This document shows, piece by piece, positions 1-64,000 of a stretch of DNA of 64,000 nt (within the stretch, counting starts at the first letter, position 1; every line of letters begins with the position of its first letter). The position numbers and the translations under genes are program-made. Source of the DNA: Nesterenkonia sphaerica (GTDB taxonomy: Bacteria; Actinomycetota; Actinomycetes; Actinomycetales; Micrococcaceae); NCBI RefSeq assembly GCF_005771565.1, contig NZ_VAWA01000003.1, positions 1 to 64,000 of the forward strand, in the 5' to 3' direction. Under the pieces are notes generated by a model that saw only the letters and a program-made list of their open reading frames with translations, was not told the origin of the DNA and searched no databases.

Positions 1-84
1 ATCCAGAGCGCCGGAGTTCTTCAGCTGCTCGACAAGCTCAGCAGCCGCTCCCGAATTCGAATGTGCATCAATCACAGTCACCAT
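1..84 (-). CDS. IS256-family (Mutator-type) transposase, N-terminal fragment
   Basis: Twenty-eight codons are visible before the window edge. The protein starts MVTVIDAHSN and continues with an acidic/leucine-rich helix (AAELVEQLKNSGALD) that resembles the N-terminus of actinobacterial IS256 transposases. A good ribosome site, AAAGGA at 94-89, sits four to five bases before the ATG. A GTG one codon upstream is possible. Only the extreme N-terminus is present, so the DDE catalytic domain cannot be assessed and the family call rests on this short segment plus the inverted-repeat-like end. Confidence 0.6.
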   Translation of the reverse strand, partial: MVTVIDAHSNSGAAAELVEQLKNSGALD

Positions 85-130
85 CACGTCCTTTCATGAG
101 TGACCCGGTACACAAACTAATTGACACCCC
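1..130 (-). mobile_element. Left end of an IS256-family insertion sequence (runs off the window)
   Basis: The stretch read on the minus strand begins with GGGTGTCAATTAGTTTGTGT, which resembles the terminal inverted repeats of actinobacterial IS256-family elements, and is followed about 45 bases later by the start of a transposase gene. The element boundary lies near 126-130, where the IS30 transposase reading frame is broken. Only one end is visible, so the 8-9 bp target duplication expected for this family cannot be checked here. Confidence 0.6.
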
Positions 131-1199
131 CTGCTGCGGTGTGATCCTCGGGCAGGTAGCAGAGCATCAGGAACCGGCTCTTGCGTTCGACCAGAGTGGC
201 GATCGCTGAGCGGTTCCCAGCACCCATGATCAGATCACCTTCCCAATGGCCAGGCACCGCCCGGTCGTTGACCTCGGCAGGACGATCACTGATCATGATC
301 ATCTCCTGGCCTAACTGGCGGGGCCGACGTTGCTGGCCCCGGGGTTTCCGGCGGGCTCTGCCGGTACGCAAGGCGGCCTGTACTTCTTTTTTCAGCCCGC
401 CGCGGGCTTGGAAGTACAGGGCTTGGTAGACCGTCTCGTGGCTCACACGCATCTCCAACTGATCAGGGAACTCCTTGACCAGGGTGGCACTGATCTGTGC
501 CGGTGACCACTGCAACTCCAGCTTGGACTGGACCCAATCACGCAACGGGGAAGCCTCCAGGAGTTTGGGCTGCTTCGGACGCGCTCTCCGGGTCACAGCC
601 AGTCGCTGAGCCCCGTAAGGAAGATACCGGCCATACCGGTCACTGTTGCGGGTGAGCTCTCGGCTGATCGTCGACGCCGATCGGCCTAACTCCGCTGCGA
701 TCATCCGCAGCGAAGCCCCAGACTGTTGCAGATCTTTGATCCGTTCTCGCTCCAGCACCGACAGAAACCGGGACGAGATCTGGGGAGCGTGGCTGATCAG
801 CCTCATGGTATCCATGGCCTGGTTATACTCCACCTGCCGAGGACTCGGCCGCAGCGGCGCGGTCTCACCTGAGTCGCGTAGTTGTCTATCCCATTTATGG
901 CCAGCTCGCCGGGTGACCCCGACTGCCGCAGCCGCAGCAGCGAGGCTGGACCCGGCCTCGCGCAGCTGATGGTATCGGTCACGTCCTGGATGCGGGGGGC
1001 AGCCCATCGGCGCTGGAGTCTTCGAGGAGGACTCTGCGGTCTCCCAGTGCAACCACTTCGCTGCGGTCGATGCTGCAAAGCCCAGCTGCGCAGCCGCCTG
1101 CCGCACGCTCAACCCCTGACCTACCAGCTGCTGATATCCCAGTCGATCCTCCGGGGTATAGCGGCGCACCTGCCTACGTGGCTCTTCGGTGTAGTCCAA
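117..1199 (-). pseudogene. IS30-family transposase, truncated within the DDE domain
   Basis: The protein has helix-turn-helix segments near residues 20-45 and 150-175 (SASTISREL is the diagnostic IS30 helix), then the start of the DDE integrase core with the first catalytic aspartate at residue 322 (GHWEGDLIMG). The reading frame runs into the IS256 end after LPEDHTAA, adding the foreign tail GGVN before a stop. The second Asp and the Glu of the DDE triad are absent, so the 360-residue product should be inactive; intact relatives are longer. The N-terminus is otherwise intact and there is no internal frameshift, which suggests the disruption is recent. Confidence 0.85.
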
Positions 1200-1246
1200 T
1201 GCAACTCCTGAAACTCAGGCTGTTGCAACGACCACTAGATTCCGCC
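126..1246 (-). mobile_element. IS30-family element, 3' part replaced by an IS256-family insertion
   Basis: The element carries the truncated IS30 transposase. Its transposase-proximal end is probably the inverted-repeat-like sequence at 1220-1246, which reads TGTTGCAACGACCACTAGAT on the plus strand; this is a typical terminus of IS30 members in actinobacteria. The other end is missing because the IS256 element begins inside the transposase gene. Target duplication of IS30 cannot be tested because the far end is outside the window. Confidence 0.6.
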
Positions 1247-1341
1247 TTCTCTTTTTTGGCGCGGGGGTGTGTCGGGACATCGTTCACCTTCAGCGGCACT
1301 GGAATCGACTTACGCGGCAAAGCCAATCAGCGTCTTGACCC

Positions 1342-1376
1342 GTCGGGGCCCTGAATCCGCAGACTCAGGCCCCGAC
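1342..1376. terminator. Hairpin after eutH
   Basis: GTCGGGGCC(C)TGA pairs with TCAGGCCCCGAC, giving a 12-base-pair stem with one bulged C and a 10-base loop. It lies 29-63 bases beyond the eutH stop codon. No long T tract follows, as is common for high-GC actinobacterial terminators. Confidence 0.55.
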
Positions 1377-1404
1377 AGGTGGCGCCGATCTTGGCTCGCG
1401 GGTC

Positions 1405-2739
1405 TCAGATGTCCTTTGCATCCGGGACTTGACCCCACTCTTTCCCACGGCCCACAGGCGCGACATCTGCTGCCACGGTGGCTGGCTCAGGAGCTTCGTC
1501 GGGCACAGTGACCCCGATGCCATTTTCGTCGATTAGACCATCTGCGCGGTCCTGCATTTCGAGGCGGCGCGCGTATGGCAAGGCCAGCCAGAACGCGAAG
1601 CCCACGGCCAAGAGTCCGCCGGCCAGCTTGCCGATCACCATGGTGACAATCATGTTCGGCTGGAACGTAGCGGTGAAGGCGAGATAGTCCCCCACGGCGA
1701 ATGCCGCGCAGACCATGAAAGCAATGGTCAACACTTTGTCCTTCGGAGGCATGAGACGAACCAATTGGAACAGTGCCACCGCATTGGCCATAGTCGCCAG
1801 GAACCCTGCAATCCCGGCTTCAGAGATGCCGATTCTGCGGCCGGCCACCTGCAGCGGAGCCGCCAGCAACTTCCGAATCATGTAAATGAGGGGGAATGCC
1901 CCGGCAAGCATGACGGCGATGTAACCAACAATCTCCAAGGCGCGGAACTGATCCTCAGCATCAGCAATGAATGGCGCCAGGGGCCAGCCACCGAAGATCG
2001 CCGAGAACGCTCCGGTGAAGTATTCAGCCACAGAGAGTGCCACAGCAGCCGTTGTCACGATTTGCAGGAATCGCCCGAAGTACAGGAACGCGGCAATCAT
2101 TTTCTGGGTGAAGAACCGTAGCGCCAAAGAGAGCAGGCCCATCATGATCACCAGCGGTATCAGGTTCAGCAAAACCTCCCCATAACTGAGATCAAAGGGG
2201 CGCGTCCCGGGGCCTGTCGCCTCGACTCCCTCGCGCAGCGGAACACCGCTCTGGAGCAGAATAATGGCCATAAACAGCGAAGCAAATGGGATGGCCAAGA
2301 AGCCTGACATGACACCGAGCGCTAGGTACTTATGGTCCCGCCGCTCCAGGATGGACAGACCCACCGGAATGCAGAAGGCGATCGTTGCCCCTGCCGTCAG
2401 ACTAACCGTAAAGGCCAGAATCCACGCTCCGTGTCCGTCGGCTACCTCGTATGCCAAGTGATAGGCGCCGAGGTCACTAGGAATGAAGGTGCTGGTGGCG
2501 ATCGCTGCATCCGAATGCATCGCCGAATATACGGGCGCAACGACAGCATTGATCGCAGGAACAATAACGGGAATGAGCGTCATAATGCCCGCGATGGGTA
2601 TAAATATATGACCCATCATCAGAATGCCTTCTTTGAATTCCAGTCCAAGCTGGGAACTGGGGCGGACTATATGCGCTCCCGCTCCGATCAGAAGAGAGAT
2701 CATCATTATGTAAATGATGACTTCACCAAGGAACTCCAT
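1405..2739 (-). CDS. eutH: Ethanolamine permease EutH-like membrane protein
   Basis: The 444-residue protein is almost entirely hydrophobic, with about ten to eleven predicted membrane helices and a hydrophilic C-terminal tail of roughly 55 residues. It resembles EutH, the facilitator that admits ethanolamine at low external concentration in eut systems. The ATG chosen here is preceded by CGGAGG at good spacing; an in-frame ATG 33 bases upstream lacks one. No other eut gene (ammonia-lyase, microcompartment shell) is in the window, so the protein probably supplies ethanolamine or another small amine to enzymes encoded elsewhere, or serves the adjacent divergent amine-oxidation operon. The family is recognised from overall sequence, not from a single motif. 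Its separation from eut genes and closeness to IS elements suggest acquisition or rearrangement. Confidence 0.8.
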   Translation of the reverse strand: MEFLGEVIIYIMMISLLIGAGAHIVRPSSQLGLEFKEGILMMGHIFIPIAGIMTLIPVIVPAINAVVAPVYSAMHSDAAIATSTFIPSDLGAYHLAYEVADGHGAWILAFTVSLTAGATIAFCIPVGLSILERRDHKYLALGVMSGFLAIPFASLFMAIILLQSGVPLREGVEATGPGTRPFDLSYGEVLLNLIPLVIMMGLLSLALRFFTQKMIAAFLYFGRFLQIVTTAAVALSVAEYFTGAFSAIFGGWPLAPFIADAEDQFRALEIVGYIAVMLAGAFPLIYMIRKLLAAPLQVAGRRIGISEAGIAGFLATMANAVALFQLVRLMPPKDKVLTIAFMVCAAFAVGDYLAFTATFQPNMIVTMVIGKLAGGLLAVGFAFWLALPYARRLEMQDRADGLIDENGIGVTVPDEAPEPATVAADVAPVGRGKEWGQVPDAKDI

Positions 2740-2822
2740 GAGTGTGACCTCCGTCGCCGAATGGCACGCCACTTACCCATGGTCCTAGCGGCGTGATCAA
2801 GATGAGAATCACCAAAACCTCT

Positions 2823-2842
2823 GTGTTTGGTTGATAAAACAC
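2823..2842. promoter_or_regulatory. Inverted repeat GTGTTT-N8-AAACAC, candidate operator
   Basis: A perfect 6-base inverted repeat with an 8-base spacer lies about 84 bases upstream of the eutH start, in the eutH/P450 divergent region. It could bind a dimeric regulator such as the GntR protein of this island. There is no direct evidence for that pairing. Confidence 0.35.
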
Positions 2843-2856
2843 TAAAGCCTGTCCGG

Positions 2857-2872
2857 TGTGATTGAGGTCACG
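2857..2872. promoter_or_regulatory. Crp/GlxR-like site TGTGA-N6-TCACG
   Basis: TGTGATTGAGGTCACG matches the actinobacterial cAMP-receptor (GlxR/Crp) consensus TGTGA-N6-TCACA at nine of ten conserved positions. It sits between eutH and the P450 operon and could provide carbon catabolite control of either gene set. Confidence 0.5.
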
Positions 2873-2874
2873 TT

Positions 2875-2885
2875 TTCGTAACGAA
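2875..2885. promoter_or_regulatory. Short palindrome TTCGT-A-ACGAA
   Basis: A perfect palindrome with a single central base lies three bases after the Crp-like site. Its position suggests an operator, but the arms are only five bases long and the occurrence may be fortuitous. Confidence 0.25.
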
Positions 2886-3011
2886 TTTGCCGACAGTGTT
2901 GTAGATAGTCCGCGCCTTCTGTGGTTCCCACCAAGAAATGACCCGGCTGGCCGAGTACCAAGTGGAGAAATTCTCATCGGAAGGGTCGGCAAGACGGCGT
3001 CTGAGGCGCAC

Positions 3012-3039
3012 TTGCCAAAACATCTATTTCTGTTAGTAT
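3012..3039 (+). promoter_or_regulatory. Putative sigma70-type promoter of the P450 operon
   Basis: TTGCCA (3012-3017) and TAGTAT (3034-3039) are separated by 16 bases in a locally AT-richer stretch, about 105 bases upstream of the P450 ATG. The downstream leader contains a second, weaker Crp-like half-site pair at 3054-3069 (AGTGA-N6-TTACA), a position at which a bound regulator would block transcription. Confidence 0.45.
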
Positions 3040-3053
3040 TTCTGCTCACATGG

Positions 3054-3069
3054 AGTGATGCAGGTTACA
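3054..3069. promoter_or_regulatory. Second, weaker Crp/GlxR-like site
   Basis: AGTGATGCAGGTTACA matches TGTGA-N6-TCACA at eight of ten conserved positions. It lies 15 bases downstream of the putative -10 element, so binding here would be expected to repress. Confidence 0.3.
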
Positions 3070-3144
3070 CAACGGCTGGACTCGCAGAAACAGTGGCTCA
3101 GGAGCTATCACTCATAACGACAACCCTGATGAGGGAGAACCGGC

Positions 3145-4374
3145 ATGCCGACCACAACCGACACCGTCCCGTACCTGGACATTTCAGCTTCGGACTTCGC
3201 CATGGCCTCGGAGGCCGTCCGGGACGCCCGCGATGCACACTGGTTTGCGCGGACCAATTACGGCATCGCCGTCCTCTCCTACGAGGACGTCTCCACACTG
3301 ATGAAAAGTCCCCGCATGATCCAGGGCTCAGCCAGATGGCCTCAGCACCACGGTGTCCACGACGGTCTCTTCCACGATTGGTGGGCCAAGAACCTTCTCG
3401 TCCTCGAAGGGGAGGACCATCATCGGATCAGACGCTTGGCGAACCCGGCGTTCTCTCCGCGCAAGATCAAGGCACTGGGGGGTCGGTTCGACGAGCTGGC
3501 CCACGAGCTGATCGACCAATGGATCGACAATGGGGAGGTCGAGTTCGTCGAGGGGTTCGCCGCGCCGTTCGCCACCCGCGTGCTGTGCATCATGCTCGGC
3601 ATTGATGAGAAGGAGTGGCCCACCATCAACCGGTTGGCGTCCACCGTCGGTGCCGCACTGGGCGTGAACATCAAGGAAGAGATTGGCGCGATTGATGCCG
3701 CACTAGAAGAGCTGCACCGGTATGCCGACCAGCTGATCTCCGACCGGCAACAGAACCCCAAAGACGACTTTGTCACGCGACTGGTGGACGCCAACCGTGA
3801 CGGCGACAGCCTCAGCGATGCCCAGCTGCAGAACCTCCTGGTCCTGCTGATCTTCGGAGGCATGGACACCACACGGAATCAGCTGGGCCTGGCGATCCAG
3901 TCATTCATCCGCCAACCGCACCAGTGGGAGCTGCTGGCCGAACGCCCGCAGGAGCTGGCAGCCCCTGCAGTGGAGGAGTCACTGAGAGTCAACCCCACCA
4001 CCCGATGGGTCACCCGCGAGGTGGTGGAGACCTTCCAGCACAAGGATCTCACTTTCTGCCCGGGCGACACGGTCCACATGTTCACCTATGCATCCGGGAC
4101 TGACCCAAAAGTGTTCACGGACCCGACCCGGATCAACCTGGAGGCCGATCGCAAACCGCACTACGCTTTCGGCGGCGGAATTCACCACTGTCTGGGTCAC
4201 TTTGTTGCTCGCTCCGATATGCAGGCCGCCCTGCCGGCGCTGGCCACGCGCCTGACGAATCTCCGCATTGTTGCAGGCGGCGACGAATGGATGCCCGACT
4301 CCGGCAACACCGGACCCGTCCGGCTGAACATCGCGTTCGACAAGCGCGCCACCGTTACAGCGAATTCAGGCTGA
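3145..4374 (+). CDS. Cytochrome P450, probable secondary-amine monooxygenase (CYP151-like)
   Basis: The 409-residue soluble bacterial P450 has the oxygen-activation helix motif FGGMDTT near residues 236-242, the ExxR pair E278/R281, and the haem-binding loop FGGGIHHCLG with thiolate ligand Cys349. It should insert oxygen into a substrate using electrons from the ferredoxin and reductase encoded just downstream. The P450-3Fe-4S ferredoxin-reductase-glutamine-synthetase-like gene order is as I recall it from the mor (morpholine) and pip (pyrrolidine/piperidine) loci of mycobacteria, whose P450s belong to CYP151. Hydroxylation next to the ring nitrogen of a cyclic amine is therefore the leading hypothesis. 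The start has a good site, GAGGGAG, before the ATG. The exact substrate is inferred, not shown. Confidence 0.85.
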   Translation: MPTTTDTVPYLDISASDFAMASEAVRDARDAHWFARTNYGIAVLSYEDVSTLMKSPRMIQGSARWPQHHGVHDGLFHDWWAKNLLVLEGEDHHRIRRLANPAFSPRKIKALGGRFDELAHELIDQWIDNGEVEFVEGFAAPFATRVLCIMLGIDEKEWPTINRLASTVGAALGVNIKEEIGAIDAALEELHRYADQLISDRQQNPKDDFVTRLVDANRDGDSLSDAQLQNLLVLLIFGGMDTTRNQLGLAIQSFIRQPHQWELLAERPQELAAPAVEESLRVNPTTRWVTREVVETFQHKDLTFCPGDTVHMFTYASGTDPKVFTDPTRINLEADRKPHYAFGGGIHHCLGHFVARSDMQAALPALATRLTNLRIVAGGDEWMPDSGNTGPVRLNIAFDKRATVTANSG

Positions 4375-4432
4375 CCCCTTGCCCACCGTGCCACCCCGAA
4401 CAGCTGCCAACCCTCTGGAAAGGACAACTCGC

Positions 4433-4627
4433 ATGAAGGTCTGGGTCGATAGGAACATCTGCGACAACCACGGACAGTGCGCTATCGCGGCACCGGAAAA
4501 CTTCTGGCTCGACGCCGAGGGCGTGCTCCAGTATAAGGAGGACTTCCCGGACTCCGATCTGGAATACATAGAAGACGCCATGGACGTCTGCCCCGTTCAG
4601 GCGATTTTCCTCAAAGGTGAGCAGTGA
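4433..4627 (+). CDS. 3Fe-4S ferredoxin, electron donor of the P450
   Basis: The 64-residue acidic ferredoxin has only three cluster cysteines in the canonical spacing: Cys10 and Cys16 (CDNHGQC) and Cys53 followed by Pro (DVCPVQA). The central position of the first motif is His instead of Cys, the signature of [3Fe-4S] ferredoxins that serve actinobacterial P450s. It begins 59 bases after the P450 stop with a GGAAAGG ribosome site. An in-frame ATG lies further upstream, but the ferredoxin fold starts at MKVWVD. It probably shuttles single electrons from the following reductase to the P450. Confidence 0.92.
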   Translation: MKVWVDRNICDNHGQCAIAAPENFWLDAEGVLQYKEDFPDSDLEYIEDAMDVCPVQAIFLKGEQ

Positions 4628-4633
4628 TCTGAG

Positions 4634-5899
4634 GTGAGCTATCAAGGTCGCGGGCGCCGCATCGTCGTCGTCGGAGCATCGATGGCGGGGCTGCGCACCG
4701 CTGAGCAGATACGCAGCGCGGGCTGGCACGACGAGGTGGTCCTCATTGGCGACGAGGCCCACCCGCCCTATAACCGGCCGCCGCTGTCCAAAGAGGTCCT
4801 GAGTTCTCAACAGCACCCCGAAGAAGCACTCTCCGCTGTGCTTCTTCGGCAACGCGCCTCAGCTGCATCTTTCACGTTCCGCCTTGGACAGTCGGTAGCA
4901 GCGTGCAACCTTGCAGGACAGCGCGTCACCCTCTCCACCGGGGAGCGCCTGAGTTACGACGGGCTCGTGGTCGCCACGGGCATCCGTCCCCGCCGTCTGG
5001 CGGTGCCGGGGCCCACCAGTGGGCGTTACGTGGTGCGGACGCTCGAGGATGCGCTGGCTCTGCGGCAGCAGCTGCGGCCTGGAACGAAAGTGCTGGTCAT
5101 CGGCTGCGGCTTCATCGGTTGCGAAGTGGCTGCGAGCGCTCTCAGTCTCGGCTGCGACGTGCAGCTAGTGGAAGGCTCCCACGGTCCCATGCACCGGGCG
5201 CTGGGAGCCACCGTGGCTACGGCCATGCGCCACTGGCTCACCCGGCGGGGGTTGCAGATCCACGCAGGCCGCGGCGTCGTCGAGTTTCTGGCCCACTTCC
5301 CTGACCGGCTCAACCAGGTCAGCGGAGCACGACTCGACGATGGCACCAAGCTGGAGGCAGAAATAGTGGTGGAAGCAGTCGGGTCGCTGCCGAACGCCGA
5401 ATGGCTCTACGGCAATAGCCTCGACCTCTCCGACGGCGTACTGGTTGACGAACACCTGCGCGTTCGCGGCGCGCAGCACGCGGTGGCGGTTGGGGACATT
5501 GCCCGCTACCCCGACCCGTGGACCGGTGGAGTCCCGCGACGGGTCGAACACTGGCAGGGCGCGATTGACACCGCGAAGACCGCTGCCCGCAGCCTGGTCG
5601 CGGGGCTCACCGGTGGACAGGTCCCACCACCGTACGCCTCAATACCAAGTTTCTGGAGCGACGTCTTCGGCACCCGGGTTCAAGGGCTCGGCGTACCTCA
5701 CTTCGGCACCGCCACCGAGGTCCTCGAAGGCAGCCTGGAGACCCCGGAGGCGGGAGTCGCCATCGCCTACACCCGGGAAGGTTACGTGGTGGGCCTGGTG
5801 ACAATCGCTTTGCCGCCAGCGCGGCTGATGGAGCTGCGCCCACACCTAGGACATCCGCTCTCCGACCTCCTGAGCCCCCTGCAGCTGACCACCACCTGA
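4634..5899 (+). CDS. FAD-dependent NAD(P)H:ferredoxin reductase
   Basis: The 421-residue protein has two Rossmann dinucleotide motifs, VVVGASMAG near residue 12-19 for FAD and VLVIGCGFIG near residue 154-162 for NAD(P)H, plus the PYNRPPLSK segment and the AVGDIA FAD motif of the putidaredoxin-reductase family. It reduces the adjacent ferredoxin. The start is a GTG seven bases after the ferredoxin stop; the nearest purine-rich stretch overlaps the end of the ferredoxin gene, so translation may be coupled. Length and domain order are normal for the family. Confidence 0.9.
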   Translation: MSYQGRGRRIVVVGASMAGLRTAEQIRSAGWHDEVVLIGDEAHPPYNRPPLSKEVLSSQQHPEEALSAVLLRQRASAASFTFRLGQSVAACNLAGQRVTLSTGERLSYDGLVVATGIRPRRLAVPGPTSGRYVVRTLEDALALRQQLRPGTKVLVIGCGFIGCEVAASALSLGCDVQLVEGSHGPMHRALGATVATAMRHWLTRRGLQIHAGRGVVEFLAHFPDRLNQVSGARLDDGTKLEAEIVVEAVGSLPNAEWLYGNSLDLSDGVLVDEHLRVRGAQHAVAVGDIARYPDPWTGGVPRRVEHWQGAIDTAKTAARSLVAGLTGGQVPPPYASIPSFWSDVFGTRVQGLGVPHFGTATEVLEGSLETPEAGVAIAYTREGYVVGLVTIALPPARLMELRPHLGHPLSDLLSPLQLTTT

Positions 5900-5916
5900 G
5901 CAGTTCAACCATCGAG

Positions 5917-7416
5917 ATGGGAAAAATCATGACCACCACCAACATTGACACCGATCTCCCGACCGGCCGTGAGCCCCTGATTGACCAGCTGCACGAGGCC
6001 ACCCGGACCGCAGGCCAGAGCCTTACCAGCCTCTACCAGCACCGGGCGCACACAGCGCTGACTGACCGCGACGCTTTCCACCGGCACCAGAGCGCGAACC
6101 TCACTGAGGAAACGGTGGATCGGATCACGGAGGAGATTGCACGCTCAGGGGTAAAGTACATCTATTACACGATCCCCACACTGAAATCCCGCACCGTTGC
6201 CAAGATGGTGCCCGCCAAGCACGTGGTGCGAAATCTGGAGCGCGGCATCAATTTTCACCGCACGGCGATCTCCGACCTGCAAAACGATATCTTCGGCAAT
6301 CTGATCGGTGGAATCGGCGCCAAAGAGTTTGTGGCGCTGCCGTTGCCGGACACGTTCCAGAGGTACCCCTGGGACCGGGAAGTGGGGCGCATGTTCTGCA
6401 CTACCTATGAGCCTCCGCACCTGCCGGAAGTCGGTGGACGGCCCCTGGGCACCGACTCCCGCGCGCACCTGATGCGCACCCACCAGCTGATGAAGGACAC
6501 CTTCGGGCTCACCATGAAATCCGGGACTGAGCCGGAGATGACATGGTACGGAAAATCCATTGAGCCGGTGCTCATTCCCGGGCACTCCCCCGCCTACCAG
6601 GTGGAAAACCTGGAGGGGATGCGGCCGATCTACAAGCGGATCCAGGAGTACGCCACCGCGCTGGGTTTCGACATGATCGAGACCGACTACGAGGATCAAG
6701 GCCAGATTGAATGCAACTGGAACTTCGACGACGCCGAGCTCACCTCCGACCGGTTGGTGACCTATCGCCAGATCTGCTCACAGGTCGCCCGCGAATTTGA
6801 TGTGGAGGCCAGCTTCATGCCCAAGCCGTACCTCGGCTCCATGGGAAATGGCTGCCACCACAACATCAGCCTATGGGACACCGAAGGCAACAATGCCTTC
6901 GTGATCGACGGGGTGGAGGAGCTGCACATGTCGCAGCTGGGCCGCTGGGCCATCGGAGGCATCCTCAAGCACGCCCCAGGCATGATGCTGGTGATGTCCA
7001 GCACCGTGAACTCCTATAAGCGGTTCTGGGATCCGGGGCAGTTCGCCCCCGCACGGGCCGACTGGGGACTCGACGACCGGGCCAGCTCGGTGCGCATCTC
7101 TGCCAACGGCCGCGCCGAAATGCGCATACCTGACGCCTCCGTCAACCCGTACCTCTCCCATTCGCTACTACTGGCGGCCATGGCCGACGGTATCGGCAAC
7201 CGGATTGCGCCCCCCGCTCCCGGGTCCTCCGGCCAGAACCTGCCGATGACGCTGGGGGACGCCCTGGATGCTTTCAAGGCCGACGACTACATCCAGAGCA
7301 CGCTGCCCGAAGACCTGGCCGCATTGTACTTGGAGCTCAAGACCGACGAATGGGCTCGCTACTGCGGGGCCGTGACCGAATGGGAGTACAAGCAGTACTG
7401 GCAGGCCATCCCGTGA
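5917..7416 (+). CDS. Glutamine-synthetase-like gamma-glutamyl amide ligase
   Basis: The 499-residue protein has the catalytic core of glutamine synthetase: a metal-binding Glu in GTEPEMTW, EDQGQIE, the GNGCHHNISLW loop around residue 312, NSYKRFW near 365 and AEMRIPDAS near 400. It belongs to the divergent non-GlnA types that join glutamate to amines (gamma-glutamylmethylamide, gamma-glutamylpolyamine or anilide ligases). In this operon, the two downstream gamma-glutamyl hydrolases make an ATP-dependent gamma-glutamylation step likely, either tagging the primary amine or the ring-opened product of the P450. A second in-frame ATG lies 12 bases downstream and may be the true start. The acceptor amine is not deducible from sequence. 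Confidence 0.82.
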   Translation: MGKIMTTTNIDTDLPTGREPLIDQLHEATRTAGQSLTSLYQHRAHTALTDRDAFHRHQSANLTEETVDRITEEIARSGVKYIYYTIPTLKSRTVAKMVPAKHVVRNLERGINFHRTAISDLQNDIFGNLIGGIGAKEFVALPLPDTFQRYPWDREVGRMFCTTYEPPHLPEVGGRPLGTDSRAHLMRTHQLMKDTFGLTMKSGTEPEMTWYGKSIEPVLIPGHSPAYQVENLEGMRPIYKRIQEYATALGFDMIETDYEDQGQIECNWNFDDAELTSDRLVTYRQICSQVAREFDVEASFMPKPYLGSMGNGCHHNISLWDTEGNNAFVIDGVEELHMSQLGRWAIGGILKHAPGMMLVMSSTVNSYKRFWDPGQFAPARADWGLDDRASSVRISANGRAEMRIPDASVNPYLSHSLLLAAMADGIGNRIAPPAPGSSGQNLPMTLGDALDAFKADDYIQSTLPEDLAALYLELKTDEWARYCGAVTEWEYKQYWQAIP

Positions 7417-7447
7417 GCCCGGGCGCACCGAAGGAGACCGGGTCTTG

Positions 7448-8164
7448 ATGCGAACCCTGACGCTGGCCTGCATTGACTCACAGGCCCCACCTCTGTTCAA
7501 CCTCTCCCCCGACGGCGGCCGCACCCGCACCGGCTACGAGCCTGAGGTGGCGCAGCTGGTGGCTGACCAGCTGGGTGCGGAACTGAGGTGGGTGATGACC
7601 TCTTGGGACAATATGATCCCCATGGTCCAGCGCCACCAGGCCGACGCCGTGTGGTGCGGACAGGGCATCATCCCCTCCCGTCAGGAACAGGTGAACTTCA
7701 CTCGGCCCTATGCCATTTTCGATGAGTCCGTGCTGGTCCGCGCCGGAGACCCCGCGCGCGGACCAGAGGACTTCTCCGGGCGGCGGGTCGCGGCCATTGC
7801 GGGCAGCGCCAATATGCGCCTGGCGCAAACGTTTCCCGGTGCCATCCCGGTTCCGTTCACCGCCTCCGACGACGTCTTCGGCGACATGATTGCCGCAGTC
7901 CGCGACGGCAATGTCGACGCGATGGTCGACGACGACGTGGTCACTGTGCCGCTGGGCGACGACCCAGATTTTGCGATCGCCTTCACCGCTCCCACCCAGA
8001 ACGCATGGGGTGTGGGGGTCGCCAAAGACCGGCTCGAGGTGCTGAATGCCCTGGATGGAGCGCTGAGCAGTGTCATCAATTCCGGAGGGCTTGCACAGAG
8101 CTGGGCCCGGTGGATGCCGCAGCTGCCGTTCCCGGCGGACCTCCATACCGGGAGGCGCTCATGA
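7448..8164 (+). CDS. Solute-binding-protein-fold (SBP_bac_3) protein without signal peptide
   Basis: The 238-residue protein has the fold of polar amino-acid binding proteins: GYEPEVAQLVADQLG near the N-terminus, the family signature SRQEQVNFTRPY near residue 80, and the hinge/ligand segments typical of type-2 periplasmic binding proteins. Unlike transport receptors it has no signal peptide or lipobox, beginning directly with the first beta strand (RTLTLACID), and there is no permease or ATPase gene nearby. It therefore probably works in the cytoplasm, either as a ligand-binding carrier or as an enzyme that evolved from a binding protein, as cyclohexadienyl dehydratase did. AAGGAG is 11 bases before this ATG and 8 before an alternative TTG. 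The next gene overlaps by ATGA. Confidence 0.7.
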   Translation: MRTLTLACIDSQAPPLFNLSPDGGRTRTGYEPEVAQLVADQLGAELRWVMTSWDNMIPMVQRHQADAVWCGQGIIPSRQEQVNFTRPYAIFDESVLVRAGDPARGPEDFSGRRVAAIAGSANMRLAQTFPGAIPVPFTASDDVFGDMIAAVRDGNVDAMVDDDVVTVPLGDDPDFAIAFTAPTQNAWGVGVAKDRLEVLNALDGALSSVINSGGLAQSWARWMPQLPFPADLHTGRRS

Positions 8165-8913
8165 GCATGGTCCCCAACGCGAGACGGCCGCGCATCGGCG
8201 TGCCGGCCATGTGGTCGGAATCGGTCAACGGGCTGCGCTACTCCGGGTCAGTAGTGGCCAATGCTGTCCTGGAGTCCATTGTCCGGGCGGGGGGTCAGCC
8301 GGTGATGATCTTTCCTGGCGCGGATTTTCACGACTGGGACCTGCTTGACGGCCTGGTGCTGCCCGGCGGTTCAGATATCGCGCCGGGTCGCTACGGGCAA
8401 GAGCCCGGCCCCCACCTGAGCGTCTCCGATTACTCCGGACAGGACGACGCCGACGCCCGGGCGATCCGCGCCGCGGAGGCCTTGGGAATCCCAGCGCTGC
8501 TGATCTGCCGTGGGATGCAGCTGTGGAACGTGGAACGCGGAGGCTCGCTGATCCAGCACTGGCCCAGAGAGCCCCAGCAGCATGTCAGCACGGTGCACGA
8601 CGTCGCCATCACACCAGGGACGCTACTGTCTCACGCACTGCAGGGATCCACCAGTACTGACGTATCCAGTTATCATCATCAGGCGGTGGGCGCACTTGGA
8701 GAGGGACTTCGGGTCGTGTCCCGCGCCGGGGACGGCTGCGTGGAAGCGCTAGAGGACCCCGAGCATCAGATCATCGCCGTACAGTGGCACCCAGAAGACC
8801 GGGCGCACCACCATCCAGGCGACCACGCCCTGTTTGCCTGGATCGTTTCTGCCGCTGAGGATCAGCGGCGCACCGCCCGCCACACCATGCCGACCCATCA
8901 GGAGGTCCCCTAA
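8161..8913 (+). CDS. Class I glutamine amidotransferase-like gamma-glutamyl hydrolase (peptidase C26), first copy
   Basis: The 250-residue protein has the C26/PuuD architecture: the oxyanion segment LPGGSDI, the nucleophile elbow LLICRGMQ with catalytic Cys, the SYHHQAV segment and the C-terminal QWHPED bearing the catalytic His and Glu. PuuD-type enzymes hydrolyse gamma-glutamyl-GABA to glutamate and GABA. Here it should remove the glutamyl group installed by the synthetase-like enzyme. Its ATG overlaps the preceding stop by four bases, so it is translationally coupled. The N-terminus starts with a short non-conserved tail before RPRIGVPAMW. Confidence 0.85.
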   Translation: MSMVPNARRPRIGVPAMWSESVNGLRYSGSVVANAVLESIVRAGGQPVMIFPGADFHDWDLLDGLVLPGGSDIAPGRYGQEPGPHLSVSDYSGQDDADARAIRAAEALGIPALLICRGMQLWNVERGGSLIQHWPREPQQHVSTVHDVAITPGTLLSHALQGSTSTDVSSYHHQAVGALGEGLRVVSRAGDGCVEALEDPEHQIIAVQWHPEDRAHHHPGDHALFAWIVSAAEDQRRTARHTMPTHQEVP

Positions 8914-8915
8914 TA

Positions 8916-9728
8916 ATGCCGAGCTCCCACAACCTGGTTCTCACGCGTGCGGAGGTCATGCCGGACCGCCCTGCCCCGGCAGAGGCGGACGTGGACATCG
9001 CGGTGGTCGCCCAGTTGAACCTGCCGCAGCAGAGCCGGGAGACCCACGGACTGCTGCGCAGGTTCACCACTGTCACCCTGCAGTCCCTGCAGGACCTGGG
9101 AGCGCGCGTGCACCTGATTGATGTCACCAGCGAGGAGCCGGACTTCGAATTGCTCGACCGGTCCCACGGAGTGCTCATGCTCGGCGGCGGGGACATTGAT
9201 CCCAGTTTCTACGGCCACAGCGGCGAGATCGCCAACGAATACGGCCGCGACCCCGTCTCCGACACCCGCCAGCTGGCGATCACGCGCTGGGCCATCGACA
9301 CCGATGCGGCACTGTTGGCCATCTGCCGAGGATCCCAGATACTAAACGTTGCCTGTGGCGGGACCATCATCCCGGATATTCAGCCCTCGCATCTGCACCA
9401 CGGTGCCGAAGGGGAGCCCAGCTTCCTGGATGAGACGCTGACTCTGCTTCCGGGGACCAAGGTGCGCAACATCTTCGGCCGGGAGCGACTCACCGTCCGC
9501 AGCGGCCACCATCAGGCAGTCGACGCCTTGGGCGCTGGCCTCCGAGTGACCGCCGTGGCGGACGACGGCGTGGTGGAGGGTACTGAACGGATCGACAATA
9601 CGTGGATCCTCGGCGTCCAGTGGCACCCCGAGGACGATGCCGGATCTGAACAGGACCGGATCGCGCTGTTCAACGCCTTCCTTGATGAGGCCCGAACTCG
9701 GGCCAGCCTCACTCCCAGTAGAGGCTGA
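8916..9728 (+). CDS. Class I glutamine amidotransferase-like gamma-glutamyl hydrolase (peptidase C26), second copy
   Basis: The 270-residue protein repeats the C26 plan: LMLGGGDIDP, nucleophile elbow AICRGSQILN, SGHHQAV and VQWHPEDD. It begins two bases after the first copy's stop. The two copies are clearly divergent, including an N-terminal extension of about 25 residues here, so they are unlikely to be a recent duplication and may act on different gamma-glutamyl intermediates or as a heteromer. The gene end overlaps the end of the convergent Cache-domain gene by 20 bases. Confidence 0.83.
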   Translation: MPSSHNLVLTRAEVMPDRPAPAEADVDIAVVAQLNLPQQSRETHGLLRRFTTVTLQSLQDLGARVHLIDVTSEEPDFELLDRSHGVLMLGGGDIDPSFYGHSGEIANEYGRDPVSDTRQLAITRWAIDTDAALLAICRGSQILNVACGGTIIPDIQPSHLHHGAEGEPSFLDETLTLLPGTKVRNIFGRERLTVRSGHHQAVDALGAGLRVTAVADDGVVEGTERIDNTWILGVQWHPEDDAGSEQDRIALFNAFLDEARTRASLTPSRG

Positions 9729-10422
9729 GCGTGGGCACCTGCGTCGGCAGCTCGAGGTGGTGGCCACGCTCGGTATTCTGCTCCAGCAACTCCCCGGGAA
9801 GGAACCGCGCCGTCGTCGAACACACGATTCGGCCCTGAGCGCCAAGGAGCACGAACCGCCCTGAGACCGTCTTCGCCGCGCGCATCATCACCTTTTCGAG
9901 GGTGTTGACTTCAATGTCAGAACCGGCGACGCCGACGAAGCCGTGCTCATCGGCGAATGGCACCGCAGCGGTCAAGATGTACTCGTCGACGCCGAGGAAG
10001 TCCACATAGGGGGTGGTGAGCTTCGGGGCGCCCGTCGATTTCGGCTCAGCAAACCAGGGCAGCTGGAGGAAGTCGTAGTAGTCTCGAGAGTGTTCGTCGA
10101 AGTCAAAGCCGTACGCCTCCGGGGCGCCGCGTTCTCCCCGCACCCGCCACGGGATGAGCTGCTCAGGGGAGACAATCCGGTCGGGGTCGAAGATGATCCC
10201 CGCCCCGGAGACCAGCGGATGCTGCTCCAGGAGCTGGTCAGCCTCGGCCTCCATCATGCGCAGCTGATCAGGTTGGAAGGGTCCCCAACGCCGCTCATGG
10301 GCGTTCTCCGCGCCGAGGCGTTGCCGCACCAGGGAAGCGATACGGTTCAGATGGTCGAACAGTCGGTCCAGGTCTGCGGCAAGGTCGCGCGCGAAGCCGC
10401 GGATTTCTTCTTCAACGGACAT
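9709..10422 (-). CDS. Soluble Cache (PDC) sensor-domain protein
   Basis: The 237-residue protein has an N-terminal amphipathic helical part followed by a Cache/PDC-like sensor region with the segments PYVDFLGVDEYILT and VGVAGSDIEV that are typical of these ligand-binding folds. There is no membrane segment or signal peptide, which is unusual because Cache domains are usually extracellular. The chosen ATG overlaps the end of the upstream GntR gene by 11 bases and is preceded by AAAGGA, so the two are translationally coupled; another ATG lies 9 bases upstream. Its likely role is to sense a small ligand in the cytosol and act with the GntR regulator, but no output domain is present. Confidence 0.7.
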   Translation of the reverse strand: MSVEEEIRGFARDLAADLDRLFDHLNRIASLVRQRLGAENAHERRWGPFQPDQLRMMEAEADQLLEQHPLVSGAGIIFDPDRIVSPEQLIPWRVRGERGAPEAYGFDFDEHSRDYYDFLQLPWFAEPKSTGAPKLTTPYVDFLGVDEYILTAAVPFADEHGFVGVAGSDIEVNTLEKVMMRAAKTVSGRFVLLGAQGRIVCSTTARFLPGELLEQNTERGHHLELPTQVPTLSLYWE

Positions 10423-11236
10423 CAGTGTCATCCTTTGAGCCCTCATGCAGGGCGAGAGTGAGCTTCTGGTCAATCATGTGGAAGGTGTCGTCCTGAATGC
10501 GTTGCGCCGCTGCGCTGACCGCCGACTCACGGTCGCGCCGGTGCAGGGCCTCAATCATGTGCGTGAAGTAGGGCATCACCATCTCCTTACTGCGCGGGTT
10601 CCCCAGCGGGGCCCACAGCAGTTCGGAGGATTCCAGCTGCAGGTGCAGCTGGGCGATCAGCAGGCGCCGGGACTGCGCACTGACCGCAATCTCCAACCAG
10701 ATCCGGCTGTCGGCCCGTGCCAGCGCGTGGGCCCCTTCTGCGGCGTCGAAGGCTTCGACCAGGCGCTCAATGGCGTGGAGGTCGGAGTCGACCGCGCGTG
10801 AGGCAGCCAGCTGGATCGAGGCAGCCGAGACTGCCGCCCGGTGATCACCCATGTCGCGCAGCTCCACCACGCTCATACTCTCCAGCCGCTGGCGCATCAG
10901 CGGCACCGAGGACGCCGGCAACGAGACCACAAACGTCCCGCCGCTGCGGCCCCGGCGGGTCTCGACGAGTCCCTTGGCACGCAGTGCTGAGAGGGCCTCG
11001 CGAACTGTTGTCGGCGAAACGCCGAAGGACTCGGCCATCTCCACCTCGCTGGGGAGCCGATCACCTTCTCTGAGCAGGCCTAAAGACATCGAGTCCCGCA
11101 GCCGGGTCACAATCGCCTCGGCCCGGTCAATCTCCGGCAGGGCGCGGTAGATGTGCTGCCGGAGACCTTGCGACCCACCGGCCCCGGATCCGGGCGGTAT
11201 GCGCTGGGAGGGATCGTCAACGTAGATCACACCCAC
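10412..11236 (-). CDS. GntR-family transcriptional regulator, FadR/FCD type
   Basis: The 274-residue protein has an N-terminal winged helix (GDRLPSEVEMAESFGVSP, then TTVREALSALRAKGLVETRR, about residues 58-100) and a helical FCD ligand-binding domain after residue 115. It should be a dimeric, ligand-responsive regulator of this amine island. It lies between the SSA dehydrogenase and Cache genes on the same strand. A comparable GntR gene (pipR) is known beside pip P450 genes in mycobacteria. The first 35 residues are not conserved-looking, so the start could be a GTG two codons downstream or further in. Confidence 0.88.
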   Translation of the reverse strand: MGVIYVDDPSQRIPPGSGAGGSQGLRQHIYRALPEIDRAEAIVTRLRDSMSLGLLREGDRLPSEVEMAESFGVSPTTVREALSALRAKGLVETRRGRSGGTFVVSLPASSVPLMRQRLESMSVVELRDMGDHRAAVSAASIQLAASRAVDSDLHAIERLVEAFDAAEGAHALARADSRIWLEIAVSAQSRRLLIAQLHLQLESSELLWAPLGNPRSKEMVMPYFTHMIEALHRRDRESAVSAAAQRIQDDTFHMIDQKLTLALHEGSKDDTDVR

Positions 11237-11276
11237 CCCCTGGCCCCACCAGCGGATGCTGGGTACATCTCCCGGG

Positions 11277-11288
11277 CGTCGGCCGACG
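11277..11288. promoter_or_regulatory. 12-base perfect palindrome CGTCGGCCGACG
   Basis: This self-complementary sequence lies 40-50 bases upstream of the GntR start, between the dehydrogenase gene and gntR. It may be an autoregulatory operator or part of a weak hairpin; with high GC content a chance palindrome is possible. Confidence 0.3.
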
Positions 11289-11338
11289 GGGTGGAATTCT
11301 CACAAACTAAGAGTCTCATACGCCCACCAGGGTTGCCC

Positions 11339-12706
11339 TCAGACTCTGCGGACGAGTTTCTTGTTGGCGAACTCCTCGATCCCCAGCGGGCCCAATTCCC
11401 GGCCGAACCCTGAGCGTTTGACACCCCCGAAGGGCAGGTTCGCCTGCGAGTCGGTGTTGCTGTTGATGAAGACCATGCCCGCCTCCAACTGCTGTGCCAC
11501 CTGATCCGTCTGGGTCGGGTCAGAGCCGAAAACCGCTGCCCCCAAGCCATAGGGAGAGTCGTTGGCCAACTCCACCGCCGCGTCTGCATCGGCCACTTTG
11601 TACACCATCACCACCGGGCCGAACGCCTCCTCGTGCCAGAGCCGGCAATTGCGGTTGAGGTCGGTCAGCAGCGCCGGAGTGAGGTAGAACCCCTCCTTCG
11701 TCGGCTGGCCCCCAGCCCGCAGCACCGCACCATTGGCCACGGCGTCGTGGAGCTGGTCAATCACGTCGGCTCTGGCTGCGGCGGAGGACAGTGGGCCCAG
11801 CGACGTGTCCGGCTGGGCCGGGTCCCCGAGCGTGACCCGCTCCAGGCGTCGCTGAACCTCGTCGACGAACTGATCATAGGCAGCATCCACCACAATGAGT
11901 CGTTTAGGTGAGGTGCAGGCTTGGCCGGCGTTGGAGAGTCGGCCTGCCACCGCCTGCTTGGCCGTGGCTGCGACGTTCTCGGCGTCGAGGACAATGAAAG
12001 GGTCGCTGCCGCCCAGTTCCAGGACGACCTTCTTCAGGTGGCGGCCGCACTGCTCTGCCACGATGGCCCCAGCGCGCTCACTGCCGGTCAGCGACACTCC
12101 CTGCACGCGCGGGTCGGCGATGACCTCGGAGAGCTGTTCGTGGGTGGCGAAGATGTTGATGTAGGCGTCGTCGGGAAGCCCTGCCTGGCGAAGGATGTCT
12201 GCGATGGCCAAAGCCGACTGTGGGCAGTTGGCGGCGTGCTTGAGCAGTATCGTGTTACCCAGCGCCAGGTTCGGGGCGGCGAAGCGCGCCACCTGGTAGT
12301 GAGGGTAGTTCCACGGCATGATGCCCAGCAGTACGCCGGTGGGCTGCAGGTGGATCTCCGCCGAACCGGACTCCACCGCCAGCTGTTGGGGCGCCAAGAA
12401 CTCCTCGGCATGATCGGCGTAGTACTGAAAGATCTCCGCCGAGACGGCGATCTCGCCCTTGGCCTGCCTTATGGGCTTGCCCATCTCCAACGTGATCAGC
12501 TCGGCCAGCTCGTGGGCGCGCTCCCGGTAGATGGCCGCGACTCGGTTCAACACCGCGATCCGTTCCGCCAGCGGGGTCGCCGCCCAGCTCCGGTACCCCT
12601 GATGCGCGGCCGCGATTGCCTCCCTGACCTGCGCATCACTGGCAGTCGGGTAGTCCGCAGTGGCCTGTCCGGTCGAAGGGTCGACGGTTTGGTACATCGT
12701 TGACAT
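11339..12706 (-). CDS. NAD(P)-dependent succinate-semialdehyde dehydrogenase
   Basis: The 455-residue aldehyde dehydrogenase has the cofactor segment MPWNYPHYQ, the general base Glu in VLELGGSDPF, the catalytic Cys in NAGQACTSPKR and the terminal motif GRELGPLGIEEFANKK found in the GabD1-type succinate-semialdehyde dehydrogenases. It oxidises succinate semialdehyde to succinate, so it would complete breakdown of GABA or a C4 amino-aldehyde formed from an amine such as pyrrolidine or putrescine. No GABA transaminase is in the window. GGAGG lies just before the ATG. It is the first gene of the minus-strand operon that includes gntR and the Cache gene. Confidence 0.85.
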   Translation of the reverse strand: MSTMYQTVDPSTGQATADYPTASDAQVREAIAAAHQGYRSWAATPLAERIAVLNRVAAIYRERAHELAELITLEMGKPIRQAKGEIAVSAEIFQYYADHAEEFLAPQQLAVESGSAEIHLQPTGVLLGIMPWNYPHYQVARFAAPNLALGNTILLKHAANCPQSALAIADILRQAGLPDDAYINIFATHEQLSEVIADPRVQGVSLTGSERAGAIVAEQCGRHLKKVVLELGGSDPFIVLDAENVAATAKQAVAGRLSNAGQACTSPKRLIVVDAAYDQFVDEVQRRLERVTLGDPAQPDTSLGPLSSAAARADVIDQLHDAVANGAVLRAGGQPTKEGFYLTPALLTDLNRNCRLWHEEAFGPVVMVYKVADADAAVELANDSPYGLGAAVFGSDPTQTDQVAQQLEAGMVFINSNTDSQANLPFGGVKRSGFGRELGPLGIEEFANKKLVRRV

Positions 12707-12798
12707 GGAGCCTCCAGAGGGTGAGGAACGATCATCCCCAGCGCGCGGCGGGTCAGCCCATTACTGGCCGAGACGCACTGACTTCCGGTCTGCACCGA

Positions 12799-12816
12799 AT
12801 GTTACCAAGATAACAT
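12799..12816. promoter_or_regulatory. Perfect inverted repeat ATGTTA-N6-TAACAT, candidate operator
   Basis: A perfect 6-6-6 inverted repeat lies 93 bases upstream of the dehydrogenase ATG in the 150-base gap to guaB3. It is a strong candidate for the GntR or another dimeric regulator. A flanking ATCT-N6-AGAT pair (12815-12828) overlaps its right edge. Confidence 0.5.
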
Positions 12817-12857
12817 CTAAAACCAGATCTTTGGGTGAAAGTGCGGCGCCTTTATCG

Positions 12858-14006
12858 TTACATCTGGAGACCGCGGCCCACCGGAGAGACCGTGGCGTCC
12901 ACCCGCTGGAAGGACTTGAGGTCCACGTATCCGCAGGACGCCATCGCATGCCGCAACCCGCCCATAAGGTTGGACGATCCGTCGGTGTGGTGGCCCGGGC
13001 CCAGCAGCACCTCTTCGAGTGAAGCGACCGTGCCTACCCGCGTGCGGTGGCCGCGCGGGAAGTTCGGGTGAACCGCCTCCAATCCCCAATGCCAACCCTG
13101 ACCGGGGGCATCCTCCGCACGGGCCAAGGCGGCACCGAGCATGACCGCGTCAGCGCCCATCGCCAACGCTTTGACAATGTCCCCGGAGGAACCCAGTCCA
13201 CCGTCAGCAATGACGTGCACATAGCGTCCGCCGGATTCGTCCAAGTAGTCCCGGCGCGCGGCGGCGATATCACTGATGGCGGTGGCCATCGGTACCCGGA
13301 TGCCCAAGGCGCGGTGCGTCGTCGTCGCGCTCCCGCCGCCGAACCCCGCCAGCACGCCGGCTGCGCCGGTGCGCATCAGGTGCAGTGCAGGCGTGTAACC
13401 GGCTGCCCCGCCGACGATGACCGGGACGTCGAGCTCATAGATGAATTCCTTGAGGTTCAGCGGGTCCTGCGACTCGGACACATGCTCCGCGGAGACGGTG
13501 GTGCCGCGAATGACAAACATGTCGACCCCGGCATCGACCACCGTCTGGTAGAACTCCTTGGTGTTCTGCGGGGTAAGAGAACCCGAGACGACGACGCCGG
13601 CCTCGCGCATCTCTGCCAGCCGGGCAGTGATGAGTTCGGCCTTGATCGGCTCCGCGTACAGCTGCTGCATTCGGCGGGTGTTGGCCGGGGAAATCTCCCT
13701 GGCGTCCAAGTGCGCAATTTCCTGCAGCACCGGCTCCGGATCCTCATAACGGGTCCAGAGGCCTTCCAGATTCAGCACACCCAAACCGCCGAGCTGCCCC
13801 AGCGCGATCGCCGTCGCCGGTGACATCACCGAATCCATTGGAGCCCCGATGACCGGCATCGAGAAGGTGTAGGCGTCAATCCGCCAGTCCAGGGAGACAT
13901 CCTGCGGGCTGCGGGTGCGGCGCGAGGGGGTGAGGTTGACGTCGTCGAGCGCCCAGGCGCGGCGCCCGGACTTTGCTAGACCGATCGGGATCTCATTCAC
14001 TGTCAT
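12858..14006 (-). CDS. guaB3: GuaB3-type IMP dehydrogenase family protein
   Basis: The 382-residue TIM-barrel protein resembles IMP dehydrogenase but lacks CBS domains and has threonines in place of the catalytic Cys loop (GSATTTHRALG), as in actinobacterial GuaB3 proteins. The flavin/nucleotide phosphate-binding DGGLGSSGDIVKAL and ADAVMLGAAL segments are intact. GuaB3 enzymes have been linked to GMP reductase-type activity. The start follows AAGGA closely. It lies six bases after guaB and is probably cotranscribed with it. Confidence 0.92.
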   Translation of the reverse strand: MTVNEIPIGLAKSGRRAWALDDVNLTPSRRTRSPQDVSLDWRIDAYTFSMPVIGAPMDSVMSPATAIALGQLGGLGVLNLEGLWTRYEDPEPVLQEIAHLDAREISPANTRRMQQLYAEPIKAELITARLAEMREAGVVVSGSLTPQNTKEFYQTVVDAGVDMFVIRGTTVSAEHVSESQDPLNLKEFIYELDVPVIVGGAAGYTPALHLMRTGAAGVLAGFGGGSATTTHRALGIRVPMATAISDIAAARRDYLDESGGRYVHVIADGGLGSSGDIVKALAMGADAVMLGAALARAEDAPGQGWHWGLEAVHPNFPRGHRTRVGTVASLEEVLLGPGHHTDGSSNLMGGLRHAMASCGYVDLKSFQRVDATVSPVGRGLQM

Positions 14007-14012
14007 ACGTCC

Positions 14013-15830
<1,818 letters not shown>

Positions 15831-15833
15831 CTA

Positions 15834-15866
15834 GGGCCGGGCGGGACCGGGCGGGGCCGGGCGGGG
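15834..15866 (+). repeat. G-run array built from a 10-base tandem repeat
   Basis: Three near-perfect copies of CCGGGCGGGG, preceded by GGG, give seven runs of three or more G with loops of one to three bases. This satisfies the usual G-quadruplex pattern on the plus strand. It lies 40 bases before the first CIRCE operator. Confidence 0.7.
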
Positions 15867-15905
15867 CCGATACATGAGACACCAGAGGCGGGAACGTGAC
15901 GCGGC

Positions 15906-15932
15906 TTAGCACTCTGCTTGATTGAGTGCTAA
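15906..15932. promoter_or_regulatory. CIRCE operator 1 (HrcA-binding)
   Basis: TTAGCACTC-N9-GAGTGCTAA is a perfect match to the CIRCE element bound by HrcA, the repressor of groESL. It overlaps the -35 element of the groES promoter. Confidence 0.97.
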
Positions 15933-15947
15933 AGCCCGTTCTATAGT
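15918..15947 (+). promoter_or_regulatory. groES-groEL promoter
   Basis: TTGATT (15918-15923) and TATAGT (15942-15947) are 18 bases apart. The -35 lies within CIRCE 1 and CIRCE 2 starts five bases after the -10, so HrcA bound to either site should block initiation. Confidence 0.8.
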
Positions 15948-15951
15948 TCTC

Positions 15952-15978
15952 TTAGCACTCGAGGTACTCGGGTGCTAA
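15952..15978. promoter_or_regulatory. CIRCE operator 2
   Basis: TTAGCACTC-N9-GGGTGCTAA differs from the consensus at one position of the right arm. It covers the expected transcription start. Two CIRCE copies in front of groESL are known from several actinobacteria. Confidence 0.93.
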
Positions 15979-16149
15979 GTCTCGGGCGGCCGTCAACCGG
16001 CTGAGACCATCAAAGCCTGAAGGAGACCTCCGGCTCCCGCGACGACGGTTGGTCACTCCCAAGGCGAGCAACAAGAAGACCGAGCGCGGCGTCGTCGTGC
16101 CCGGTATCAGCCAAGAGAAGATTCAACTTCAGCAAAGGAGAGAACTGAC

Positions 16150-16446
16150 GTGTCAGTCTCCATCAAGCCCCTCGAGGATCGTATTGTTGTCCGCCCCCTG
16201 GAAGCTGAGCAGACCACCGCTTCCGGTCTGGTCATCCCGGACACCGCCAAGGAAAAGCCCCAGGAGGGTGAAGTTGTGGCCGTAGGCCCGGGCAAGGTGT
16301 CCGACGCCGGCGAGCGCCTGCCGGTCGACGTCGCAGAAGGTGACGTGGTCATCTACTCCAAGTTCGGCGGCACCGAGGTCAAGGTCGGCGGCGAGGAGTA
16401 CCTGGTGCTCAACGCCCGCGACGTGCTGGCCAAGGTCGAGAAATAA
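16150..16446 (+). CDS. groES: Co-chaperonin GroES
   Basis: The 98-residue protein is a full-length GroES with [17 protein letters not shown] at the N-terminus, the mobile loop around [14 protein letters not shown] and the C-terminal [14 protein letters not shown]. It caps GroEL during protein folding in the cytosol. The start is GTG preceded by AAAGGAGA. The 5' untranslated leader is about 190 bases and follows two CIRCE operators, so heat-inducible HrcA control is expected. It is cotranscribed with groEL, 35 bases downstream. Confidence 0.98.
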
Positions 16447-16475
16447 ACCCCACCGCTCGACTTCTGAAGGAGTAA

Positions 16476-18080
<1,605 letters not shown>

Positions 18081-18100
18081 TCCTCTGAACACACCTGTGG

Positions 18101-18130
18101 GAAGCCGGTCCGCATTGTCGGGCCGGCTTC
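18101..18130 (+). terminator. groESL terminator
   Basis: GAAGCCGG and CCGGCTTC form an eight-base-pair stem (extendable around a mismatch by the adjacent CC/GG), followed by TCTGTTCTCT. It lies 20 bases after the groEL stop. Confidence 0.8.
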
Positions 18131-18139
18131 TCTGTTCTC

Positions 18140-18145
18140 TACACT
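18140..18145 (+). promoter_or_regulatory. Leaderless -10 element TACACT
   Basis: The hexamer ends seven bases before the ATG of the CPBP protease gene, which has no Shine-Dalgarno sequence. It overlaps the tail of the groESL terminator. Confidence 0.55.
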
Positions 18146-18152
18146 TCATGCC

Positions 18153-18938
18153 ATGACCGCAGCCTCCGGCACTGAACGCCGCTTCTACGCCTGGGAGGTC
18201 GGCATTGTGCTGGCCCTGTCTTTGGGACGCAGTGGGGTCTACGCGGTGCTGCAGCTGGCTGAACGGCTCAGCATCGCCCCGCTGGCAGACCAGACCGCCA
18301 CTGTCCAGCGCTCCCGCTCACAGGCAGAGTTCTACGACTTCACCTTCCAAGTGCTGGACTCGCTGTTCGCCCTGGCACCGGTGGCGCTGGTGCTCTACCT
18401 GGTCTTCCTCCATGGTGGGAACCCGTTCCGCCGCTGGGGGTTGGACTTCCGCCGCCCCGGGGCCGATTGGGCGCTGGGCGCCGGTCTCTTCACCATCATC
18501 GGGCTCGGCACTCTGGGGGTGTACTTTGCCGGACGCAGCCTGGGGCTGACCGCGCAGATCGTCCCAGCTGATGTCACTCAATATTGGTGGACCTCACCGA
18601 TGCTGCTGCTGGCGGCACTGCGCCACTCACTGCTGGAGGAGGTCATCATGATCGCCTACCTCTTTGACCGGGCGCGGCGGATCTGGCCGCAGCTGCGCAG
18701 TTCAGCGGCGGCGGTGGCTGCACTGGTGCTGGTCACCGCGCTGCTGCGCGGGGCCTACCATCTGTATCAGGGGTTCGGCCCCGGAATCGGCAACGCGCTG
18801 ATGGGGGTGATCTTCGCCGCCGTCTACCTGAAGTACGGGCGTGTGATGCCCCTGGTCATCGCGCATTTCCTGCTCGACGCCGTGGCCTTCCTCGCTTTCC
18901 CCTTAGTGCTGCAGACCTTCGGCCTGAACTCACTCTGA
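18153..18938 (+). CDS. CPBP-family intramembrane metalloprotease
   Basis: The 261-residue protein has about seven to eight membrane helices and the conserved motifs of the Abi/CAAX-prenyl-protease-2 family: the Glu pair in LLEEVIMIAYL, RGAYHLYQG with its His, and AHFLLDA with His and Asp. Such proteases cleave within the membrane; targets are unknown. The usual EExxxR Arg is not present (EEVIMIA), so activity needs testing. Translation probably starts on a leaderless transcript. The gene ends nine bases inside the convergent phosphatase gene. Confidence 0.82.
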   Translation: MTAASGTERRFYAWEVGIVLALSLGRSGVYAVLQLAERLSIAPLADQTATVQRSRSQAEFYDFTFQVLDSLFALAPVALVLYLVFLHGGNPFRRWGLDFRRPGADWALGAGLFTIIGLGTLGVYFAGRSLGLTAQIVPADVTQYWWTSPMLLLAALRHSLLEEVIMIAYLFDRARRIWPQLRSSAAAVAALVLVTALLRGAYHLYQGFGPGIGNALMGVIFAAVYLKYGRVMPLVIAHFLLDAVAFLAFPLVLQTFGLNSL

Positions 18939-19514
18939 GAGCCCGAGGGCATCGGCCAGGGCCTCCACCGGCTCGCGGATCTGCCGGAAGGAGGTGTCAA
19001 AGACTGATTCTGGCAGCATATAGGGGTCGACGACGTCGTCCTCCCTGGTCGCGGCACCGGATGCGAGGCGTGCCTGGTCCAGTCGAGGAACCAGGGCCGC
19101 CAGAGTTTCTGCGGCGGTCCTGCCGCCACCTGCGGCGTCGTCGATCTCGGCCGAGCCCCCGCTCTGCAGCAGGCGTGCGAACTCCGGAAGGGTGAACATC
19201 CGCGCCCGGGCGGCCGGGACCTCAGCTGCCATATCCTCAATGTGCTCTCGGGTGGCGGCGAGGATGAGGTCAGCATCCTCAACCGCTGAAGGGGTCAGCT
19301 GCTGGGCGGTGAAATCCTCGGCGTCGGCCCCGTAGTCGGAGACCCGCTGCTTCATGGGCTCCTGCATGTCCTCGCCGTCGTGGGCGTAGGTGCCGGCGGA
19401 GCGAACCTCAATGTCCGGCTCCTCCCGGAAGATCCGGGCCAGCAGCCGCTCCATTGCTGGGGAGCGGCAGATGTTGCCAGTGCAGACTGCCAGGACCGTA
19501 TATGTGGTGGCCAC
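18930..19514 (-). CDS. Low-molecular-weight protein-tyrosine phosphatase
   Basis: The 194-residue cytosolic protein has the phosphate-binding loop CTGNICRSP, with nucleophile Cys11 and Arg17, at its very N-terminus and a probable general-acid Asp in VVDPYMLP near residue 163. These features define the LMW-PTP/arsenate-reductase-like fold. It would remove phosphate from protein tyrosines or related substrates. The start is GTG, with AGAGAGG about 11 bases ahead. An Ala/Gly-rich insertion around residues 120-150 is not typical of minimal family members. Confidence 0.88.
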   Translation of the reverse strand: MATTYTVLAVCTGNICRSPAMERLLARIFREEPDIEVRSAGTYAHDGEDMQEPMKQRVSDYGADAEDFTAQQLTPSAVEDADLILAATREHIEDMAAEVPAARARMFTLPEFARLLQSGGSAEIDDAAGGGRTAAETLAALVPRLDQARLASGAATREDDVVDPYMLPESVFDTSFRQIREPVEALADALGLSE

Positions 19515-19532
19515 CGTAGACTCACGCCTCTC

Positions 19533-20051
19533 TCATACAGATCTGATGAAGAACGGGAATGTCGCGCGCTTTTCGGGGATATCAAGCACGAAGTCCCGTC
19601 GGGGCTCGCGGATGAACCCTTCGGACTCATACAGCGCATGGGCTGCGGTCATGGACTTCAGGCTGCATAGGCAGACCGCACGGATCTCTGGCCGGGCCGC
19701 CGCTTCAGCCACAATATGGCGCACCAGTGCCCGGGCCACCCCGCGGCCCTGCGCCTCCGGCGCCACCGCCAGCATGCGGAACTCCAGCTCCCCGGGCCGC
19801 GAGACTTCAGCAAAGGGACCTTCCGCCTCTGTCACCGTGACAGTGCCGACCAGCTGGCCTTCGGCATGGGCCACGAGCACGGTCGAACTTTGCGCGCGCT
19901 CAGCGACCCGGGTCAACTCCTGCACATAGGAATCCTCACGCTGCAGGTGTCCTCCTTGGACGTAGGCGGCCGCAGTCAGCTCCCCCACCTGAGCGAATTC
20001 GCCGGGGTGAGCAGGGCGGATCACGACCGTGGCTGACGTCGTCGTACTCAT
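19533..20051 (-). CDS. GNAT-family N-acetyltransferase
   Basis: The 172-residue protein has the GNAT core: LVGTVTVTEAEG, LAVAPEAQGRGVARALV with the acetyl-CoA pyrophosphate loop, and a C-terminal ALYESEGF. It transfers an acetyl group from acetyl-CoA to an unidentified amine or protein. The frame is open 45 bases further upstream, but the second ATG (MSTTTSATV) begins nearer the fold and is preferred. Confidence 0.85.
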   Translation of the reverse strand: MSTTTSATVVIRPAHPGEFAQVGELTAAAYVQGGHLQREDSYVQELTRVAERAQSSTVLVAHAEGQLVGTVTVTEAEGPFAEVSRPGELEFRMLAVAPEAQGRGVARALVRHIVAEAAARPEIRAVCLCSLKSMTAAHALYESEGFIREPRRDFVLDIPEKRATFPFFIRSV

Positions 20052-20245
20052 AGCCCCCCATCTTTGCACAGCGAGCGTTGCGCCGCGCTGGGACACATTT
20101 TGCGCTGCGTCAGTGTTGTCCGGAGACCAATCAGCTGATCAGGACCTAGAGTGGTCACATGGACGGCATTCACAGCCCCGGGGCTGGGCCAGGAGCAGAG
20201 CCGACGCCCCCGTCAGCTGGCGCACGGTGCTGGTGAGGCTGGGCT

Positions 20246-21091
20246 ATGGCCATCGACTTCCGCAAGGTGACCAAAACCTACCCCGACGGCACTGTCGCGG
20301 TAGATGAGTTCAGCCTGCACGTACCTTCGCACACCTGCACGGTGCTGCTGGGCTCCTCCGGGTGCGGGAAGTCCACACTGCTGCGGATGGTCAACCGGAT
20401 GGTGGACCCCACCTCCGGAGCGGTGCTGATTGACGAGGCCGACGTCGCCACCACCGAGCCGGTGGCACTGCGCCGACGCATCGGATACGTGATGCAGGAG
20501 GCTGGCCTGCTCCCCCACCGCAGGGTGGTCGACAATATCGCCACTGTGCCCCGGCTGAAGGGGGCCTCCACTGCGGAGGCCCACCGCCGGGCCCACACGC
20601 TGATGGAGATCGTGGGCCTGGATTCTGCGCTGGCGCGGCGGTACCCGCGTCAGCTCTCGGGAGGCCAGCAGCAGCGGGTGGGGGTGGCCCGGGCATTGGC
20701 CGCAGACCCCAACATCCTGCTGATGGATGAACCGTTCGGCGCGGTCGATCCGCTGGTGAGGGTGGAGCTGCAGCGGGAACTGCAGCGCATCCAGACCGAG
20801 CTGCGCAAGACGATCCTCTTTGTCACCCATGACATCGATGAGGCGCTGACGCTGGGGGATCAGATTGTGGTGCTGAAGAAAAGCGCCGAGGTCGCCCAGA
20901 GCGGGACCCCGCAGGAGATTGTGGAGGCCCCGGCCAATGACTTCGTCGCCCAGTTCCTGGGCTTGGACTCCGCACGCCGGACGTTGAACGCGGTCCCGCG
21001 CGCCACCGGCGGGTGGCTGGTCAGTGACGGACGGGGCCGGCCGCTGGGAGTGGTTGACTCGATGCCGGACACCCACACGGACGCCGACTGA
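20246..21091 (+). CDS. Betaine/choline-type ABC transporter ATP-binding protein (OpuCA/ProV-like)
   Basis: The 281-residue ATPase has Walker A GSSGCGKST near residue 36, signature LSGGQQQRVGVARALA, Walker B ILLMDEPFGAVD and the downstream His loop FVTHDIDEAL. Its sequence fits quaternary-amine importers, but it is short and has no C-terminal CBS pair, the ionic-strength sensor of OpuA. It energises uptake of an osmolyte through the two permeases encoded next. The divergent gap to the acetyltransferase gene holds a 10-base palindrome ATCAGCTGAT at 20130-20139. Confidence 0.92.
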   Translation: MAIDFRKVTKTYPDGTVAVDEFSLHVPSHTCTVLLGSSGCGKSTLLRMVNRMVDPTSGAVLIDEADVATTEPVALRRRIGYVMQEAGLLPHRRVVDNIATVPRLKGASTAEAHRRAHTLMEIVGLDSALARRYPRQLSGGQQQRVGVARALAADPNILLMDEPFGAVDPLVRVELQRELQRIQTELRKTILFVTHDIDEALTLGDQIVVLKKSAEVAQSGTPQEIVEAPANDFVAQFLGLDSARRTLNAVPRATGGWLVSDGRGRPLGVVDSMPDTHTDAD

Positions 21092-21104
21092 ACCGGCACC
21101 TGCG

Positions 21105-21746
21105 ATGGAGTGGACGCTGAACAACCTGCCCCGCATCACCGACCTCACCCTGGCGCATCTGGTTCTCGCGCTGCCGGCCGTGGCGGCGGCCTTCATGCTG
21201 GCTGTGCCAATCGCATGGGCGGCGAACCGGGTGCGCCCGCTGCGTGAGGTGGTGGTCTCCGGCACCGGCCTGTTGTACGCGGTGCCCTCGCTGCCGCTGT
21301 TCATCGTGCTGCCGATTCTCCTGGGCACCGGCGTCCGGGACACCTTCAACGTCATCGTCGCGCTGACGCTGTTCGGCCTGGCCCTGATGGTCCGCTCCGC
21401 AGCAGACGCGCTGGACTCGGTGGACGCCGGCATCCGGGTGGCATCCACCGCAGTGGGGTACTCCCCGGTGAAGCGGTTCTTCTCCGTGGAACTGCCCTTG
21501 GCCGGTCCGGCGCTGCTGGCGGGGCTGCGGGTGATCTCGGTCAGCACTATCTCGCTGGTCTCTGTCAGCGCCGTACTGGGGGTCCAGTCACTGGGATCCC
21601 TGTTCACCGACGGATTCGAACGCGGCATCGTGCCGTCCATTGCGGCGGGCATAGTGCTCACCGCCGTGCTCGCGCTGATGATGGATCTGCTGCTGGTCAC
21701 AGCCGGACGCCTGCTGATGCCCTGGGCCCGGGGAGGCCGGGCATGA
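21105..21746 (+). CDS. ABC transporter permease, OpuCB/ProW-like
   Basis: The 213-residue permease has five to six membrane helices and the cytosolic EAA-like coupling loop (ASTAVGYSPVKRFFSVELPLAGPALL). It forms half of the channel for the quaternary-amine importer. The frame is open further upstream inside the ATPase gene, but ATGGAGTGG, 13 bases after its stop, begins the family's usual N-terminus. The gene overlaps the next by four bases. Confidence 0.9.
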   Translation: MEWTLNNLPRITDLTLAHLVLALPAVAAAFMLAVPIAWAANRVRPLREVVVSGTGLLYAVPSLPLFIVLPILLGTGVRDTFNVIVALTLFGLALMVRSAADALDSVDAGIRVASTAVGYSPVKRFFSVELPLAGPALLAGLRVISVSTISLVSVSAVLGVQSLGSLFTDGFERGIVPSIAAGIVLTAVLALMMDLLLVTAGRLLMPWARGGRA

Positions 21747-22405
21747 ACCACCTGATGGAGGCCGTCAGCGTGCTGCTGGACCCCGACGCCTGGAGCGGGC
21801 CCAGCGGATTCGGAGCCCGCATGTTGGAACACCTCTGGTACACCGGGCTGGCCCTGTTGATCTCCGCAGCGCTCGCACTGCCGGTGGGACTGCTGGTGGG
21901 CCACACCGGCCGGTGGCGCGCGTTGGCGGTAATCAGCAGCGGAATGGTCCGCGCTCTGCCCACCCTGGGGGTCATCACCCTGGCGGCCCTCTTCGTCGGC
22001 ATCGGACTCACCGCCCCCATGATCGCTTTCGTGGTCCTGGCCATACCCTCGATACTGGCCGGCGCCTACGCCGGGGTGGAATCGGTCAACCCCGCCACCA
22101 AAGATGCCGCCACCGCACAGGGTATGAGCGGCTGGCAGGTGCTTCTCCGGGTGGAGATCCCGCTGGGTCTGCCGCTGATCATCGGCGGGCTGCGCAACGC
22201 GACCCTGCAGGTGGTCGCCACCGCGACGCTGGCCGCCTATGTGGGTGCTGGCGGCCTGGGCCGGCAGCTGTTCCTGGGCCTGCGGACCCAGGACTACCCG
22301 CTGATGCTGGCCGCCTCGTTGGCGGTCATACTATTGGCTATTGTCTTGGATGCGCTGTTCGAACTGTCCCAACGGCTGCTGCGGCGCCGGATGGGTGTGG
22401 TCTGA
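21743..22405 (+). CDS. ABC transporter permease, OpuCD/ProW-like
   Basis: The 220-residue second permease has about six membrane helices and the coupling loop AATAQGMSGWQVLLRVEIPLGLPLI. It pairs with the preceding permease. Its ATGA start overlaps the previous stop, and its own stop codon is part of the first unit of a 15-base tandem repeat. Confidence 0.9.
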   Translation: MNHLMEAVSVLLDPDAWSGPSGFGARMLEHLWYTGLALLISAALALPVGLLVGHTGRWRALAVISSGMVRALPTLGVITLAALFVGIGLTAPMIAFVVLAIPSILAGAYAGVESVNPATKDAATAQGMSGWQVLLRVEIPLGLPLIIGGLRNATLQVVATATLAAYVGAGGLGRQLFLGLRTQDYPLMLAASLAVILLAIVLDALFELSQRLLRRRMGVV

Positions 22406-22474
22406 CCCCCACGAGTCTGACCCCCACGAGTCTGACCCCCACGAGCCTGACCGCCAGAGCCTGACCCCGACGAG
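22401..22474 (+). repeat. 15-base tandem repeat, about five copies
   Basis: Three perfect copies of TCTGACCCCCACGAG are followed by a 14-base degenerate copy and a fifth near-copy. The array fills most of the gap between the second permease and the binding-protein gene and includes the permease stop codon. Confidence 0.95.
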
Positions 22475-22488
22475 GAAGAGGAACCATC

Positions 22489-23409
22489 ATGAAACGCATG
22501 TCTGCAGCAGCAGCTGGACTCACCGTGCTCGCGCTGAGCGCCTGCGGCGGCGGGGACCCGCTGGAGACCGACGACGACGGCGCAGAGGACACCGCGGCCG
22601 AGAACGGCGGGGCGCTGACAGTGGGCTCCCAGCAGTACTACTCCAATACAGTCCTGGCCGAGATCTACGCCCAGGTCCTGGAGCAGGAGGGCTACGAGAT
22701 CCAGCGGGAGTACGAGATCGGCCAGCGGGAGGTCTATATCCCCGAGCTGGAGTCCGGGGCGATTGACGTCTTCCCCGAGTACACCGGCAATCTGCTGGAC
22801 TACTTCGACCCGGAGAACGAGCCTGGCGACGCCGAGGAGGTCCACGCAGCCCTGGGAGAGGCCCTCCCGGAAGGCCTTGAGGCCCTGGACTACGCGGAGG
22901 CCACCGACCAGGACAGCTACGTGGTGACCGAGGAGTTTGCCCAGGAACACGACCTGCAGACAGTGGGCGACCTCGCCGAGGTGGAGCAGGATCTGCGGAT
23001 CGCCGCGAACTCCGAGTTCGAGACCCGTCCCTATGGGATCGAGGGGCTGGCTGAAACCTATGGGGTCGAGCTGGAGCTGGTCCCGGTGGAGGATTCCGGG
23101 GGGCCACTGACCCTGGGCGCACTGCTGGACGGGGAAGTCGAAGTCGCCAACATCTACAGCGCCGATCCCGCCATTGAGGACAATGACTTGGTCATCCTGG
23201 AGGACACCGAGTCACTGGTGCTGCCGCAGAACGTGGTGCCGATCGTCTCTGACAACGTGGACGAGGCCGCCCGGGAGGCACTGCTCCAGGTCCAAGCCGT
23301 GCTCGATCAGCAGCAGCTGCTGGACATCAATTCACACTCCCAGACCACCCAGGACAGCCCGGGCGACGTCGCCCAGTGGTGGTTGGAGGAGCAAGGCATG
23401 CTCGACTGA
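22489..23409 (+). CDS. Quaternary-amine (glycine betaine/choline) substrate-binding lipoprotein
   Basis: The 306-residue protein has a lipoprotein signal peptide with lipobox LSAC (Cys19), a strongly acidic linker (residues 23-45), and an OpuAC-type binding domain containing GSQQYYSNTVLAEIYAQVLE and FPEYTGNLLDYF. It delivers an osmolyte such as glycine betaine or choline to the permeases encoded upstream. Aromatic residues in FPEYTG are typical of the cation-pi cage of this family. The ATG follows GAAGAGGAA. The acidic linker fits a halotolerant lifestyle. Confidence 0.9.
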   Translation: MKRMSAAAAGLTVLALSACGGGDPLETDDDGAEDTAAENGGALTVGSQQYYSNTVLAEIYAQVLEQEGYEIQREYEIGQREVYIPELESGAIDVFPEYTGNLLDYFDPENEPGDAEEVHAALGEALPEGLEALDYAEATDQDSYVVTEEFAQEHDLQTVGDLAEVEQDLRIAANSEFETRPYGIEGLAETYGVELELVPVEDSGGPLTLGALLDGEVEVANIYSADPAIEDNDLVILEDTESLVLPQNVVPIVSDNVDEAAREALLQVQAVLDQQQLLDINSHSQTTQDSPGDVAQWWLEEQGMLD

Positions 23410-23447
23410 CGCCTCAGCCGAGCAGCCCACCTCCAGCGGGCAGCGGC

Positions 23448-24953
23448 TCAGCTGCCGCCTTCGGAGCCGGAGACCCTTCTGCGGCGACGACGGCGGCGCT
23501 GACCGCTGCCGGTACCCTCGGAAGACTTCTGCTGTGTCTGGGGAGCGGATTCACCCTCGGCGGTACGGCCGGATCCGCTGCGCCGACGGCTGCGGTTCTT
23601 TGACCCGCCGCGCCCGGAACGGCCCTCGCCCCCGCGCCCGGAGGTGGACTTCTCCCTGCTGGGCCCGCCGAGGTCTTCCAGCTTCTCGCCCTCGAGTCCT
23701 TCTTTGGAGCGCTGGTGCCGGGGCAGCCGGCCCTTGGTCCCCTTCGGAATGTCGAGATCCTCAAACAGGTGCGCCGAGGAGGAGTAGGTCTCCACCGGTT
23801 CCGGGATGTCCAAGCCGACCGCTTTGTTGATGAGGCTCCAGCGGGGCATGTCCTCCCAGTCAACAAAAGTGACAGCCGTGCCCTTCTGGCCGGCGCGTCC
23901 GGTCCTGCCGATGCGGTGCAGGTAGGTGTTGTCGTCCTCCGGGCAGACGTAGTTGATCACGTGGGTGACATCGGTGACGTCGATGCCGCGGGCGGCGACG
24001 TCGGTAGCCACCAGCACATCCACCTTGTCATTGCGGAAGGCGCGCAGCGCCTGCTCCCGCGCACCCTGGCCCAGATCTCCGTGGATGGCGCCGGCGGCGA
24101 ACCCGCGGGTCTTCAGCTCTTCAGAGAGCTTGTCCGCCTGACGCTTGGTACGGGTGAAGATAATGGTCCGCCCGCGGCCCTCAGCCTGCAGGATCCTGGC
24201 GATCATCTCATCCTTGTCCAGCTGGTGCGCACGGTAGACCACCTGCCGGATGTCCTTCTTGGTCACCCCGGCGTCGAATGGGTCTGCGGCGCTGATGTGG
24301 GTGGGCTTGGTCATGAAGCGCCGCGCCATGGACACCACGGGGCCGGGCATCGTTGCCGAGAACAGCATGGTCTGCCGGACCTCAGGGACGTAGGAGAGCA
24401 GCTTCTCCACATCGGGCAGGAACCCGAGGTCGAGCATCTCATCCGCTTCGTCCAGCACCACGATCTTCACGTTCTTCAGGTTCAGGTGCTTCTGCCGGTG
24501 CAGGTCGATCAGCCGGCCGGGGGTCCCAACCACCACTTCGACACCAGCGTTGAGCTGTTTGATCTGCGGCTCATAGTCGCGCCCGCCGTAGATGGTGGCG
24601 ATGCGCGCACTGAGTTTTCCTCCGGCGGCGGCGATGTCTCCGGCTACCTGAACTGCCAGCTCTCGGGTCGGAGCCACGATCAGCGCCTGGGGCGCCCCTG
24701 GGCTGGGCAGTTGGTCAAACTCCGGGGTGCCGGGCGCGGCGATGCGCTGCAGTGCGGGAATGCCGAAGCCGAGGGTCTTCCCCGTACCGGTCTTGGCCTG
24801 GCCGATGATGTCGTTTCCGGCCAGGGCGATCGGCAGCGTCTCCGCCTGGATGGGGAAGGGCGTGGTGATGCCTTTCTCGGCCAGCGCCTCGACGATCTCG
24901 CTGCGGACATTGAAGTCCGCGAAGGTCAACGTGTTTGTTGAAGTGTCTGTCAT
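23448..24953 (-). CDS. DEAD-box ATP-dependent RNA helicase
   Basis: The 501-residue helicase has all core motifs: Q motif near FADFNV, AKTGTGKT, APTRELA, DEAD, SAT, ATDVAARGID and HRIGRTGRAG. After residue 390 comes an Arg/Gly/Ser-rich basic tail ending in a run of eight arginines near the C-terminus, a likely RNA-binding extension. It remodels RNA in ribosome assembly or cold adaptation, like RhlE/DeaD. A GTG 12 bases upstream overlaps the DUF3107 stop and may be the true coupled start. Confidence 0.95.
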   Translation of the reverse strand: MTDTSTNTLTFADFNVRSEIVEALAEKGITTPFPIQAETLPIALAGNDIIGQAKTGTGKTLGFGIPALQRIAAPGTPEFDQLPSPGAPQALIVAPTRELAVQVAGDIAAAGGKLSARIATIYGGRDYEPQIKQLNAGVEVVVGTPGRLIDLHRQKHLNLKNVKIVVLDEADEMLDLGFLPDVEKLLSYVPEVRQTMLFSATMPGPVVSMARRFMTKPTHISAADPFDAGVTKKDIRQVVYRAHQLDKDEMIARILQAEGRGRTIIFTRTKRQADKLSEELKTRGFAAGAIHGDLGQGAREQALRAFRNDKVDVLVATDVAARGIDVTDVTHVINYVCPEDDNTYLHRIGRTGRAGQKGTAVTFVDWEDMPRWSLINKAVGLDIPEPVETYSSSAHLFEDLDIPKGTKGRLPRHQRSKEGLEGEKLEDLGGPSREKSTSGRGGEGRSGRGGSKNRSRRRSGSGRTAEGESAPQTQQKSSEGTGSGQRRRRRRRRVSGSEGGS

Positions 24954-24961
24954 TCGTTCTT

Positions 24962-25195
24962 TCACTCAGCGACGGCGGCGAAACCCACCGTCTGTTTGGT
25001 GTCCGAACCGATCTCCACGTATCCGATGGAGGCCACCGGGACCACTACGGTCTTGTCGCGGCGGTCGGTGAGGGTCAGCAGCGGCTTGGACTTCTCGATC
25101 GCTTCGGCGACAGCCTTCTGAACATCCTCTGCGGAGGCCTCAGTCTCGACGAGGATCTCGCGGGCAACGTTCTGGACTCCGATGCGTACTTCCAT
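24962..25195 (-). CDS. DUF3107 family protein
   Basis: The 77-residue protein (MEVRIGVQNVAREILVE at the N-terminus, VASIGYVEIG near the C-terminus) is a member of DUF3107, a small actinobacterial family with no assigned function. AAGGAGTGGC gives a good ribosome site for this ATG, so the longer open frame upstream is not used. It is adjacent to and probably translated with the helicase gene. Confidence 0.9.
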   Translation of the reverse strand: MEVRIGVQNVAREILVETEASAEDVQKAVAEAIEKSKPLLTLTDRRDKTVVVPVASIGYVEIGSDTKQTVGFAAVAE

Positions 25196-25285
25196 GCCAC
25201 TCCTTGGTTCGGGTTCGGCGCCGCCAGCATGTAGGAAAAGAGCACGACGACGCCGCATTTCGGGTCTCACTGCTCATCCTACCTT

Positions 25286-25918
25286 TTACCAGCTCTCCGA
25301 CTCCTTAGGGAATCCGGAGATTCCTCTCCAGGCCAAACGAGCCGTCAGCTGCGCTGAGGTCTCCAGGTCGGGCCTCTCGGACAGCTTTGACCAGTGCCGG
25401 GCCGCGGCGGTGGCCATGCCCAGCAGACCATGACCGAGCATGGTGGCCTCAGCCATCGGCTGTCCGGTGTCATCAGCGATGACCTCTGCGATAGCCCCGG
25501 CCATGACGTCGTGAAACCGCTCCAGCCGCTCGGTGACGTCGTCGTCATTGTCCATCCCGGAGGAGAAGATCAGCCGGTAGGCCTCATCCTTGCGGGCGAT
25601 ATATTCGTAGAAGGCGGTGATGGTGCCGGAAACCCGCGCCTTGTTCGTCTGCTCCTGCGCCAGCACGGTGGTGAGTTCGTGCTGCAGCTGGCCCAGGTGG
25701 GTGTCCAGCAGATCCAGGAAGAGCTCATGTTTGCCCGGAAAGTGCTGGTAGAGCACCGGTTTGGACACCGCGGCGGCCTCAGCGATGTCATCCATGGACG
25801 CGGAGTGGAACCCCTTGGCGACGAATACCTGAAGCGCGCACTCCAGGAGCTGAATGCGGCGCTGTTCGCGCGGAAGCCGTTTGGCTCTGGAAGGTTCGGA
25901 CACCGGTGCCGTGCTCAT
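25286..25918 (-). CDS. TetR-family transcriptional regulator
   Basis: The 210-residue regulator has the TetR helix-turn-helix at about residues 18-60 (GFHSASMDDIAEAAAVSKPV then LYQHFPGK) and a helical ligand/dimer domain with a C-terminal TetR_C-like segment. Its DNA-binding helix resembles a group of actinobacterial regulators usually found beside DUF3107 and a helicase. A TACACT hexamer eight bases before the ATG suggests an almost leaderless transcript. Its ligand and targets cannot be read from the sequence. Confidence 0.9.
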   Translation of the reverse strand: MSTAPVSEPSRAKRLPREQRRIQLLECALQVFVAKGFHSASMDDIAEAAAVSKPVLYQHFPGKHELFLDLLDTHLGQLQHELTTVLAQEQTNKARVSGTITAFYEYIARKDEAYRLIFSSGMDNDDDVTERLERFHDVMAGAIAEVIADDTGQPMAEATMLGHGLLGMATAAARHWSKLSERPDLETSAQLTARLAWRGISGFPKESESW

Positions 25919-25958
25919 GGGTGAAAAGTGTAGAGCACCTTGTGGCCCGCAGCACCCG

Positions 25959-26816
25959 CTACCGCGGCAGTGGTCCGGTGGCTGCGCTGCCGGTGCCCAG
26001 CTCCAAGATGCGCACCAGCTCATCCGCCGCAGTGGTGTTCTCCCCCAGCAGGTTCGGCTTGCCCCGGGCGCCGTGGTAGTCGGAGGACCCGGTGACGATG
26101 AGATCGTGCCGGGCGGCGAGGTCCAGCAGCAGCTGACGGCCGGGTTCTGGGTTGTCCCGATGGTAGACCTCCACTCCGGCCAGCCCGGCGTCCACCAGCT
26201 CCTCCAGCTCTGCCCGGCTGAGCGTACCGCCGCGTGTGCCGGCCATGGCGTGGGCGATGATCGGGACTCCGCCGGCGGCGCGCACCCGCTGGACCACCTC
26301 CACCGGGTGCGGATTGTCCTGGTCCACGAAGTACTTGGTCCCTCGGTGCAGGTACCTGCGGAAGGCCTCGCTGCGGTCGCTGACCACGCCGGCGGCGACC
26401 AGGGCATCGGCGATGTGCGGGCGCCCGATGGAGGTCTCCGCCTGCACCTGCTCCAGCACCAAGTCCCAGGTCAGGGGGAAGGCTTCGGAGAGCCGGTCAC
26501 AAATGCGCTTGGCCCTCTCGACGCGCCCTCCGCGGGCGGCCGCATTGATCTCCAGCATCCCCGGGTGCTCAGGATCATGGAGGTAGCTGAGCATATGCAC
26601 ACTAATCTTGGAGGTCTTGGAGGTGATCTCCATCCCTGGGATGAACGCCACCCCCAGTGCGGAAGCCTGCGTGCGCGCCTCTTCCCAACCGGCGCTGGAG
26701 TCGTGGTCAGTCAGTGCCAGACCGGCCACTCCGGCGCGCGCAGCCTCAGCCACCACATGCGCCGGCGACTCGGTGCCGTCAGAGACCGTGGAGTGGGTGT
26801 GCAGGTCAAAGCTCAT
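25959..26816 (-). CDS. PHP-domain metal-dependent phosphoesterase
   Basis: The 285-residue protein starts with the PHP metal-binding motif FDLHTHSTVSDG, followed by ALTDHDS near residue 38, PGMEIT near 65 and SSDYHG near 252, together providing the trinuclear metal site. Family members act as nucleoside 3',5'-bisphosphate or small-RNA 5' phosphatases/exonucleases (Trp/RtrA-like). The ATG is six bases after a TACAGT hexamer and has no Shine-Dalgarno sequence, so a leaderless transcript is likely and longer upstream frames are rejected. Confidence 0.9.
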   Translation of the reverse strand: MSFDLHTHSTVSDGTESPAHVVAEAARAGVAGLALTDHDSSAGWEEARTQASALGVAFIPGMEITSKTSKISVHMLSYLHDPEHPGMLEINAAARGGRVERAKRICDRLSEAFPLTWDLVLEQVQAETSIGRPHIADALVAAGVVSDRSEAFRRYLHRGTKYFVDQDNPHPVEVVQRVRAAGGVPIIAHAMAGTRGGTLSRAELEELVDAGLAGVEVYHRDNPEPGRQLLLDLAARHDLIVTGSSDYHGARGKPNLLGENTTAADELVRILELGTGSAATGPLPR

Positions 26817-26822
26817 CTGATT

Positions 26823-26828
26823 ACTGTA
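26823..26828 (-). promoter_or_regulatory. Leaderless -10 element TACAGT (PHP gene)
   Basis: The hexamer ends six bases before the PHP-gene ATG. It lies back to back with the pepP promoter, whose -10 is 36 bases away on the other strand. Confidence 0.55.
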
Positions 26829-26864
26829 TCCAGCCCACCTCCGTGCTGACCGAGAGCCGGCACT

Positions 26865-26870
26865 TAGACT
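26865..26870 (+). promoter_or_regulatory. Leaderless -10 element TAGACT (aminopeptidase P gene)
   Basis: The hexamer ends seven bases before the ATG and no Shine-Dalgarno sequence is present. Confidence 0.55.
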
Positions 26871-26877
26871 GAAAACC

Positions 26878-28422
26878 ATGACTTCTGACGAGCACACCAG
26901 CCAGGACACCCAGCAGCTCCAGGACCGGGTCAACAACCGGTCGCAGCGCCCGCAGTCGGCGGCCTTCAAACAGTTCATGGCCGCCCATTGGGCTGAGTCG
27001 TCCACAGCCACCCACTCTCCCGATGCGGTGGCTGAGTATTCTCCGCAGCGGCGTCGTGCGGTCTCCGAGCGGTTCTCCGGGGAGCGGGTGGTCATCCCAG
27101 CAGGCCCGCTGAAAGTCCGGTCCAATGACACCGACTACCGCTTCCGGCCGCACTCGGCGTTTGCGCACCTGACCGGATTGGGCGTGGACCACGAACCCAA
27201 CGCCGTGTTGGTGTTCGAACCCGTGGAGCCCGGCAGCGGGGACGACGGAGGCGACCACGAGGTCACGCTGTACTTCAAACCGATGGCCGGCCGGGACACC
27301 GAAGAGTTCTATGCGGACTCCCGCTACGGCGAGTTCTGGATTGGGCCGCGCCCGGGGCTGGAGGAGTTCCAGCAGCGGCTGGGGATCCGCACCAAGGATC
27401 TGGGGGAGCTGGAGCCGGCAGTGACCAAGAATGCCGGGGCGGTGGAGATCGGCGGGACCCGCATCAGGCTGCTGCGCGAAGTGGATCTGAATGTGGAGGC
27501 GCTGGTGGACACCTCCCGGGTCAACACCGGGGTGGACCTGGAGGCCTCCGACGCGTTGGACGCGGAACTGACCGAGTTCTGCTCGGAGCTGCGCCTGGTG
27601 AAGGACGATTGGGAGATCGCGCAGATGCGGCACTCGGTGGAGGCGACCATCGCGGGATTCGACGATGTGGTCCGGGCCCTCCCCCGTGCGGTGGGACACG
27701 ACCGCGGAGAGCGGATCGTGGAGGGGGCGTTCTTCGCCCGGGCCCGGCTGGAGGGCAATGATCTGGGATACGACACCATTGCCGCCTCAGGCAATAATGC
27801 GACCGTCCTGCACTGGATCCGCAACCATGACCGGATTGAGCCCGGCGAGCTGCTGTTGCTAGATGCCGGAGTGGAGGCGGATTCGCTCTACACCGCGGAT
27901 CTGACCCGGACCATTCCCGTCTCCGGGACCTTCAGCCCGGTGCAGCGGCGGGTCTACGAGGCAGTGCTGGCCGCCGCAGACGCGGCCTTTGCGGTGGTCA
28001 AGCCCGGCATCCGGTTCCGGGAGATCCACCAAGCCGCGGTGGCTGTGCTGGCCGAACACTTGGATGAGTGGGGCCTGCTGCCGGTGCCATTGGAGGAGGC
28101 GCTCTCTGCCGAAGGTCAGCACCACCGGCGGTGGATGCCGCACGGGACCAGCCACCACCTGGGGCTGGACGTCCACGACTGCGCGCAGGCCAAGCGCGAC
28201 CTCTACTTGGACGGGATTCTGGAACCGGGCATGATCTTCACGATCGAACCAGGGCTGTACTTCAAGAATGAGGACCTCGCCGTGCCGGAGAGCTTCCGCG
28301 GCATCGGGGTGCGGATTGAGGATGACGTGCTGGTCACCCAGGACGGCGCGGAGAACCTCTCGGCTGCGCTGCCGCGGACTCCGGATGCGGTGGAGGCCTG
28401 GATCGCCAAGCTGCAGGGCTGA
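26878..28422 (+). CDS. Xaa-Pro aminopeptidase (aminopeptidase P family)
   Basis: The 514-residue cytosolic M24 peptidase has an N-terminal aminopeptidase-P domain (YRFRPHSAFAHLTGL) and a C-terminal creatinase-fold domain with two-metal ligands: LDAGVEADS and ADLTRT aspartates, the His of HGTSHHLGLDVHD, and Glu in TIEPGLYF and RIEDDVLV. It removes the N-terminal residue from peptides with Pro at position two. The length is usual for the long bacterial form. It is divergent from the PHP gene with only 61 bases between starts. Confidence 0.95.
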   Translation: MTSDEHTSQDTQQLQDRVNNRSQRPQSAAFKQFMAAHWAESSTATHSPDAVAEYSPQRRRAVSERFSGERVVIPAGPLKVRSNDTDYRFRPHSAFAHLTGLGVDHEPNAVLVFEPVEPGSGDDGGDHEVTLYFKPMAGRDTEEFYADSRYGEFWIGPRPGLEEFQQRLGIRTKDLGELEPAVTKNAGAVEIGGTRIRLLREVDLNVEALVDTSRVNTGVDLEASDALDAELTEFCSELRLVKDDWEIAQMRHSVEATIAGFDDVVRALPRAVGHDRGERIVEGAFFARARLEGNDLGYDTIAASGNNATVLHWIRNHDRIEPGELLLLDAGVEADSLYTADLTRTIPVSGTFSPVQRRVYEAVLAAADAAFAVVKPGIRFREIHQAAVAVLAEHLDEWGLLPVPLEEALSAEGQHHRRWMPHGTSHHLGLDVHDCAQAKRDLYLDGILEPGMIFTIEPGLYFKNEDLAVPESFRGIGVRIEDDVLVTQDGAENLSAALPRTPDAVEAWIAKLQG

Positions 28423-28490
28423 GGACCGCTGCAGGATTGAGAAACGGCCGCACACCCACGGCCCCGCCCACCCGCGCGGACATCCAACAC

Positions 28491-29738
28491 TTACCCAGAG
28501 CGTTCCTCGCCCAGCGCCTCGGCGACGATGTGTTCGGCGATTGCCAGTGCGCTTGTGGCTGCCGGAGAGGGGGCGTTGCGCACATGCACCACACGTGCTG
28601 AACCCGTGATGACGAAGTCGTCCACCAGGCTTCCATCGGCGTTCATCGCCTGCGCGCGAATTCCCCGATGCCCCCGGGTGACCTCGTCGAGCGTGATGCC
28701 GGGCATGTACTGCTTGGCTTCCTCCACGAATACCCGCTTGCTCATCGCGGTGCGGGTCTCACGCACGGCGGCGGGGATGTTGTGGGACGCAAACTTCCAA
28801 AAGCCGGGGCTGCGCACCACATCCCACACGTCCCTGGTCTTGAGTCCGAACCTGCCGTAACGCTCCCGACCCAGGGCGAGAAACGCGTTGGGCCCCAGCA
28901 TGACCTCACCGTCGTAGCGCCGGGTGATGTGCACCCCCAGGAAGGGATACTTCGGATCCGGCACCGGATAGATCAGGCCGTTGACTTGGGCAGCTTTCTG
29001 CTTCGCGAGCATGAAGTAATCGCCGTAGAACGGCACGATCTTGGGAAACGCATCGTCACCGCTGCCGCGGGCGAGTCGGTCCGACTGGGTGCCGGCGCAG
29101 GTGATCACCTGATCGAAGTGCTCGGTGGTCGCGGGGCCGTCCGCAGCCCCGCGCTGCCGGGCGGTCACCCGCACAGCCCCACGTGTGGAGGACGACGACG
29201 CCGCCCCCTCCACAATGCCGGTGACCTCGGTGGACAACCGCACTTCTCCCCCATGGGACGAGATCACCCCCGCCAGCGCTTCAGCCACTCCGGCAAAGTC
29301 TGCGATTGCGGTCGTCGGGGAATGCAGGGCCGCCACACCTGCGGCAGCCGGTTCCAGCTCTGAGAGCTCGTCGGGCCCGATGAGCCGGATCCCGGGTACA
29401 CCGTTTGCCACAGCCCGTTCGTGGATGTTCTTCAGCCGGGCCAGTTCCACCTCATTCTTGGCCACCACGACCTTGCCGCACTCCTGGTAGGCAACTCCGT
29501 GCGCATGAGCGAACTCCCGGAGCAGACCCACACCGCGCCGGCACAGCCGTGCTTTGAGACCCCCGGGGGTGTAGTACAAGCCGGCATGGACCACCCCGCT
29601 GTTGCGGCCGGTCTGGTGCGTCGCCACCCGGTCCTCCTTCTCGAAGACCACCACTTCCGAATTCGGACGGCGCTCAAGAAGCTCCCGGGCCACGGCCAAG
29701 CCGATGATCCCTCCTCCGATGACCGCTGCTCGGCCCAC
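28491..29738 (-). CDS. lhgO: L-2-hydroxyglutarate oxidase/dehydrogenase
   Basis: The 415-residue flavoprotein has the N-terminal FAD motif AVIGGGIIGLAVAREL, then HQTGRNSGVVHAGLYY, characteristic of LhgO (YgaF), and a DAO-type substrate domain. It oxidises L-2-hydroxyglutarate to 2-oxoglutarate, passing electrons to the quinone pool. LhgO with CsiD/GlaH converts glutarate, the product of lysine breakdown, to 2-oxoglutarate, and lysine davBA genes are only 5 kb away. The GTG start just before the FAD motif is chosen; a TTG nine bases upstream is closer to AAGGA, and an open frame extends to 29852. Confidence 0.9.
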   Translation of the reverse strand: MGRAAVIGGGIIGLAVARELLERRPNSEVVVFEKEDRVATHQTGRNSGVVHAGLYYTPGGLKARLCRRGVGLLREFAHAHGVAYQECGKVVVAKNEVELARLKNIHERAVANGVPGIRLIGPDELSELEPAAAGVAALHSPTTAIADFAGVAEALAGVISSHGGEVRLSTEVTGIVEGAASSSSTRGAVRVTARQRGAADGPATTEHFDQVITCAGTQSDRLARGSGDDAFPKIVPFYGDYFMLAKQKAAQVNGLIYPVPDPKYPFLGVHITRRYDGEVMLGPNAFLALGRERYGRFGLKTRDVWDVVRSPGFWKFASHNIPAAVRETRTAMSKRVFVEEAKQYMPGITLDEVTRGHRGIRAQAMNADGSLVDDFVITGSARVVHVRNAPSPAATSALAIAEHIVAEALGEERSG

Positions 29739-29837
29739 GCTGATCAACCGTCCTTCACGCTCGTATGCAGGTCTCCAGGGCCGCAGCAGGCGCAGCACCC
29801 CAGGAGAGATCGTCACGTCAAGGTACGCCGGGTTGCC

Positions 29838-29851
29838 TGTTGCATGCAACA
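29838..29851. promoter_or_regulatory. 14-base perfect palindrome TGTTGCATGCAACA
   Basis: It lies in the divergent region between lhgO and the TRAP transporter operon, about 100 bases upstream of lhgO and 190 upstream of the receptor gene. A palindrome of this length and moderate GC content is a good operator candidate for shared control of the two units. The rest of this 300-base gap shows no gene; a TTGACA at 29890-29895 lacks a matching -10. Confidence 0.5.
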
Positions 29852-30043
29852 CTGTACGATGTAACGCGCGTCACGACGCATAGGTGATGTTGACACATAT
29901 GAGAGAACGCCTCCTCAGCGCGCGTGACCGGAGCCAGCCACCACAAAGAGACCGCCTTGCTGAGCCTTCAAGAAGGAGACTCAACGTAAGATGGCTCACG
30001 AAACCCCATAAGAAACAACTCGCCCCCAATGAAGAGGAGCACC

Positions 30044-31096
30044 ATGCTAGTCAAGCGAGGACGTTGGACCGCCGCGGGTGCGGCACTAGCTGCCAGTGCG
30101 CTGCTGCTATCAGCCTGCGGTGACGATGGCAACGGAGGAACCGAAGGCGCTGATGGTGCCGAGGAGGAGGTCGGCGATACCGACGCCGAATTCCTGACCA
30201 TTGCCACCGGCGGCTCATCCGGAGTGTATTACCAGATCGGCGCCACCATGGCAGACGTGCTGGCCGAGGAACTCGGCTCAGACACCTCGGTGCAGGCCAC
30301 AGGCGCATCGGCGGAGAACATCAACCTCATCACCGACGAAAATGCTGAGCTGGCCATGACCATGGGCGACGCCACGGTGCAGGCACTCGAGGGCTCCGGA
30401 CCGTTCGAGGATGACCCGCGTGAAGGCCTGATGGCGATCATGACCATGTACCCCAACACTGTGCAGCTCATTGCCCGGGCTGATGCTGGCATCGAGTCGG
30501 TCGAGGACCTGGCTGGCGCGAATGTCGCTGTCGGGGATGTCGGCTCCGGCGTGGAGCTCAACGCCCAGATGGTCCTCGGTGCCTATGACATGACCTATGA
30601 CGATCTGAACGCCGACTACCTCTCCTACGCCGAGGCGACCGACCAGATGGCCAACGGGCATATCGACGCGCTGTTCGCGACCTCCGGTCTGCCCAACCCG
30701 GCGCTGACCGAGCTGGCCACCAATACGGATTTCATCACCGTGCCCATCGACGGCGAAGGCCGGGAGAATCTGCTCTCGGAGTATGAATTCTTCCAGGAGG
30801 CCACGGTGCCGGCGGACACCTACGATGACGACTCCGATGTGGAGACTGTCAGCGTGACCAACCACCTGATCGTGAGCTCTGAGCTCAGCGAAGAGGCCGT
30901 CTATGACATCACCGCCACCCTCTTCGACAACATTGATCGTATCCACAGCTCACATGCTGAGGCGGAGAACATCACCCTGGAGACTGCCACTGAAGGCTTG
31001 GTGATCCCCTTGCACCCTGGCGCTGAGCAGTACTACGAGGAGCAGGGCGTAGACACTGATGAAGGCAGTGACGAGGACGCCGACGACGAGGAGTAG
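30044..31096 (+). CDS. TRAP transporter solute receptor, TAXI family
   Basis: The 350-residue lipoprotein has a signal peptide with lipobox LSAC (Cys25), an acidic linker of about 25 residues, then the TAXI-receptor fold beginning FLTIATGGSSGVYYQIG. The C-terminus is a strongly acidic tail (DEGSDEDADDEE). It captures a carboxylate or amino-acid-like solute outside the membrane and hands it to the fused TRAP permease encoded two genes on. AGGAG precedes this ATG; another in-frame ATG 15 bases upstream is less well placed. TAXI receptors often bind glutamate-like ligands. Confidence 0.93.
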   Translation: MLVKRGRWTAAGAALAASALLLSACGDDGNGGTEGADGAEEEVGDTDAEFLTIATGGSSGVYYQIGATMADVLAEELGSDTSVQATGASAENINLITDENAELAMTMGDATVQALEGSGPFEDDPREGLMAIMTMYPNTVQLIARADAGIESVEDLAGANVAVGDVGSGVELNAQMVLGAYDMTYDDLNADYLSYAEATDQMANGHIDALFATSGLPNPALTELATNTDFITVPIDGEGRENLLSEYEFFQEATVPADTYDDDSDVETVSVTNHLIVSSELSEEAVYDITATLFDNIDRIHSSHAEAENITLETATEGLVIPLHPGAEQYYEEQGVDTDEGSDEDADDEE

Positions 31097-31592
31097 CCTG
31101 ACCCGCTCCGGCTTACTCTGCTCGGCATCTCTGCGGAGGCGGCAGCTGCTGCAAGCGGCTGCTGCCGCCTCCGCGCTGGCTCTGGCCAGCAGTTGTGCCG
31201 GGAGCCAAAGTCACCGACTCATCTGCCAGCACCAACGCACAGGCGAAGTGTATGCAGAACTGAATATCGACCTCGGGGCGATCATCACCCACTCCTGGCT
31301 GCACTCCATCGAATTGTCCCGTTGGACGGACATCTACAGGTTCGAGGCAGAACAGCTGATGCTGATCAGCACTGAATTCGAGGAGTACGGAGCAGGAATG
31401 CCACTGGACGAGGGAGACCTCACATACAGAGACGGCAAAATAGTGATTGAGAACATTGACCGTCCCTTCGAGGCCATCGGCTGGATCCACTCGCATCGGG
31501 TGGACTACCGGATCGGCATTGATGGCGACACCGGTCTCATCGACACCGACCAGTTGCCCGACCGTGAACCCATAGAACTGAGGCCAAGATGA
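31059..31592 (+). CDS. DUF1850 family protein, TRAP-associated, probable lipoprotein/exported
   Basis: The product of about 177 residues has an N-terminal RRRQLLQAAAAASALALASSC segment that looks like a twin-arginine-type lipoprotein signal, followed by a small beta-rich DUF1850 domain (FEAIGWIHSHRVDYRIG is near the C-terminus). DUF1850 genes recur between TAXI receptors and fused TRAP permeases; their role is not defined. The reading frame overlaps the receptor gene by 38 bases and the next gene by four, so coupled translation is likely. The exact start is uncertain; a GTG nine bases downstream is possible. Confidence 0.78.
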   Translation: MKAVTRTPTTRSSLTRSGLLCSASLRRRQLLQAAAAASALALASSCAGSQSHRLICQHQRTGEVYAELNIDLGAIITHSWLHSIELSRWTDIYRFEAEQLMLISTEFEEYGAGMPLDEGDLTYRDGKIVIENIDRPFEAIGWIHSHRVDYRIGIDGDTGLIDTDQLPDREPIELRPR

Positions 31593-33658
31593 TCCGGGAC
31601 ACTTCGACCAGTGCTGGAAGCCCCGCTGAGCACCCGGAGGAGCGCTCGCCCGAAGGTCCCTCCGACACCGCGTCGCAGGAATCTTTGACGCTGGTGCCAG
31701 AGTCCGAGGAGGAGCGGCGGGCCCGGGAGAAAGAAGCCTCGGAGGCCGCGGCGAAGTACGACGCCGAGTCCCGCGTCAGAGACACGCACTGGCGTCCGCT
31801 GGCCCTCATCATCAGTGCTGTGGCGGTCTTCACCGCCGTCTACCACATGTACACGGCGTACTTCGGCGCCCCTCCCACGCTTATCCACCGTGCCCTGCAC
31901 GTCAGCCTCATTCTTTTCCTCGTGTTCCTGGTCTACCCACCCTCGCGCCGGGCTCAGGCAAACTGGTGGCGGATCCCTGACGCGGCGCTGGCCCTGCTCT
32001 CACTGGTGCCTTGGCTCTACATCTGGCTCAACTACCAGCAGTTGGTCATCCAAGCCGGCCGGTTCACCGCGACTGACGCCCTCGTGGCCACGCTGCTGGT
32101 GGTTCTGGTCCTCGAGGCAGCACGGCGAGTAACAGGCTGGGCTCTGCCGATTCTGGCGATCTTGTTCGTCCTCTTCGGCATGTTCGGCCGCGACATGCCT
32201 GGTCTGCTGCGCCACCGCGGCTTCGACTGGGACACCCTGGCCTACCAGTTCTTCGCCACGACTGAGGGGATCTACGGCACCGCAATCGGTGTCTCTGCCA
32301 CCTACATCATCCTGTTTATTATCTTCGGCGCTTTCCTGGCGAAGTCCGGCATGAGCCAACTGTTCAACGACCTCGCACTGGCGATCGCGGGACAGACTCG
32401 TGGTGGGCCCGCCAAGGTGGCCACACTGGCTTCCGGCCTGATGGGCTCGATCAACGGTTCGGCCATCGCCAACGTCGTCTCCACCGGGGCCTTCACCATC
32501 CCGCTGATGAAGAAGGTCGGCTACAGCAAGAACTTCTCCGGGGCGGTGGAGTCCTCGGCCTCCGTGGGTGGGCAGATCCTGCCGCCGATCATGGGTGCGG
32601 CGGCGTTCATCATGGCTGAGACCATCGGCGTGCCGTACACCACGGTCGCACTGGCCGCCATCGTCCCGGCGGTGCTGTACTACATCAGCCTCATCACCCA
32701 GATTCACCTGCGGGCGACCCGTCTGGGGCTCAAAGGGGTCTCCAAGGACAACCTGCCGGCGGTGCTGACCGTGCTCAAGGAGCGCGGACACATGCTTCTG
32801 CCCCTGGTCTTCCTGCTCTACATGCTGTTCTTCTCGGGCCGCACTATTCTCTACTCCGCGTTCCTGACCATCCTGGTGACCATCGCCTGCGCGACCTTGC
32901 GCAAGACCAGCCGCATGAACCTCCGCCAGATCCTTCAGGCACTGGAGGACGGCACCCGCTCGGCGATCGGTGTCGCCGTGGCCTGCGCCTCAGTCGGTGT
33001 CATCGTCGGGGTCGTGACCATCTCCGGCTTCGGAGTCACCCTCGCCTCGGCCATTGTGCAATTGTCCGGCGGCGTGCTGTTCTGGACGCTGTTCTTCACG
33101 ATGATCGCCTGCCTGGTGCTGGGTATGGGGTTGCCTTCCATTCCGGCCTATATCGTCACCGCCACCATGGCTGCACCGGCGCTGACCACCCTGGGCGTGG
33201 AGCCGCTGGTCGCCCACCTCTTTGTGTTCTACTTCGGGCTCTTCGCCAATATCACCCCGCCGGTGGCGCTTGCTGCTTTCGCCGCCGCCGGGGTCTCCGG
33301 AGGGCGCCCGATGGCCACCGGCGGAGCTGCGTTCAAGCTCGCCGGCGCCGGGATCGTGATCCCCTATATCTTCGTGTTCAACCCCGACCTGCTGCTGCGC
33401 GACGTGGGCTTCATCGACGGTGTCTGGGTGGTGACCTCGGCCATCGTGGCGGTGCTGCTGCTGTCCATCGCACTGGAAGGTCACTTCATGGAGCCGATGG
33501 CCTGGTATTTGCGTCCGATCATCGGTGCCGGTGCCATCATGATGCTCAATACCAACCTCCTGTACGACCTGATAGGTCTGGGCATGGTGCTGGCGGTCCT
33601 TGCAGTCCAGATGATCAAGGCCCGTCAGAACGACAACTTGCGGATCAAAGCCATCTGA
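31589..33658 (+). CDS. TRAP transporter fused permease (4TM/12TM)
   Basis: The 689-residue membrane protein fuses the small DctQ-like part (four helices after an acidic/charged N-terminal cytosolic stretch of about 70 residues) with the large DctM-like part (about twelve helices). The segment LMGSINGSAIANVVSTGAFTIP is characteristic of TAXI-type TRAP permeases. It uses the sodium or proton gradient to import the ligand of the TAXI receptor. The ATGA start overlaps DUF1850. Neighbouring lhgO and davBA suggest a glutarate- or lysine-related dicarboxylate/amino acid, which is inference. Confidence 0.94.
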   Translation: MIRDTSTSAGSPAEHPEERSPEGPSDTASQESLTLVPESEEERRAREKEASEAAAKYDAESRVRDTHWRPLALIISAVAVFTAVYHMYTAYFGAPPTLIHRALHVSLILFLVFLVYPPSRRAQANWWRIPDAALALLSLVPWLYIWLNYQQLVIQAGRFTATDALVATLLVVLVLEAARRVTGWALPILAILFVLFGMFGRDMPGLLRHRGFDWDTLAYQFFATTEGIYGTAIGVSATYIILFIIFGAFLAKSGMSQLFNDLALAIAGQTRGGPAKVATLASGLMGSINGSAIANVVSTGAFTIPLMKKVGYSKNFSGAVESSASVGGQILPPIMGAAAFIMAETIGVPYTTVALAAIVPAVLYYISLITQIHLRATRLGLKGVSKDNLPAVLTVLKERGHMLLPLVFLLYMLFFSGRTILYSAFLTILVTIACATLRKTSRMNLRQILQALEDGTRSAIGVAVACASVGVIVGVVTISGFGVTLASAIVQLSGGVLFWTLFFTMIACLVLGMGLPSIPAYIVTATMAAPALTTLGVEPLVAHLFVFYFGLFANITPPVALAAFAAAGVSGGRPMATGGAAFKLAGAGIVIPYIFVFNPDLLLRDVGFIDGVWVVTSAIVAVLLLSIALEGHFMEPMAWYLRPIIGAGAIMMLNTNLLYDLIGLGMVLAVLAVQMIKARQNDNLRIKAI

Positions 33659-33665
33659 CAGGTAG

Positions 33666-33690
33666 GCGCACCGGCACAGCACAGGTGCGC
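33666..33690. terminator. Hairpin between convergent TRAP permease and asnC-type genes
   Basis: GCGCACC and GGTGCGC form a perfect seven-base-pair stem with an 11-base loop, eight bases after the TRAP permease stop. There is no T tract. Confidence 0.5.
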
Positions 33691-33709
33691 GAGCGCAGGT
33701 CGTCGGGCG

Positions 33710-34219
33710 TCACACCAGGTGGTCGGGTGCGGTCTCCGGAGTGGGCACCGTAATCGGCCTGCCCTCGAAAAACGTCTGGAGCACCACAGTGGTGCGGGTG
33801 TTGACGGAGGCTGACTGGCGGATCTCTCGGATCAGAGCCTCCAGGTCGCGGGGCGTCGGGACCCGGACAAAGAGCATGTAGCTGGCCTCACCGGCCACCG
33901 AGTAGCAGGCTTCGATAGCTTCCAAATGCTCCAGCCGCTGCGGGGCGTCGTCGGCCTGGCCGGGGTCCAGCGGCGTGATCTCGATGAAAGCGGAGAGCGG
34001 TTTGCCCAGCTCCTCCGGTGACAGCGCCGCGCGATATCCGCGGATCACCCCTTTGGACTCCAGCCGGCGGACCCGGGCCTGCACGGCCGAGACGGAGAGC
34101 CCGGCCCGCTCAGAGAGCTGGGACAAGGTGGTGCGGGCGTCCCGGGACAGTTCCCGGAGGATGACCGCATCGACGGGGTCGTGGTTTCCGGGACCTACCA
34201 TGTGCTCAGGGTATCTCAC
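33710..34219 (-). CDS. Lrp/AsnC-family transcriptional regulator
   Basis: The 169-residue regulator has an N-terminal HTH (DAVILRELSRDARTTLSQLS, then SVSAVQARVRRLESKGVIRGY) and a RAM/AsnC effector domain (SAFIEITPLDPG onwards). It is translationally coupled to davA (GTGA overlap), so it most likely senses lysine or a pathway intermediate and controls davBA, possibly through the palindrome in front of davB. An ATG six codons downstream of the GTG is an alternative start. Confidence 0.92.
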   Translation of the reverse strand: MRYPEHMVGPGNHDPVDAVILRELSRDARTTLSQLSERAGLSVSAVQARVRRLESKGVIRGYRAALSPEELGKPLSAFIEITPLDPGQADDAPQRLEHLEAIEACYSVAGEASYMLFVRVPTPRDLEALIREIRQSASVNTRTTVVLQTFFEGRPITVPTPETAPDHLV

Positions 34220-35100
34220 GTCCGCGTCCGCCAGTCGGGGGCGTCGGCGCGGGCAACGAGGTCGAACCGTCGGTCCCGCAGGTAGGGGTTCTGCTCTCGC
34301 GAGGACTCCAACGTCTCACGGTGAACCTCGCCGATCACCAGCTCCTCCGCCCGGTCCGCGCTCTTCACCATAGCGCCGTCGGGCCCGACGAGGCAGCTGA
34401 GTCCGCCATAGCGGAAGCGGCTGTCCTGGCCGCAGTAATTGGCATAGGCGAGGTAGACCTGGTTCTCCAGGGCGCGCGCGGGAAGCAGCAGTTGCTGCAC
34501 ATGGTCAAAGTTCTCCATATTCGCAGTCGGGACGCAGATCAGATCTGCCCCCTTGACGGCGAGTGCACGCGCAGTCTCGGGAAATTCGATGTCGTAGCAG
34601 ACCGCGACGCCCAGCCGCCACCCTCGCCAGCTCACCACGGGTAAGGCCTCGCCAGCGTCCTCACCGAGTTCGGGGGTCGTACTTTCGGCGGCTGGCGCGG
34701 GCAGTGGAGGGGGGTCGAACTGTTCGGCATCGACGTCTCCGAAGTAGTGCAGCTTCCGGTAGTTGAGGATCCGCTGGCCGTCGGGGGCAATGAAGGCGAC
34801 CGCGTTGAACACTCGTCCGGTGGTCTCCTGCTCCGGATACCCATAGATGATGGCGACGTCGTGCTTGTGTGCAATGGCTGCCACCTGCTGTGCCGAGGGG
34901 CCGTCCGAGGGTTCCGCCAGCGCACGCGTCTGTGCTCTGCCCAGCACGTAGCCGGTGAGGAACATCTCGGGGAGGATCAGCACGTCGGCCCCGGCCGCGC
35001 TGGCGGCTGCGGCCAGCCGGTCGAGGGTGCGCAGGTTCGGTCCTGGGGCTCCGGTCTGCGGTGGCACCTGGGCAAGGGCCAGGCGGAGGGTGGAGCTCAT
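34216..35100 (-). CDS. davA: Carbon-nitrogen hydrolase, probable 5-aminovaleramidase
   Basis: The 294-residue nitrilase-superfamily enzyme has the catalytic triad Glu in LILPEMFLTGY, Lys in YRKLHYFGD and Cys in VAVCYDIEFPE. Directly after davB, the natural function is hydrolysis of 5-aminopentanamide to 5-aminovalerate, the second step of the lysine monooxygenase pathway. A short Ala/Pro/Glu-rich insertion lies around residues 145-165. The chosen ATG overlaps the davB stop by four bases. Other amidase substrates of the superfamily cannot be excluded from sequence alone. Confidence 0.87.
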   Translation of the reverse strand: MSSTLRLALAQVPPQTGAPGPNLRTLDRLAAAASAAGADVLILPEMFLTGYVLGRAQTRALAEPSDGPSAQQVAAIAHKHDVAIIYGYPEQETTGRVFNAVAFIAPDGQRILNYRKLHYFGDVDAEQFDPPPLPAPAAESTTPELGEDAGEALPVVSWRGWRLGVAVCYDIEFPETARALAVKGADLICVPTANMENFDHVQQLLLPARALENQVYLAYANYCGQDSRFRYGGLSCLVGPDGAMVKSADRAEELVIGEVHRETLESSREQNPYLRDRRFDLVARADAPDWRTRT

Positions 35101-36893
35101 TCCGGAAGTTCCACGGGACCCCACTCGGGGTACTGGTCCCCTGGTCCGGGATTGTCCGGGTGCGTGCCTCCGCCGAAGTGCCGGAGGATGCCCCACACGG
35201 CGTTCAGGGCCGTCTGCACCGCACCTTCAGCCCACGCTGGGGTGAAGGAGATGCTGTCCCCGGCCAGGAAAATGCCACGCTCCGCCTCCGGCATATCATC
35301 CTGCATGAAGTGGCCGTACATGCGGTGATTGTAGCGGTAGTGCCCCGGCAGCGCGCCTTTGAATGCGCCCAGGAAATAGGGGTTGGACTCCCAGGAGACG
35401 GTCACCGGCTCTCCGAGGATGTGCGCACGGAGATCCAGGTCCGGGTAGATCTTCTCCAGAGCGCGGATGGCGAGCTCGGCGCGCTTCTCCGCGCTGTACG
35501 GCAGCATCTTGAGTGCGTCGGACATCCATGAATAGGTCAGACAGATGACCCCGGGCTGCTCGGGTCCGTTGTCGAACAAATACGTCCCGCGGGTCAGCCG
35601 ATCGGTCAGCGTCATGCTCATCAGCTGGCGGCCAGTCTTCGGGTCGATCTGCTTCCAGAACGGGCGATCCACCACCACGAACGTTTTGGAGGACTGCATG
35701 TAGCGGGTCCGGTCCAGGGCCATCCACATGCCTTGGGAGAACAGGTTCTCGTCGCAGTCAATCTCTGTGGTGAGCAACCAGCTCTGACAGGTCGCCAGAA
35801 CTGCGTCATAGCTGCGGACCTCCCCTGTTGTTTCGGTGACGGCGATCCTGCCTTCGGCGTCACGACATACGGAGGCCACCGCCCCCCGAGCTCCCGCGCG
35901 GGAATGGGGTGTAGATCCGGGCTGCGGGCTGGGAGCGGCGTCGACGGTGGACGCGTGCAGGCTGGCCAGCGAGGTGCCTGGCGGCCAGTGGGCGCAGTCA
36001 TCCGCTCCCCGGTGCCACAGGCCCACTGGCAGCTGCTCGACCCCTCCGATGACGAGTTCCTGGTCAGTGTCACATTCGGTGACGACGACCCGGAGGATCT
36101 CGAGCATGGAGTTGGCGAAGTCGGAGTCCCACCCTCCGGTGCCGAATCCGACCTGGCCGAAGACCTCCCGATGCCGGAAGGACAGCTCGGCGAATTCCTC
36201 CGCCCGCGAGACGAATTCGTAGAAGCTCGTGTCATCCCATCCGGCGACGATCTTATTCCACAGCTGCTTCAGCGTCTGGGCGTCCCGGTTTCGAATGGCT
36301 TCCTGCAGCCCGCCGAGGTCGAATTCCCGCTGCAGTGCCGCATCCCATGCCTGCGCCACCTCTGCGAACAGCGCTGGAAGATCGGAGAGGCTTTCGGCGT
36401 ACCAGGTCTGGCCGCCGAGATCGATCACTGTGCTGCCGGCCGCCTCAGTGAGCGGGTTCGGGAAGGGTGCGGTGCGCAGGCCCAGAAGCTTGAGGTAGTG
36501 GAAGAAGCTGGTCGAAGAAATCGGGAACCGCATGCCGCCGAGCTCAGCAACGACCTCGCTACTGGCGGTGCCCCCGGCGTCTTGGTGAGCCGATGGCATG
36601 GGGAAACGTTCTGATCTCAGCCGCCCACCCAGCCGCTCAGCCTCGTAGACCACCGGGCGCAACCCCAGACGCATCAGCTCGTAAGCCGCCACCAAACCCG
36701 CGATTCCGCCGCCGATGACGGCCACTTCCTTCCCGTGCGCCGCAGCCGGGAGTGCCCCGAGCCCTGCAGGGTGCTCCAGCCAGGCCGCATAGTCGAAGGG
36801 GAAGTCCGGGCCGAACACCGTGACCGGCCCACGGCCCGGGGCGTCTGTGAAATCTGCGTCCGCCGGTCCCATGACAGTAGATTTTGTTGTCAT
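35097..36893 (-). CDS. davB: L-lysine 2-monooxygenase (flavin monooxygenase)
   Basis: The 598-residue FAD enzyme closely follows the Pseudomonas DavB plan: VFGPDFPFDYAAWLEHPAGLG near residue 25, FAD motif AVIGGGIAGLVAAYELM near 58, VAELGGMRFPISST, FGTGGWDSDF and MWMALDRTRYMQSSKTF. It oxidatively decarboxylates L-lysine to 5-aminopentanamide. Relatives acting on Trp or Phe share the fold, but the davA partner supports lysine. The transcript appears leaderless: TAAGAT ends six bases before the ATG, with a perfect palindrome just upstream. A Ser/Pro-rich insertion around residues 310-330 is unusual. Confidence 0.93.
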   Translation of the reverse strand: MTTKSTVMGPADADFTDAPGRGPVTVFGPDFPFDYAAWLEHPAGLGALPAAAHGKEVAVIGGGIAGLVAAYELMRLGLRPVVYEAERLGGRLRSERFPMPSAHQDAGGTASSEVVAELGGMRFPISSTSFFHYLKLLGLRTAPFPNPLTEAAGSTVIDLGGQTWYAESLSDLPALFAEVAQAWDAALQREFDLGGLQEAIRNRDAQTLKQLWNKIVAGWDDTSFYEFVSRAEEFAELSFRHREVFGQVGFGTGGWDSDFANSMLEILRVVVTECDTDQELVIGGVEQLPVGLWHRGADDCAHWPPGTSLASLHASTVDAAPSPQPGSTPHSRAGARGAVASVCRDAEGRIAVTETTGEVRSYDAVLATCQSWLLTTEIDCDENLFSQGMWMALDRTRYMQSSKTFVVVDRPFWKQIDPKTGRQLMSMTLTDRLTRGTYLFDNGPEQPGVICLTYSWMSDALKMLPYSAEKRAELAIRALEKIYPDLDLRAHILGEPVTVSWESNPYFLGAFKGALPGHYRYNHRMYGHFMQDDMPEAERGIFLAGDSISFTPAWAEGAVQTALNAVWGILRHFGGGTHPDNPGPGDQYPEWGPVELPE

Positions 36894-36899
36894 TCTATG

Positions 36900-36905
36900 A
36901 TCTTA
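36900..36905 (-). promoter_or_regulatory. Leaderless -10 element TAAGAT of davB
   Basis: The hexamer ends six bases before the davB ATG, and no Shine-Dalgarno sequence is present. Confidence 0.6.
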
Positions 36906-36906
36906 C

Positions 36907-36920
36907 CGGAATTTATTCCG
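36907..36920. promoter_or_regulatory. Palindrome CGGAAT-TT-ATTCCG, candidate Lrp/AsnC operator of davBA
   Basis: A perfect 6-2-6 inverted repeat sits in the spacer immediately upstream of the davB -10. AT-centred palindromes of this kind fit Lrp/AsnC regulators, one of which is encoded in the same operon. Confidence 0.6.
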
Positions 36921-37155
36921 CCGATGAGGAGAATGGCCCCGGGCAGCGGCGGAGGCACTCCTAGGGGTGCGGCGGCAGCAGATTCTTGGACAGCGGCGAC
37001 GCCAGGGTCGAGGCCGTGCAGGATACTGAGTAGGAGGCCGCGCTGGAGGCCGGAGGTGCCACGCTCACCGGCGCGGCTCCGGCATCAGGGCAGTCTGCGA
37101 GCCCTCGACCGTGGGCGCTCTGACCGTCCAGGCTGCCGGCGAGGGGTCGAGCGGC

Positions 37156-37206
37156 ACATCGGATGGGACACCACCGTCATGAACCGCCCGGCATCCCATC
37201 CGATGT
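37156..37206. repeat. Perfect 13-base inverted repeat with 25-base loop
   Basis: ACATCGGATGGGA at 37156-37168 is matched by TCCCATCCGATGT at 37194-37206. Partial copies of the arm follow at 37245-37256 and, inverted, at 37274-37282. Confidence 0.85.
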
Positions 37207-37317
37207 AGCGCAAAGGCGCCCCCAGAGGCGTCAAACGCAACAATCGATGGGATACATCTCCCGCTCAGCCCTGCGTGTCCCATAGGATTGCCCGCCGCAG
37301 GGCAGGGGCAGGTGCCC

Positions 37318-37405
37318 TAAACGCCGAGACACCTGGGCTCTGAGACACCTAGACGCCGAGACGCCCAGACGCCCAGACACCTAGGCCCTGAGATACCTGA
37401 GCTCT
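37318..37405. repeat. Degenerate tandem array of GAGACACCTA-like units
   Basis: Variants of a 9-13 base unit (GCCGAGACACCT, CTGAGACACCTA, GACGCCCA, CTGAGATACCTG) recur head to tail about eight times. Confidence 0.75.
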
Positions 37406-37537
37406 GAGGCTCCGGGATGCGGAGAGCGCAGTCTGACTCAAGGCTGGCCCAGGCCGGACTCACAGCGCAGCAGGGCCACCGTGCTGGGACGAGACGGGAC
37501 CCCAGCGGACGCACCGGCAGCGCTGCATCGGCGGACC

Positions 37538-38653
37538 TCAGGCCCGGGAGTTCTCCTCATCAGCAGTCGACGTCTGCTCCGACCGGCGGCCTGCGGAGCC
37601 CTCAGCGGACTCCTGAGCTGACTCCTGAGCGGAGTCCTGATCCTGGGTGTCCGATGCGCCGTCAGCTTCGCTCCCAGTGGTGTCCGTACCTTGCTCCGGG
37701 CCCGAACCGGGATGCTGCCACTCTGAGCCGGACTGCGGCGCTGGGCTCTGTGTTGGGGTGGGGGCCGATTGCTGCGCATCCTGCAGCCGCACCCCGTACC
37801 GAGGCCTGCCATCGGGCTGCTGCCACTGCTGGGCGGCGCGGCTGCGGTCAGCGTGGTCGACGCCTTCCGGGGTGTCCCCCGGGTGCTGCTGGGTGGCTGC
37901 CGCGCCATGTGTGGTGGCCACGCCCGGGGCGGGGCCGCGATGCTGCGGCTGAGCCGAGGCTGGAACTTGGCCCGGGCCCTGAGGGTGGTGCTGACCCTGA
38001 GGCTGGTGCTGATTCGGAGGCTGGCCCGGGCCTGCAGCATGGCTCGGACTAGCGGAGGGACCTCCGGAGGAACCAGCGGGCGGTGGTACTGCGGCCGGCG
38101 TCGCGGGGCCCTGGCCAGCCTGCCCGTGCTGGGCCATGCCGGGCGGGCGCCCGGTGGGGTCATTCAATGCGTTCAGGCTGGTGACCCCCGCCCCGGCCAC
38201 CAGTCGGCGCGCCTGCTGAGCCACCTGGAAGTCGCAGACCACGTCATAGGTGGTCGCAGTCAGCTGGGAGGCGGAGACGAACCCGCGGGTTCCGCGCCGG
38301 GCGGCGAAACTCACCACTCCCACAATCATCCAGATCGCCATACCCATCAGCACAGCCATCGCCAGGTTCAGCAGCGGAGCCTCCGGAGAGAACAGCATCA
38401 GCAACAAACCGATGAAAGCGCCGAACAGCGCCCCCTGCAGCGCTCCCGTGCCGGCCACCCGCGGGTAACTGAGGCGGCCGCGCACCTTCTCCACCGACCG
38501 CAGATCATTGCCCACAATGGTCAGCGTCTTGACCTCGAAGTCGTGGTCGGCTGCCAGGTGATCCACCACCTTCTGCGCGTCCTCATAGGAGCGGTAGCGC
38601 CCCAGCAGTTCGCCTCGGGGCAGGGCACCAGTATGCAAGGGAAGAGTCGCCAT
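37538..38653 (-). CDS. General stress protein 17M-like membrane protein with long Gln/Pro-rich tail
   Basis: The 371-residue protein starts with a GSP17M-type domain (YRSYEDAQKVVDHLAADHDF near residue 22) and two membrane helices at about residues 68-92 and 95-117. From residue 170 on it is low complexity: Pro/Gln/His-rich, then acidic Ser/Glu/Gln-rich with the repeat SAQESAQESAEGSA. The membrane hairpin is conserved in actinobacteria but the function is unknown. The disordered tail should be cytosolic and may bind partners. CACAAT seven bases before the ATG hints at a leaderless transcript. Confidence 0.8.
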   Translation of the reverse strand: MATLPLHTGALPRGELLGRYRSYEDAQKVVDHLAADHDFEVKTLTIVGNDLRSVEKVRGRLSYPRVAGTGALQGALFGAFIGLLLMLFSPEAPLLNLAMAVLMGMAIWMIVGVVSFAARRGTRGFVSASQLTATTYDVVCDFQVAQQARRLVAGAGVTSLNALNDPTGRPPGMAQHGQAGQGPATPAAVPPPAGSSGGPSASPSHAAGPGQPPNQHQPQGQHHPQGPGQVPASAQPQHRGPAPGVATTHGAAATQQHPGDTPEGVDHADRSRAAQQWQQPDGRPRYGVRLQDAQQSAPTPTQSPAPQSGSEWQHPGSGPEQGTDTTGSEADGASDTQDQDSAQESAQESAEGSAGRRSEQTSTADEENSRA

Positions 38654-38674
38654 GGTCTCTATTGTGCCCCCTAC

Positions 38675-38680
38675 TAGACT
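38675..38680 (+). promoter_or_regulatory. Leaderless -10 element TAGACT of mrp
   Basis: The hexamer ends six bases before the GTG start of mrp, and there is no Shine-Dalgarno sequence. Confidence 0.6.
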
Positions 38681-38686
38681 GGTCAG

Positions 38687-39817
38687 GTGTCCGAATCCGC
38701 TGCTGCCGAACGAGTGCGCCGTCAGCTCGACGACGTCTTAGACCCTGAGCTCCGCGTCCCCGTCACCCAACTGGGCATGATCGGTGAGGTGGAGGTCGAC
38801 GCCGCTGGAACCGCCGAGATCTGGGTCAAGCTCACCACCGAGGCCTGTCCGATGCGCAGCAGGATCATCGACGAGGTCAGCGCCGCCGCCGTGCGCGCCG
38901 CGGGCGTGCGCACCGCTGAGGTGCACTTGGGGGTCATGACCCCCGAAGAGCGCGGCGCACTGAAGGAGCAACTGCGTGAGGGCCACGGCGCAAAGGTCAA
39001 CCGCTTCGCCCAGCCGGACTCGCTGACCCAAGTCTACGCCGTCGCCTCCGGCAAAGGCGGGGTCGGAAAGTCCACCGTCACCGTCAATCTGGCCTGCGCC
39101 CTGGCCACCCAGGGGTTGAAGGTGGGGATCATCGATGCCGATGTGCACGGGTTCTCCGTGCCCGGCCTGATGGGCATCACTGACAAACCCACCCGGCTCG
39201 ACGAGATGATCCTTCCCCCAGTGGCCTTTGACGTGAAGACCATCTCCATCGGCATGTTCGTCGAGGGCAATCAGGCAGTGGCGTGGCGGGGACCCATGCT
39301 GCACCGTGCCGTGGAACAGTTCCTCACCGATGTGCACTTTGGCGACCTCGACGTGCTGCTGCTGGATCTCCCCCCGGGGACCGGGGACATCGCCATTTCG
39401 GTGGCCCAACTGTTGCCCGGCGCACAGCTGTTGGTGGTCACCACCCCGCAGCACGCAGCAGCCGAGATCGCTGAGCGGGCCGGAGCACTGAGCACCCAGA
39501 CGGGGCAGACGCTCGCCGGGGTTATCGAGAACATGGGACCCATGACCCTCCCGGACGGCACCGTGCTGGACCTCTTCGGCTCCGGGGGCGGACAGATCGT
39601 GGCGGACCGGCTCAGCGAGCAGCTCGATACCGAGGTGCCCCTGCTGGGTTCGGTGCCGTTGGATCCTGCCCTGCGGCAAGCAGGCGACGACGGCGCCCCG
39701 GCGGTGATCTCCACCCCAGACTCCCCCGCAGGGAGGGCTTTGCGCGAGGTGGCCGAGCGGCTCGGAGGCCGCGCCCGCGGCATCGCGGGGAAACAGCTGC
39801 CCCTGACCTTGGCCTGA
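38687..39817 (+). CDS. Mrp/ApbC-family iron-sulfur cluster carrier ATPase
   Basis: The 376-residue protein has an N-terminal MIP18/DUF59 domain (residues 1-85) and a deviant Walker A SGKGGVGKSTVTVNL near residue 120, followed by IDADVHG and LDLPPGTGD. Mrp proteins bind and transfer Fe-S clusters. The CPxC cysteine pair of many bacterial Mrps is absent (ENMGPMTLPDG replaces it), as I recall for mycobacterial homologues. The start is GTG on an apparently leaderless transcript. Confidence 0.92.
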   Translation: MSESAAAERVRRQLDDVLDPELRVPVTQLGMIGEVEVDAAGTAEIWVKLTTEACPMRSRIIDEVSAAAVRAAGVRTAEVHLGVMTPEERGALKEQLREGHGAKVNRFAQPDSLTQVYAVASGKGGVGKSTVTVNLACALATQGLKVGIIDADVHGFSVPGLMGITDKPTRLDEMILPPVAFDVKTISIGMFVEGNQAVAWRGPMLHRAVEQFLTDVHFGDLDVLLLDLPPGTGDIAISVAQLLPGAQLLVVTTPQHAAAEIAERAGALSTQTGQTLAGVIENMGPMTLPDGTVLDLFGSGGGQIVADRLSEQLDTEVPLLGSVPLDPALRQAGDDGAPAVISTPDSPAGRALREVAERLGGRARGIAGKQLPLTLA

Positions 39818-39915
39818 ACGGATAGGCTTCCTTTGCACTGGTCATCACCGGGGCGAAGGAGATATCACCCCAGCAGTCCGGCATGGCCTGGCTGCACTGA
39901 GGGAAAGGACGCTGA

Positions 39916-40674
39916 GTGGCGGAGCTGATGTGGGTCTCACTGGCCATCGTGGCCCTGGTGTTCGCCACCTCGGGCATCCAGCGTGTCACCGGCTCCGGGT
40001 TCGGACTCATCCTCTCGCCATTCGTGGTGCTGCTCATCGGAGCCCACGAGGGCGTCATGCTGGCCAACTTCCTCTCCATCTTCGCCCCCATCTTCGTGAT
40101 GTGGCGCACCTGGCGGCTCATTGAGTGGCGGCGGCTGATGTGGATCCTGCTGCCCGCCTTGGCCGTGATGCCGCCAGCAGCATGGGTTTCGGTCCACGCC
40201 CCTGAAGGTGTGCTCTACGTCGCAGTCGGCTCGCTGGTCATCTTCGGGATTGCGGTGTCCCTGGTGATCCACAGAGTGCGGCTGACCCTCGATGGGCCGC
40301 TGGTCCGAACCGCTACCGGTGCCGCTGTCGGTGCCGGGACAGTGCTGGCAGCGGTGGGCGCGCCGGCCACCGCTATCTATACGGTGCTGGCGCGCTGGTC
40401 CATCCCGGTCATGATCGCGACTGTGCAGCCGCTATGGCTGGTGGTGTCGGTGGTCTCCTTCGGCACGAAGTGGGCCATCGACGACGGGCAGCTGCCGGAG
40501 CTGCCGTGGTGGGCGTGGCTGGGCTCAGTGATCGCGATCGTCGCAGGAATGTACGCCGGAGAGTGGGTCCAGCGGCACATGAATGAGTCTCGGCTGCGCC
40601 AGGCTGTGACGGTGATTGCGCTGCTGGGCGGGATCCTGGCTCTCGTCATGGGGATCCGCGCCCTGGTTGGCTGA
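39916..40674 (+). CDS. TSUP-family (TauE/SafE-like) membrane transporter
   Basis: The 252-residue protein has about eight membrane helices arranged as two similar halves, with ATSGIQRVTGSGFGLI in the first helix pair and VGAPATAIYTVLAR in the second half, typical of the sulfite exporter TauE/SafE family. It likely exports or imports a small sulfur- or carbon-containing anion. The start is GTG preceded by AAAGGA. It ends eight bases from the convergent tatB gene. Substrate is unknown. Confidence 0.85.
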   Translation: MAELMWVSLAIVALVFATSGIQRVTGSGFGLILSPFVVLLIGAHEGVMLANFLSIFAPIFVMWRTWRLIEWRRLMWILLPALAVMPPAAWVSVHAPEGVLYVAVGSLVIFGIAVSLVIHRVRLTLDGPLVRTATGAAVGAGTVLAAVGAPATAIYTVLARWSIPVMIATVQPLWLVVSVVSFGTKWAIDDGQLPELPWWAWLGSVIAIVAGMYAGEWVQRHMNESRLRQAVTVIALLGGILALVMGIRALVG

Positions 40675-40682
40675 GCGTACCC

Positions 40683-41168
40683 TCAAGTAGCGTCTGCATC
40701 GTACGGGGCGGGTTCTGGCACCCCGGGATCGGTGGCATCTGTGCTGGCCGCGCCTGCGGCTGCAGCTCCAGCCACACCGGCGGCCAACGCCCCTCGACTG
40801 CCTGAGCCGCCGCCGAACAGCTCCAACGGGTCAATCGGCTTGCTCGAGCTCCCGCCCGCCACGCGCGCCGCACCCGGCGCAGGCCGAGCTGTTCCTGTCG
40901 GAGAGACATCATCGAGCTCATCGGCCAGTGCGTCGCGGATAATTCGCCGGGGATCGTACTGCCGGGGATCGTACTTCTGCCAGTCGACGTCGTCGAAGTC
41001 GGCGCCGGTCTCTTCCTTGAAACGGACTTTCGCATCATCAGCCCAGTGCCGGGCCTTCTTCACCCAGCGTGCCAGCGACTGTGCGTACTGCGGAAGCCGC
41101 TCGGGGCCCAGGAGTACCAGGGCAAGCACGATGAGGATGAAGATTTCGTAGACATTGAAGCCGGGCAC
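40683..41168 (-). CDS. tatB: Twin-arginine translocase subunit TatB
   Basis: The 161-residue protein has a short N-terminal membrane helix (VYEIFILIVLALVLLGPERLP) ending in the TatA/B hinge, then an amphipathic helix and an Ala/Gly-rich C-terminal tail. The Glu near the N-terminal end of the helix and the linkage to mrp favour TatB over TatA. It helps recognise and export folded proteins carrying RR signals. The start is GTG six bases after TAAAGT, consistent with a leaderless transcript. Confidence 0.88.
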   Translation of the reverse strand: MPGFNVYEIFILIVLALVLLGPERLPQYAQSLARWVKKARHWADDAKVRFKEETGADFDDVDWQKYDPRQYDPRRIIRDALADELDDVSPTGTARPAPGAARVAGGSSSKPIDPLELFGGGSGSRGALAAGVAGAAAAGAASTDATDPGVPEPAPYDADAT

Positions 41169-41174
41169 AGCTCA

Positions 41175-41180
41175 ACTTTA
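41175..41180 (-). promoter_or_regulatory. Leaderless -10 element TAAAGT of tatB
   Basis: The hexamer ends six bases before the tatB GTG. Confidence 0.55.
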
Positions 41181-41187
41181 CCGTGTG

Positions 41188-42030
41188 CTACCCCGCGTCA
41201 AACCAGGTGAGGATTTCATCGAAGCCGCGCTCAAGGCGGTCTGCAGGCCCGGGCGCCGAGTCCGACAGATGCACCCGCGACCGGTCGGTGATCATCACCC
41301 ATGACGCGAGGTCTTCGGCTGCGGCGGGGTCCAAGCTCGCAGAGATGAGGTACCGCACATGGGGAGTCTCCACACCGGCGGCCCACGCCTCCGACTCCTC
41401 GGAGATGTAGAGGGTAGACTCATGCCCGGTGCTCAGCTCCACCGCTTCCATTCGAACTTGGCTGAGCTCGACGACGTCGTCGAGCTTGTCACGAAGCGGG
41501 CTGAGGTCACGCTCACCGGTCTCAGCCCGCGTCTCGGCGACACTGATGACGTCCGTACCGTCGGAGAAGTGGACGTGGACAGTGCGCTCACCCCCGGCGG
41601 AGCTGGTGCGCACCAGCTCCGGGCTGAACCCAGAGCGGTCCAGAAAGGGCACCGCCCAGCCGAATGACTTCAGGTCGTTGAGCTGTTGCACCGGGATCTC
41701 CACCACGGCACCAGCGTCCTGATCTCCCGGACGCACAGCCGCCGCTTCGCTGAGCATACTCTCCGGAGCCTCAGGCGGTTGGACTGCGGAGACCGCCTCC
41801 GTCTCCGCATCACCTGAGGTCACCGGTGGAGACTGCCTCGGCTCAGGCGGCAGCAGCTCCTGAACGGAGGCAGTCATCGGCGCTGAGCGTCCACCAACGA
41901 CCCAGGCAGCGGCGACGATCACACATGCCACCACAGCGATCGACGCCATGAGCACAGCGATGACCCAACCGATGGAGGGGTAAGAACGGGAGCGCGCATG
42001 CGGTGCTGAACTGAGAGTCGTCCGAGACAT
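41188..42030 (-). CDS. Membrane-anchored extracytoplasmic protein, possibly RseB/MucB-like
   Basis: The 280-residue protein has a cytosolic N-terminal stub of about 20 residues, one membrane helix (IGWVIAVLMASIAVVACVIV), a Pro/Glu-rich linker and an extracellular domain. The segment PVQQLNDLKSFGWAVPF followed by VHVHFSDGTDVISVAE resembles the C-terminal part of RseB/MucB sigma-E regulatory proteins, though the match is weak. It occupies the place between the O-methyltransferase and tatB where mycobacteria carry sigE, rseA and htrA; none of those is seen. An alternative ATG 18 bases upstream lies within an inverted repeat. Confidence 0.6.
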   Translation of the reverse strand: MSRTTLSSAPHARSRSYPSIGWVIAVLMASIAVVACVIVAAAWVVGGRSAPMTASVQELLPPEPRQSPPVTSGDAETEAVSAVQPPEAPESMLSEAAAVRPGDQDAGAVVEIPVQQLNDLKSFGWAVPFLDRSGFSPELVRTSSAGGERTVHVHFSDGTDVISVAETRAETGERDLSPLRDKLDDVVELSQVRMEAVELSTGHESTLYISEESEAWAAGVETPHVRYLISASLDPAAAEDLASWVMITDRSRVHLSDSAPGPADRLERGFDEILTWFDAG

Positions 42031-42032
42031 CG

Positions 42033-42053
42033 CCAATATTGTGCACATATTGG
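42033..42053. promoter_or_regulatory. Inverted repeat CCAATAT-N7-ATATTGG
   Basis: A perfect seven-base inverted repeat around the centre TGTGCAC lies just upstream of the RseB-like gene and 75 bases from the divergent O-methyltransferase start. It is a clear operator candidate in a short AT-rich divergent promoter region. Confidence 0.5.
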
Positions 42054-42114
42054 CTGGTATTACGCTTATTTTTCGCTGGGAATGCTGGCGCTTCTGGGGC
42101 TCTGCACCGCGATA

Positions 42115-42120
42115 TATGCT
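42115..42120 (+). promoter_or_regulatory. Leaderless -10 element TATGCT (O-methyltransferase)
   Basis: The hexamer ends six bases before the ATG; there is no Shine-Dalgarno sequence. Confidence 0.55.
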
Positions 42121-42126
42121 TCACAC

Positions 42127-42768
42127 ATGAGTACGCCGGAGAAGACCAAGTACGCCAGCTGGGCGTACGCGGAAGAGCACAGTGTCCCTGATGAGCTGGT
42201 GGAACGCGCACGCGTCCTCGCAGCGAATGTGGGCACCGATCCCATCTCCGACGGCACTGCCGCGGCGCTGACCACACTTGCCGCAGCCTGCCGGGCCCGC
42301 AGCATGGTGGGCATCGGTCTGGGAGCCGGGCTTGCCGGGGCAGCTCTGCTGCGCGGTGCCGCCGCTGATGCCGTATTCACCGGAATCGACGCTGATGCTG
42401 ACTGCGTCAGCGCGACTCGCCAGCTGCTGGGCAGCCTGGGAGTGGCGTCCTCACGCACCCGGCTGATTACAGGCAAGGCAACCGAAGTCCTGCCCCGGCT
42501 GACGCCGGAGGGCTACGACCTGGTGTTCATCGACGCCGCAGGCGAGTCGGCAGTGGACTACCTCAGTCACGGTCTGCGACTGCTCCATCCCGGAGGGACC
42601 CTGATCCTCAATGATGCGTTGGACGGAGACCGCGTCCCCAAACCTGCGGTGCGTGAAGCCTCCACTCAGGCGATGCGGCGTGCCGAGGCGCTTTTGCGTG
42701 AGGATGATGCGGTGGTGACTGCCATGTTCAGCACCGGTACCGGCGTGCTCGTGGCGGTGAAGAGGTAA
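42127..42768 (+). CDS. SAM-dependent O-methyltransferase (class I, COMT/Rv1220c-like)
   Basis: The 213-residue protein has the Rossmann methyltransferase core: a variant glycine motif GIGLGAGLAGAALL, FTGIDADADC with the acidic residue for SAM ribose, GYDLVFIDAAGE with the catalytic metal-site Asp, and LILNDALDGD. It matches the small cation-dependent O-methyltransferases found beside sigE in actinobacteria. The start at MSTPEKTKYASWAY is chosen because of its leaderless -10 and because upstream codons are not conserved-looking. The methyl acceptor is unknown. Confidence 0.87.
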   Translation: MSTPEKTKYASWAYAEEHSVPDELVERARVLAANVGTDPISDGTAAALTTLAAACRARSMVGIGLGAGLAGAALLRGAAADAVFTGIDADADCVSATRQLLGSLGVASSRTRLITGKATEVLPRLTPEGYDLVFIDAAGESAVDYLSHGLRLLHPGGTLILNDALDGDRVPKPAVREASTQAMRRAEALLREDDAVVTAMFSTGTGVLVAVKR

Positions 42769-42939
42769 CTATTCGCCGACTGCTTGGATCAAGCACTGCT
42801 TGAGAGATTCGGCTTCCTCATTGTTGATCTCGAGCACCAGACGACCGCCACCGTCAATCGGCACGCGCATGATCAGGCTGCGCCCTTCCTGAGCGACCTC
42901 CATCGGACCGTCACCTGTACGCGGTTTCATAGCAGCCAT
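42769..42939 (-). CDS. DUF3117 family protein
   Basis: The 56-residue protein begins MAAMKPRTGDGPMEV and contains MRVPIDGGGRLVLEI, the hallmark of DUF3117, a very small, highly conserved actinobacterial family without known function. GAAAGAGG lies before this ATG, so an upstream open extension is rejected. Its stop abuts the O-methyltransferase stop with no spacer. Confidence 0.93.
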   Translation of the reverse strand: MAAMKPRTGDGPMEVAQEGRSLIMRVPIDGGGRLVLEINNEEAESLKQCLIQAVGE

Positions 42940-42995
42940 CTGGATTATCCTCTTTCCCTCGTCGTGCCGGTCAGCGTGTACCTGATTATTATCTC

Positions 42996-43319
42996 TCACT
43001 CGTGGGGGATGTCACGACGCGCAGTCTCGCCGGAGTCCTCAGCATCAGGGTCGGGTTCTCCGAGCTGGTCGGCCAGGGCGTCAAGCAGCTGATCCACCTG
43101 CTCCATTCGGTAGCCGCGTACGGCGGTGTCGAACTGCACCCGGTGCAGATCGGCTGCGCTGAGGTCCCTCCCGGTGCGCTCTGCAAGCAGCAGTTCAACG
43201 GGGCTGCGGCCCCCTGCTGGGGGTTCCTCCGGAGGAGCGGAGGCGCCGTCCCACTTGCCCACCAGCAGGACCACGATGGCGCAGAGGATCACCAGCGCCC
43301 CTATGTAGAGCCACATCAT
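42996..43319 (-). CDS. DivIVA-domain membrane protein
   Basis: The 107-residue protein has an N-terminal membrane helix (WLYIGALVILCAIVVLLVG) and then a DivIVA-type segment (VQFDTAVRGYRMEQVDQLLDALA near residues 61-83). DivIVA/Wag31 domains sense membrane curvature and organise polar growth in actinobacteria. This short, single-helix form is common in the phylum and not well characterised. AGAGGGGA precedes the ATG. Confidence 0.85.
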   Translation of the reverse strand: MMWLYIGALVILCAIVVLLVGKWDGASAPPEEPPAGGRSPVELLLAERTGRDLSAADLHRVQFDTAVRGYRMEQVDQLLDALADQLGEPDPDAEDSGETARRDIPHE

Positions 43320-43367
43320 GGATTGCAGTCTCCCCTCTGGTCGTGGAGGTGCCGGGCCGCTGCCAGC

Positions 43368-44300
43368 CTACCGCTGGCTGCCGGTCAGCGAGGCCTCGGG
43401 GTCCTGCTCCTCTTCGACGGGGATTTCGTCCACCGGCGGCGGGTCGGCGAGGTCGGGCTGGAAAATGAGGATGAAAATCGCAAAGAGCACCACATAGATC
43501 GCGAAGATCCGGAACCTCGCGCGGTACAGCAGGGTCAGCACCATCCACAGCGCGAAGGCGCCCACCACAGCGGCGACGATGAATGCCGCCCAGTAGGCAT
43601 CGGCGCCGATGCTGAAACCGCCCTGATGTCCCACTAAGCTGCGCGACTGCACCGCAGTGGCCGAGAGGATAGTCGGAATCGCGACGAAGAAACTGAACTG
43701 GGCGGCGATTCTGCGGTGCATTCCCAGGGCCAGCGCCGCGGCGATGGTGATCCCGGACCGCGAGATCCCCGGGAACAGCGCCAGCGCCTGCGCCAGGCCG
43801 ATGACCACTGCGACCATGATGGTCATCTGGGCCGCCCCGCGCCAGGTGTGGGTCACGCTGTCGGTCCACCAGAGTATGCCTGCGGTCACGAGCAGAAAGA
43901 CCGCGACCAGCCAGGGGGTGGCGAATGCCTCGGTGCCGTATTCGCGGATGAACAGACCCAGCACACCGGTGATCCCCACCACGATCACGCCCAGCAGCAT
44001 CAGCTTCAGGTGGATCATGTGCCGCAGGGTCCGGCGTCGGAAGACCCAGCCCAGCTCTCGGACGGTACCGGCGATCAGTTTCCGCAGCGGACGCCACATC
44101 ACCACCGCCACTGAGACCATAGTTCCCAGGTGCACCACCAGATTGAAGAAGATCATCTCCGGGGTGTCAGGGCCCGGGATCAGTGAGCCGGTGTCCATCA
44201 GCCAGTGCTCGGCGATCACCAGATGTGACGAAGAGCTCACCGGGATGAACATGAAGAGCCCCTGGATGGCACCCAGGAGCACCGCTTCCCATAACGTCAC
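43368..44300 (-). CDS. uppP: Undecaprenyl-diphosphatase UppP/BacA homologue with altered active site
   Basis: The 310-residue protein has about eight membrane helices and both family signature regions: GLFMFIPVSSSSHLVI near residue 14-29 and FPGISRSGITIAAALALG near 165-182. The first normally contains two essential glutamates (E17 and E21 in E. coli BacA). Here the aligned positions are Gln13 and Met17, while the Ser and the Arg of SRSG are kept. It may therefore be a divergent subfamily with different chemistry or lipid substrate. The start is GTG after GAGGA. The tail is acidic. Confidence 0.85.
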   Translation of the reverse strand: MTLWEAVLLGAIQGLFMFIPVSSSSHLVIAEHWLMDTGSLIPGPDTPEMIFFNLVVHLGTMVSVAVVMWRPLRKLIAGTVRELGWVFRRRTLRHMIHLKLMLLGVIVVGITGVLGLFIREYGTEAFATPWLVAVFLLVTAGILWWTDSVTHTWRGAAQMTIMVAVVIGLAQALALFPGISRSGITIAAALALGMHRRIAAQFSFFVAIPTILSATAVQSRSLVGHQGGFSIGADAYWAAFIVAAVVGAFALWMVLTLLYRARFRIFAIYVVLFAIFILIFQPDLADPPPVDEIPVEEEQDPEASLTGSQR

Positions 44301-44348
44301 AGACGAGTCCTCACTTTGTTCGGGTCGGTAGGGGCGGGGGCTGCCGGC

Positions 44349-45125
44349 TCAGTGGGCCGCCAGTGCCGGCAGCATCTCCCCTGCCGGCCCGCGGAGGCAG
44401 AAGTCCATCACCTCACTGATGTCCGACTCGACGGGGTTGACCTCAATCAGCGGGGCACCCCGTTCTAATGCCAGCAGCGGCAGCGACGCCGCCGGCTGAA
44501 CAATACCCGATGTTCCCGCGACGATCACGACATCCGCTGACCGGACAGCGGCCGACGCCGCTTCAAATGCCTCCATGGGCAGCATCTCACCGAACCACAC
44601 CACCCCAGGGCGTACGAATGCCCCGCAGCAGGCACAGGTGGGAGGCTGCTCCGGCTCGGGTGGGGCGGTGAACCCGTCATAGTCCGGCGGGGGAAGCTCA
44701 GCTGGCTTCCCACACTCTGCGCAGCGGTGCTCGAAGATGGACCCATGCAGGTGGGCCAGCACCTCAGCACCGGCTCGTTCGTGGAGATCATCCACGTTCT
44801 GGGTGATGATGCTGAGGACTCCTCCGGCCCCGGCCATGCCCCGCTGCCAGCGGGCCAGGGCGGCGTGCCCGGGGTTCGGCGCCACTTGCTGGATCAGGGA
44901 CTGCCGCCAGCGGTACCAGGTCCACACCAGCGCCGGGGCGTGCTGGAATGCCTCAGGTGTGGCGAGGTCCTCGGCGGAGAACTCCTCCCACAGCCCGGTC
45001 TGGGACTCCCGGAACGTCGGCACCCCCGACTCGGCGGAGATCCCGGCTCCGCTGAGCACCGCCACCCTGGAGGCCGAGCGCACCAGGGCAGCCAGTTCGT
45101 CTGTCACACCGCTGAGTACCTGCAC
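44349..45125 (-). CDS. NAD-dependent protein deacylase, sirtuin (SIR2/CobB class III)
   Basis: The 258-residue sirtuin has the NAD motif VLSGAGISAESG, IITQNVDDLHERAG with the catalytic His downstream in LHGS, and a zinc site of two Cys pairs (CAEC and CACC). The Tyr and Arg in WYRWRQ correspond to the pair that recognises acidic acyl groups in SIRT5/CobB, so desuccinylation is plausible besides deacetylation. The GTG chosen is supported by TACGCT seven bases upstream. A much longer open frame upstream has no sirtuin features. Confidence 0.9.
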   Translation of the reverse strand: MQVLSGVTDELAALVRSASRVAVLSGAGISAESGVPTFRESQTGLWEEFSAEDLATPEAFQHAPALVWTWYRWRQSLIQQVAPNPGHAALARWQRGMAGAGGVLSIITQNVDDLHERAGAEVLAHLHGSIFEHRCAECGKPAELPPPDYDGFTAPPEPEQPPTCACCGAFVRPGVVWFGEMLPMEAFEAASAAVRSADVVIVAGTSGIVQPAASLPLLALERGAPLIEVNPVESDISEVMDFCLRGPAGEMLPALAAH

Positions 45126-45132
45126 GTTCCTC

Positions 45133-45138
45133 AGCGTA
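45133..45138 (-). promoter_or_regulatory. Leaderless -10 element TACGCT (sirtuin)
   Basis: The hexamer ends seven bases before the GTG start. Confidence 0.45.
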
Positions 45139-45159
45139 CCGGGCGCAACCGGTTGGGGG

Positions 45160-46044
45160 TCAGGACTTCCGGTTGTAGAGATACATCGACACCGGGGCGA
45201 AGACCGCCACGACCACTGCGCTGTAGATGAACACCGCGATGATGCTCCCGGGGTCGTAGACGCCGTCCATGAGTTCCCGCACCGCCGAGACCAACACGCT
45301 GACCGGGTTGGCCTCCACAATGCCGGAGAGCCATCCGGGCATGGTGGCGGTGGGGACAAAGATGTTGGACGCGAACGTCAACGGGAAGATGATGGTCATG
45401 GAGACCCCCATGACCGCCTCCTCGCTGGGCATCAGCAATGAGACCATGGTCCAGACCCAGGAGAGGCAGAAGCTGAAGACCAGCAGCAGCGCAAACCCGG
45501 CGAGCACCCCGAGCAGGCCGCCCTCGGGCCGGAATCCCACCAAGAATCCCACGGCAAGGATGATGGATCCGGCCAGTCCGTAGCGCACCTGGTCCCCCAG
45601 CAGAGCTCCCACAAGCTGGGCTGGCCTCCACACCGGCAGGGAGCGGAACCTGTCGAAGATGCCTTTTGAGATGTCCTTGTTCAGCGTGACGCCGGTGTAC
45701 ATGGTGATCATGATCAGCGTCTGGACGAAGATCCCCGGGATGAAGAATTGAACGTATTCGCTGATCGCGGGGCCTCCGGTCTGGCCGGTTCCCGAGACCA
45801 CCGCACCCATCGCCCCACCAAAGATGAAGGTGAACATTACCGTCATCATGATGGGGAAAATCGTGACGTCGAACAGCTGCATGGGAATGTGCTTGATCTT
45901 CAGCAGCGCCCGCCAACCGAAGGTGATCGAGCCGCTGAGCGGACCGGATGGGGTCGGTCGTTCCTCCAGCGGCAGCAGCACTCCCTGGATTCGGGCGGTC
46001 TCCGCCGGGCCTCCATGCTCAGTGGTCGTAGAAGTTTGGCTCAT
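45160..46044 (-). CDS. ABC-2 type exporter permease (DrrB-like)
   Basis: The 294-residue protein has a cytosolic N-terminus and about six membrane helices of the ABC-2 membrane domain, with FVQTLIMITMYTGVTLNKDI in the second helix region. It pairs with the ATPase encoded immediately upstream; the two genes overlap by one base. The DrrAB group exports lipophilic drugs or cell-envelope lipids. Substrate is not predictable. Confidence 0.9.
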   Translation of the reverse strand: MSQTSTTTEHGGPAETARIQGVLLPLEERPTPSGPLSGSITFGWRALLKIKHIPMQLFDVTIFPIMMTVMFTFIFGGAMGAVVSGTGQTGGPAISEYVQFFIPGIFVQTLIMITMYTGVTLNKDISKGIFDRFRSLPVWRPAQLVGALLGDQVRYGLAGSIILAVGFLVGFRPEGGLLGVLAGFALLLVFSFCLSWVWTMVSLLMPSEEAVMGVSMTIIFPLTFASNIFVPTATMPGWLSGIVEANPVSVLVSAVRELMDGVYDPGSIIAVFIYSAVVVAVFAPVSMYLYNRKS

Positions 46045-47033
46045 CAGGGCACCTTCTCGCTGTCTGCTCCGGCGTCGTCGTTCTGGGTCTGCGCCGGCTT
46101 ACCGGTCAGCGCCAGGAAAACCTCGTCCAGGCTGGGCTGCCCGTAGGAGAAAGTCTCCACCTCGAGTCCGCTGTCCTCCAGTGCGCTCATGGCTGGCGTG
46201 GCGCCATTGCCCTCACCGAGCCGGACGGTGAGCGCGGCGCTGTCCTTCTCCCGGACCACCTGGTTTCCGAGGCTGCGCTCAAGGATCTCTGCGGCGTCTT
46301 CACGCTGGGCCGGGTCAGCCAGCCTGACTTTCAGCGCCCCGGCTCCCACCTGGGCCTTCAGCTGCCCCGGAGTTCCCTCGGCGATGACGCGCCCATGGTC
46401 AATGACGGCGATGCGGTCGGCCAGCTGGTCGGCCTCTTCCAGGTACTGGGTGGTCAGCAAGATGGTGGTGCCGCCTGCCACCAGGGTGCGGATGATGTCC
46501 CAGACCTGATTTCTGCTGCGCGGATCGATACCTGTGGTGGGCTCATCGAGGAACATCATCTCCGGGGTGATGATCAGTGAGCCGGCAATGTCCAAACGGC
46601 GCCGCATGCCCCCGGAGTACTTTTTCACCTGGCGGTCTGCGGCCTCTGCCAGTCCGAACGCGCTGAGCAGGTCTGTGCCACGCCGGCGGGCCCCCTGTTT
46701 GCTGAACCCCAGCAGCCGCCCCAGCAGGATCAGGTTCTCCATCCCGGTGAGGTCCTCGTCAAGGGAGGCGAACTGCCCGGTCAGGGCGATCCGTTCCCGG
46801 ACCGCTTTGGGGGCGGTGTAGATGTCGTGTCCGAGCACCTGCGCCTGGCCCGCATCGGGTCGCAGCAGGGTGGCCAGCATGCGGATGACCGTGGTCTTCC
46901 CGGCCCCATTCGGCCCGAGCACACCGTAGATCCCGCCGCGGGGGATCGTGAGATCGACCCCGTCAACGGCGAGGTTGTTGCCGAAAGACTTCACCAGGCC
47001 ATGGGCCTCGACGGCATAGGGGGACTCAGCCAC
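46044..47033 (-). CDS. ABC exporter ATP-binding protein (DrrA-like)
   Basis: The 329-residue ATPase has Walker A GPNGAGKTT near residue 39, signature YSGGMRRRLDIAG, Walker B MMFLDEPTTGID and a C-terminal DrrA extension after residue 215 (LKVRLADPAQRED). It drives the following permease. The start is GTG with GAGAGG ahead; a TAAGAT further upstream is a possible -10 for the operon. Confidence 0.93.
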   Translation of the reverse strand: MAESPYAVEAHGLVKSFGNNLAVDGVDLTIPRGGIYGVLGPNGAGKTTVIRMLATLLRPDAGQAQVLGHDIYTAPKAVRERIALTGQFASLDEDLTGMENLILLGRLLGFSKQGARRRGTDLLSAFGLAEAADRQVKKYSGGMRRRLDIAGSLIITPEMMFLDEPTTGIDPRSRNQVWDIIRTLVAGGTTILLTTQYLEEADQLADRIAVIDHGRVIAEGTPGQLKAQVGAGALKVRLADPAQREDAAEILERSLGNQVVREKDSAALTVRLGEGNGATPAMSALEDSGLEVETFSYGQPSLDEVFLALTGKPAQTQNDDAGADSEKVP

Positions 47034-47127
47034 AGCTACCTCTCAGGAAGAACCGTCAGTGCGTCAGAATCTTACACCTTTGTTTCCTGGGATGACCCGC
47101 CGCGCCGGCCCGGTCAGTGGCACCGGG

Positions 47128-49305
47128 TCATCCCAGACCCAGACGTTGGCCCAGGAATCGGTAGATGAGCGCATTCATGGTGGCCTGCTGCTCGGGGTTG
47201 GCGGCTCCGCCGTGACCGCCTTCGGTGTTCTCCCAATAGGTGACGTCGGCGGAAGCTGCCTCCAGGGCTGCGGTCATCTTCCGGGCGTGACCGGGGTGGA
47301 CCCGATCATCTTTGGTGCTGGTGGTCAGCAGCACCGGCGGGTAGTTCCCCTCATGCTGCACCTGGTGATAGGGGCTGATGTGCTGGAGGTGTTCCCAGTC
47401 GGCGGTGTCCGGATCCCCGTACTCAGCGCGCCACGAGGCACCTGCGAGCAGATGGGAGTACCGTTTCATGTCCAGCAGCGGCACTTGGATGACCACCGCC
47501 CCGAAGAGCTCAGGGTACTGAGTGAGCATGTTCCCGGTCAGCAGTCCCCCGTTCGAGCCGCCGCGGCACCCGAGCTGCTCGGTGGTGGTCACCCCGGAAG
47601 AGACCAGCGCCTGGGCCACGGCAGCGAAGTCCTCGTACGCCTTGTGGCGTTGATCCTTCAGCGCCGCCTGGTGCCACCGGGGGCCGTACTCGCCGCCGCC
47701 GCGAATGTTCGCCACCACAAAGACGCCTCCGCGCTCCAACCAGGCCTTGCCCACTAGCGGCAGGTAGCCCGGCTTCTGCGAAATTTCGAACCCCCCGTAG
47801 CCGTAGAGCACGGTGGGCAGGGGCTCGGCGCCAGCGATGGCTTCCCGGGGCGCGCCGTCGGCGGCGAATTGGACTGTCTCGGCAGGGCCGATCACGAAGT
47901 ACGGCACCCGGGTGCCGTCAGCGCTGGTCGCGAAGCTCTGCACCGCAGCCAAACCTTCGGCGTGGAAGCGTTCCGGGGCCTGCTTGATCAGTCCATGGGT
48001 CTCCGTCTCACCGTGCAGCAGCGGCGCCAGCGAACCGAGGTAGCGGGTGCTGGGGGTGAGGAAGTCCTGGGCGGTGATCCAGATATCGTCACTGGTCCGG
48101 GCGTCGTAGGCGGTCACGGACAGCGATCCGGTGATCTCGCTGAGCACCTGTCGCGACTGCCAGGCTCCAGCGGCATCGCGCCAATGTGCTTCCACATGCT
48201 CCACCACGTCTTCCATCACTGTCAGCGCGAAGACGTTCTTGGTGGCCGTGACACCCTGCAGGGAGGTGGACTCAGTCGGCGTGAACAGGGCGGTGAGCAG
48301 CTCGGCGCCGTCGCGGTGACCGTGCAGGAACTCCTCTGCGGGTGCGACATACAGGCTCCCCGCCGGGAGAACGACGCCGCGGACCCTCGCCTCGGTGCGC
48401 GGGGAGAAGAAGATCAGGTCACGGTGGAAGCCGACGTTGAGGTCGGTGGGGACGTCGATCAGAGTCAGCGTCGGGGAGGGTTCGCCATCCTCGGTGCGGT
48501 ACTCGATGAGGTAGGTTTCCGAATCGTAGAAGCCCAGTACCCGGGTGCCCACGTGCCGTTCGAACCCTGGTGTGGAGTCGAACCCTGCGGAGGCGACCAT
48601 GTCATCCTCTGCCACCGAGATGATGGGTGGGGCGTCGTCGAGCGGGGTGCCCCGGCTCCAGCGCCGCGCCACCCGGGGATATCCGGAGCTGGTGACCGGG
48701 GTGTCCTCATGGGGGCTGCTGCGGTCGGTGGAGGCGTAGACCGTGTCGGCATCGATCCACCCGAGCCCACCCTTACCCTGCGGGCGGTAGAACCCGCCTT
48801 CCTCAGGGGTGAGGAAGCGACGGGTGTGCAGATCGAACTCACGAGTGACGTCAGCGTCGGAACCCCCGGGTGAGAGGTCGATCAGGGCCCGCGAGTAACC
48901 GGGCACCTCATCGGAGGACTGCTCGGGCCGCAGCACTGCCGCGCCGTGCCACACCCAGGTGGTTCCTTCGTCTTCGGAGAGCGCGTCCAGGTCCAGCAGC
49001 ACGTCCCATTCCGGAGTCTCGGACTTGTAGGACTCCAGTGTGGTGCGCCGCCAGAGCCCCTGGGGGTGGTCCGCGTCAGTCCAGAAATTGTAGAGCCACT
49101 CTCCGCGGACGGTGACGCCGGGGATACGGTCCGAGGCGTCGAGAATCTGACGCAGTGAATCCTTCAGGGGTCCGTACTGCTGGTCTCGGAGCTGCTGCTC
49201 GGCCCGGCGATTGCGTTCCTCGACCCAGGCCAATGCTTCGGCACCATCCACCTCTTCCAACCATTGAAAGCGGTCGCAGGCGGGGTCGATCACGCGATGG
49301 GTCAT
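47128..49305 (-). CDS. Prolyl oligopeptidase-family serine peptidase (S9A)
   Basis: The 725-residue cytosolic enzyme has an N-terminal beta-propeller region (residues about 70-440) and a C-terminal alpha/beta-hydrolase peptidase domain with nucleophile Ser584 in GGSNGGLL. The Asp (DDRVHPGHA) and His (TEGGHGG) complete the triad. It cleaves small proline-containing peptides. TAGGGT six bases before the ATG supports a leaderless transcript. It ends just downstream of the DrrAB operon start region. Confidence 0.94.
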   Translation of the reverse strand: MTHRVIDPACDRFQWLEEVDGAEALAWVEERNRRAEQQLRDQQYGPLKDSLRQILDASDRIPGVTVRGEWLYNFWTDADHPQGLWRRTTLESYKSETPEWDVLLDLDALSEDEGTTWVWHGAAVLRPEQSSDEVPGYSRALIDLSPGGSDADVTREFDLHTRRFLTPEEGGFYRPQGKGGLGWIDADTVYASTDRSSPHEDTPVTSSGYPRVARRWSRGTPLDDAPPIISVAEDDMVASAGFDSTPGFERHVGTRVLGFYDSETYLIEYRTEDGEPSPTLTLIDVPTDLNVGFHRDLIFFSPRTEARVRGVVLPAGSLYVAPAEEFLHGHRDGAELLTALFTPTESTSLQGVTATKNVFALTVMEDVVEHVEAHWRDAAGAWQSRQVLSEITGSLSVTAYDARTSDDIWITAQDFLTPSTRYLGSLAPLLHGETETHGLIKQAPERFHAEGLAAVQSFATSADGTRVPYFVIGPAETVQFAADGAPREAIAGAEPLPTVLYGYGGFEISQKPGYLPLVGKAWLERGGVFVVANIRGGGEYGPRWHQAALKDQRHKAYEDFAAVAQALVSSGVTTTEQLGCRGGSNGGLLTGNMLTQYPELFGAVVIQVPLLDMKRYSHLLAGASWRAEYGDPDTADWEHLQHISPYHQVQHEGNYPPVLLTTSTKDDRVHPGHARKMTAALEAASADVTYWENTEGGHGGAANPEQQATMNALIYRFLGQRLGLG

Positions 49306-49311
49306 GTTGCC

Positions 49312-49317
49312 ACCCTA
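49312..49317 (-). promoter_or_regulatory. Leaderless -10 element TAGGGT (prolyl oligopeptidase)
   Basis: The hexamer ends six bases before the ATG and overlaps the last codons of ppc, so the peptidase promoter lies inside the upstream gene's end. Confidence 0.45.
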
Positions 49318-51993
49318 CCCAGTGTTCTGCAGGCCAGCAGCCACTCCTTTGAGTGTGATCAGCAGAAGGTTGCGCGGGTCGCGGATCTGTTCCTGACTCA
49401 GCTCACCGGAGCGCAGCCGCCGCAGGGCGCGCAGCTGCAGGAGACTGAGCGCATCCACATAGGGGTTGCGCAGCTGGACCGCACGGCCCAGCACCCGGTG
49501 GTCGGCCAGCAGCCGGTCCTGCCCGGTGATGGCCAGCACCCACTTCTCCGTCAGCTGCACCTCCTGCAGCACCGCCTGCGCCAGCTCTGCGCGGTCACCC
49601 AGATCCAGGTAGCGCCGGGCGATCCGCGTGTCCGTCTTCGCAAGGGACATCTCGATGTTGTCGATCATGGCCGCAAAGAGCGGCCATTCGGCATAGGCCT
49701 GCTGCACCAGGTCCAGGTCGTCGACCGTCTCCAGCGCGGTGCCGAGACCGTACCAGCCGGTGAGGTTGATCCGCGCCTGGCCCCAGGCGAAGTTCCACGG
49801 GATGGCCCGGAGGTCCTCCAGCGACTCCACGGAGAGTCCACGTTTTGAGGGACGGGAGCCGATTGCCAGCAGACCGATCTCCTCCTGAGGGGTCACCTGG
49901 GCGAACCAGGGTGCGAAGCCCTCCGCTCGGACCAGCTGATGGAAGCGGGCGCGCGAGGCATCGTCAAGCCGGCCCGCGAGGTCTGCGTACTTCTCAGCCG
50001 CAGCAGCGTTGCGCTTCTCCGTGGAGGGGGCGCTGGCCATCAGGGCGGCAGCGGCCACTTGCTCGATGTGCCGCAGAGCGATCTCCGGATTGCCGTACCT
50101 GGCGTCGATGACTTCACCCTGGTCGGTGACTTTGAACCGCAGGTCCACCGAATGCGGGGGCTGGGCGAGAATGGCGCGGTTGGCCGGTCCGCCGCCGCGG
50201 CCCAGAGCTCCTCCCCGACCGTGGAACTGGGTGAGCTGGATGTTGTTCTTCACCGCCCAGGCGGCGATCCGCTCCTGCGCCTGGTAGAGCGCCAGAGTCG
50301 CGGCCACCGGTCCGACGTCTTTGGAGGAGTCGGAGTAGCCGAGCATCACCTCCATCCGGCGCCCGGTCTGCTCGAGCCTCTGCTGCAGGTGGTGGCTCTG
50401 CAGCGATTCCTCCAGGATCCGGGGGGCGTTCTGCAGGTCCTCATAGGTTTCGAACAGCGGGATGACGTCGAGCACCGGGGCCTGGTCCGGGCCGCCGAGG
50501 GCCTGCTCGGCCAACACGTAGACGTCGGAGAGGTTCTGGGCGCTGTGCGTGAAGGAGACGATGTAGCGCCGGGCGGCGTCGACGCCATAGCGCTGTTGGA
50601 GCGAGGCGATGGCGCGGAAGGTCTCCAGCACTTCTTCTCCGGGCACTGCCATTTTCTCCACGGAGGCTGGGTCGTCGAGCCACTTCAGTGTTTGGGTGTG
50701 CACCGCAGAGTGCTGGCGTACCTCCAACTGCGCTAAATGGAACCCGAACGTCTCCACCTGCCAGATGAGCTCCTGGAGCTCACCGTAGGCTGCGCGTGCG
50801 GCTCCCCCTGCGGCCAGTGAGGCTTGCACAATTCGCAGTTCGCCCAGCAGCTCTTCGGGCCCGCCGTAGGCCAAGTCGGCGTTGCGGTCCCGGGTGGCTT
50901 GGACACGTCCGGCGATCGCCAGCAGCACCTGGCGGTGCGGTTCACCGGGTGAGTGCTCGGCGGCCCGTTCGGTGAGTTCCTCGGAGAGCTGGCGCTGCTG
51001 ATGCCAGAGCTTCTGCAGATCGGTATGAGGTGCGGTGTAGCGATCGTCCAGGGTCATCGACAGCCCCACTGTGCGGGTGCGGCGCTCGAGGTTCTCCAGG
51101 ATCCGGTCTGCGGCCTGAGCCACCGCCTGGCGAGTGATGGAGGCGGTGACATTGGGGTTGCCGTCCCGGTCCCCGGCGATCCAGGAACCCAGCCGGATGA
51201 ACGCCGGAGCCTGCGGTGCTGCTCTGCCGGCCTCTTCACCTTGGAGCCAGTCGTCCATCCGGCGGTAGGCCTCGGTGAAGACTGAGCTGAAGGAGGATTC
51301 GAACACGCCCAAGGCGGTGCGCACCTCGTCCAGGGGGGAGGGGTTGGAGACCCGGAGCTGGGCGGTGCGCCACATATTGTCGATCTCTTCGGTCAGCTCC
51401 CGAGTGTTGCGCGCCTGGGCGGCAGCACCCATGCGCGGGTCATCGCGCTGATCCAGCAGCTGCCCGATCCGCCGGACACTGGCGGTGATGGCGTTGCGTC
51501 TGGCCTCGGTGGGGTGGGCGGTAAGAACCGGGTGGAACCGCAGCTCTTCGAGCCGGCGCTGGGCCTCGGACTGGCCCACCTCCTGGGCCAGATGGTTGAA
51601 CGCTGCCGCCACGGAATCCGAGGGCTGCTGCATCTCGAGCGGGACTTCGCCGTCGCGGGCACGCAGGGTGCGCACCCGGTGCTGCTCTTCGGAGAGGTTG
51701 GCGAGCAGGAAGTAGCAGGTGAATGCGCGCGCGACCTCCTTGGCGCGCTCTGCACTGAGGCTCTCCACGAACTCCTCGGCCTGCGCCAGCGTCTGCTCGG
51801 AGTCGTGCTCGGCTGCGGCGATCGTCAGCGAGCGCAACGTCTCGACGTCCTCGAGCAGCCCTGCGGAGCCGTATTCGCTCAGGACGGTGCCCAACAGGCC
51901 ACCGAGCAGGCCCACGTCCCGGCGCATGGCGTCCGGGATCTCGTGCTCGGCGGCGCGGCGGGAGTGATCCTCTGCCAGGGTGCGCTCGGTCAT
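49315..51993 (-). CDS. ppc: Phosphoenolpyruvate carboxylase
   Basis: The 892-residue enzyme forms oxaloacetate from PEP and bicarbonate, replenishing the TCA cycle. It has the catalytic-His signature VLTAHPTEARR near residue 155, the VMLGYSDSSKDVG motif near 555, the glycine loop FHGRGGALGRGGGP near 590 and the conserved C-terminal LKGVAAGLQNTG. AGGAGGACC precedes the ATG. With pyruvate carboxylase also encoded in this window, the strain has both anaplerotic carboxylases. Confidence 0.97.
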   Translation of the reverse strand: MTERTLAEDHSRRAAEHEIPDAMRRDVGLLGGLLGTVLSEYGSAGLLEDVETLRSLTIAAAEHDSEQTLAQAEEFVESLSAERAKEVARAFTCYFLLANLSEEQHRVRTLRARDGEVPLEMQQPSDSVAAAFNHLAQEVGQSEAQRRLEELRFHPVLTAHPTEARRNAITASVRRIGQLLDQRDDPRMGAAAQARNTRELTEEIDNMWRTAQLRVSNPSPLDEVRTALGVFESSFSSVFTEAYRRMDDWLQGEEAGRAAPQAPAFIRLGSWIAGDRDGNPNVTASITRQAVAQAADRILENLERRTRTVGLSMTLDDRYTAPHTDLQKLWHQQRQLSEELTERAAEHSPGEPHRQVLLAIAGRVQATRDRNADLAYGGPEELLGELRIVQASLAAGGAARAAYGELQELIWQVETFGFHLAQLEVRQHSAVHTQTLKWLDDPASVEKMAVPGEEVLETFRAIASLQQRYGVDAARRYIVSFTHSAQNLSDVYVLAEQALGGPDQAPVLDVIPLFETYEDLQNAPRILEESLQSHHLQQRLEQTGRRMEVMLGYSDSSKDVGPVAATLALYQAQERIAAWAVKNNIQLTQFHGRGGALGRGGGPANRAILAQPPHSVDLRFKVTDQGEVIDARYGNPEIALRHIEQVAAAALMASAPSTEKRNAAAAEKYADLAGRLDDASRARFHQLVRAEGFAPWFAQVTPQEEIGLLAIGSRPSKRGLSVESLEDLRAIPWNFAWGQARINLTGWYGLGTALETVDDLDLVQQAYAEWPLFAAMIDNIEMSLAKTDTRIARRYLDLGDRAELAQAVLQEVQLTEKWVLAITGQDRLLADHRVLGRAVQLRNPYVDALSLLQLRALRRLRSGELSQEQIRDPRNLLLITLKGVAAGLQNTG

Positions 51994-52158
51994 GGTGCGG
52001 GTCCTCCTCGATGATCAAACGTTCTGCACGCTTGGAATCAGGCGAGACCCCGTCGTCACGCGAATTGTGTGGTGAGCAACACCGTATCAATCAATTGCGG
52101 CGGCCGGGAGCACGCACTGCGCGGTGCCGGTGTCAGCCGGCCGGAGGATCCGCTGCCG

Positions 52159-52164
52159 TATGGT
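52159..52164 (+). promoter_or_regulatory. Leaderless -10 element TATGGT (YbaK gene)
   Basis: The hexamer ends seven bases before the ATG chosen for the YbaK-family gene. Confidence 0.4.
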
Positions 52165-52171
52165 GACTTCC

Positions 52172-52669
52172 ATGAGCGAATACTCAGGACGTGAACGAGT
52201 GCTGGCTGATGCCCAGCGCAGGGGCGTGCGGGTCGATTTCGCTGACCGGGGTCCGGCCACCTCGCTGGAGGAAGCGGCAGCGAATCTGGGGATTGCCCCC
52301 AGTGAGATCGTGAAGACCCTGATCGCGAAAGTCCGGCTCACTCAGACGGCTGCCTCGCACAGTTATCTGATGGTGCTGATCCGCGGCGACCAGCAGGTGG
52401 ACTGGGCCAAGCTGCGCCGCAGCGCCGGTGTGAAGAAGGCCGCCATGGCCGCTCCGGAGGAGGGGTTCGAGGTCACCGGCTACCGCCCGGGCACCATCAC
52501 CCCGTTCGGGGCGGGCACCGTGGAGGGGCACGCACTGCCGATCTTCGCTGATGAGTCCATCGCGGGGCAGATCTGCATGGGCGCCGGCGAACCCGGCCTG
52601 AATCTCTTCGTGGAGGCCGCTGAGCTCTTCCGCAGCTTCGACGTCACCTGCGCCGACATTGCCAAGTAG
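52172..52669 (+). CDS. YbaK/EbsC-family aminoacyl-tRNA deacylase
   Basis: The 165-residue protein has the YbaK/ProX editing fold: SLEEAAANLGIAPSEIVKTLIA, then VLIRGDQQVDWAKL and KKAAMAAPEE, followed by GYRPGTITPFG. Such proteins remove Cys or another wrong amino acid from tRNA-Pro. The lysine in VKTLI is the conserved catalytic-site residue. Start codon choice rests on the leaderless -10; an ATG 12 bases upstream is possible. Confidence 0.9.
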   Translation: MSEYSGRERVLADAQRRGVRVDFADRGPATSLEEAAANLGIAPSEIVKTLIAKVRLTQTAASHSYLMVLIRGDQQVDWAKLRRSAGVKKAAMAAPEEGFEVTGYRPGTITPFGAGTVEGHALPIFADESIAGQICMGAGEPGLNLFVEAAELFRSFDVTCADIAK

Positions 52670-52696
52670 GGTCGCTGCGCGCTGCCCACCGGCGCT

Positions 52697-54607
52697 CTAG
52701 TCCGCGCTGCGCAGGGCGCGGCGGCGTCGTTCCAGCTCCATCAGCTCCGCATTGACGCGCCGGTAGGCCTCGGCGGACTCTTGAGGGTCCATGCGTTGGA
52801 GCTGTCCGAGCAGGTTGGCTTTCTCATGCTGGATCTGCAGCTCCACCAGCCGGTTGAGGATCTCCTGACAGTACCGATCCAGGTGCTCCTCATCCCGGGC
52901 AGGCAGGGCGGTGACCGCCAGCTCGGAGACGAACCCGCGCAGCGGCTCGGGCACCTCTTGCCGGACAGATTCCACCCATGTCCTGGGGTCGGAGGCCTCG
53001 GCCGCGGCGATCCGGATGCCGTCGTGAACCGCCAGGTGCGCCGGTGCGCTGAACCTGACGGTGAAAATCTCTTCCCACTGCTCAGCCGTCAGCCGGGTGG
53101 GGTGCTGCAGAATCACCTCGAGCGCTTGGCGCTCCATCATCACCGCTGGGTCACGGGTGTCCGGACGGGGGAAGGCAAATCCGCCGACGCCGCCGTGGGC
53201 CTGCTGCGCCGAAGGTACTGACCTCTGCGGTGTTCCTTGACGCTGGGCTGAACCGGCACGCTGGGCTGTTCCGCTGTGCTGGGCCTTCAGTGCGCCGCTC
53301 ACCGCGCTCTGAACTTCATTGACGTCGGTGCCCAGCCACCCGGCGAGTTCGCGGGTGTAGGCCGCACGCAGCGAATCGTCCCGGATCTCCGCGACCACCG
53401 GGGCCGCCGCTCGCAGCGCGCCGAGGCGCCCTTCGACGGCGTTGAGGTCCCATTCCCTGAGTCTGCGGCGGATGACGAACTCCACCAGCGGGGTTTTCGA
53501 CGCCACCACCGCTCGCACCGCCTCGTCGCCGCGCTGCTGGCGGACATCACAAGGGTCCATCCCGTCAGGACCGACCGCGATGAACGTTTGGGCGTTGAAC
53601 TGATGAGCCTCATTGAACGCCTTCACTGCCGCCTGCTGGCCGGCCTCGTCACCGTCGAAGGTGAACACCACCTCAGCCGGTGATCCGTCATCGGAGAGCA
53701 GCCGGCGGGCAATCTTGATGTGTCCCTCGCCGAAGGCAGTCCCACAGGTGGCCACTGCCGTGTCCACCCCGGCGATGTGGCAGGCCATGACGTCGGTGTA
53801 CCCCTCCACCACCACAAGCTGCCGCTGTTTGGCGATGTGCCGCTTGGCATGCTCGATCCCGTAGAGCACCTGAGACTTCTTGTACACGGTGGTCTCGGGT
53901 GAGTTCAGGTACTTCGGGCCCGGGTCATCCTCATAGAGCCGGCGCCCCCCGAAGCCTACGGTGCTGCCGGTCATGTCCCGGATCGGCCACATCAACCGGC
54001 CGCGGAAACGGTCGTACAGCCCCCGGCGGCCCTCTGAGAACAGACCGGTGGCCTGCAGTTCATCCTCGCGGAATCCCTTGGTGCGCAGGTGGCCCAGCAG
54101 GTTGCTCCACCCCTGAGGCGCGTAGCCGACACCGTACTGTTGGGCATGTTCGCGGGTGAAGCCGCGCCGGGTGAGGAAGTCCCGCCCGATCTGCGCCTCC
54201 GGTATGCCCAAGCAACGCTGATAGAACTCATCGGCGATCTTGTGCGCGTCCAGCAGCCGCTGCCGCCGGCCGGTTTCGACCTTGTCAGGTCCGGTGCCCC
54301 CGTCCTCGTAGCGCAGCTCGATGCCATGCCGCTGCGCCAATCGCTCCACTGTCTCCTGGAAGGTGGTGTGCTCCATAGCCTGGAGGAAGGCGATGACGTC
54401 ACCAGACTCCCCGCAGCCGAAGCAGTGATAGCTGCCGACCTGCGGACGGATGTGGAAGCTGGGGGTGCGCTCGTCGTGAAAGGGACACAGTCCTTTGTAG
54501 GAGCCGATACCGGCCTTCTTCAACGTGACGTACTGCTCCACCACTTCCCGCAGGTCGGCGCGCTCGCGCACCGCATCGATATCCTCGCGCCGGATGAGAC
54601 CTGCCAT
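52697..54607 (-). CDS. dnaG: DNA primase
   Basis: The 636-residue primase makes RNA primers for replication. It has the N-terminal CHC2 zinc domain (CPFHDERTPSF and YHCFGCGESGD, residues about 40-66), the RNA-polymerase-like core with Toprim motifs VVEGYTDVMA and FDGDEAGQ, and a C-terminal helicase-binding domain. The linker near residue 450 is rich in Gln/Arg/Gly. TAGATT ends six bases before the ATG, which lacks a Shine-Dalgarno sequence. Confidence 0.97.
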   Translation of the reverse strand: MAGLIRREDIDAVRERADLREVVEQYVTLKKAGIGSYKGLCPFHDERTPSFHIRPQVGSYHCFGCGESGDVIAFLQAMEHTTFQETVERLAQRHGIELRYEDGGTGPDKVETGRRQRLLDAHKIADEFYQRCLGIPEAQIGRDFLTRRGFTREHAQQYGVGYAPQGWSNLLGHLRTKGFREDELQATGLFSEGRRGLYDRFRGRLMWPIRDMTGSTVGFGGRRLYEDDPGPKYLNSPETTVYKKSQVLYGIEHAKRHIAKQRQLVVVEGYTDVMACHIAGVDTAVATCGTAFGEGHIKIARRLLSDDGSPAEVVFTFDGDEAGQQAAVKAFNEAHQFNAQTFIAVGPDGMDPCDVRQQRGDEAVRAVVASKTPLVEFVIRRRLREWDLNAVEGRLGALRAAAPVVAEIRDDSLRAAYTRELAGWLGTDVNEVQSAVSGALKAQHSGTAQRAGSAQRQGTPQRSVPSAQQAHGGVGGFAFPRPDTRDPAVMMERQALEVILQHPTRLTAEQWEEIFTVRFSAPAHLAVHDGIRIAAAEASDPRTWVESVRQEVPEPLRGFVSELAVTALPARDEEHLDRYCQEILNRLVELQIQHEKANLLGQLQRMDPQESAEAYRRVNAELMELERRRRALRSAD

Positions 54608-54613
54608 AGCACC

Positions 54614-54619
54614 AATCTA
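54614..54619 (-). promoter_or_regulatory. Leaderless -10 element TAGATT of dnaG
   Basis: The hexamer ends six bases before the dnaG ATG. Confidence 0.6.
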
Positions 54620-54677
54620 CCGGGCCCAGCACGACGCCGCCGCCACGCCTGTGGATAACCGGGCGTGGGCCTGTCTC

Positions 54678-55724
54678 TCAGCTCTTTGCCGTGGGGACCA
54701 CGAGCACCGGGCACACCGCGCGATTCAACACTGCCTGGCTCACTGAGCCGAGCAAGAGACCGGGGAATCCGCCGTGGCCGCGAGTGCCGATGATGATGAG
54801 TTCAGCTGTTCTGGAGGCCTCTGAGAGGACACCGGCAGGGGTACCGTCGAAAAATTGCCACCTGACGGTGAGGTCAGGAAACTGCCCAGACAGGTGGTCT
54901 GCTGCGCCCTGGAGATGTTCAATATAGGGACGGCGCAGATTCGGAATTTCAATATTGTGCTCCACAGGGTTGGGGCCCCAATGTCCGGCTGCGTTCAGCG
55001 GCGAAGCGGACACCAGAGCAAGAGGCCGATCGACCAGCTGCGCGGCCTGACCTGCCACCTGCAACATCTCATCGGCTTCCGTGCCCACGTCGAGGCCGAC
55101 AACGACTTCAGAATCGAAGTTCAGCGGATCCGAAACATTGGCGAAGAGCCGGCGCTGATGCGCTCGAGGCTTTGACTCCTCGATAAGGGACAAAGGCTCA
55201 TCTGCCGCATCATCACCGTGGGCAAGCTCCTGCTCCGGGGCCCGCGGTTCTGTGGAGGAGTCGATCCCCCGCTCTTCAGGGACCACCAGGGTGGGACAGT
55301 GCGAATGGGCAGCCAGGTGTGCTGAGACACTCCCCAAGAATCGTCCTGCGAAACGATTCCGCCCCCGCTTTCCCACCACCGCGACCCGCGCCGACTTGCT
55401 CTCCTCCACCAGCGCCCCTCCGGGCTCCCCTACGAACGCTCTGGTGGTGACGGGGACCCCGGACTCTTCCGCCTGTGCGGCGTATCCCTTGAGCATGGCC
55501 AGAATCTCGTTGACCGCAGTGTCGAGATACTGGTTCATCAAGGCAACATAGGAGGAGTCCATCATCACTGGTCGTGGAAAGATTCCTACCAGACGCAGGG
55601 TGAGACTCCGCTTCTGCGCAATCTTCAGCCCCACCCTGAACGCCCGCTCGCTCCCTCGGGAGCCGTCGATCCCAACGAGGACAATCGACTTCGGTTCGCC
55701 ATTCGCCGCCGCTGCGCGTCTCAT
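54678..55724 (-). CDS. Tandem-domain universal stress protein
   Basis: The 348-residue protein contains two Usp domains (from about residue 12 and about residue 200). Both keep the ATP-binding GxxG-x9-GS motif: VGKRGRNRFAGRFLGSVS and IGTRGHGGFPGLLLGSVS. Two-domain ATP-binding Usps are classic DosR-regulon members in mycobacteria. The start MRRAAAANGE is supported by TATCTT six bases upstream and a -35-like TAGACC; two earlier in-frame starts (55781, 55826) would add a tail without homology. A DevR-box-like sequence lies in the divergent region upstream. Confidence 0.92.
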   Translation of the reverse strand: MRRAAAANGEPKSIVLVGIDGSRGSERAFRVGLKIAQKRSLTLRLVGIFPRPVMMDSSYVALMNQYLDTAVNEILAMLKGYAAQAEESGVPVTTRAFVGEPGGALVEESKSARVAVVGKRGRNRFAGRFLGSVSAHLAAHSHCPTLVVPEERGIDSSTEPRAPEQELAHGDDAADEPLSLIEESKPRAHQRRLFANVSDPLNFDSEVVVGLDVGTEADEMLQVAGQAAQLVDRPLALVSASPLNAAGHWGPNPVEHNIEIPNLRRPYIEHLQGAADHLSGQFPDLTVRWQFFDGTPAGVLSEASRTAELIIIGTRGHGGFPGLLLGSVSQAVLNRAVCPVLVVPTAKS

Positions 55725-55730
55725 AGATTT

Positions 55731-55736
55731 AAGATA
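55731..55736 (-). promoter_or_regulatory. Leaderless -10 element TATCTT of the usp gene
   Basis: The hexamer ends six bases before the ATG, and TAGACC (55754-55759) lies 17 bases upstream as a possible -35. Confidence 0.55.
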
Positions 55737-55836
55737 CGCCCGACCAACGCCCCGGTCTAGGCGAATCTTCTTAGCCGTCATTTCAGTGCTCTCAGCGCTG
55801 TGCGCACTCCACAGGTGAAGCTCCACGCAACATCAT

Positions 55837-55850
55837 GGGACCTATGACCC
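55837..55850. promoter_or_regulatory. DevR/DosR-box-like sequence GGGAC-N4-GACCC
   Basis: GGGACCTATGACCC matches nine of ten core positions of the mycobacterial DosR box (GGGAC-N4-GTCCC). It lies between the divergent usp gene and the small-ORF/DUF805 operon. Confidence 0.6.
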
Positions 55851-55884
55851 TACCCGGATTGTCATTCGTAACGGAGAGTGGAAC

Positions 55885-56121
55885 ATGGCCCCTCAACCAG
55901 TGTGGCCTGCCCCGGTCCTGAGCTCAGTTGACCGTACTAGCAAAGGAAATGGCGTGACTGAACCTGTTGTTCGATTTGACAGCTTCTTAGGCGTGGAAGT
56001 CCCGCGATGCGATCTACCCGAGGAAGACATTCTCCGCATCCTCCGCACAAAGATGCGCGGAGTGGACTCATCTATTACTCACCCGACCTGGGGTGACTTC
56101 CCTGCCAAAGCAGATACATGA
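55885..56121 (+). CDS. Small hypothetical protein coupled to the DUF805 gene
   Basis: The 78-codon frame encodes a soluble acidic protein whose second half (VVRFDSFLGVEVPRCDLPEE, then DILRILRTKMRGVDSSITHP) looks globular and helical; I do not recognise a family. Two starts are possible: this ATG, with CGGAGAG nine bases ahead, or the GTG at 55954, with AAAGGA six bases ahead. The stop overlaps the start of the DUF805 gene as ATGA, which supports real translation. It sits directly downstream of a DevR-like box. Confidence 0.55.
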   Translation: MAPQPVWPAPVLSSVDRTSKGNGVTEPVVRFDSFLGVEVPRCDLPEEDILRILRTKMRGVDSSITHPTWGDFPAKADT

Positions 56122-56693
56122 TGACCTACACACCAGCACGACCGTACCGAGACAGAAAAAGCGCATCACCTCGCCTGACTCACCACGCGTACGCAGCATC
56201 TGCACCCACCGCCGCAGCGTACGGGCCCGACCAGACACTCACCTTTTTCCTGGAGGATTTCGCCAAGTTCAAGGGCTTCGCCACGCGTGCGGAGTTTTGG
56301 TGGCCGTTTGTCCTCATATTGGCGCTTCACCTGACCATTGCCACCACGGGTCTCCTTATCATCGCCACGTCATTTGCAGAGGATATTGTCGACCACACAA
56401 ACAGTCCGCTCGGCGTCAACCTCGTGCTCCTCGAGATAGGAATCCAGGGAACCGGGGCAGTGTTCGCGCTGGCACTGGTGAGCCTGCACGTGCTTATCGG
56501 CGCCGTGACCATCTTGCCGCTGATCGCTGTCACGTGGCGCCGCCTCCACGACGTAGGACTTCCGGGCACGGTGTTCTTTCTCGTGACAATTCCCATTATC
56601 GGGTGGATCGTACTGCTGATAATTTTGGCAAGGAACTCAGCACCCGAGAAACACAAGACCAAGTGGTCTGACGCCCGGCTCACGTGGCGATGA
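56118..56693 (+). CDS. DUF805 family membrane protein
   Basis: The 191-residue protein has a hydrophilic N-terminus of about 40 residues, the DUF805 motif FKGFATRAEFWWPF near residue 51, three to four membrane helices and the second motif TWRRLHDVGLPGTVFF. DUF805 members are small inner-membrane proteins of unknown function. Coupling to the preceding small gene and position beside usp and devS suggest membership of the same stress regulon. Confidence 0.88.
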   Translation: MMTYTPARPYRDRKSASPRLTHHAYAASAPTAAAYGPDQTLTFFLEDFAKFKGFATRAEFWWPFVLILALHLTIATTGLLIIATSFAEDIVDHTNSPLGVNLVLLEIGIQGTGAVFALALVSLHVLIGAVTILPLIAVTWRRLHDVGLPGTVFFLVTIPIIGWIVLLIILARNSAPEKHKTKWSDARLTWR

Positions 56694-56729
56694 ATCGAGC
56701 CTGCGCCCATCCTTGAGCAGTCAGGACCA

Positions 56730-56761
56730 GGGCATGGGCATATGGGCATATGGGCATGGGC
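56730..56761 (+). repeat. Short tandem repeat of GGGCAT(AT)
   Basis: Units GGGCAT, GGGCATAT, GGGCATAT, GGGCAT and GGGC follow one another, giving a self-similar, partly palindromic stretch between the DUF805 and devS genes. Confidence 0.8.
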
Positions 56762-56793
56762 CACAAAATCTTTACAACGCACCAGGCTACGTA

Positions 56794-56806
56794 GTACAAC
56801 TTGTAC
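56794..56806. promoter_or_regulatory. Palindrome GTACAA-C-TTGTAC upstream of devS
   Basis: A perfect six-base inverted repeat about one central base lies 35-47 bases before the DevS-like kinase start. It is an operator candidate distinct from the DevR-box pattern. Confidence 0.4.
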
Positions 56807-56840
56807 CACTTGATCGCCCCGACGCTTGTAAGGGGTCCCC

Positions 56841-58532
56841 ATGCCGGATCCATTTACAGATCTCTCCGGTCCCCGCAGGGAACCGGGCAGGGGCGCAGAT
56901 GGCGTCGCCGCAGCAGTGCGATCCGAAAAACTGAGGGATCAACATGGGCTACTGCATCTGATACGGGCAAGCCACCTCGTGACAGAGGACCTCGACCTCG
57001 ATCACGTCTTGCGGCATCTGGTCGAAGCGGCTCGCGCACTTGTCGACGCACATTTTGCCGCACTCGGTGTCCTGGATGATCACGGAAAGCTTGGACGCTT
57101 CATTCACATAGGCATGCCCGCAGAGTTGGTCAGTCGCATCGGGCACCCTCCCCGAGGCTTGGGGGTACTCGGCGCAGTGCTCAGCGGAGAGACCATTCGT
57201 CTGGAAAAGCTGCAGGAGGACCCCCGTTCCGTCGGTGCGCCCGTGGATCATCCCGCGATGCAGGCCTTCCTGGGGGTGCCGATCACCATCCAGGGCAGCA
57301 CATATGGGGCCCTCTACCTCACCAACCCCTCGGCAGAAGCCTTCACCGCCGAGGATGAACTCCTCATTGGTGCCCTTGCGGGCACCGCAGCAACAGCGAT
57401 CAGCAATGCCCAGCTCTACGAACAAACCCGCCGGGCCAAAGAACTCCATTCCACGCTCAGTGATGTCACCACCAAGTTATTGGCAGTTGAGGATGGCGAG
57501 GTATTCGGCGTACTGGCGCACAGCTTGGTTTCGCTCCTGGACGCGCAGCTTGTTCTTGTGAGCGTTGCGGAATCGGTGGGAAAGGCGCTGTACGTCGACA
57601 CCGCTCGGGGGGAAGGCGCTGCCCAGATTGAGGGGTCGCAAGTTCCCTGGATGGACTGCGTTCTGTCCCGCGCCATGGAAGGTGAGCGCGGCATCACCAC
57701 AGTGCAGGACGGGGAACCCAACCCGTTCACCGATGATCTTCCAAACGCGTCGATGATCGCCGTGCCGCTCTCGGTCTCCGGAGAACGAGTAGCCGCCCTG
57801 TGTGCCACACGCTCCGAGCGTGACCCGAGCTTCACCCACGATGACCTCGATCTGCTCGGAGAGTTCGCCAACCAAGCCAATCTCGCTATTGCCCTGGCCT
57901 GGGCAAGAGCGGACCGGTTGCGCATGGAAATGGTGGCAGAACGCGCCCGCATCGCCCGGGACCTCCACGATCACGTCATCCAGAAGCTCTTCGCCACCGG
58001 CCTCGAGCTCCAAGCTCTCGCGTCGACAGATCCGCAGCTCACCGAAACCCTCGGCCCCCACGTGAGGCGGATCGACTCTGCGATCACAGACATACGCACT
58101 GCGATATTCGCATTACAGACTCAAGCATCTGCCGACGAGATCAGGCACCGACTTCTCGAGGTCATCACTGAAATCTCCCCCAGCCTCCCCAGCATCCCGC
58201 GTATGACCTTCACGGGGCCGGTGGGCCTCATCCTCGACGGCGCCCTGGCTGATGATGTCGTAGCCGTGCTGCGCGAATCACTGACCAATGTCGCCCGCCA
58301 CGCCAATGCCCGGACCATCGAAGTAGAAATTGCCGCCTCTGACACCCACATCGCCATCACCGTCGATGACGACGGTGTAGGACCGCCTTCGGAACCATCC
58401 CGTTCAAGTGGTACCCGAAACCTCACCGCCCGGGCGCAGGATCACGGGGGGGAGTTCACATTGTCGGCGCGCAGCCCCCGAGGGACCCGAGCCCTCTGGA
58501 AGGTGCCGATCAGCCCTGGGCGGCTGCGATGA
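56841..58532 (+). CDS. devS: DevS/DosS-like GAF-GAF sensor histidine kinase, copy 1
   Basis: The 563-residue soluble kinase has two GAF domains (about residues 50-190 and 210-355), a HisKA_3 dimerisation domain with phospho-acceptor His376 in ARDLHDHVIQKLF, and a HATPase domain (VLRESLTNVARHANA, DDDGVG). In DosS the first GAF binds haem through His149 in YHPPM; the matching segment here is VDHPAMQAFLGVP with His137. Haem-based oxygen, NO or redox sensing is therefore predicted. It starts after AAGGGG. The next gene, its response regulator, overlaps by ATGA. Confidence 0.93.
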   Translation: MPDPFTDLSGPRREPGRGADGVAAAVRSEKLRDQHGLLHLIRASHLVTEDLDLDHVLRHLVEAARALVDAHFAALGVLDDHGKLGRFIHIGMPAELVSRIGHPPRGLGVLGAVLSGETIRLEKLQEDPRSVGAPVDHPAMQAFLGVPITIQGSTYGALYLTNPSAEAFTAEDELLIGALAGTAATAISNAQLYEQTRRAKELHSTLSDVTTKLLAVEDGEVFGVLAHSLVSLLDAQLVLVSVAESVGKALYVDTARGEGAAQIEGSQVPWMDCVLSRAMEGERGITTVQDGEPNPFTDDLPNASMIAVPLSVSGERVAALCATRSERDPSFTHDDLDLLGEFANQANLAIALAWARADRLRMEMVAERARIARDLHDHVIQKLFATGLELQALASTDPQLTETLGPHVRRIDSAITDIRTAIFALQTQASADEIRHRLLEVITEISPSLPSIPRMTFTGPVGLILDGALADDVVAVLRESLTNVARHANARTIEVEIAASDTHIAITVDDDGVGPPSEPSRSSGTRNLTARAQDHGGEFTLSARSPRGTRALWKVPISPGRLR

Positions 58533-59224
58533 TCCGAGTCTTCCTCGTTGACGATCATGAGATAGTCCGGCGCGGAATCGCGCATCTGATCAATGCCGAC
58601 CCAGGATTAGAGGTCGTCGGTGAATCTGGCACCGCGCAGAAAACTCTGAGTGGTGTCGCGGCCACCAACCCCGATGTCGCCGTGCTGGACGTACAACTGC
58701 CTGACGGCAACGGCATCGAACTGTGCCGCCAGATCCGGTCATCGCACCCTGAGACTGCATGTCTGATGCTCACTGCCTATGACGACGACGCGGCGACCAC
58801 CTCGGCAGTTGTCGCTGGCGCATCGGGCTACGTCATCAAGAGCATTCGCGGCCAGCACCTGATCGAGTCGATTCGGCGCGTCGCCCAAGGCGAAAAACTG
58901 ATCCCCCGCGACCTCGCACGCCGAGTGCATTCCTCCCTCCGCGCGCAGGCATCGCCTCCACCTCCGGAGCTCACCCCGCTGCGAACACCTCAAGGTCCGG
59001 CCAGACCGGCGGGAGCTCCACCGACCGAGCTGACCCTTCGTGAGACACAGATCCTCAAGCTCATCACGGAGGGGCTGACCAACCGGCAAATCGGCGAACG
59101 GCTGAAACTCAGAGAAAAAACAGTGAAGAACTACGTCTCGGGGCTTCTGGCGAAACTCGGGATGGACAGCCGGACCCAAGTCGCCGTTTACGGCGCCACC
59201 AGAAACACCAACGCTTCTGCTTGA
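58529..59224 (+). CDS. devR: DevR/DosR-like NarL-family response regulator
   Basis: The 231-residue regulator has a receiver domain with phospho-acceptor Asp54 in AVLDVQLPDG, a Pro-rich linker (residues about 140-170) and a LuxR-type HTH whose recognition region LREKTVKNYVSGLLAKLGM is nearly that of mycobacterial DevR (KTVKNYVSRLLAKL). This near-identity predicts binding to DosR-like boxes, several of which are present nearby. It is coupled to devS by a four-base overlap. The linker is longer than in DevR. Confidence 0.94.
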   Translation: MIRVFLVDDHEIVRRGIAHLINADPGLEVVGESGTAQKTLSGVAATNPDVAVLDVQLPDGNGIELCRQIRSSHPETACLMLTAYDDDAATTSAVVAGASGYVIKSIRGQHLIESIRRVAQGEKLIPRDLARRVHSSLRAQASPPPPELTPLRTPQGPARPAGAPPTELTLRETQILKLITEGLTNRQIGERLKLREKTVKNYVSGLLAKLGMDSRTQVAVYGATRNTNASA

Positions 59225-59246
59225 CTCGCCCACCACCACTCGACAG

Positions 59247-59414
59247 TTACTTGCGAACGGCGCTGCCCCTGCCCGCCTTTGTCAGGGCCCCGTCGCGGCG
59301 TCCGGGCTGGTATGCCAGTGCCAGCATCACCAGTGCGACTGTGGTCACAAAAACAATCAGAAGCACGGAAAAAATGGTGATGAAGAGCCCCAAGTAGAAA
59401 GTTCCTGCCAGCAT
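59247..59414 (-). CDS. 55-residue single-span membrane protein in the DevRS cluster
   Basis: The frame begins ATG with a near-perfect ribosome site AAGGAG eight bases upstream and ends with TAA. The product has a 35-residue hydrophobic helix (YLGLFITIFSVLLIVFVTT continuing to LALAY) followed by a basic, polar tail QPGRRDGALTKAGRGSAVRK, so it should sit in the membrane with its tail in the cytosol. I recognise no family. It lies between devR and the alcohol dehydrogenase, and the sequence upstream of it contains a DevR-like box on its strand. Confidence 0.72.
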   Translation of the reverse strand: MLAGTFYLGLFITIFSVLLIVFVTTVALVMLALAYQPGRRDGALTKAGRGSAVRK

Positions 59415-59520
59415 CGTTCACGCTCCTTCTGTCACCGGGCTGAAGTCACTTGAAGCACCATCCGACCGCAGCCCTCAGCCGTGCTGACTTCATTGTGGTG
59501 GGCGAAATACTGTGTCCAGT

Positions 59521-59535
59521 AGGGCCATTGGTCCT
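59521..59535 (-). promoter_or_regulatory. DevR/DosR-box-like sequence (minus orientation)
   Basis: On the minus strand the sequence is AGGACCAATGGCCCT, matching eight of ten core positions of GGGAC-N4-GTCCC. Flanking bases extend it to the inverted repeat GTAGG-N9-CCTAC. It is about 107 bases upstream of the small membrane-protein gene. Confidence 0.5.
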
Positions 59536-59601
59536 ACCGGAGATCCATCGACGTCGGTCCCCGCACTCTTGGGGGCCCGGAAGTTCCGTCATCCGAACTC
59601 T

Positions 59602-59615
59602 GGGACCAATGGCCC
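59602..59615 (+). promoter_or_regulatory. DevR/DosR-box-like sequence upstream of the alcohol dehydrogenase
   Basis: GGGACCAATGGCCC matches nine of ten DosR-box core positions and shares GGACCAATGGCCCT with the inverted copy 70 bases upstream. It lies 50 bases before the dehydrogenase ATG, a usual activator position. Confidence 0.65.
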
Positions 59616-59664
59616 TTTACCGATGAGGTTTCTTCGAGAAGAGTGGGACCAGGGAGGTCTACTG

Positions 59665-60708
59665 ATGAAAGCACTTCAGTATGTGACTATCGGCCAGCCG
59701 CCAGAGGTGCGTGAGGTGCCGACGCCGGCACCTGGCCCCGGTGAGGTCTTATTACGCGTGACCGCTGCAGGAGCTTGTCATTCCGACAGTTTCGTCATGA
59801 GTCTGACTGACGATCAATACTCGGCGTTTGGATATCCCCTGCCCATGACGCTTGGCCATGAGGCCGTAGGAGTGGTCCAGGAGCTGGGCCCCGGCGTCTC
59901 GGAGGTCAGCGTCGGTGACCCCGTGGCTGTATACGGCCCTCAGGGATGTGGACGCTGCCACAGCTGTGCGCAGGGCAGTGAGAATTACTGTCCGTTCGCC
60001 CCGGGGATGTCGATCCGTCCTCCAGGACTCGGCAAAGACGGAGCGATGGCCGAGTACATGATTGTGGAGTCTCCTCGGTTACTGGTTCCGCTGGGGGAGC
60101 TCGATCCGGTGGCCACAGTGGCCCTGACCGATGCGGGGTTGACACCCTACCACGCGATCAAGGGCTCGCTGGACGTCCTGGTCCCCGGCAGTGTGGCAGT
60201 GGTCATAGGCGTAGGGGGCCTGGGGCATATGGCCGTGCAGCTTCTTCGCACATTGACCGCGGCGACTGTGGTTGCCCTGGACATCACTGAAGCCAAGCTC
60301 GACTTTGCCCGACAGGTCGGCGCCCATTACGCGTTCCTCGCTACCGCTGACGCGGCGGCCACGATCGCTGCGAACGTGAAATCGGGGCCAGCGGCGGCGG
60401 TTTTCGATTTTGTCACCAACGAAGCCGCGCTGAATATTGCTCGTGCCGTCAGCGGTCCCCGCACGGACCTGGTTCTGGTGGGCGCCGGCTCGGTGCAGAC
60501 CACAGTGGGGCTCCTTGGCCAGCCGTTCGGCTCGCGCCTGCGCGCACCCTACTGGGGATCCAGACCCGAGCTCATCGAGGTCCTGGAGCTGGCTCGGGCC
60601 GGCCAGGTCCGGGTGGAGACTGAATCCTTCACTTTGAATCAGGGGCCGGAAGCTTACCGGAAACTGCACGACGGAGAGCTGCGCGGCCGGGCAGTGGTGA
60701 TCCCCTGA
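59665..60708 (+). CDS. Zinc-dependent alcohol dehydrogenase
   Basis: The 347-residue medium-chain dehydrogenase has catalytic-zinc ligands Cys in GACHSDSF and His-Glu in LGHEAVG, a structural-zinc lobe with four Cys (CGRCHSCAQGSENYC) and the NAD motif IGVGGLGHMA. It interconverts an alcohol and aldehyde with NAD(P). GGGAGG precedes this ATG; a longer open frame upstream runs through the DevR boxes and is rejected. Under DevR control it could recycle NADH when oxygen is low. Confidence 0.93.
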   Translation: MKALQYVTIGQPPEVREVPTPAPGPGEVLLRVTAAGACHSDSFVMSLTDDQYSAFGYPLPMTLGHEAVGVVQELGPGVSEVSVGDPVAVYGPQGCGRCHSCAQGSENYCPFAPGMSIRPPGLGKDGAMAEYMIVESPRLLVPLGELDPVATVALTDAGLTPYHAIKGSLDVLVPGSVAVVIGVGGLGHMAVQLLRTLTAATVVALDITEAKLDFARQVGAHYAFLATADAAATIAANVKSGPAAAVFDFVTNEAALNIARAVSGPRTDLVLVGAGSVQTTVGLLGQPFGSRLRAPYWGSRPELIEVLELARAGQVRVETESFTLNQGPEAYRKLHDGELRGRAVVIP

Positions 60709-60757
60709 GTGCACCCTTGTGTGTCAGGCGCAATGTCACAAGAAACGCGCCCCTAGG

Positions 60758-62452
60758 TCATTCACTCATGCCGGTGGAGACAGGAGCGTACCAGCGAGCG
60801 CAGGTGCCGCCGGAAGGACCGGTTTGAAGCGAAAAGGTACCGCCATAGGCAGCAGCGCGTTCGCTCAGGTTGGCTGTACCACTGGGACGGCCCGGCGGGG
60901 CAGAGAGCCCAACGCCGTCGTCGCTCACTGTGACAGTAACGTCTGCGGAGGTGGCGGCCACTGCCACTTCAACATCGTCAGCCTCCGCATGACGGGAGAC
61001 ATTGACCAAGGATTCCCGAATGGCCGCAATGACGTCTTCGATGAGTTGACCTGTGACGATGAGATCGATGGGCCCGCTCAATGCCACCCTAGGAGCCGTG
61101 GGGAACTGAGAACCATGCTCAGTGACGACGTCGAGAATGCGCTGACGGGCCCCCTGGGATGGGCCTCGGGTCTGAAGCGTAAATATTGCCGTTCGAATAT
61201 CGGCAATGGCGGCGTCGATGGCCCCGATGTGCTCCTCCAAGATCTCGGCGTGCGAAGGGATCGTGCTCGCCAGAGCCTGCAACCCCAGGCCTGTGCTGAA
61301 CAACCGTTGAATGACGTGGTCGTGCAGGTCCCGAGCGGTGCGGGCACGATCCTCCATGAGCTCCAATCGCTGCTGTCCTGCCCGAGCCTGTGCGAGGGCG
61401 ACAGCAATACCCGCCTCGACGGCAAACTCGGACACCATGGTGAGGTCACCCGACACGAAACGAGAACTCTCCTCCCCGCGCGTGAGGCCGAGCGCCCCCA
61501 CAGTTCTTCCTGAGACGGTGAGGGGCACTGCGAGGGTCGAACCGCGTTGGTCCTTGGCGCCCAGCGGAGGTGGTGGGTCGGTCCCGGGGGCTGAGATTCC
61601 GCGTTCTCCATCAATCGCGCGGGTGACGACGGAATCTGTGCGCGGAATGGTCATGCCGTGGAGCCGCTCCTCTCCCTCACCGCGGACAGCCGCGATGCGC
61701 AGTCTTGTGTCGTCGGGGATTGGCGTGACGAGGTAGGCACGGTCCGCTCCGGTGAGGGCTGCTGCGTTCTCAACAAGGACGGTGAAGGCATCGCTCTGTA
61801 CGGACTCCAAGAGGCCGGCGGTGGTATTGCTCAAGGCGGCGCTGATGCGTTGGGCGCGACGCGCCTGATCATAGAGGCGAGCGTTAGTGATGGCAGTGGC
61901 TGCGGTGGCCGCGAGCGCCGTGGCAAGGTCTTCATCATCGTCTGTGAAGGGTCCGTTCGCACGGTCGGTGAGATACAGGTGTCCGTACGCCTGTCCGCCG
62001 ACCTTGATGGGTACGCCGAGGAATGTGCGCATCGGCGGGTGATGCTCGGGGAAGCCCACTGATCTGGAATCCGCCGACAGGTCGTTCAGCCTCATGGGAC
62101 CGGAGCTTTCGATCACGGCACCAAGAATTCCGCGACCTCGAGGCAGGTCACCGATCCGGTCGACGACGTCCTGCGGCATGCCGACGTGTATGAACCGTTC
62201 GAGACGTCCTTCGGAGTCAATCACTCCGAGCGCGCCGTATCTGGCGTCCACCAGGGTTACTGCCGATTCCGCGATTCTGCGCAGGAGTTTCTCGAGGTCG
62301 AGTTCTCCGGTCACCAGCTGGCTTGCGCTGAGCAAACCGCGTAGGCCGCGGGGTTCGGTGAGGAAACGGTGACGGCGAGCTTCGGCGGCACGCGACCCAT
62401 CGCTTGCCGTCCCCACGTCGGAATTCACCGGACGAGGATGGCGAGCATCCAT
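60758..62452 (-). CDS. DevS/DosS-like GAF-GAF sensor histidine kinase, copy 2
   Basis: The 564-residue kinase has the same layout as the first copy: GAF-A with the haem-ligand-type segment EHHPPMRTFLGVP (His138), GAF-B, HisKA_3 with ARDLHDHVIQRLF and HATPase with IRESLVNVSRH and DDGVGLS. It has no adjacent response regulator and probably feeds the single nearby DevR, like the DosS/DosT pair of M. tuberculosis. An upstream in-frame GTG (62464) is an alternative start; GAGGTGG fits the ATG better. Confidence 0.92.
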   Translation of the reverse strand: MDARHPRPVNSDVGTASDGSRAAEARRHRFLTEPRGLRGLLSASQLVTGELDLEKLLRRIAESAVTLVDARYGALGVIDSEGRLERFIHVGMPQDVVDRIGDLPRGRGILGAVIESSGPMRLNDLSADSRSVGFPEHHPPMRTFLGVPIKVGGQAYGHLYLTDRANGPFTDDDEDLATALAATAATAITNARLYDQARRAQRISAALSNTTAGLLESVQSDAFTVLVENAAALTGADRAYLVTPIPDDTRLRIAAVRGEGEERLHGMTIPRTDSVVTRAIDGERGISAPGTDPPPPLGAKDQRGSTLAVPLTVSGRTVGALGLTRGEESSRFVSGDLTMVSEFAVEAGIAVALAQARAGQQRLELMEDRARTARDLHDHVIQRLFSTGLGLQALASTIPSHAEILEEHIGAIDAAIADIRTAIFTLQTRGPSQGARQRILDVVTEHGSQFPTAPRVALSGPIDLIVTGQLIEDVIAAIRESLVNVSRHAEADDVEVAVAATSADVTVTVSDDGVGLSAPPGRPSGTANLSERAAAYGGTFSLQTGPSGGTCARWYAPVSTGMSE

Positions 62453-62561
62453 ACGATTTACCACCTCGCCGTCGACTACAACGCTGCCATCACCGGTAGA
62501 GCCCTACGAAAAATTGTAGAGTCGGCTGAATCGTCGGGGAAGCCCCGCCTCCGGTGGGCCT

Positions 62562-64000
62562 CTACTCCAGCACCAGTATCAGGTCTCCTCCGTCAACTTG
62601 CTGCAGGCCGTTGACCGCCAAGCGCGCCACCGTGCCGGCGGCCGGGGCGGTGATGCCGGACTCCATCTTCATCGCCTCGATGCTTGCGACGGTCTGTCCA
62701 GCCTCGACCGCATCGCCCTCTGCGACTTGGACCGAGACCGCGCCGGCGAACGGGGCTGCCACATGAGCGGGGTTCTTGGGATCAGCCTTTTCCGCGGCGG
62801 CCACCTTCGACTCCACCGACTCGTCCCGGACCATGACCTGGCGTGCCTGCCCGTTGAGGGTACACATCACCGTGCGCATGCCCTTCTCGTCCGGCTCCGA
62901 GATGGTCTGCAGGGTCACCAGCAGGCGCACCCCCTTGCCGAGGGAGATCACATGCTCATGACCCGGGGTCATCCCGTAGAGGTAGTCGCGGGTATGCAGG
63001 ACATGAATGTCCCCGTACTTCTCCCGGGAAGCGGCAAAGTCACTGGTCGGCCCCGGGAAGAGCAGCCGGTTCAGTGCTGCGCGCCGGGTGGCCGAATCAG
63101 TCTCCAGCGCGGCGGCGTCGTCGTCCGATAACTCTTCGGCAAGGGGCTTCACCGTGCGGCCTTCAAGTGCCTTGGTACGGAACGGCTCCGGCCAGCCTCC
63201 TGGCGGGTCGCCCAGCTGACCGGCCAGGAACTGAATGACCGAATCGGGCAGGTCGTAGTCGCGGGGGCTGCGCTCGAACTCCGCCGGGTCAGCGCCCAGG
63301 CCCACCAGCTGCAGGGCCAGGTCCCCGACCACCTTCGAGCTCGGGGTCACCTTCACCAGCCTGCCGAGCATCTTGTCCGCGGCGTAGTACATGTCCTCGA
63401 TCTGCTCAAACCGCTCCCCCAGGCCCAGGGCGATCGCCTGCTGCCGCAGGTTGGACAGCTGCCCGCCGGGGATCTCATGGCGGTAGACCCGTCCGGTGGG
63501 CCCGGGCAGGCCGGACTCGAACGGCGCGTAGATACCGCGCACCGCTTCCCAGTACGGCTCCAGGGAGGCCACCGCCTCCAATCCCAGCCCGGTGTCGCGT
63601 TCGGTGTTCTCCAGCGCCGCCACCAGCGCTGAGGCCGGGGGCTGGGAGGTGGTCGAGGCCATCGACGCGGTGGCCACGTCCACCGCATCCACACCCGCCT
63701 CCGCCGCGGCGAGCAGCGTCGCCAGCTGACCTCCTGCGGTGTCATGGGTGTGCAGGTGGACCGGGAGGTCGAACTCCCGGCGCAGCGCGGTGACCAGGGT
63801 CTTCGCCGCCTGCGGCCGCAGCAGGCCCGCCATGTCCTTGATCGCCAGGATATGCGCGCCGGCGTCGACCATTCGCTGCGCCAGCTGCAGGTAGTAGTCC
63901 AGGGTGTACAGACTCTCCTGCGGGTCAGCGAGGTTGCCGGTGTAGCACAGCGCGGCCTCGGCGACGGCGGTGCCGGTGGAGCGCACTGCCTCAATGGCGG
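62562..64000 (-). CDS. pyc: Pyruvate carboxylase, C-terminal part (continues beyond the window)
   Basis: The visible 479 codons cover most of the carboxyltransferase domain (VAEAALCYTGNL, AIKDMAGLL, HLHTHDTAGGQ), the PYC allosteric/oxaloacetate region and the C-terminal biotinyl domain with the biotin-accepting Lys in IEAMKMES, 34 residues from the end. The enzyme carboxylates pyruvate to oxaloacetate. The biotin carboxylase domain lies outside the window to the right. The frame stays open to the window edge, so this is a truncation by the window, not a broken gene. Confidence 0.97.
   Translation of the reverse strand, partial: AIEAVRSTGTAVAEAALCYTGNLADPQESLYTLDYYLQLAQRMVDAGAHILAIKDMAGLLRPQAAKTLVTALRREFDLPVHLHTHDTAGGQLATLLAAAEAGVDAVDVATASMASTTSQPPASALVAALENTERDTGLGLEAVASLEPYWEAVRGIYAPFESGLPGPTGRVYRHEIPGGQLSNLRQQAIALGLGERFEQIEDMYYAADKMLGRLVKVTPSSKVVGDLALQLVGLGADPAEFERSPRDYDLPDSVIQFLAGQLGDPPGGWPEPFRTKALEGRTVKPLAEELSDDDAAALETDSATRRAALNRLLFPGPTSDFAASREKYGDIHVLHTRDYLYGMTPGHEHVISLGKGVRLLVTLQTISEPDEKGMRTVMCTLNGQARQVMVRDESVESKVAAAEKADPKNPAHVAAPFAGAVSVQVAEGDAVEAGQTVASIEAMKMESGITAPAAGTVARLAVNGLQQVDGGDLILVLE

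Follow-up and report, generated by a model that had tools for sequence, protein, structure and literature searches.

A CYP151-like P450 cassette with gamma-glutamylation genes in Nesterenkonia sphaerica, a candidate locus for amine catabolism

Described systems and layout of the locus

The closest described systems are the mycobacterial pip/mor loci (PipA/PipR, MorABC; CYP151). As in those loci, the P450 gene of the Nesterenkonia sphaerica cassette is adjoined by ferredoxin, reductase, and glutamine synthetase (GS)-like genes, and the cassette regulator combines GntR and FCD domains, that is, it is of the FadR type; a FadR-like protein also regulates the metabolism of piperidine and pyrrolidine in M. 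smegmatis (PMC2018728, consulted in part). Similarly, in the bioI/pipA loci of Gulosibacter molinativorax the genes for P450, reductase, electron carrier, and GS bear neighbouring locus numbers. Compared with PipA of M. smegmatis and MorA of strain HE5, the Gulosibacter P450s show ∼52 to 53% identity. On molinate, one of these P450s and its reductase were upregulated more than 6 log2, and overexpression is also reported for glutamine synthetase transcripts; the consulted portion of that account describes no glutamyl capping and no roles for solute-binding proteins (SBPs) or Cache proteins (PMC9477822). Our own sequence comparison with this genus runs through two Gulosibacter metagenome loci, whose P450s are 62 to 64% identical to the one studied here.

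Plasmid pGKT2 of Gordonia KTR9 carries in a row four kinds of gene that the cassette also has, for an FCD regulator, a Cache protein, a P450, and a GS-like protein, but there an FAD oxidoreductase and a further P450 come next, which we take to be XplB and XplA, and no SBP or C26 match was found in that stretch. The polyamine gamma-glutamylation routes of the Puu/GlnA3 type share with the cassette an amine ligase, an aldehyde dehydrogenase, and a C26 hydrolase. They differ in using PuuB where the cassette has a P450; no PuuB-type oxidase was found among the annotated genes at 1.4 to 12.7 kb.

The window analysed is a stretch of 64,000 nucleotides of the N. sphaerica genome (contig NZ_VAWA01000003.1), and the cassette within it comprises the following features.

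1405..2736, minus strand: EutH-type membrane transporter (PF04346, E 1.9e-101)
2737..3144, no strand: divergent EutH/P450 control region, with conserved blocks at ∼2808-2840 and ∼3030-3065
3145..4374, plus strand: cytochrome P450, CYP151-like (PF00067, E 2.2e-20)
4433..4627, plus strand: ferredoxin (Fer4_15; cysteines C10, C16, and C53; 3Fe-4S type by reading)
4634..5899, plus strand: FAD/NAD(P)H ferredoxin reductase (Pyr_redox_2, E 2.3e-53)
5917..7416, plus strand: glutamine-synthetase-like protein, probable gamma-glutamyl-amine ligase (PF00120 Gln-synt_C, E 7.6e-68)
7445 or 7448..8164, plus strand: type-3 solute-binding-protein fold without signal peptide (SBP_bac_3)
8161..8913, plus strand: C26 gamma-glutamyl hydrolase a (PF07722, E 3.7e-43; Cys116/His210/Glu212)
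8916..9728, plus strand: C26 gamma-glutamyl hydrolase b (PF07722, E 5.8e-42; Cys137/His237/Glu239)
9709..10422 (start at 10422 or 10431), minus strand: stand-alone dCache protein, probable amine sensor
10412..11236, minus strand: GntR/FadR-type (FCD) regulator, PipR-like (PF00392 and PF07729), overlapping the Cache gene
11339..12706, minus strand: NAD(P) aldehyde dehydrogenase, semialdehyde type (PF00171, E 4.9e-137)

Gaps between genes in the plus-strand run measured -4 to 58 nt. A preliminary description of this DNA had reported a run from the P450 to the C26 hydrolases facing Cache, GntR, and dehydrogenase genes, and each of these genes was found in its place; the EutH gene at the start of the interval had gone unnamed. 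The same description spoke of a succinate semialdehyde (SSA) dehydrogenase. The protein is an aldehyde dehydrogenase, but the narrower name is too specific, as its best NCBIfam match, NADP-SSADH, reached 487.6 bits where the cut-off is 730.

Conservation of the cassette and kinship of the P450

We reached 43 loci through the P450, dropped 7 as too short, and kept 36 with at least 6.5 kb downstream. In this neighbourhood search, which the preliminary description had proposed, GS, SBP, C26, Cache, and GntR genes lay near the P450 in 32 of the 36 loci and in all 13 mycobacteria-like loci retrieved (P450 48 to 56% identical), a co-localisation that rules out a chance neighbourhood. The mycobacteria-like sample, from genomes of a single genus that is presumably Mycobacterium, had the same GntR, Cache, GS, SBP, and two C26 genes throughout (13/13), with GntR proteins 40 to 46% identical to that of the cassette. 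These loci differ in carrying an APC permease (13/13) where Nesterenkonia has EutH, and in 10 of them no close relative of the Nesterenkonia reductase is present. The idea that the locus joins two otherwise separate logics, amine oxidation and gamma-glutamylation, is therefore not supported, since the mycobacteria-like loci that share this P450 have the GS, SBP, and paired C26 genes as well, and a further GS-like/C26 pair of the N. sphaerica genome stands apart from the cassette. Most likely, the locus is a member of the CYP151 mor/pip-type amine-oxidation loci with a full complement and no one-off merger.

Other parts of the cassette varied more. The ferredoxin was missing in 8, the reductase in 15, and a close aldehyde dehydrogenase in 21 of the 36 loci (each count includes the three loci without the core, or two of those three), which suggests that these parts are exchangeable. 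The cassette was spread across Micrococcales, mycobacteria-like, and arthrobacter genomes. P450-plus-glutamylation sets of a related type were also seen on Rhodobacterales plasmids.

P450s with more than 40% identity are assigned to one family. The Nesterenkonia P450 exceeds this value against the GS-linked P450s of mycobacteria-like genomes and is 51% identical to the pGKT2 P450; the named enzymes PipA and MorA were reached through PMC9477822. In a tree of 70 rows, a 63-row clade (support, 98/98) joined it with the GS-linked mycobacteria-like and Gordonia P450s, and on this grouping the enzyme is CYP151-like, as had been proposed. Its best PDB match is 3p3l, which we take to be AurH. Because AurH is itself classed as CYP151A (PMC7369989, consulted in part), "CYP151" by itself names no substrate.

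Glutamylation enzymes, transport, and soluble receptor folds

Among solved structures, the ligase best matched 9qur (a glutamate-methylamine ligase), with which 7cql, listed as a type III glutamate-ammonia ligase, tied. Where true glutamine synthetases have their catalytic Glu327, the ligase has Phe376, and across 52 loci this alignment column held Phe in 51 and Trp in 1. Among four GS paralogues of the same genome, it held Glu in two, Phe in one, and Trp in one. Against the NCBIfam model GGputSyn the ligase scored 178.6, far under the cut-off of 650, and the C26 proteins were under the cut-off of the gamma-glutamyl-GABA hydrolase model. The Cys/His/Glu triads are complete in both C26 proteins and in 49 of 49 sequences for each query, and GabT is encoded elsewhere in the genome, above its cut-off. 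The Phe of the ligase, the C26 triads, and GabT support the glutamylation proposed in the preliminary description. A second GS-like/C26 pair lies separately in the genome (contig C1, 263.8 to 265.4 kb), so the cassette is probably not the ordinary polyamine route, which we disfavour on this basis.

EutH passed the Pfam cut-off and scored 478 bits against the NCBIfam EutH equivalog cut-off of 575. Of 30 genomes of the genus, 2 have EutH together with the cassette ligase and the other 28 have neither. EutH occupies the place of the APC permease in related loci, and it probably replaces that permease in amine uptake. We found no match to EutB in the genome (E. coli gave a match as the control), which argues against a role for EutH in ethanolamine ammonia-lyase catabolism. 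The conserved blocks between EutH and the P450 come from an alignment of three Nesterenkonia species. When we searched for an operator common to the EutH/P450 and GntR/aldehyde dehydrogenase intergenic regions, the window yielded a single 11-mer (one mismatch) and the two other species yielded none at the same setting; thus, we propose no operator.

The Cache protein has the fold, the Arg loss, and the conserved Asp of the dCache_1AM amine receptors. It differs from them in that neither a membrane segment nor an effector domain was seen when looked for, and its partner is a separate GntR protein. Among the 50 folds listed for its model, the top ones (Z, 18.7 to 20.2) were PctD (choline), McpU (putrescine), McpX, 6pzj, TlpQ twice, MkcA, 3lib, and PacA, with receptors named for amino acids from 17.6 downward. 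This lead is narrow, as 9a69 and 4wy9 score 18.1, the former (McpB/McpC) presumably representing amino-acid receptors. Of 45 sequences, one has Arg at the position that binds amino acids, and all 45 have both Asp residues; the carboxylate-binding Arg is absent from the cassette protein, and the Asp at the D173 position is conserved. Amine receptors differ from amino-acid receptors by the same pattern of Arg loss and Asp (PMC10104139, consulted in part), which was the only fitting paper among the matches listed for Cache with GntR, gamma-glutamyl, or polyamine in the open-licence PMC literature. Moreover, Cache-GntR pairs without the cassette P450 had PotA-type polyamine ABC transporters alongside in 4 of 6 loci. 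Based on its residues and modelled fold, the Cache protein is a probable amine sensor.

Reading of N-termini together with ligase-to-SBP distances left no space for a signal peptide on the SBP protein in 50 loci. Unlike typical type-3 SBPs, it has neither an export signal nor ABC partners in the cassette, where no ABC transporter gene was found. Most of the 50 fold matches listed (Z, 24.8 to 27.7) carry titles of amino-acid or opine binding proteins. With residues numbered from the start at 7445, Arg79 and Asp162-164 were invariant in 49 of 49 sequences, and Asp163 aligns with the ligand-binding Asp of AncQR; we take Arg79 and Asp163 to be the pair holding an alpha-amino acid. The modelled fold and these residues point to the alpha-amino-acid (glutamyl) portion of an intermediate as a possible ligand. 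A stand-alone relative (53% identity) had no match to the other cassette proteins nearby, which counts against a strictly obligate SBP-ligase pair. No paper on a cytosolic SBP with GS-like genes fitted by title among the matches listed from the open-licence PMC literature. We tentatively suggest that two receptor folds normally found outside the membrane may serve here as soluble intracellular parts, with the Cache protein sensing the amine and acting with GntR, and the SBP, translated together with the ligase, holding or reporting the gamma-glutamyl intermediate between ligase and hydrolases; we would give this less than even chances.

Proposed pathway and alternatives

On balance, we favour, with moderate confidence, the view that the cassette is of the CYP151 mor/pip type and serves the inducible catabolism of an amine that is cyclic or secondary. 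EutH would import the amine, and the P450, supplied with electrons through the reductase and ferredoxin, would hydroxylate the carbon next to the nitrogen (a relative is reported to oxidise morpholine); the product may then open to an amino-aldehyde. By analogy with the Puu route, the GS-like ligase would couple the amine set free to glutamate at its gamma-carboxyl group, and such a cap could keep the amino-aldehyde from re-closing to a cyclic imine. The aldehyde dehydrogenase would yield the acid, and the C26 hydrolases, whose catalytic residues are present, would remove glutamate to give an omega-amino acid, which GabT and an aldehyde dehydrogenase might convert to a dicarboxylate. Judging from folds, residues, and neighbours, the intracellular SBP protein may bind the gamma-glutamyl intermediate, and the Cache-GntR pair may sense the amine and control transcription. 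The cassette core leaves the carbon length of the product unfixed. In several relatives, glutarate-suggesting genes lie near the cassette (weak matches, below cut-offs), a faint hint that those relatives form a C5 product instead of GABA. The open-licence PMC literature gave nothing related, by title and start of abstract, on gamma-glutamylation in morpholine breakdown. Morpholine, piperidine, and pyrrolidine, the substrates of characterised relatives, are common industrial amines, and the conserved complement suggests a pathway open to testing, in which glutamyl capping would follow ring opening, and two proteins as candidate sensors inside the cell.

Glutamate could instead be attached first, with the P450 oxidising the gamma-glutamyl amine in place of PuuB, the oxidase of the putrescine route. 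The ligase, aldehyde dehydrogenase, and C26 hydrolase would then be the remainder of a Puu-like route, consistent with the lack of a PuuB-type gene among the annotated cassette genes. We consider this order unlikely, because a ring amine would need to become a tertiary amide beforehand and free morpholine is the reported substrate of the related MorA system (PMC9477822, consulted in part).

It is also rather improbable that the substrate is a linear amine, secondary or tertiary, from which the P450 removes an alkyl group, leaving the ligase to capture a primary amine resembling methylamine or ethanolamine. Such N-dealkylation would suit the action of the best solved ligase match on methylamine, the naming of EutH after ethanolamine, and the Cache fold matches to choline, putrescine, and ethanolamine receptors. 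However, cyclic amines are the substrates of the characterised relatives (PMC9477822, consulted in part), the genome has no match to EutB, and the genes hinting at glutarate in some related loci fit ring opening, if weakly.

A role for the P450 in ectoine-type biosynthesis, with the glutamylation genes as a separate unit, is very improbable. Inside EctA/EctB clusters, N. cremea and two Streptomyces plasmids do encode P450s (56 to 59% identical) that share a 9-row clade with the query (100/99), and with this sister branch in ectoine-type clusters P450 kinship alone is no proof of amine degradation; however, there is no ect-type gene among the annotated genes at 1.4 to 12.7 kb, and the glutamylation core accompanies the P450 in 32 of 36 loci.

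Gene layout and distribution of the cassette

The locus most likely belongs, as a further member, to the CYP151 mor/pip kind; its transporter is swapped, and its gene complement is fuller than the descriptions of that kind in the parts of the literature consulted. The genes are arranged in the window as follows:

1405-2736, minus strand: EutH, the leftmost cassette gene
3145-9728, plus strand: P450, ferredoxin, reductase, GS-like ligase, SBP-fold protein, and two C26 hydrolases, left to right
9709-12706, minus strand: Cache protein, GntR/FCD regulator, and aldehyde dehydrogenase, left to right
Right of the aldehyde dehydrogenase gene, minus strand: GuaB3 and GuaB (by reading)

The preliminary description named all of its genes correctly but left out EutH. 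The ferredoxin has three cysteines. The first C26 gene (C26a) shares its initial 4 nt with the SBP end. The Cache gene extends into the GntR gene end by 11 nt with its start at 10422 and by 20 nt with its start at 10431. An IS30-type transposase gene (117-1199; integrase-core match partial only) adjoins EutH at the contig end; the N. sphaerica genome comprises 2.79 Mb in 86 contigs.

A scan of species genomes with the P450 alignment yielded 43 loci, of which 7 with <6.5 kb downstream were excluded and 36 counted. Individually, the GS, SBP, and C26 genes were each found in 33/36 loci and the Cache and GntR genes each in 32/36. GS was not found in 3/36 (L052 of Nesterenkonia cremea and the Nocardioides/Marmoricola loci L057 and L058), nor were Cache and GntR found in L028 within the stretch available. 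A close aldehyde dehydrogenase (at least 45% identity) was present in 15/36 loci. The P450s of N. natronophila and N. haasae were 92% and 89% identical to that of the window, respectively, with the same gene order. In a mycobacteria-like genus, probably Mycobacterium judging by the P450 numbers, 16 of 148 genomes had a P450 match (48 to 56% identity, one partial), and GS, SBP, two C26, Cache, GntR, and APC permease genes were present in all 13 loci examined of the 18 places listed. The preliminary description had proposed a unique merger of P450 and gamma-glutamylation logics in one pathway; this is not supported, as all five core genes are common to 32/36 loci and to the 13 mycobacteria-like loci.

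Phylum-wide, 6 of 396 genomes, N. sphaerica included, had the P450 at E 1e-70, 4 had the SBP at E 1e-30, and 7 had the Cache protein at E 1e-8. Two of the genomes (G263 and G280; P450 49 to 51% identical) also carried GS-like and SBP genes; three further P450 matches reached only 35 to 37%. From these and the genus counts, the cassette is therefore widely distributed yet uncommon. Electron supply to the P450 varies between loci: ferredoxin was found in 28/36 and the window-type reductase in 21/36, and, with one representative of each alternative type scanned, another FAD reductase occurred in six loci (L028, L050, L051, L056, L061, and L064), four of which also had a flavodoxin.

P450 kinship and other gene settings

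As the preliminary description held, the P450 is CYP151-like. In a 70-row tree it fell within a 63-row clade (support 98/98) of mostly GS-linked P450s from mycobacteria-like genomes, Gordonia, and Micrococcales; three Nocardioides-type rows lay next outside, and the four outgroup P450s were distant. P450s from two Gulosibacter metagenome loci were 62 to 64% identical to the window P450, and PMC9477822 gives Gulosibacter P450s as ∼52 to 53% identical to PipA (M. smegmatis) and MorA (strain HE5). The tie to PipA and MorA runs via these published values. Judged by kinship and gene content, membership in the mor/pip type is well supported, and cyclic-amine oxidation is the putative role of the P450.

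Related P450s also occurred in other settings. The P450/ferredoxin/reductase set lies inside EctA/EctB-type clusters in N. cremea (L052, 4475-12631) and on two Streptomyces plasmids (L081 and L085, ∼2.8-12.1 kb), with P450s 56 to 59% identical to that of the window. All three clusters also contain holo-ACP-synthase-like, adenylation enzyme, and diaminopimelate-decarboxylase-like genes; ectoine synthase is additionally present on both plasmids, and EctA is above the curated cut-off in L052 and L081. It seems that biosynthesis has recruited a branch sister to the amine P450. Paracoccus/Ruegeria plasmids (L094 and L084) encode a P450 (46 to 49%) with two GS-like and class-1 amidotransferase or C26-type genes; P450 and glutamylation therefore also occur together in Rhodobacterales. 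Plasmid pGKT2 of Gordonia KTR9 (L082, 7473-14484) carries an FCD regulator, Cache, a CYP151-like P450, and a GS-like gene, directly followed by an FAD oxidoreductase and a second P450, presumably XplB and XplA.

Predicted uptake, glutamylation, and pathway end

An APC permease was found in 31/36 scan loci, whereas EutH was found in 2/36, as in the window. Within the genus, the same 2 of 30 genomes matched both EutH (at E 1e-20) and the cassette ligase (at E 1e-100), and the other 28 lacked both; N. natronophila, from another genome collection, has both. EutB had no match in the N. sphaerica genome, and the neighbors of EutH relatives varied on the four plasmids examined. This pattern makes EutH a likely uptake part, standing in for the APC permease, for some amine.

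Among solved structures, the ligase matched a glutamate-methylamine ligase best, level with a structure listed as a type III glutamate-ammonia ligase. At the column of Glu327, which we take to be the catalytic residue number of true glutamine synthetases, cassette ligases have Phe (51/52) or Trp (1/52); the four N. sphaerica GS paralogues have Glu (two), Trp, and Phe, and the Phe-bearing paralogue adjoins the genome's other C26 gene. C26 triads were intact in 49/49 best matches for each query, with one protein counted for both queries in loci with a single C26 gene. Ligase residues and complete triads thus indicate that the predicted chemistry for glutamyl capping and release is present. Capping would follow ring opening, because a free omega-amino-aldehyde would close to a cyclic imine, a closure that the Puu route avoids.

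GabT is above cut-off elsewhere in the N. sphaerica genome, which makes conversion of GABA to succinate possible. With one representative of each type scanned, other loci contained a glutarate-CoA-transferase-like gene (9/43 scan loci; 5/13 mycobacteria-like loci), an acyl-CoA dehydrogenase (8/43; 4/13), or GabT (7/43; 2/13). The transferase-like and dehydrogenase representatives were below curated cut-offs, the latter not specifically of the glutaryl-CoA type. These genes hint at a C5 product in the species that have them, a warning against settling on GABA.

Putative intracellular sensor folds

We consider the putative intracellular sensor folds the most interesting part of the locus. The SBP model (pLDDT 90.8) resembles amino-acid/opine binding proteins, with SocA with glucopine at the top among the matches listed (Z 27.7; values within 1 are tied). 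The Arg and Asp aligned with residues holding the alpha-amino acid were unchanged in 49/49 SBP proteins. Measured from the ligase stop, the conserved domain begins at -10 to +28 nt in the 50 loci compared (a 4-nt overlap in 31/50), and a conserved CxD motif follows 3 to 4 residues past the domain start, a spacing too tight to accommodate a signal peptide. The genome's two other family members have lipoprotein-type N-termini (by reading). No transporter partner was found within the cassette. One role that would fit the SBP is cytoplasmic recognition of an intermediate by its glutamyl end. A stand-alone relative (53% identical; L146, 9504-10376) in a distant actinobacterium had no match to other cassette proteins in the surrounding 20 kb, which argues against an obligatory SBP-ligase pair.

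Among the matches listed, the top folds for the Cache model (pLDDT 90.9; Z 18.7 to 20.2) were PctD (choline), McpU (putrescine), McpX, TlpQ (histamine), 3lib, PacA, and 6pzj and MkcA, the last two counted without a ligand given. CqsR with ethanolamine scored 18.4, and amino-acid-titled receptors scored 17.6 and lower; 9a69 (McpB/McpC), which we take to be amino-acid receptors, scored 18.1, so the margin between amine and amino-acid receptors is narrow. The Arg matching PctA's carboxylate-binding Arg was replaced in 44/45 Cache proteins, and both Asp were retained in 45/45. In PMC10104139, McpX, PacA, and 3lib are handled as amine receptors or targets, amine receptors have lost the Arg and retained the Asp, and GntR is among the domains in their architectures. 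The phylum search also gave six GntR-Cache loci (five genomes) without a P450 match: one lies by an aldehyde dehydrogenase and APC permease, one by nothing obvious, and four adjoin an ABC system whose ATPase is above the polyamine PotA cut-off. Through these PotA-type neighbors, the GntR-Cache pair is tied to amines independently of the P450.
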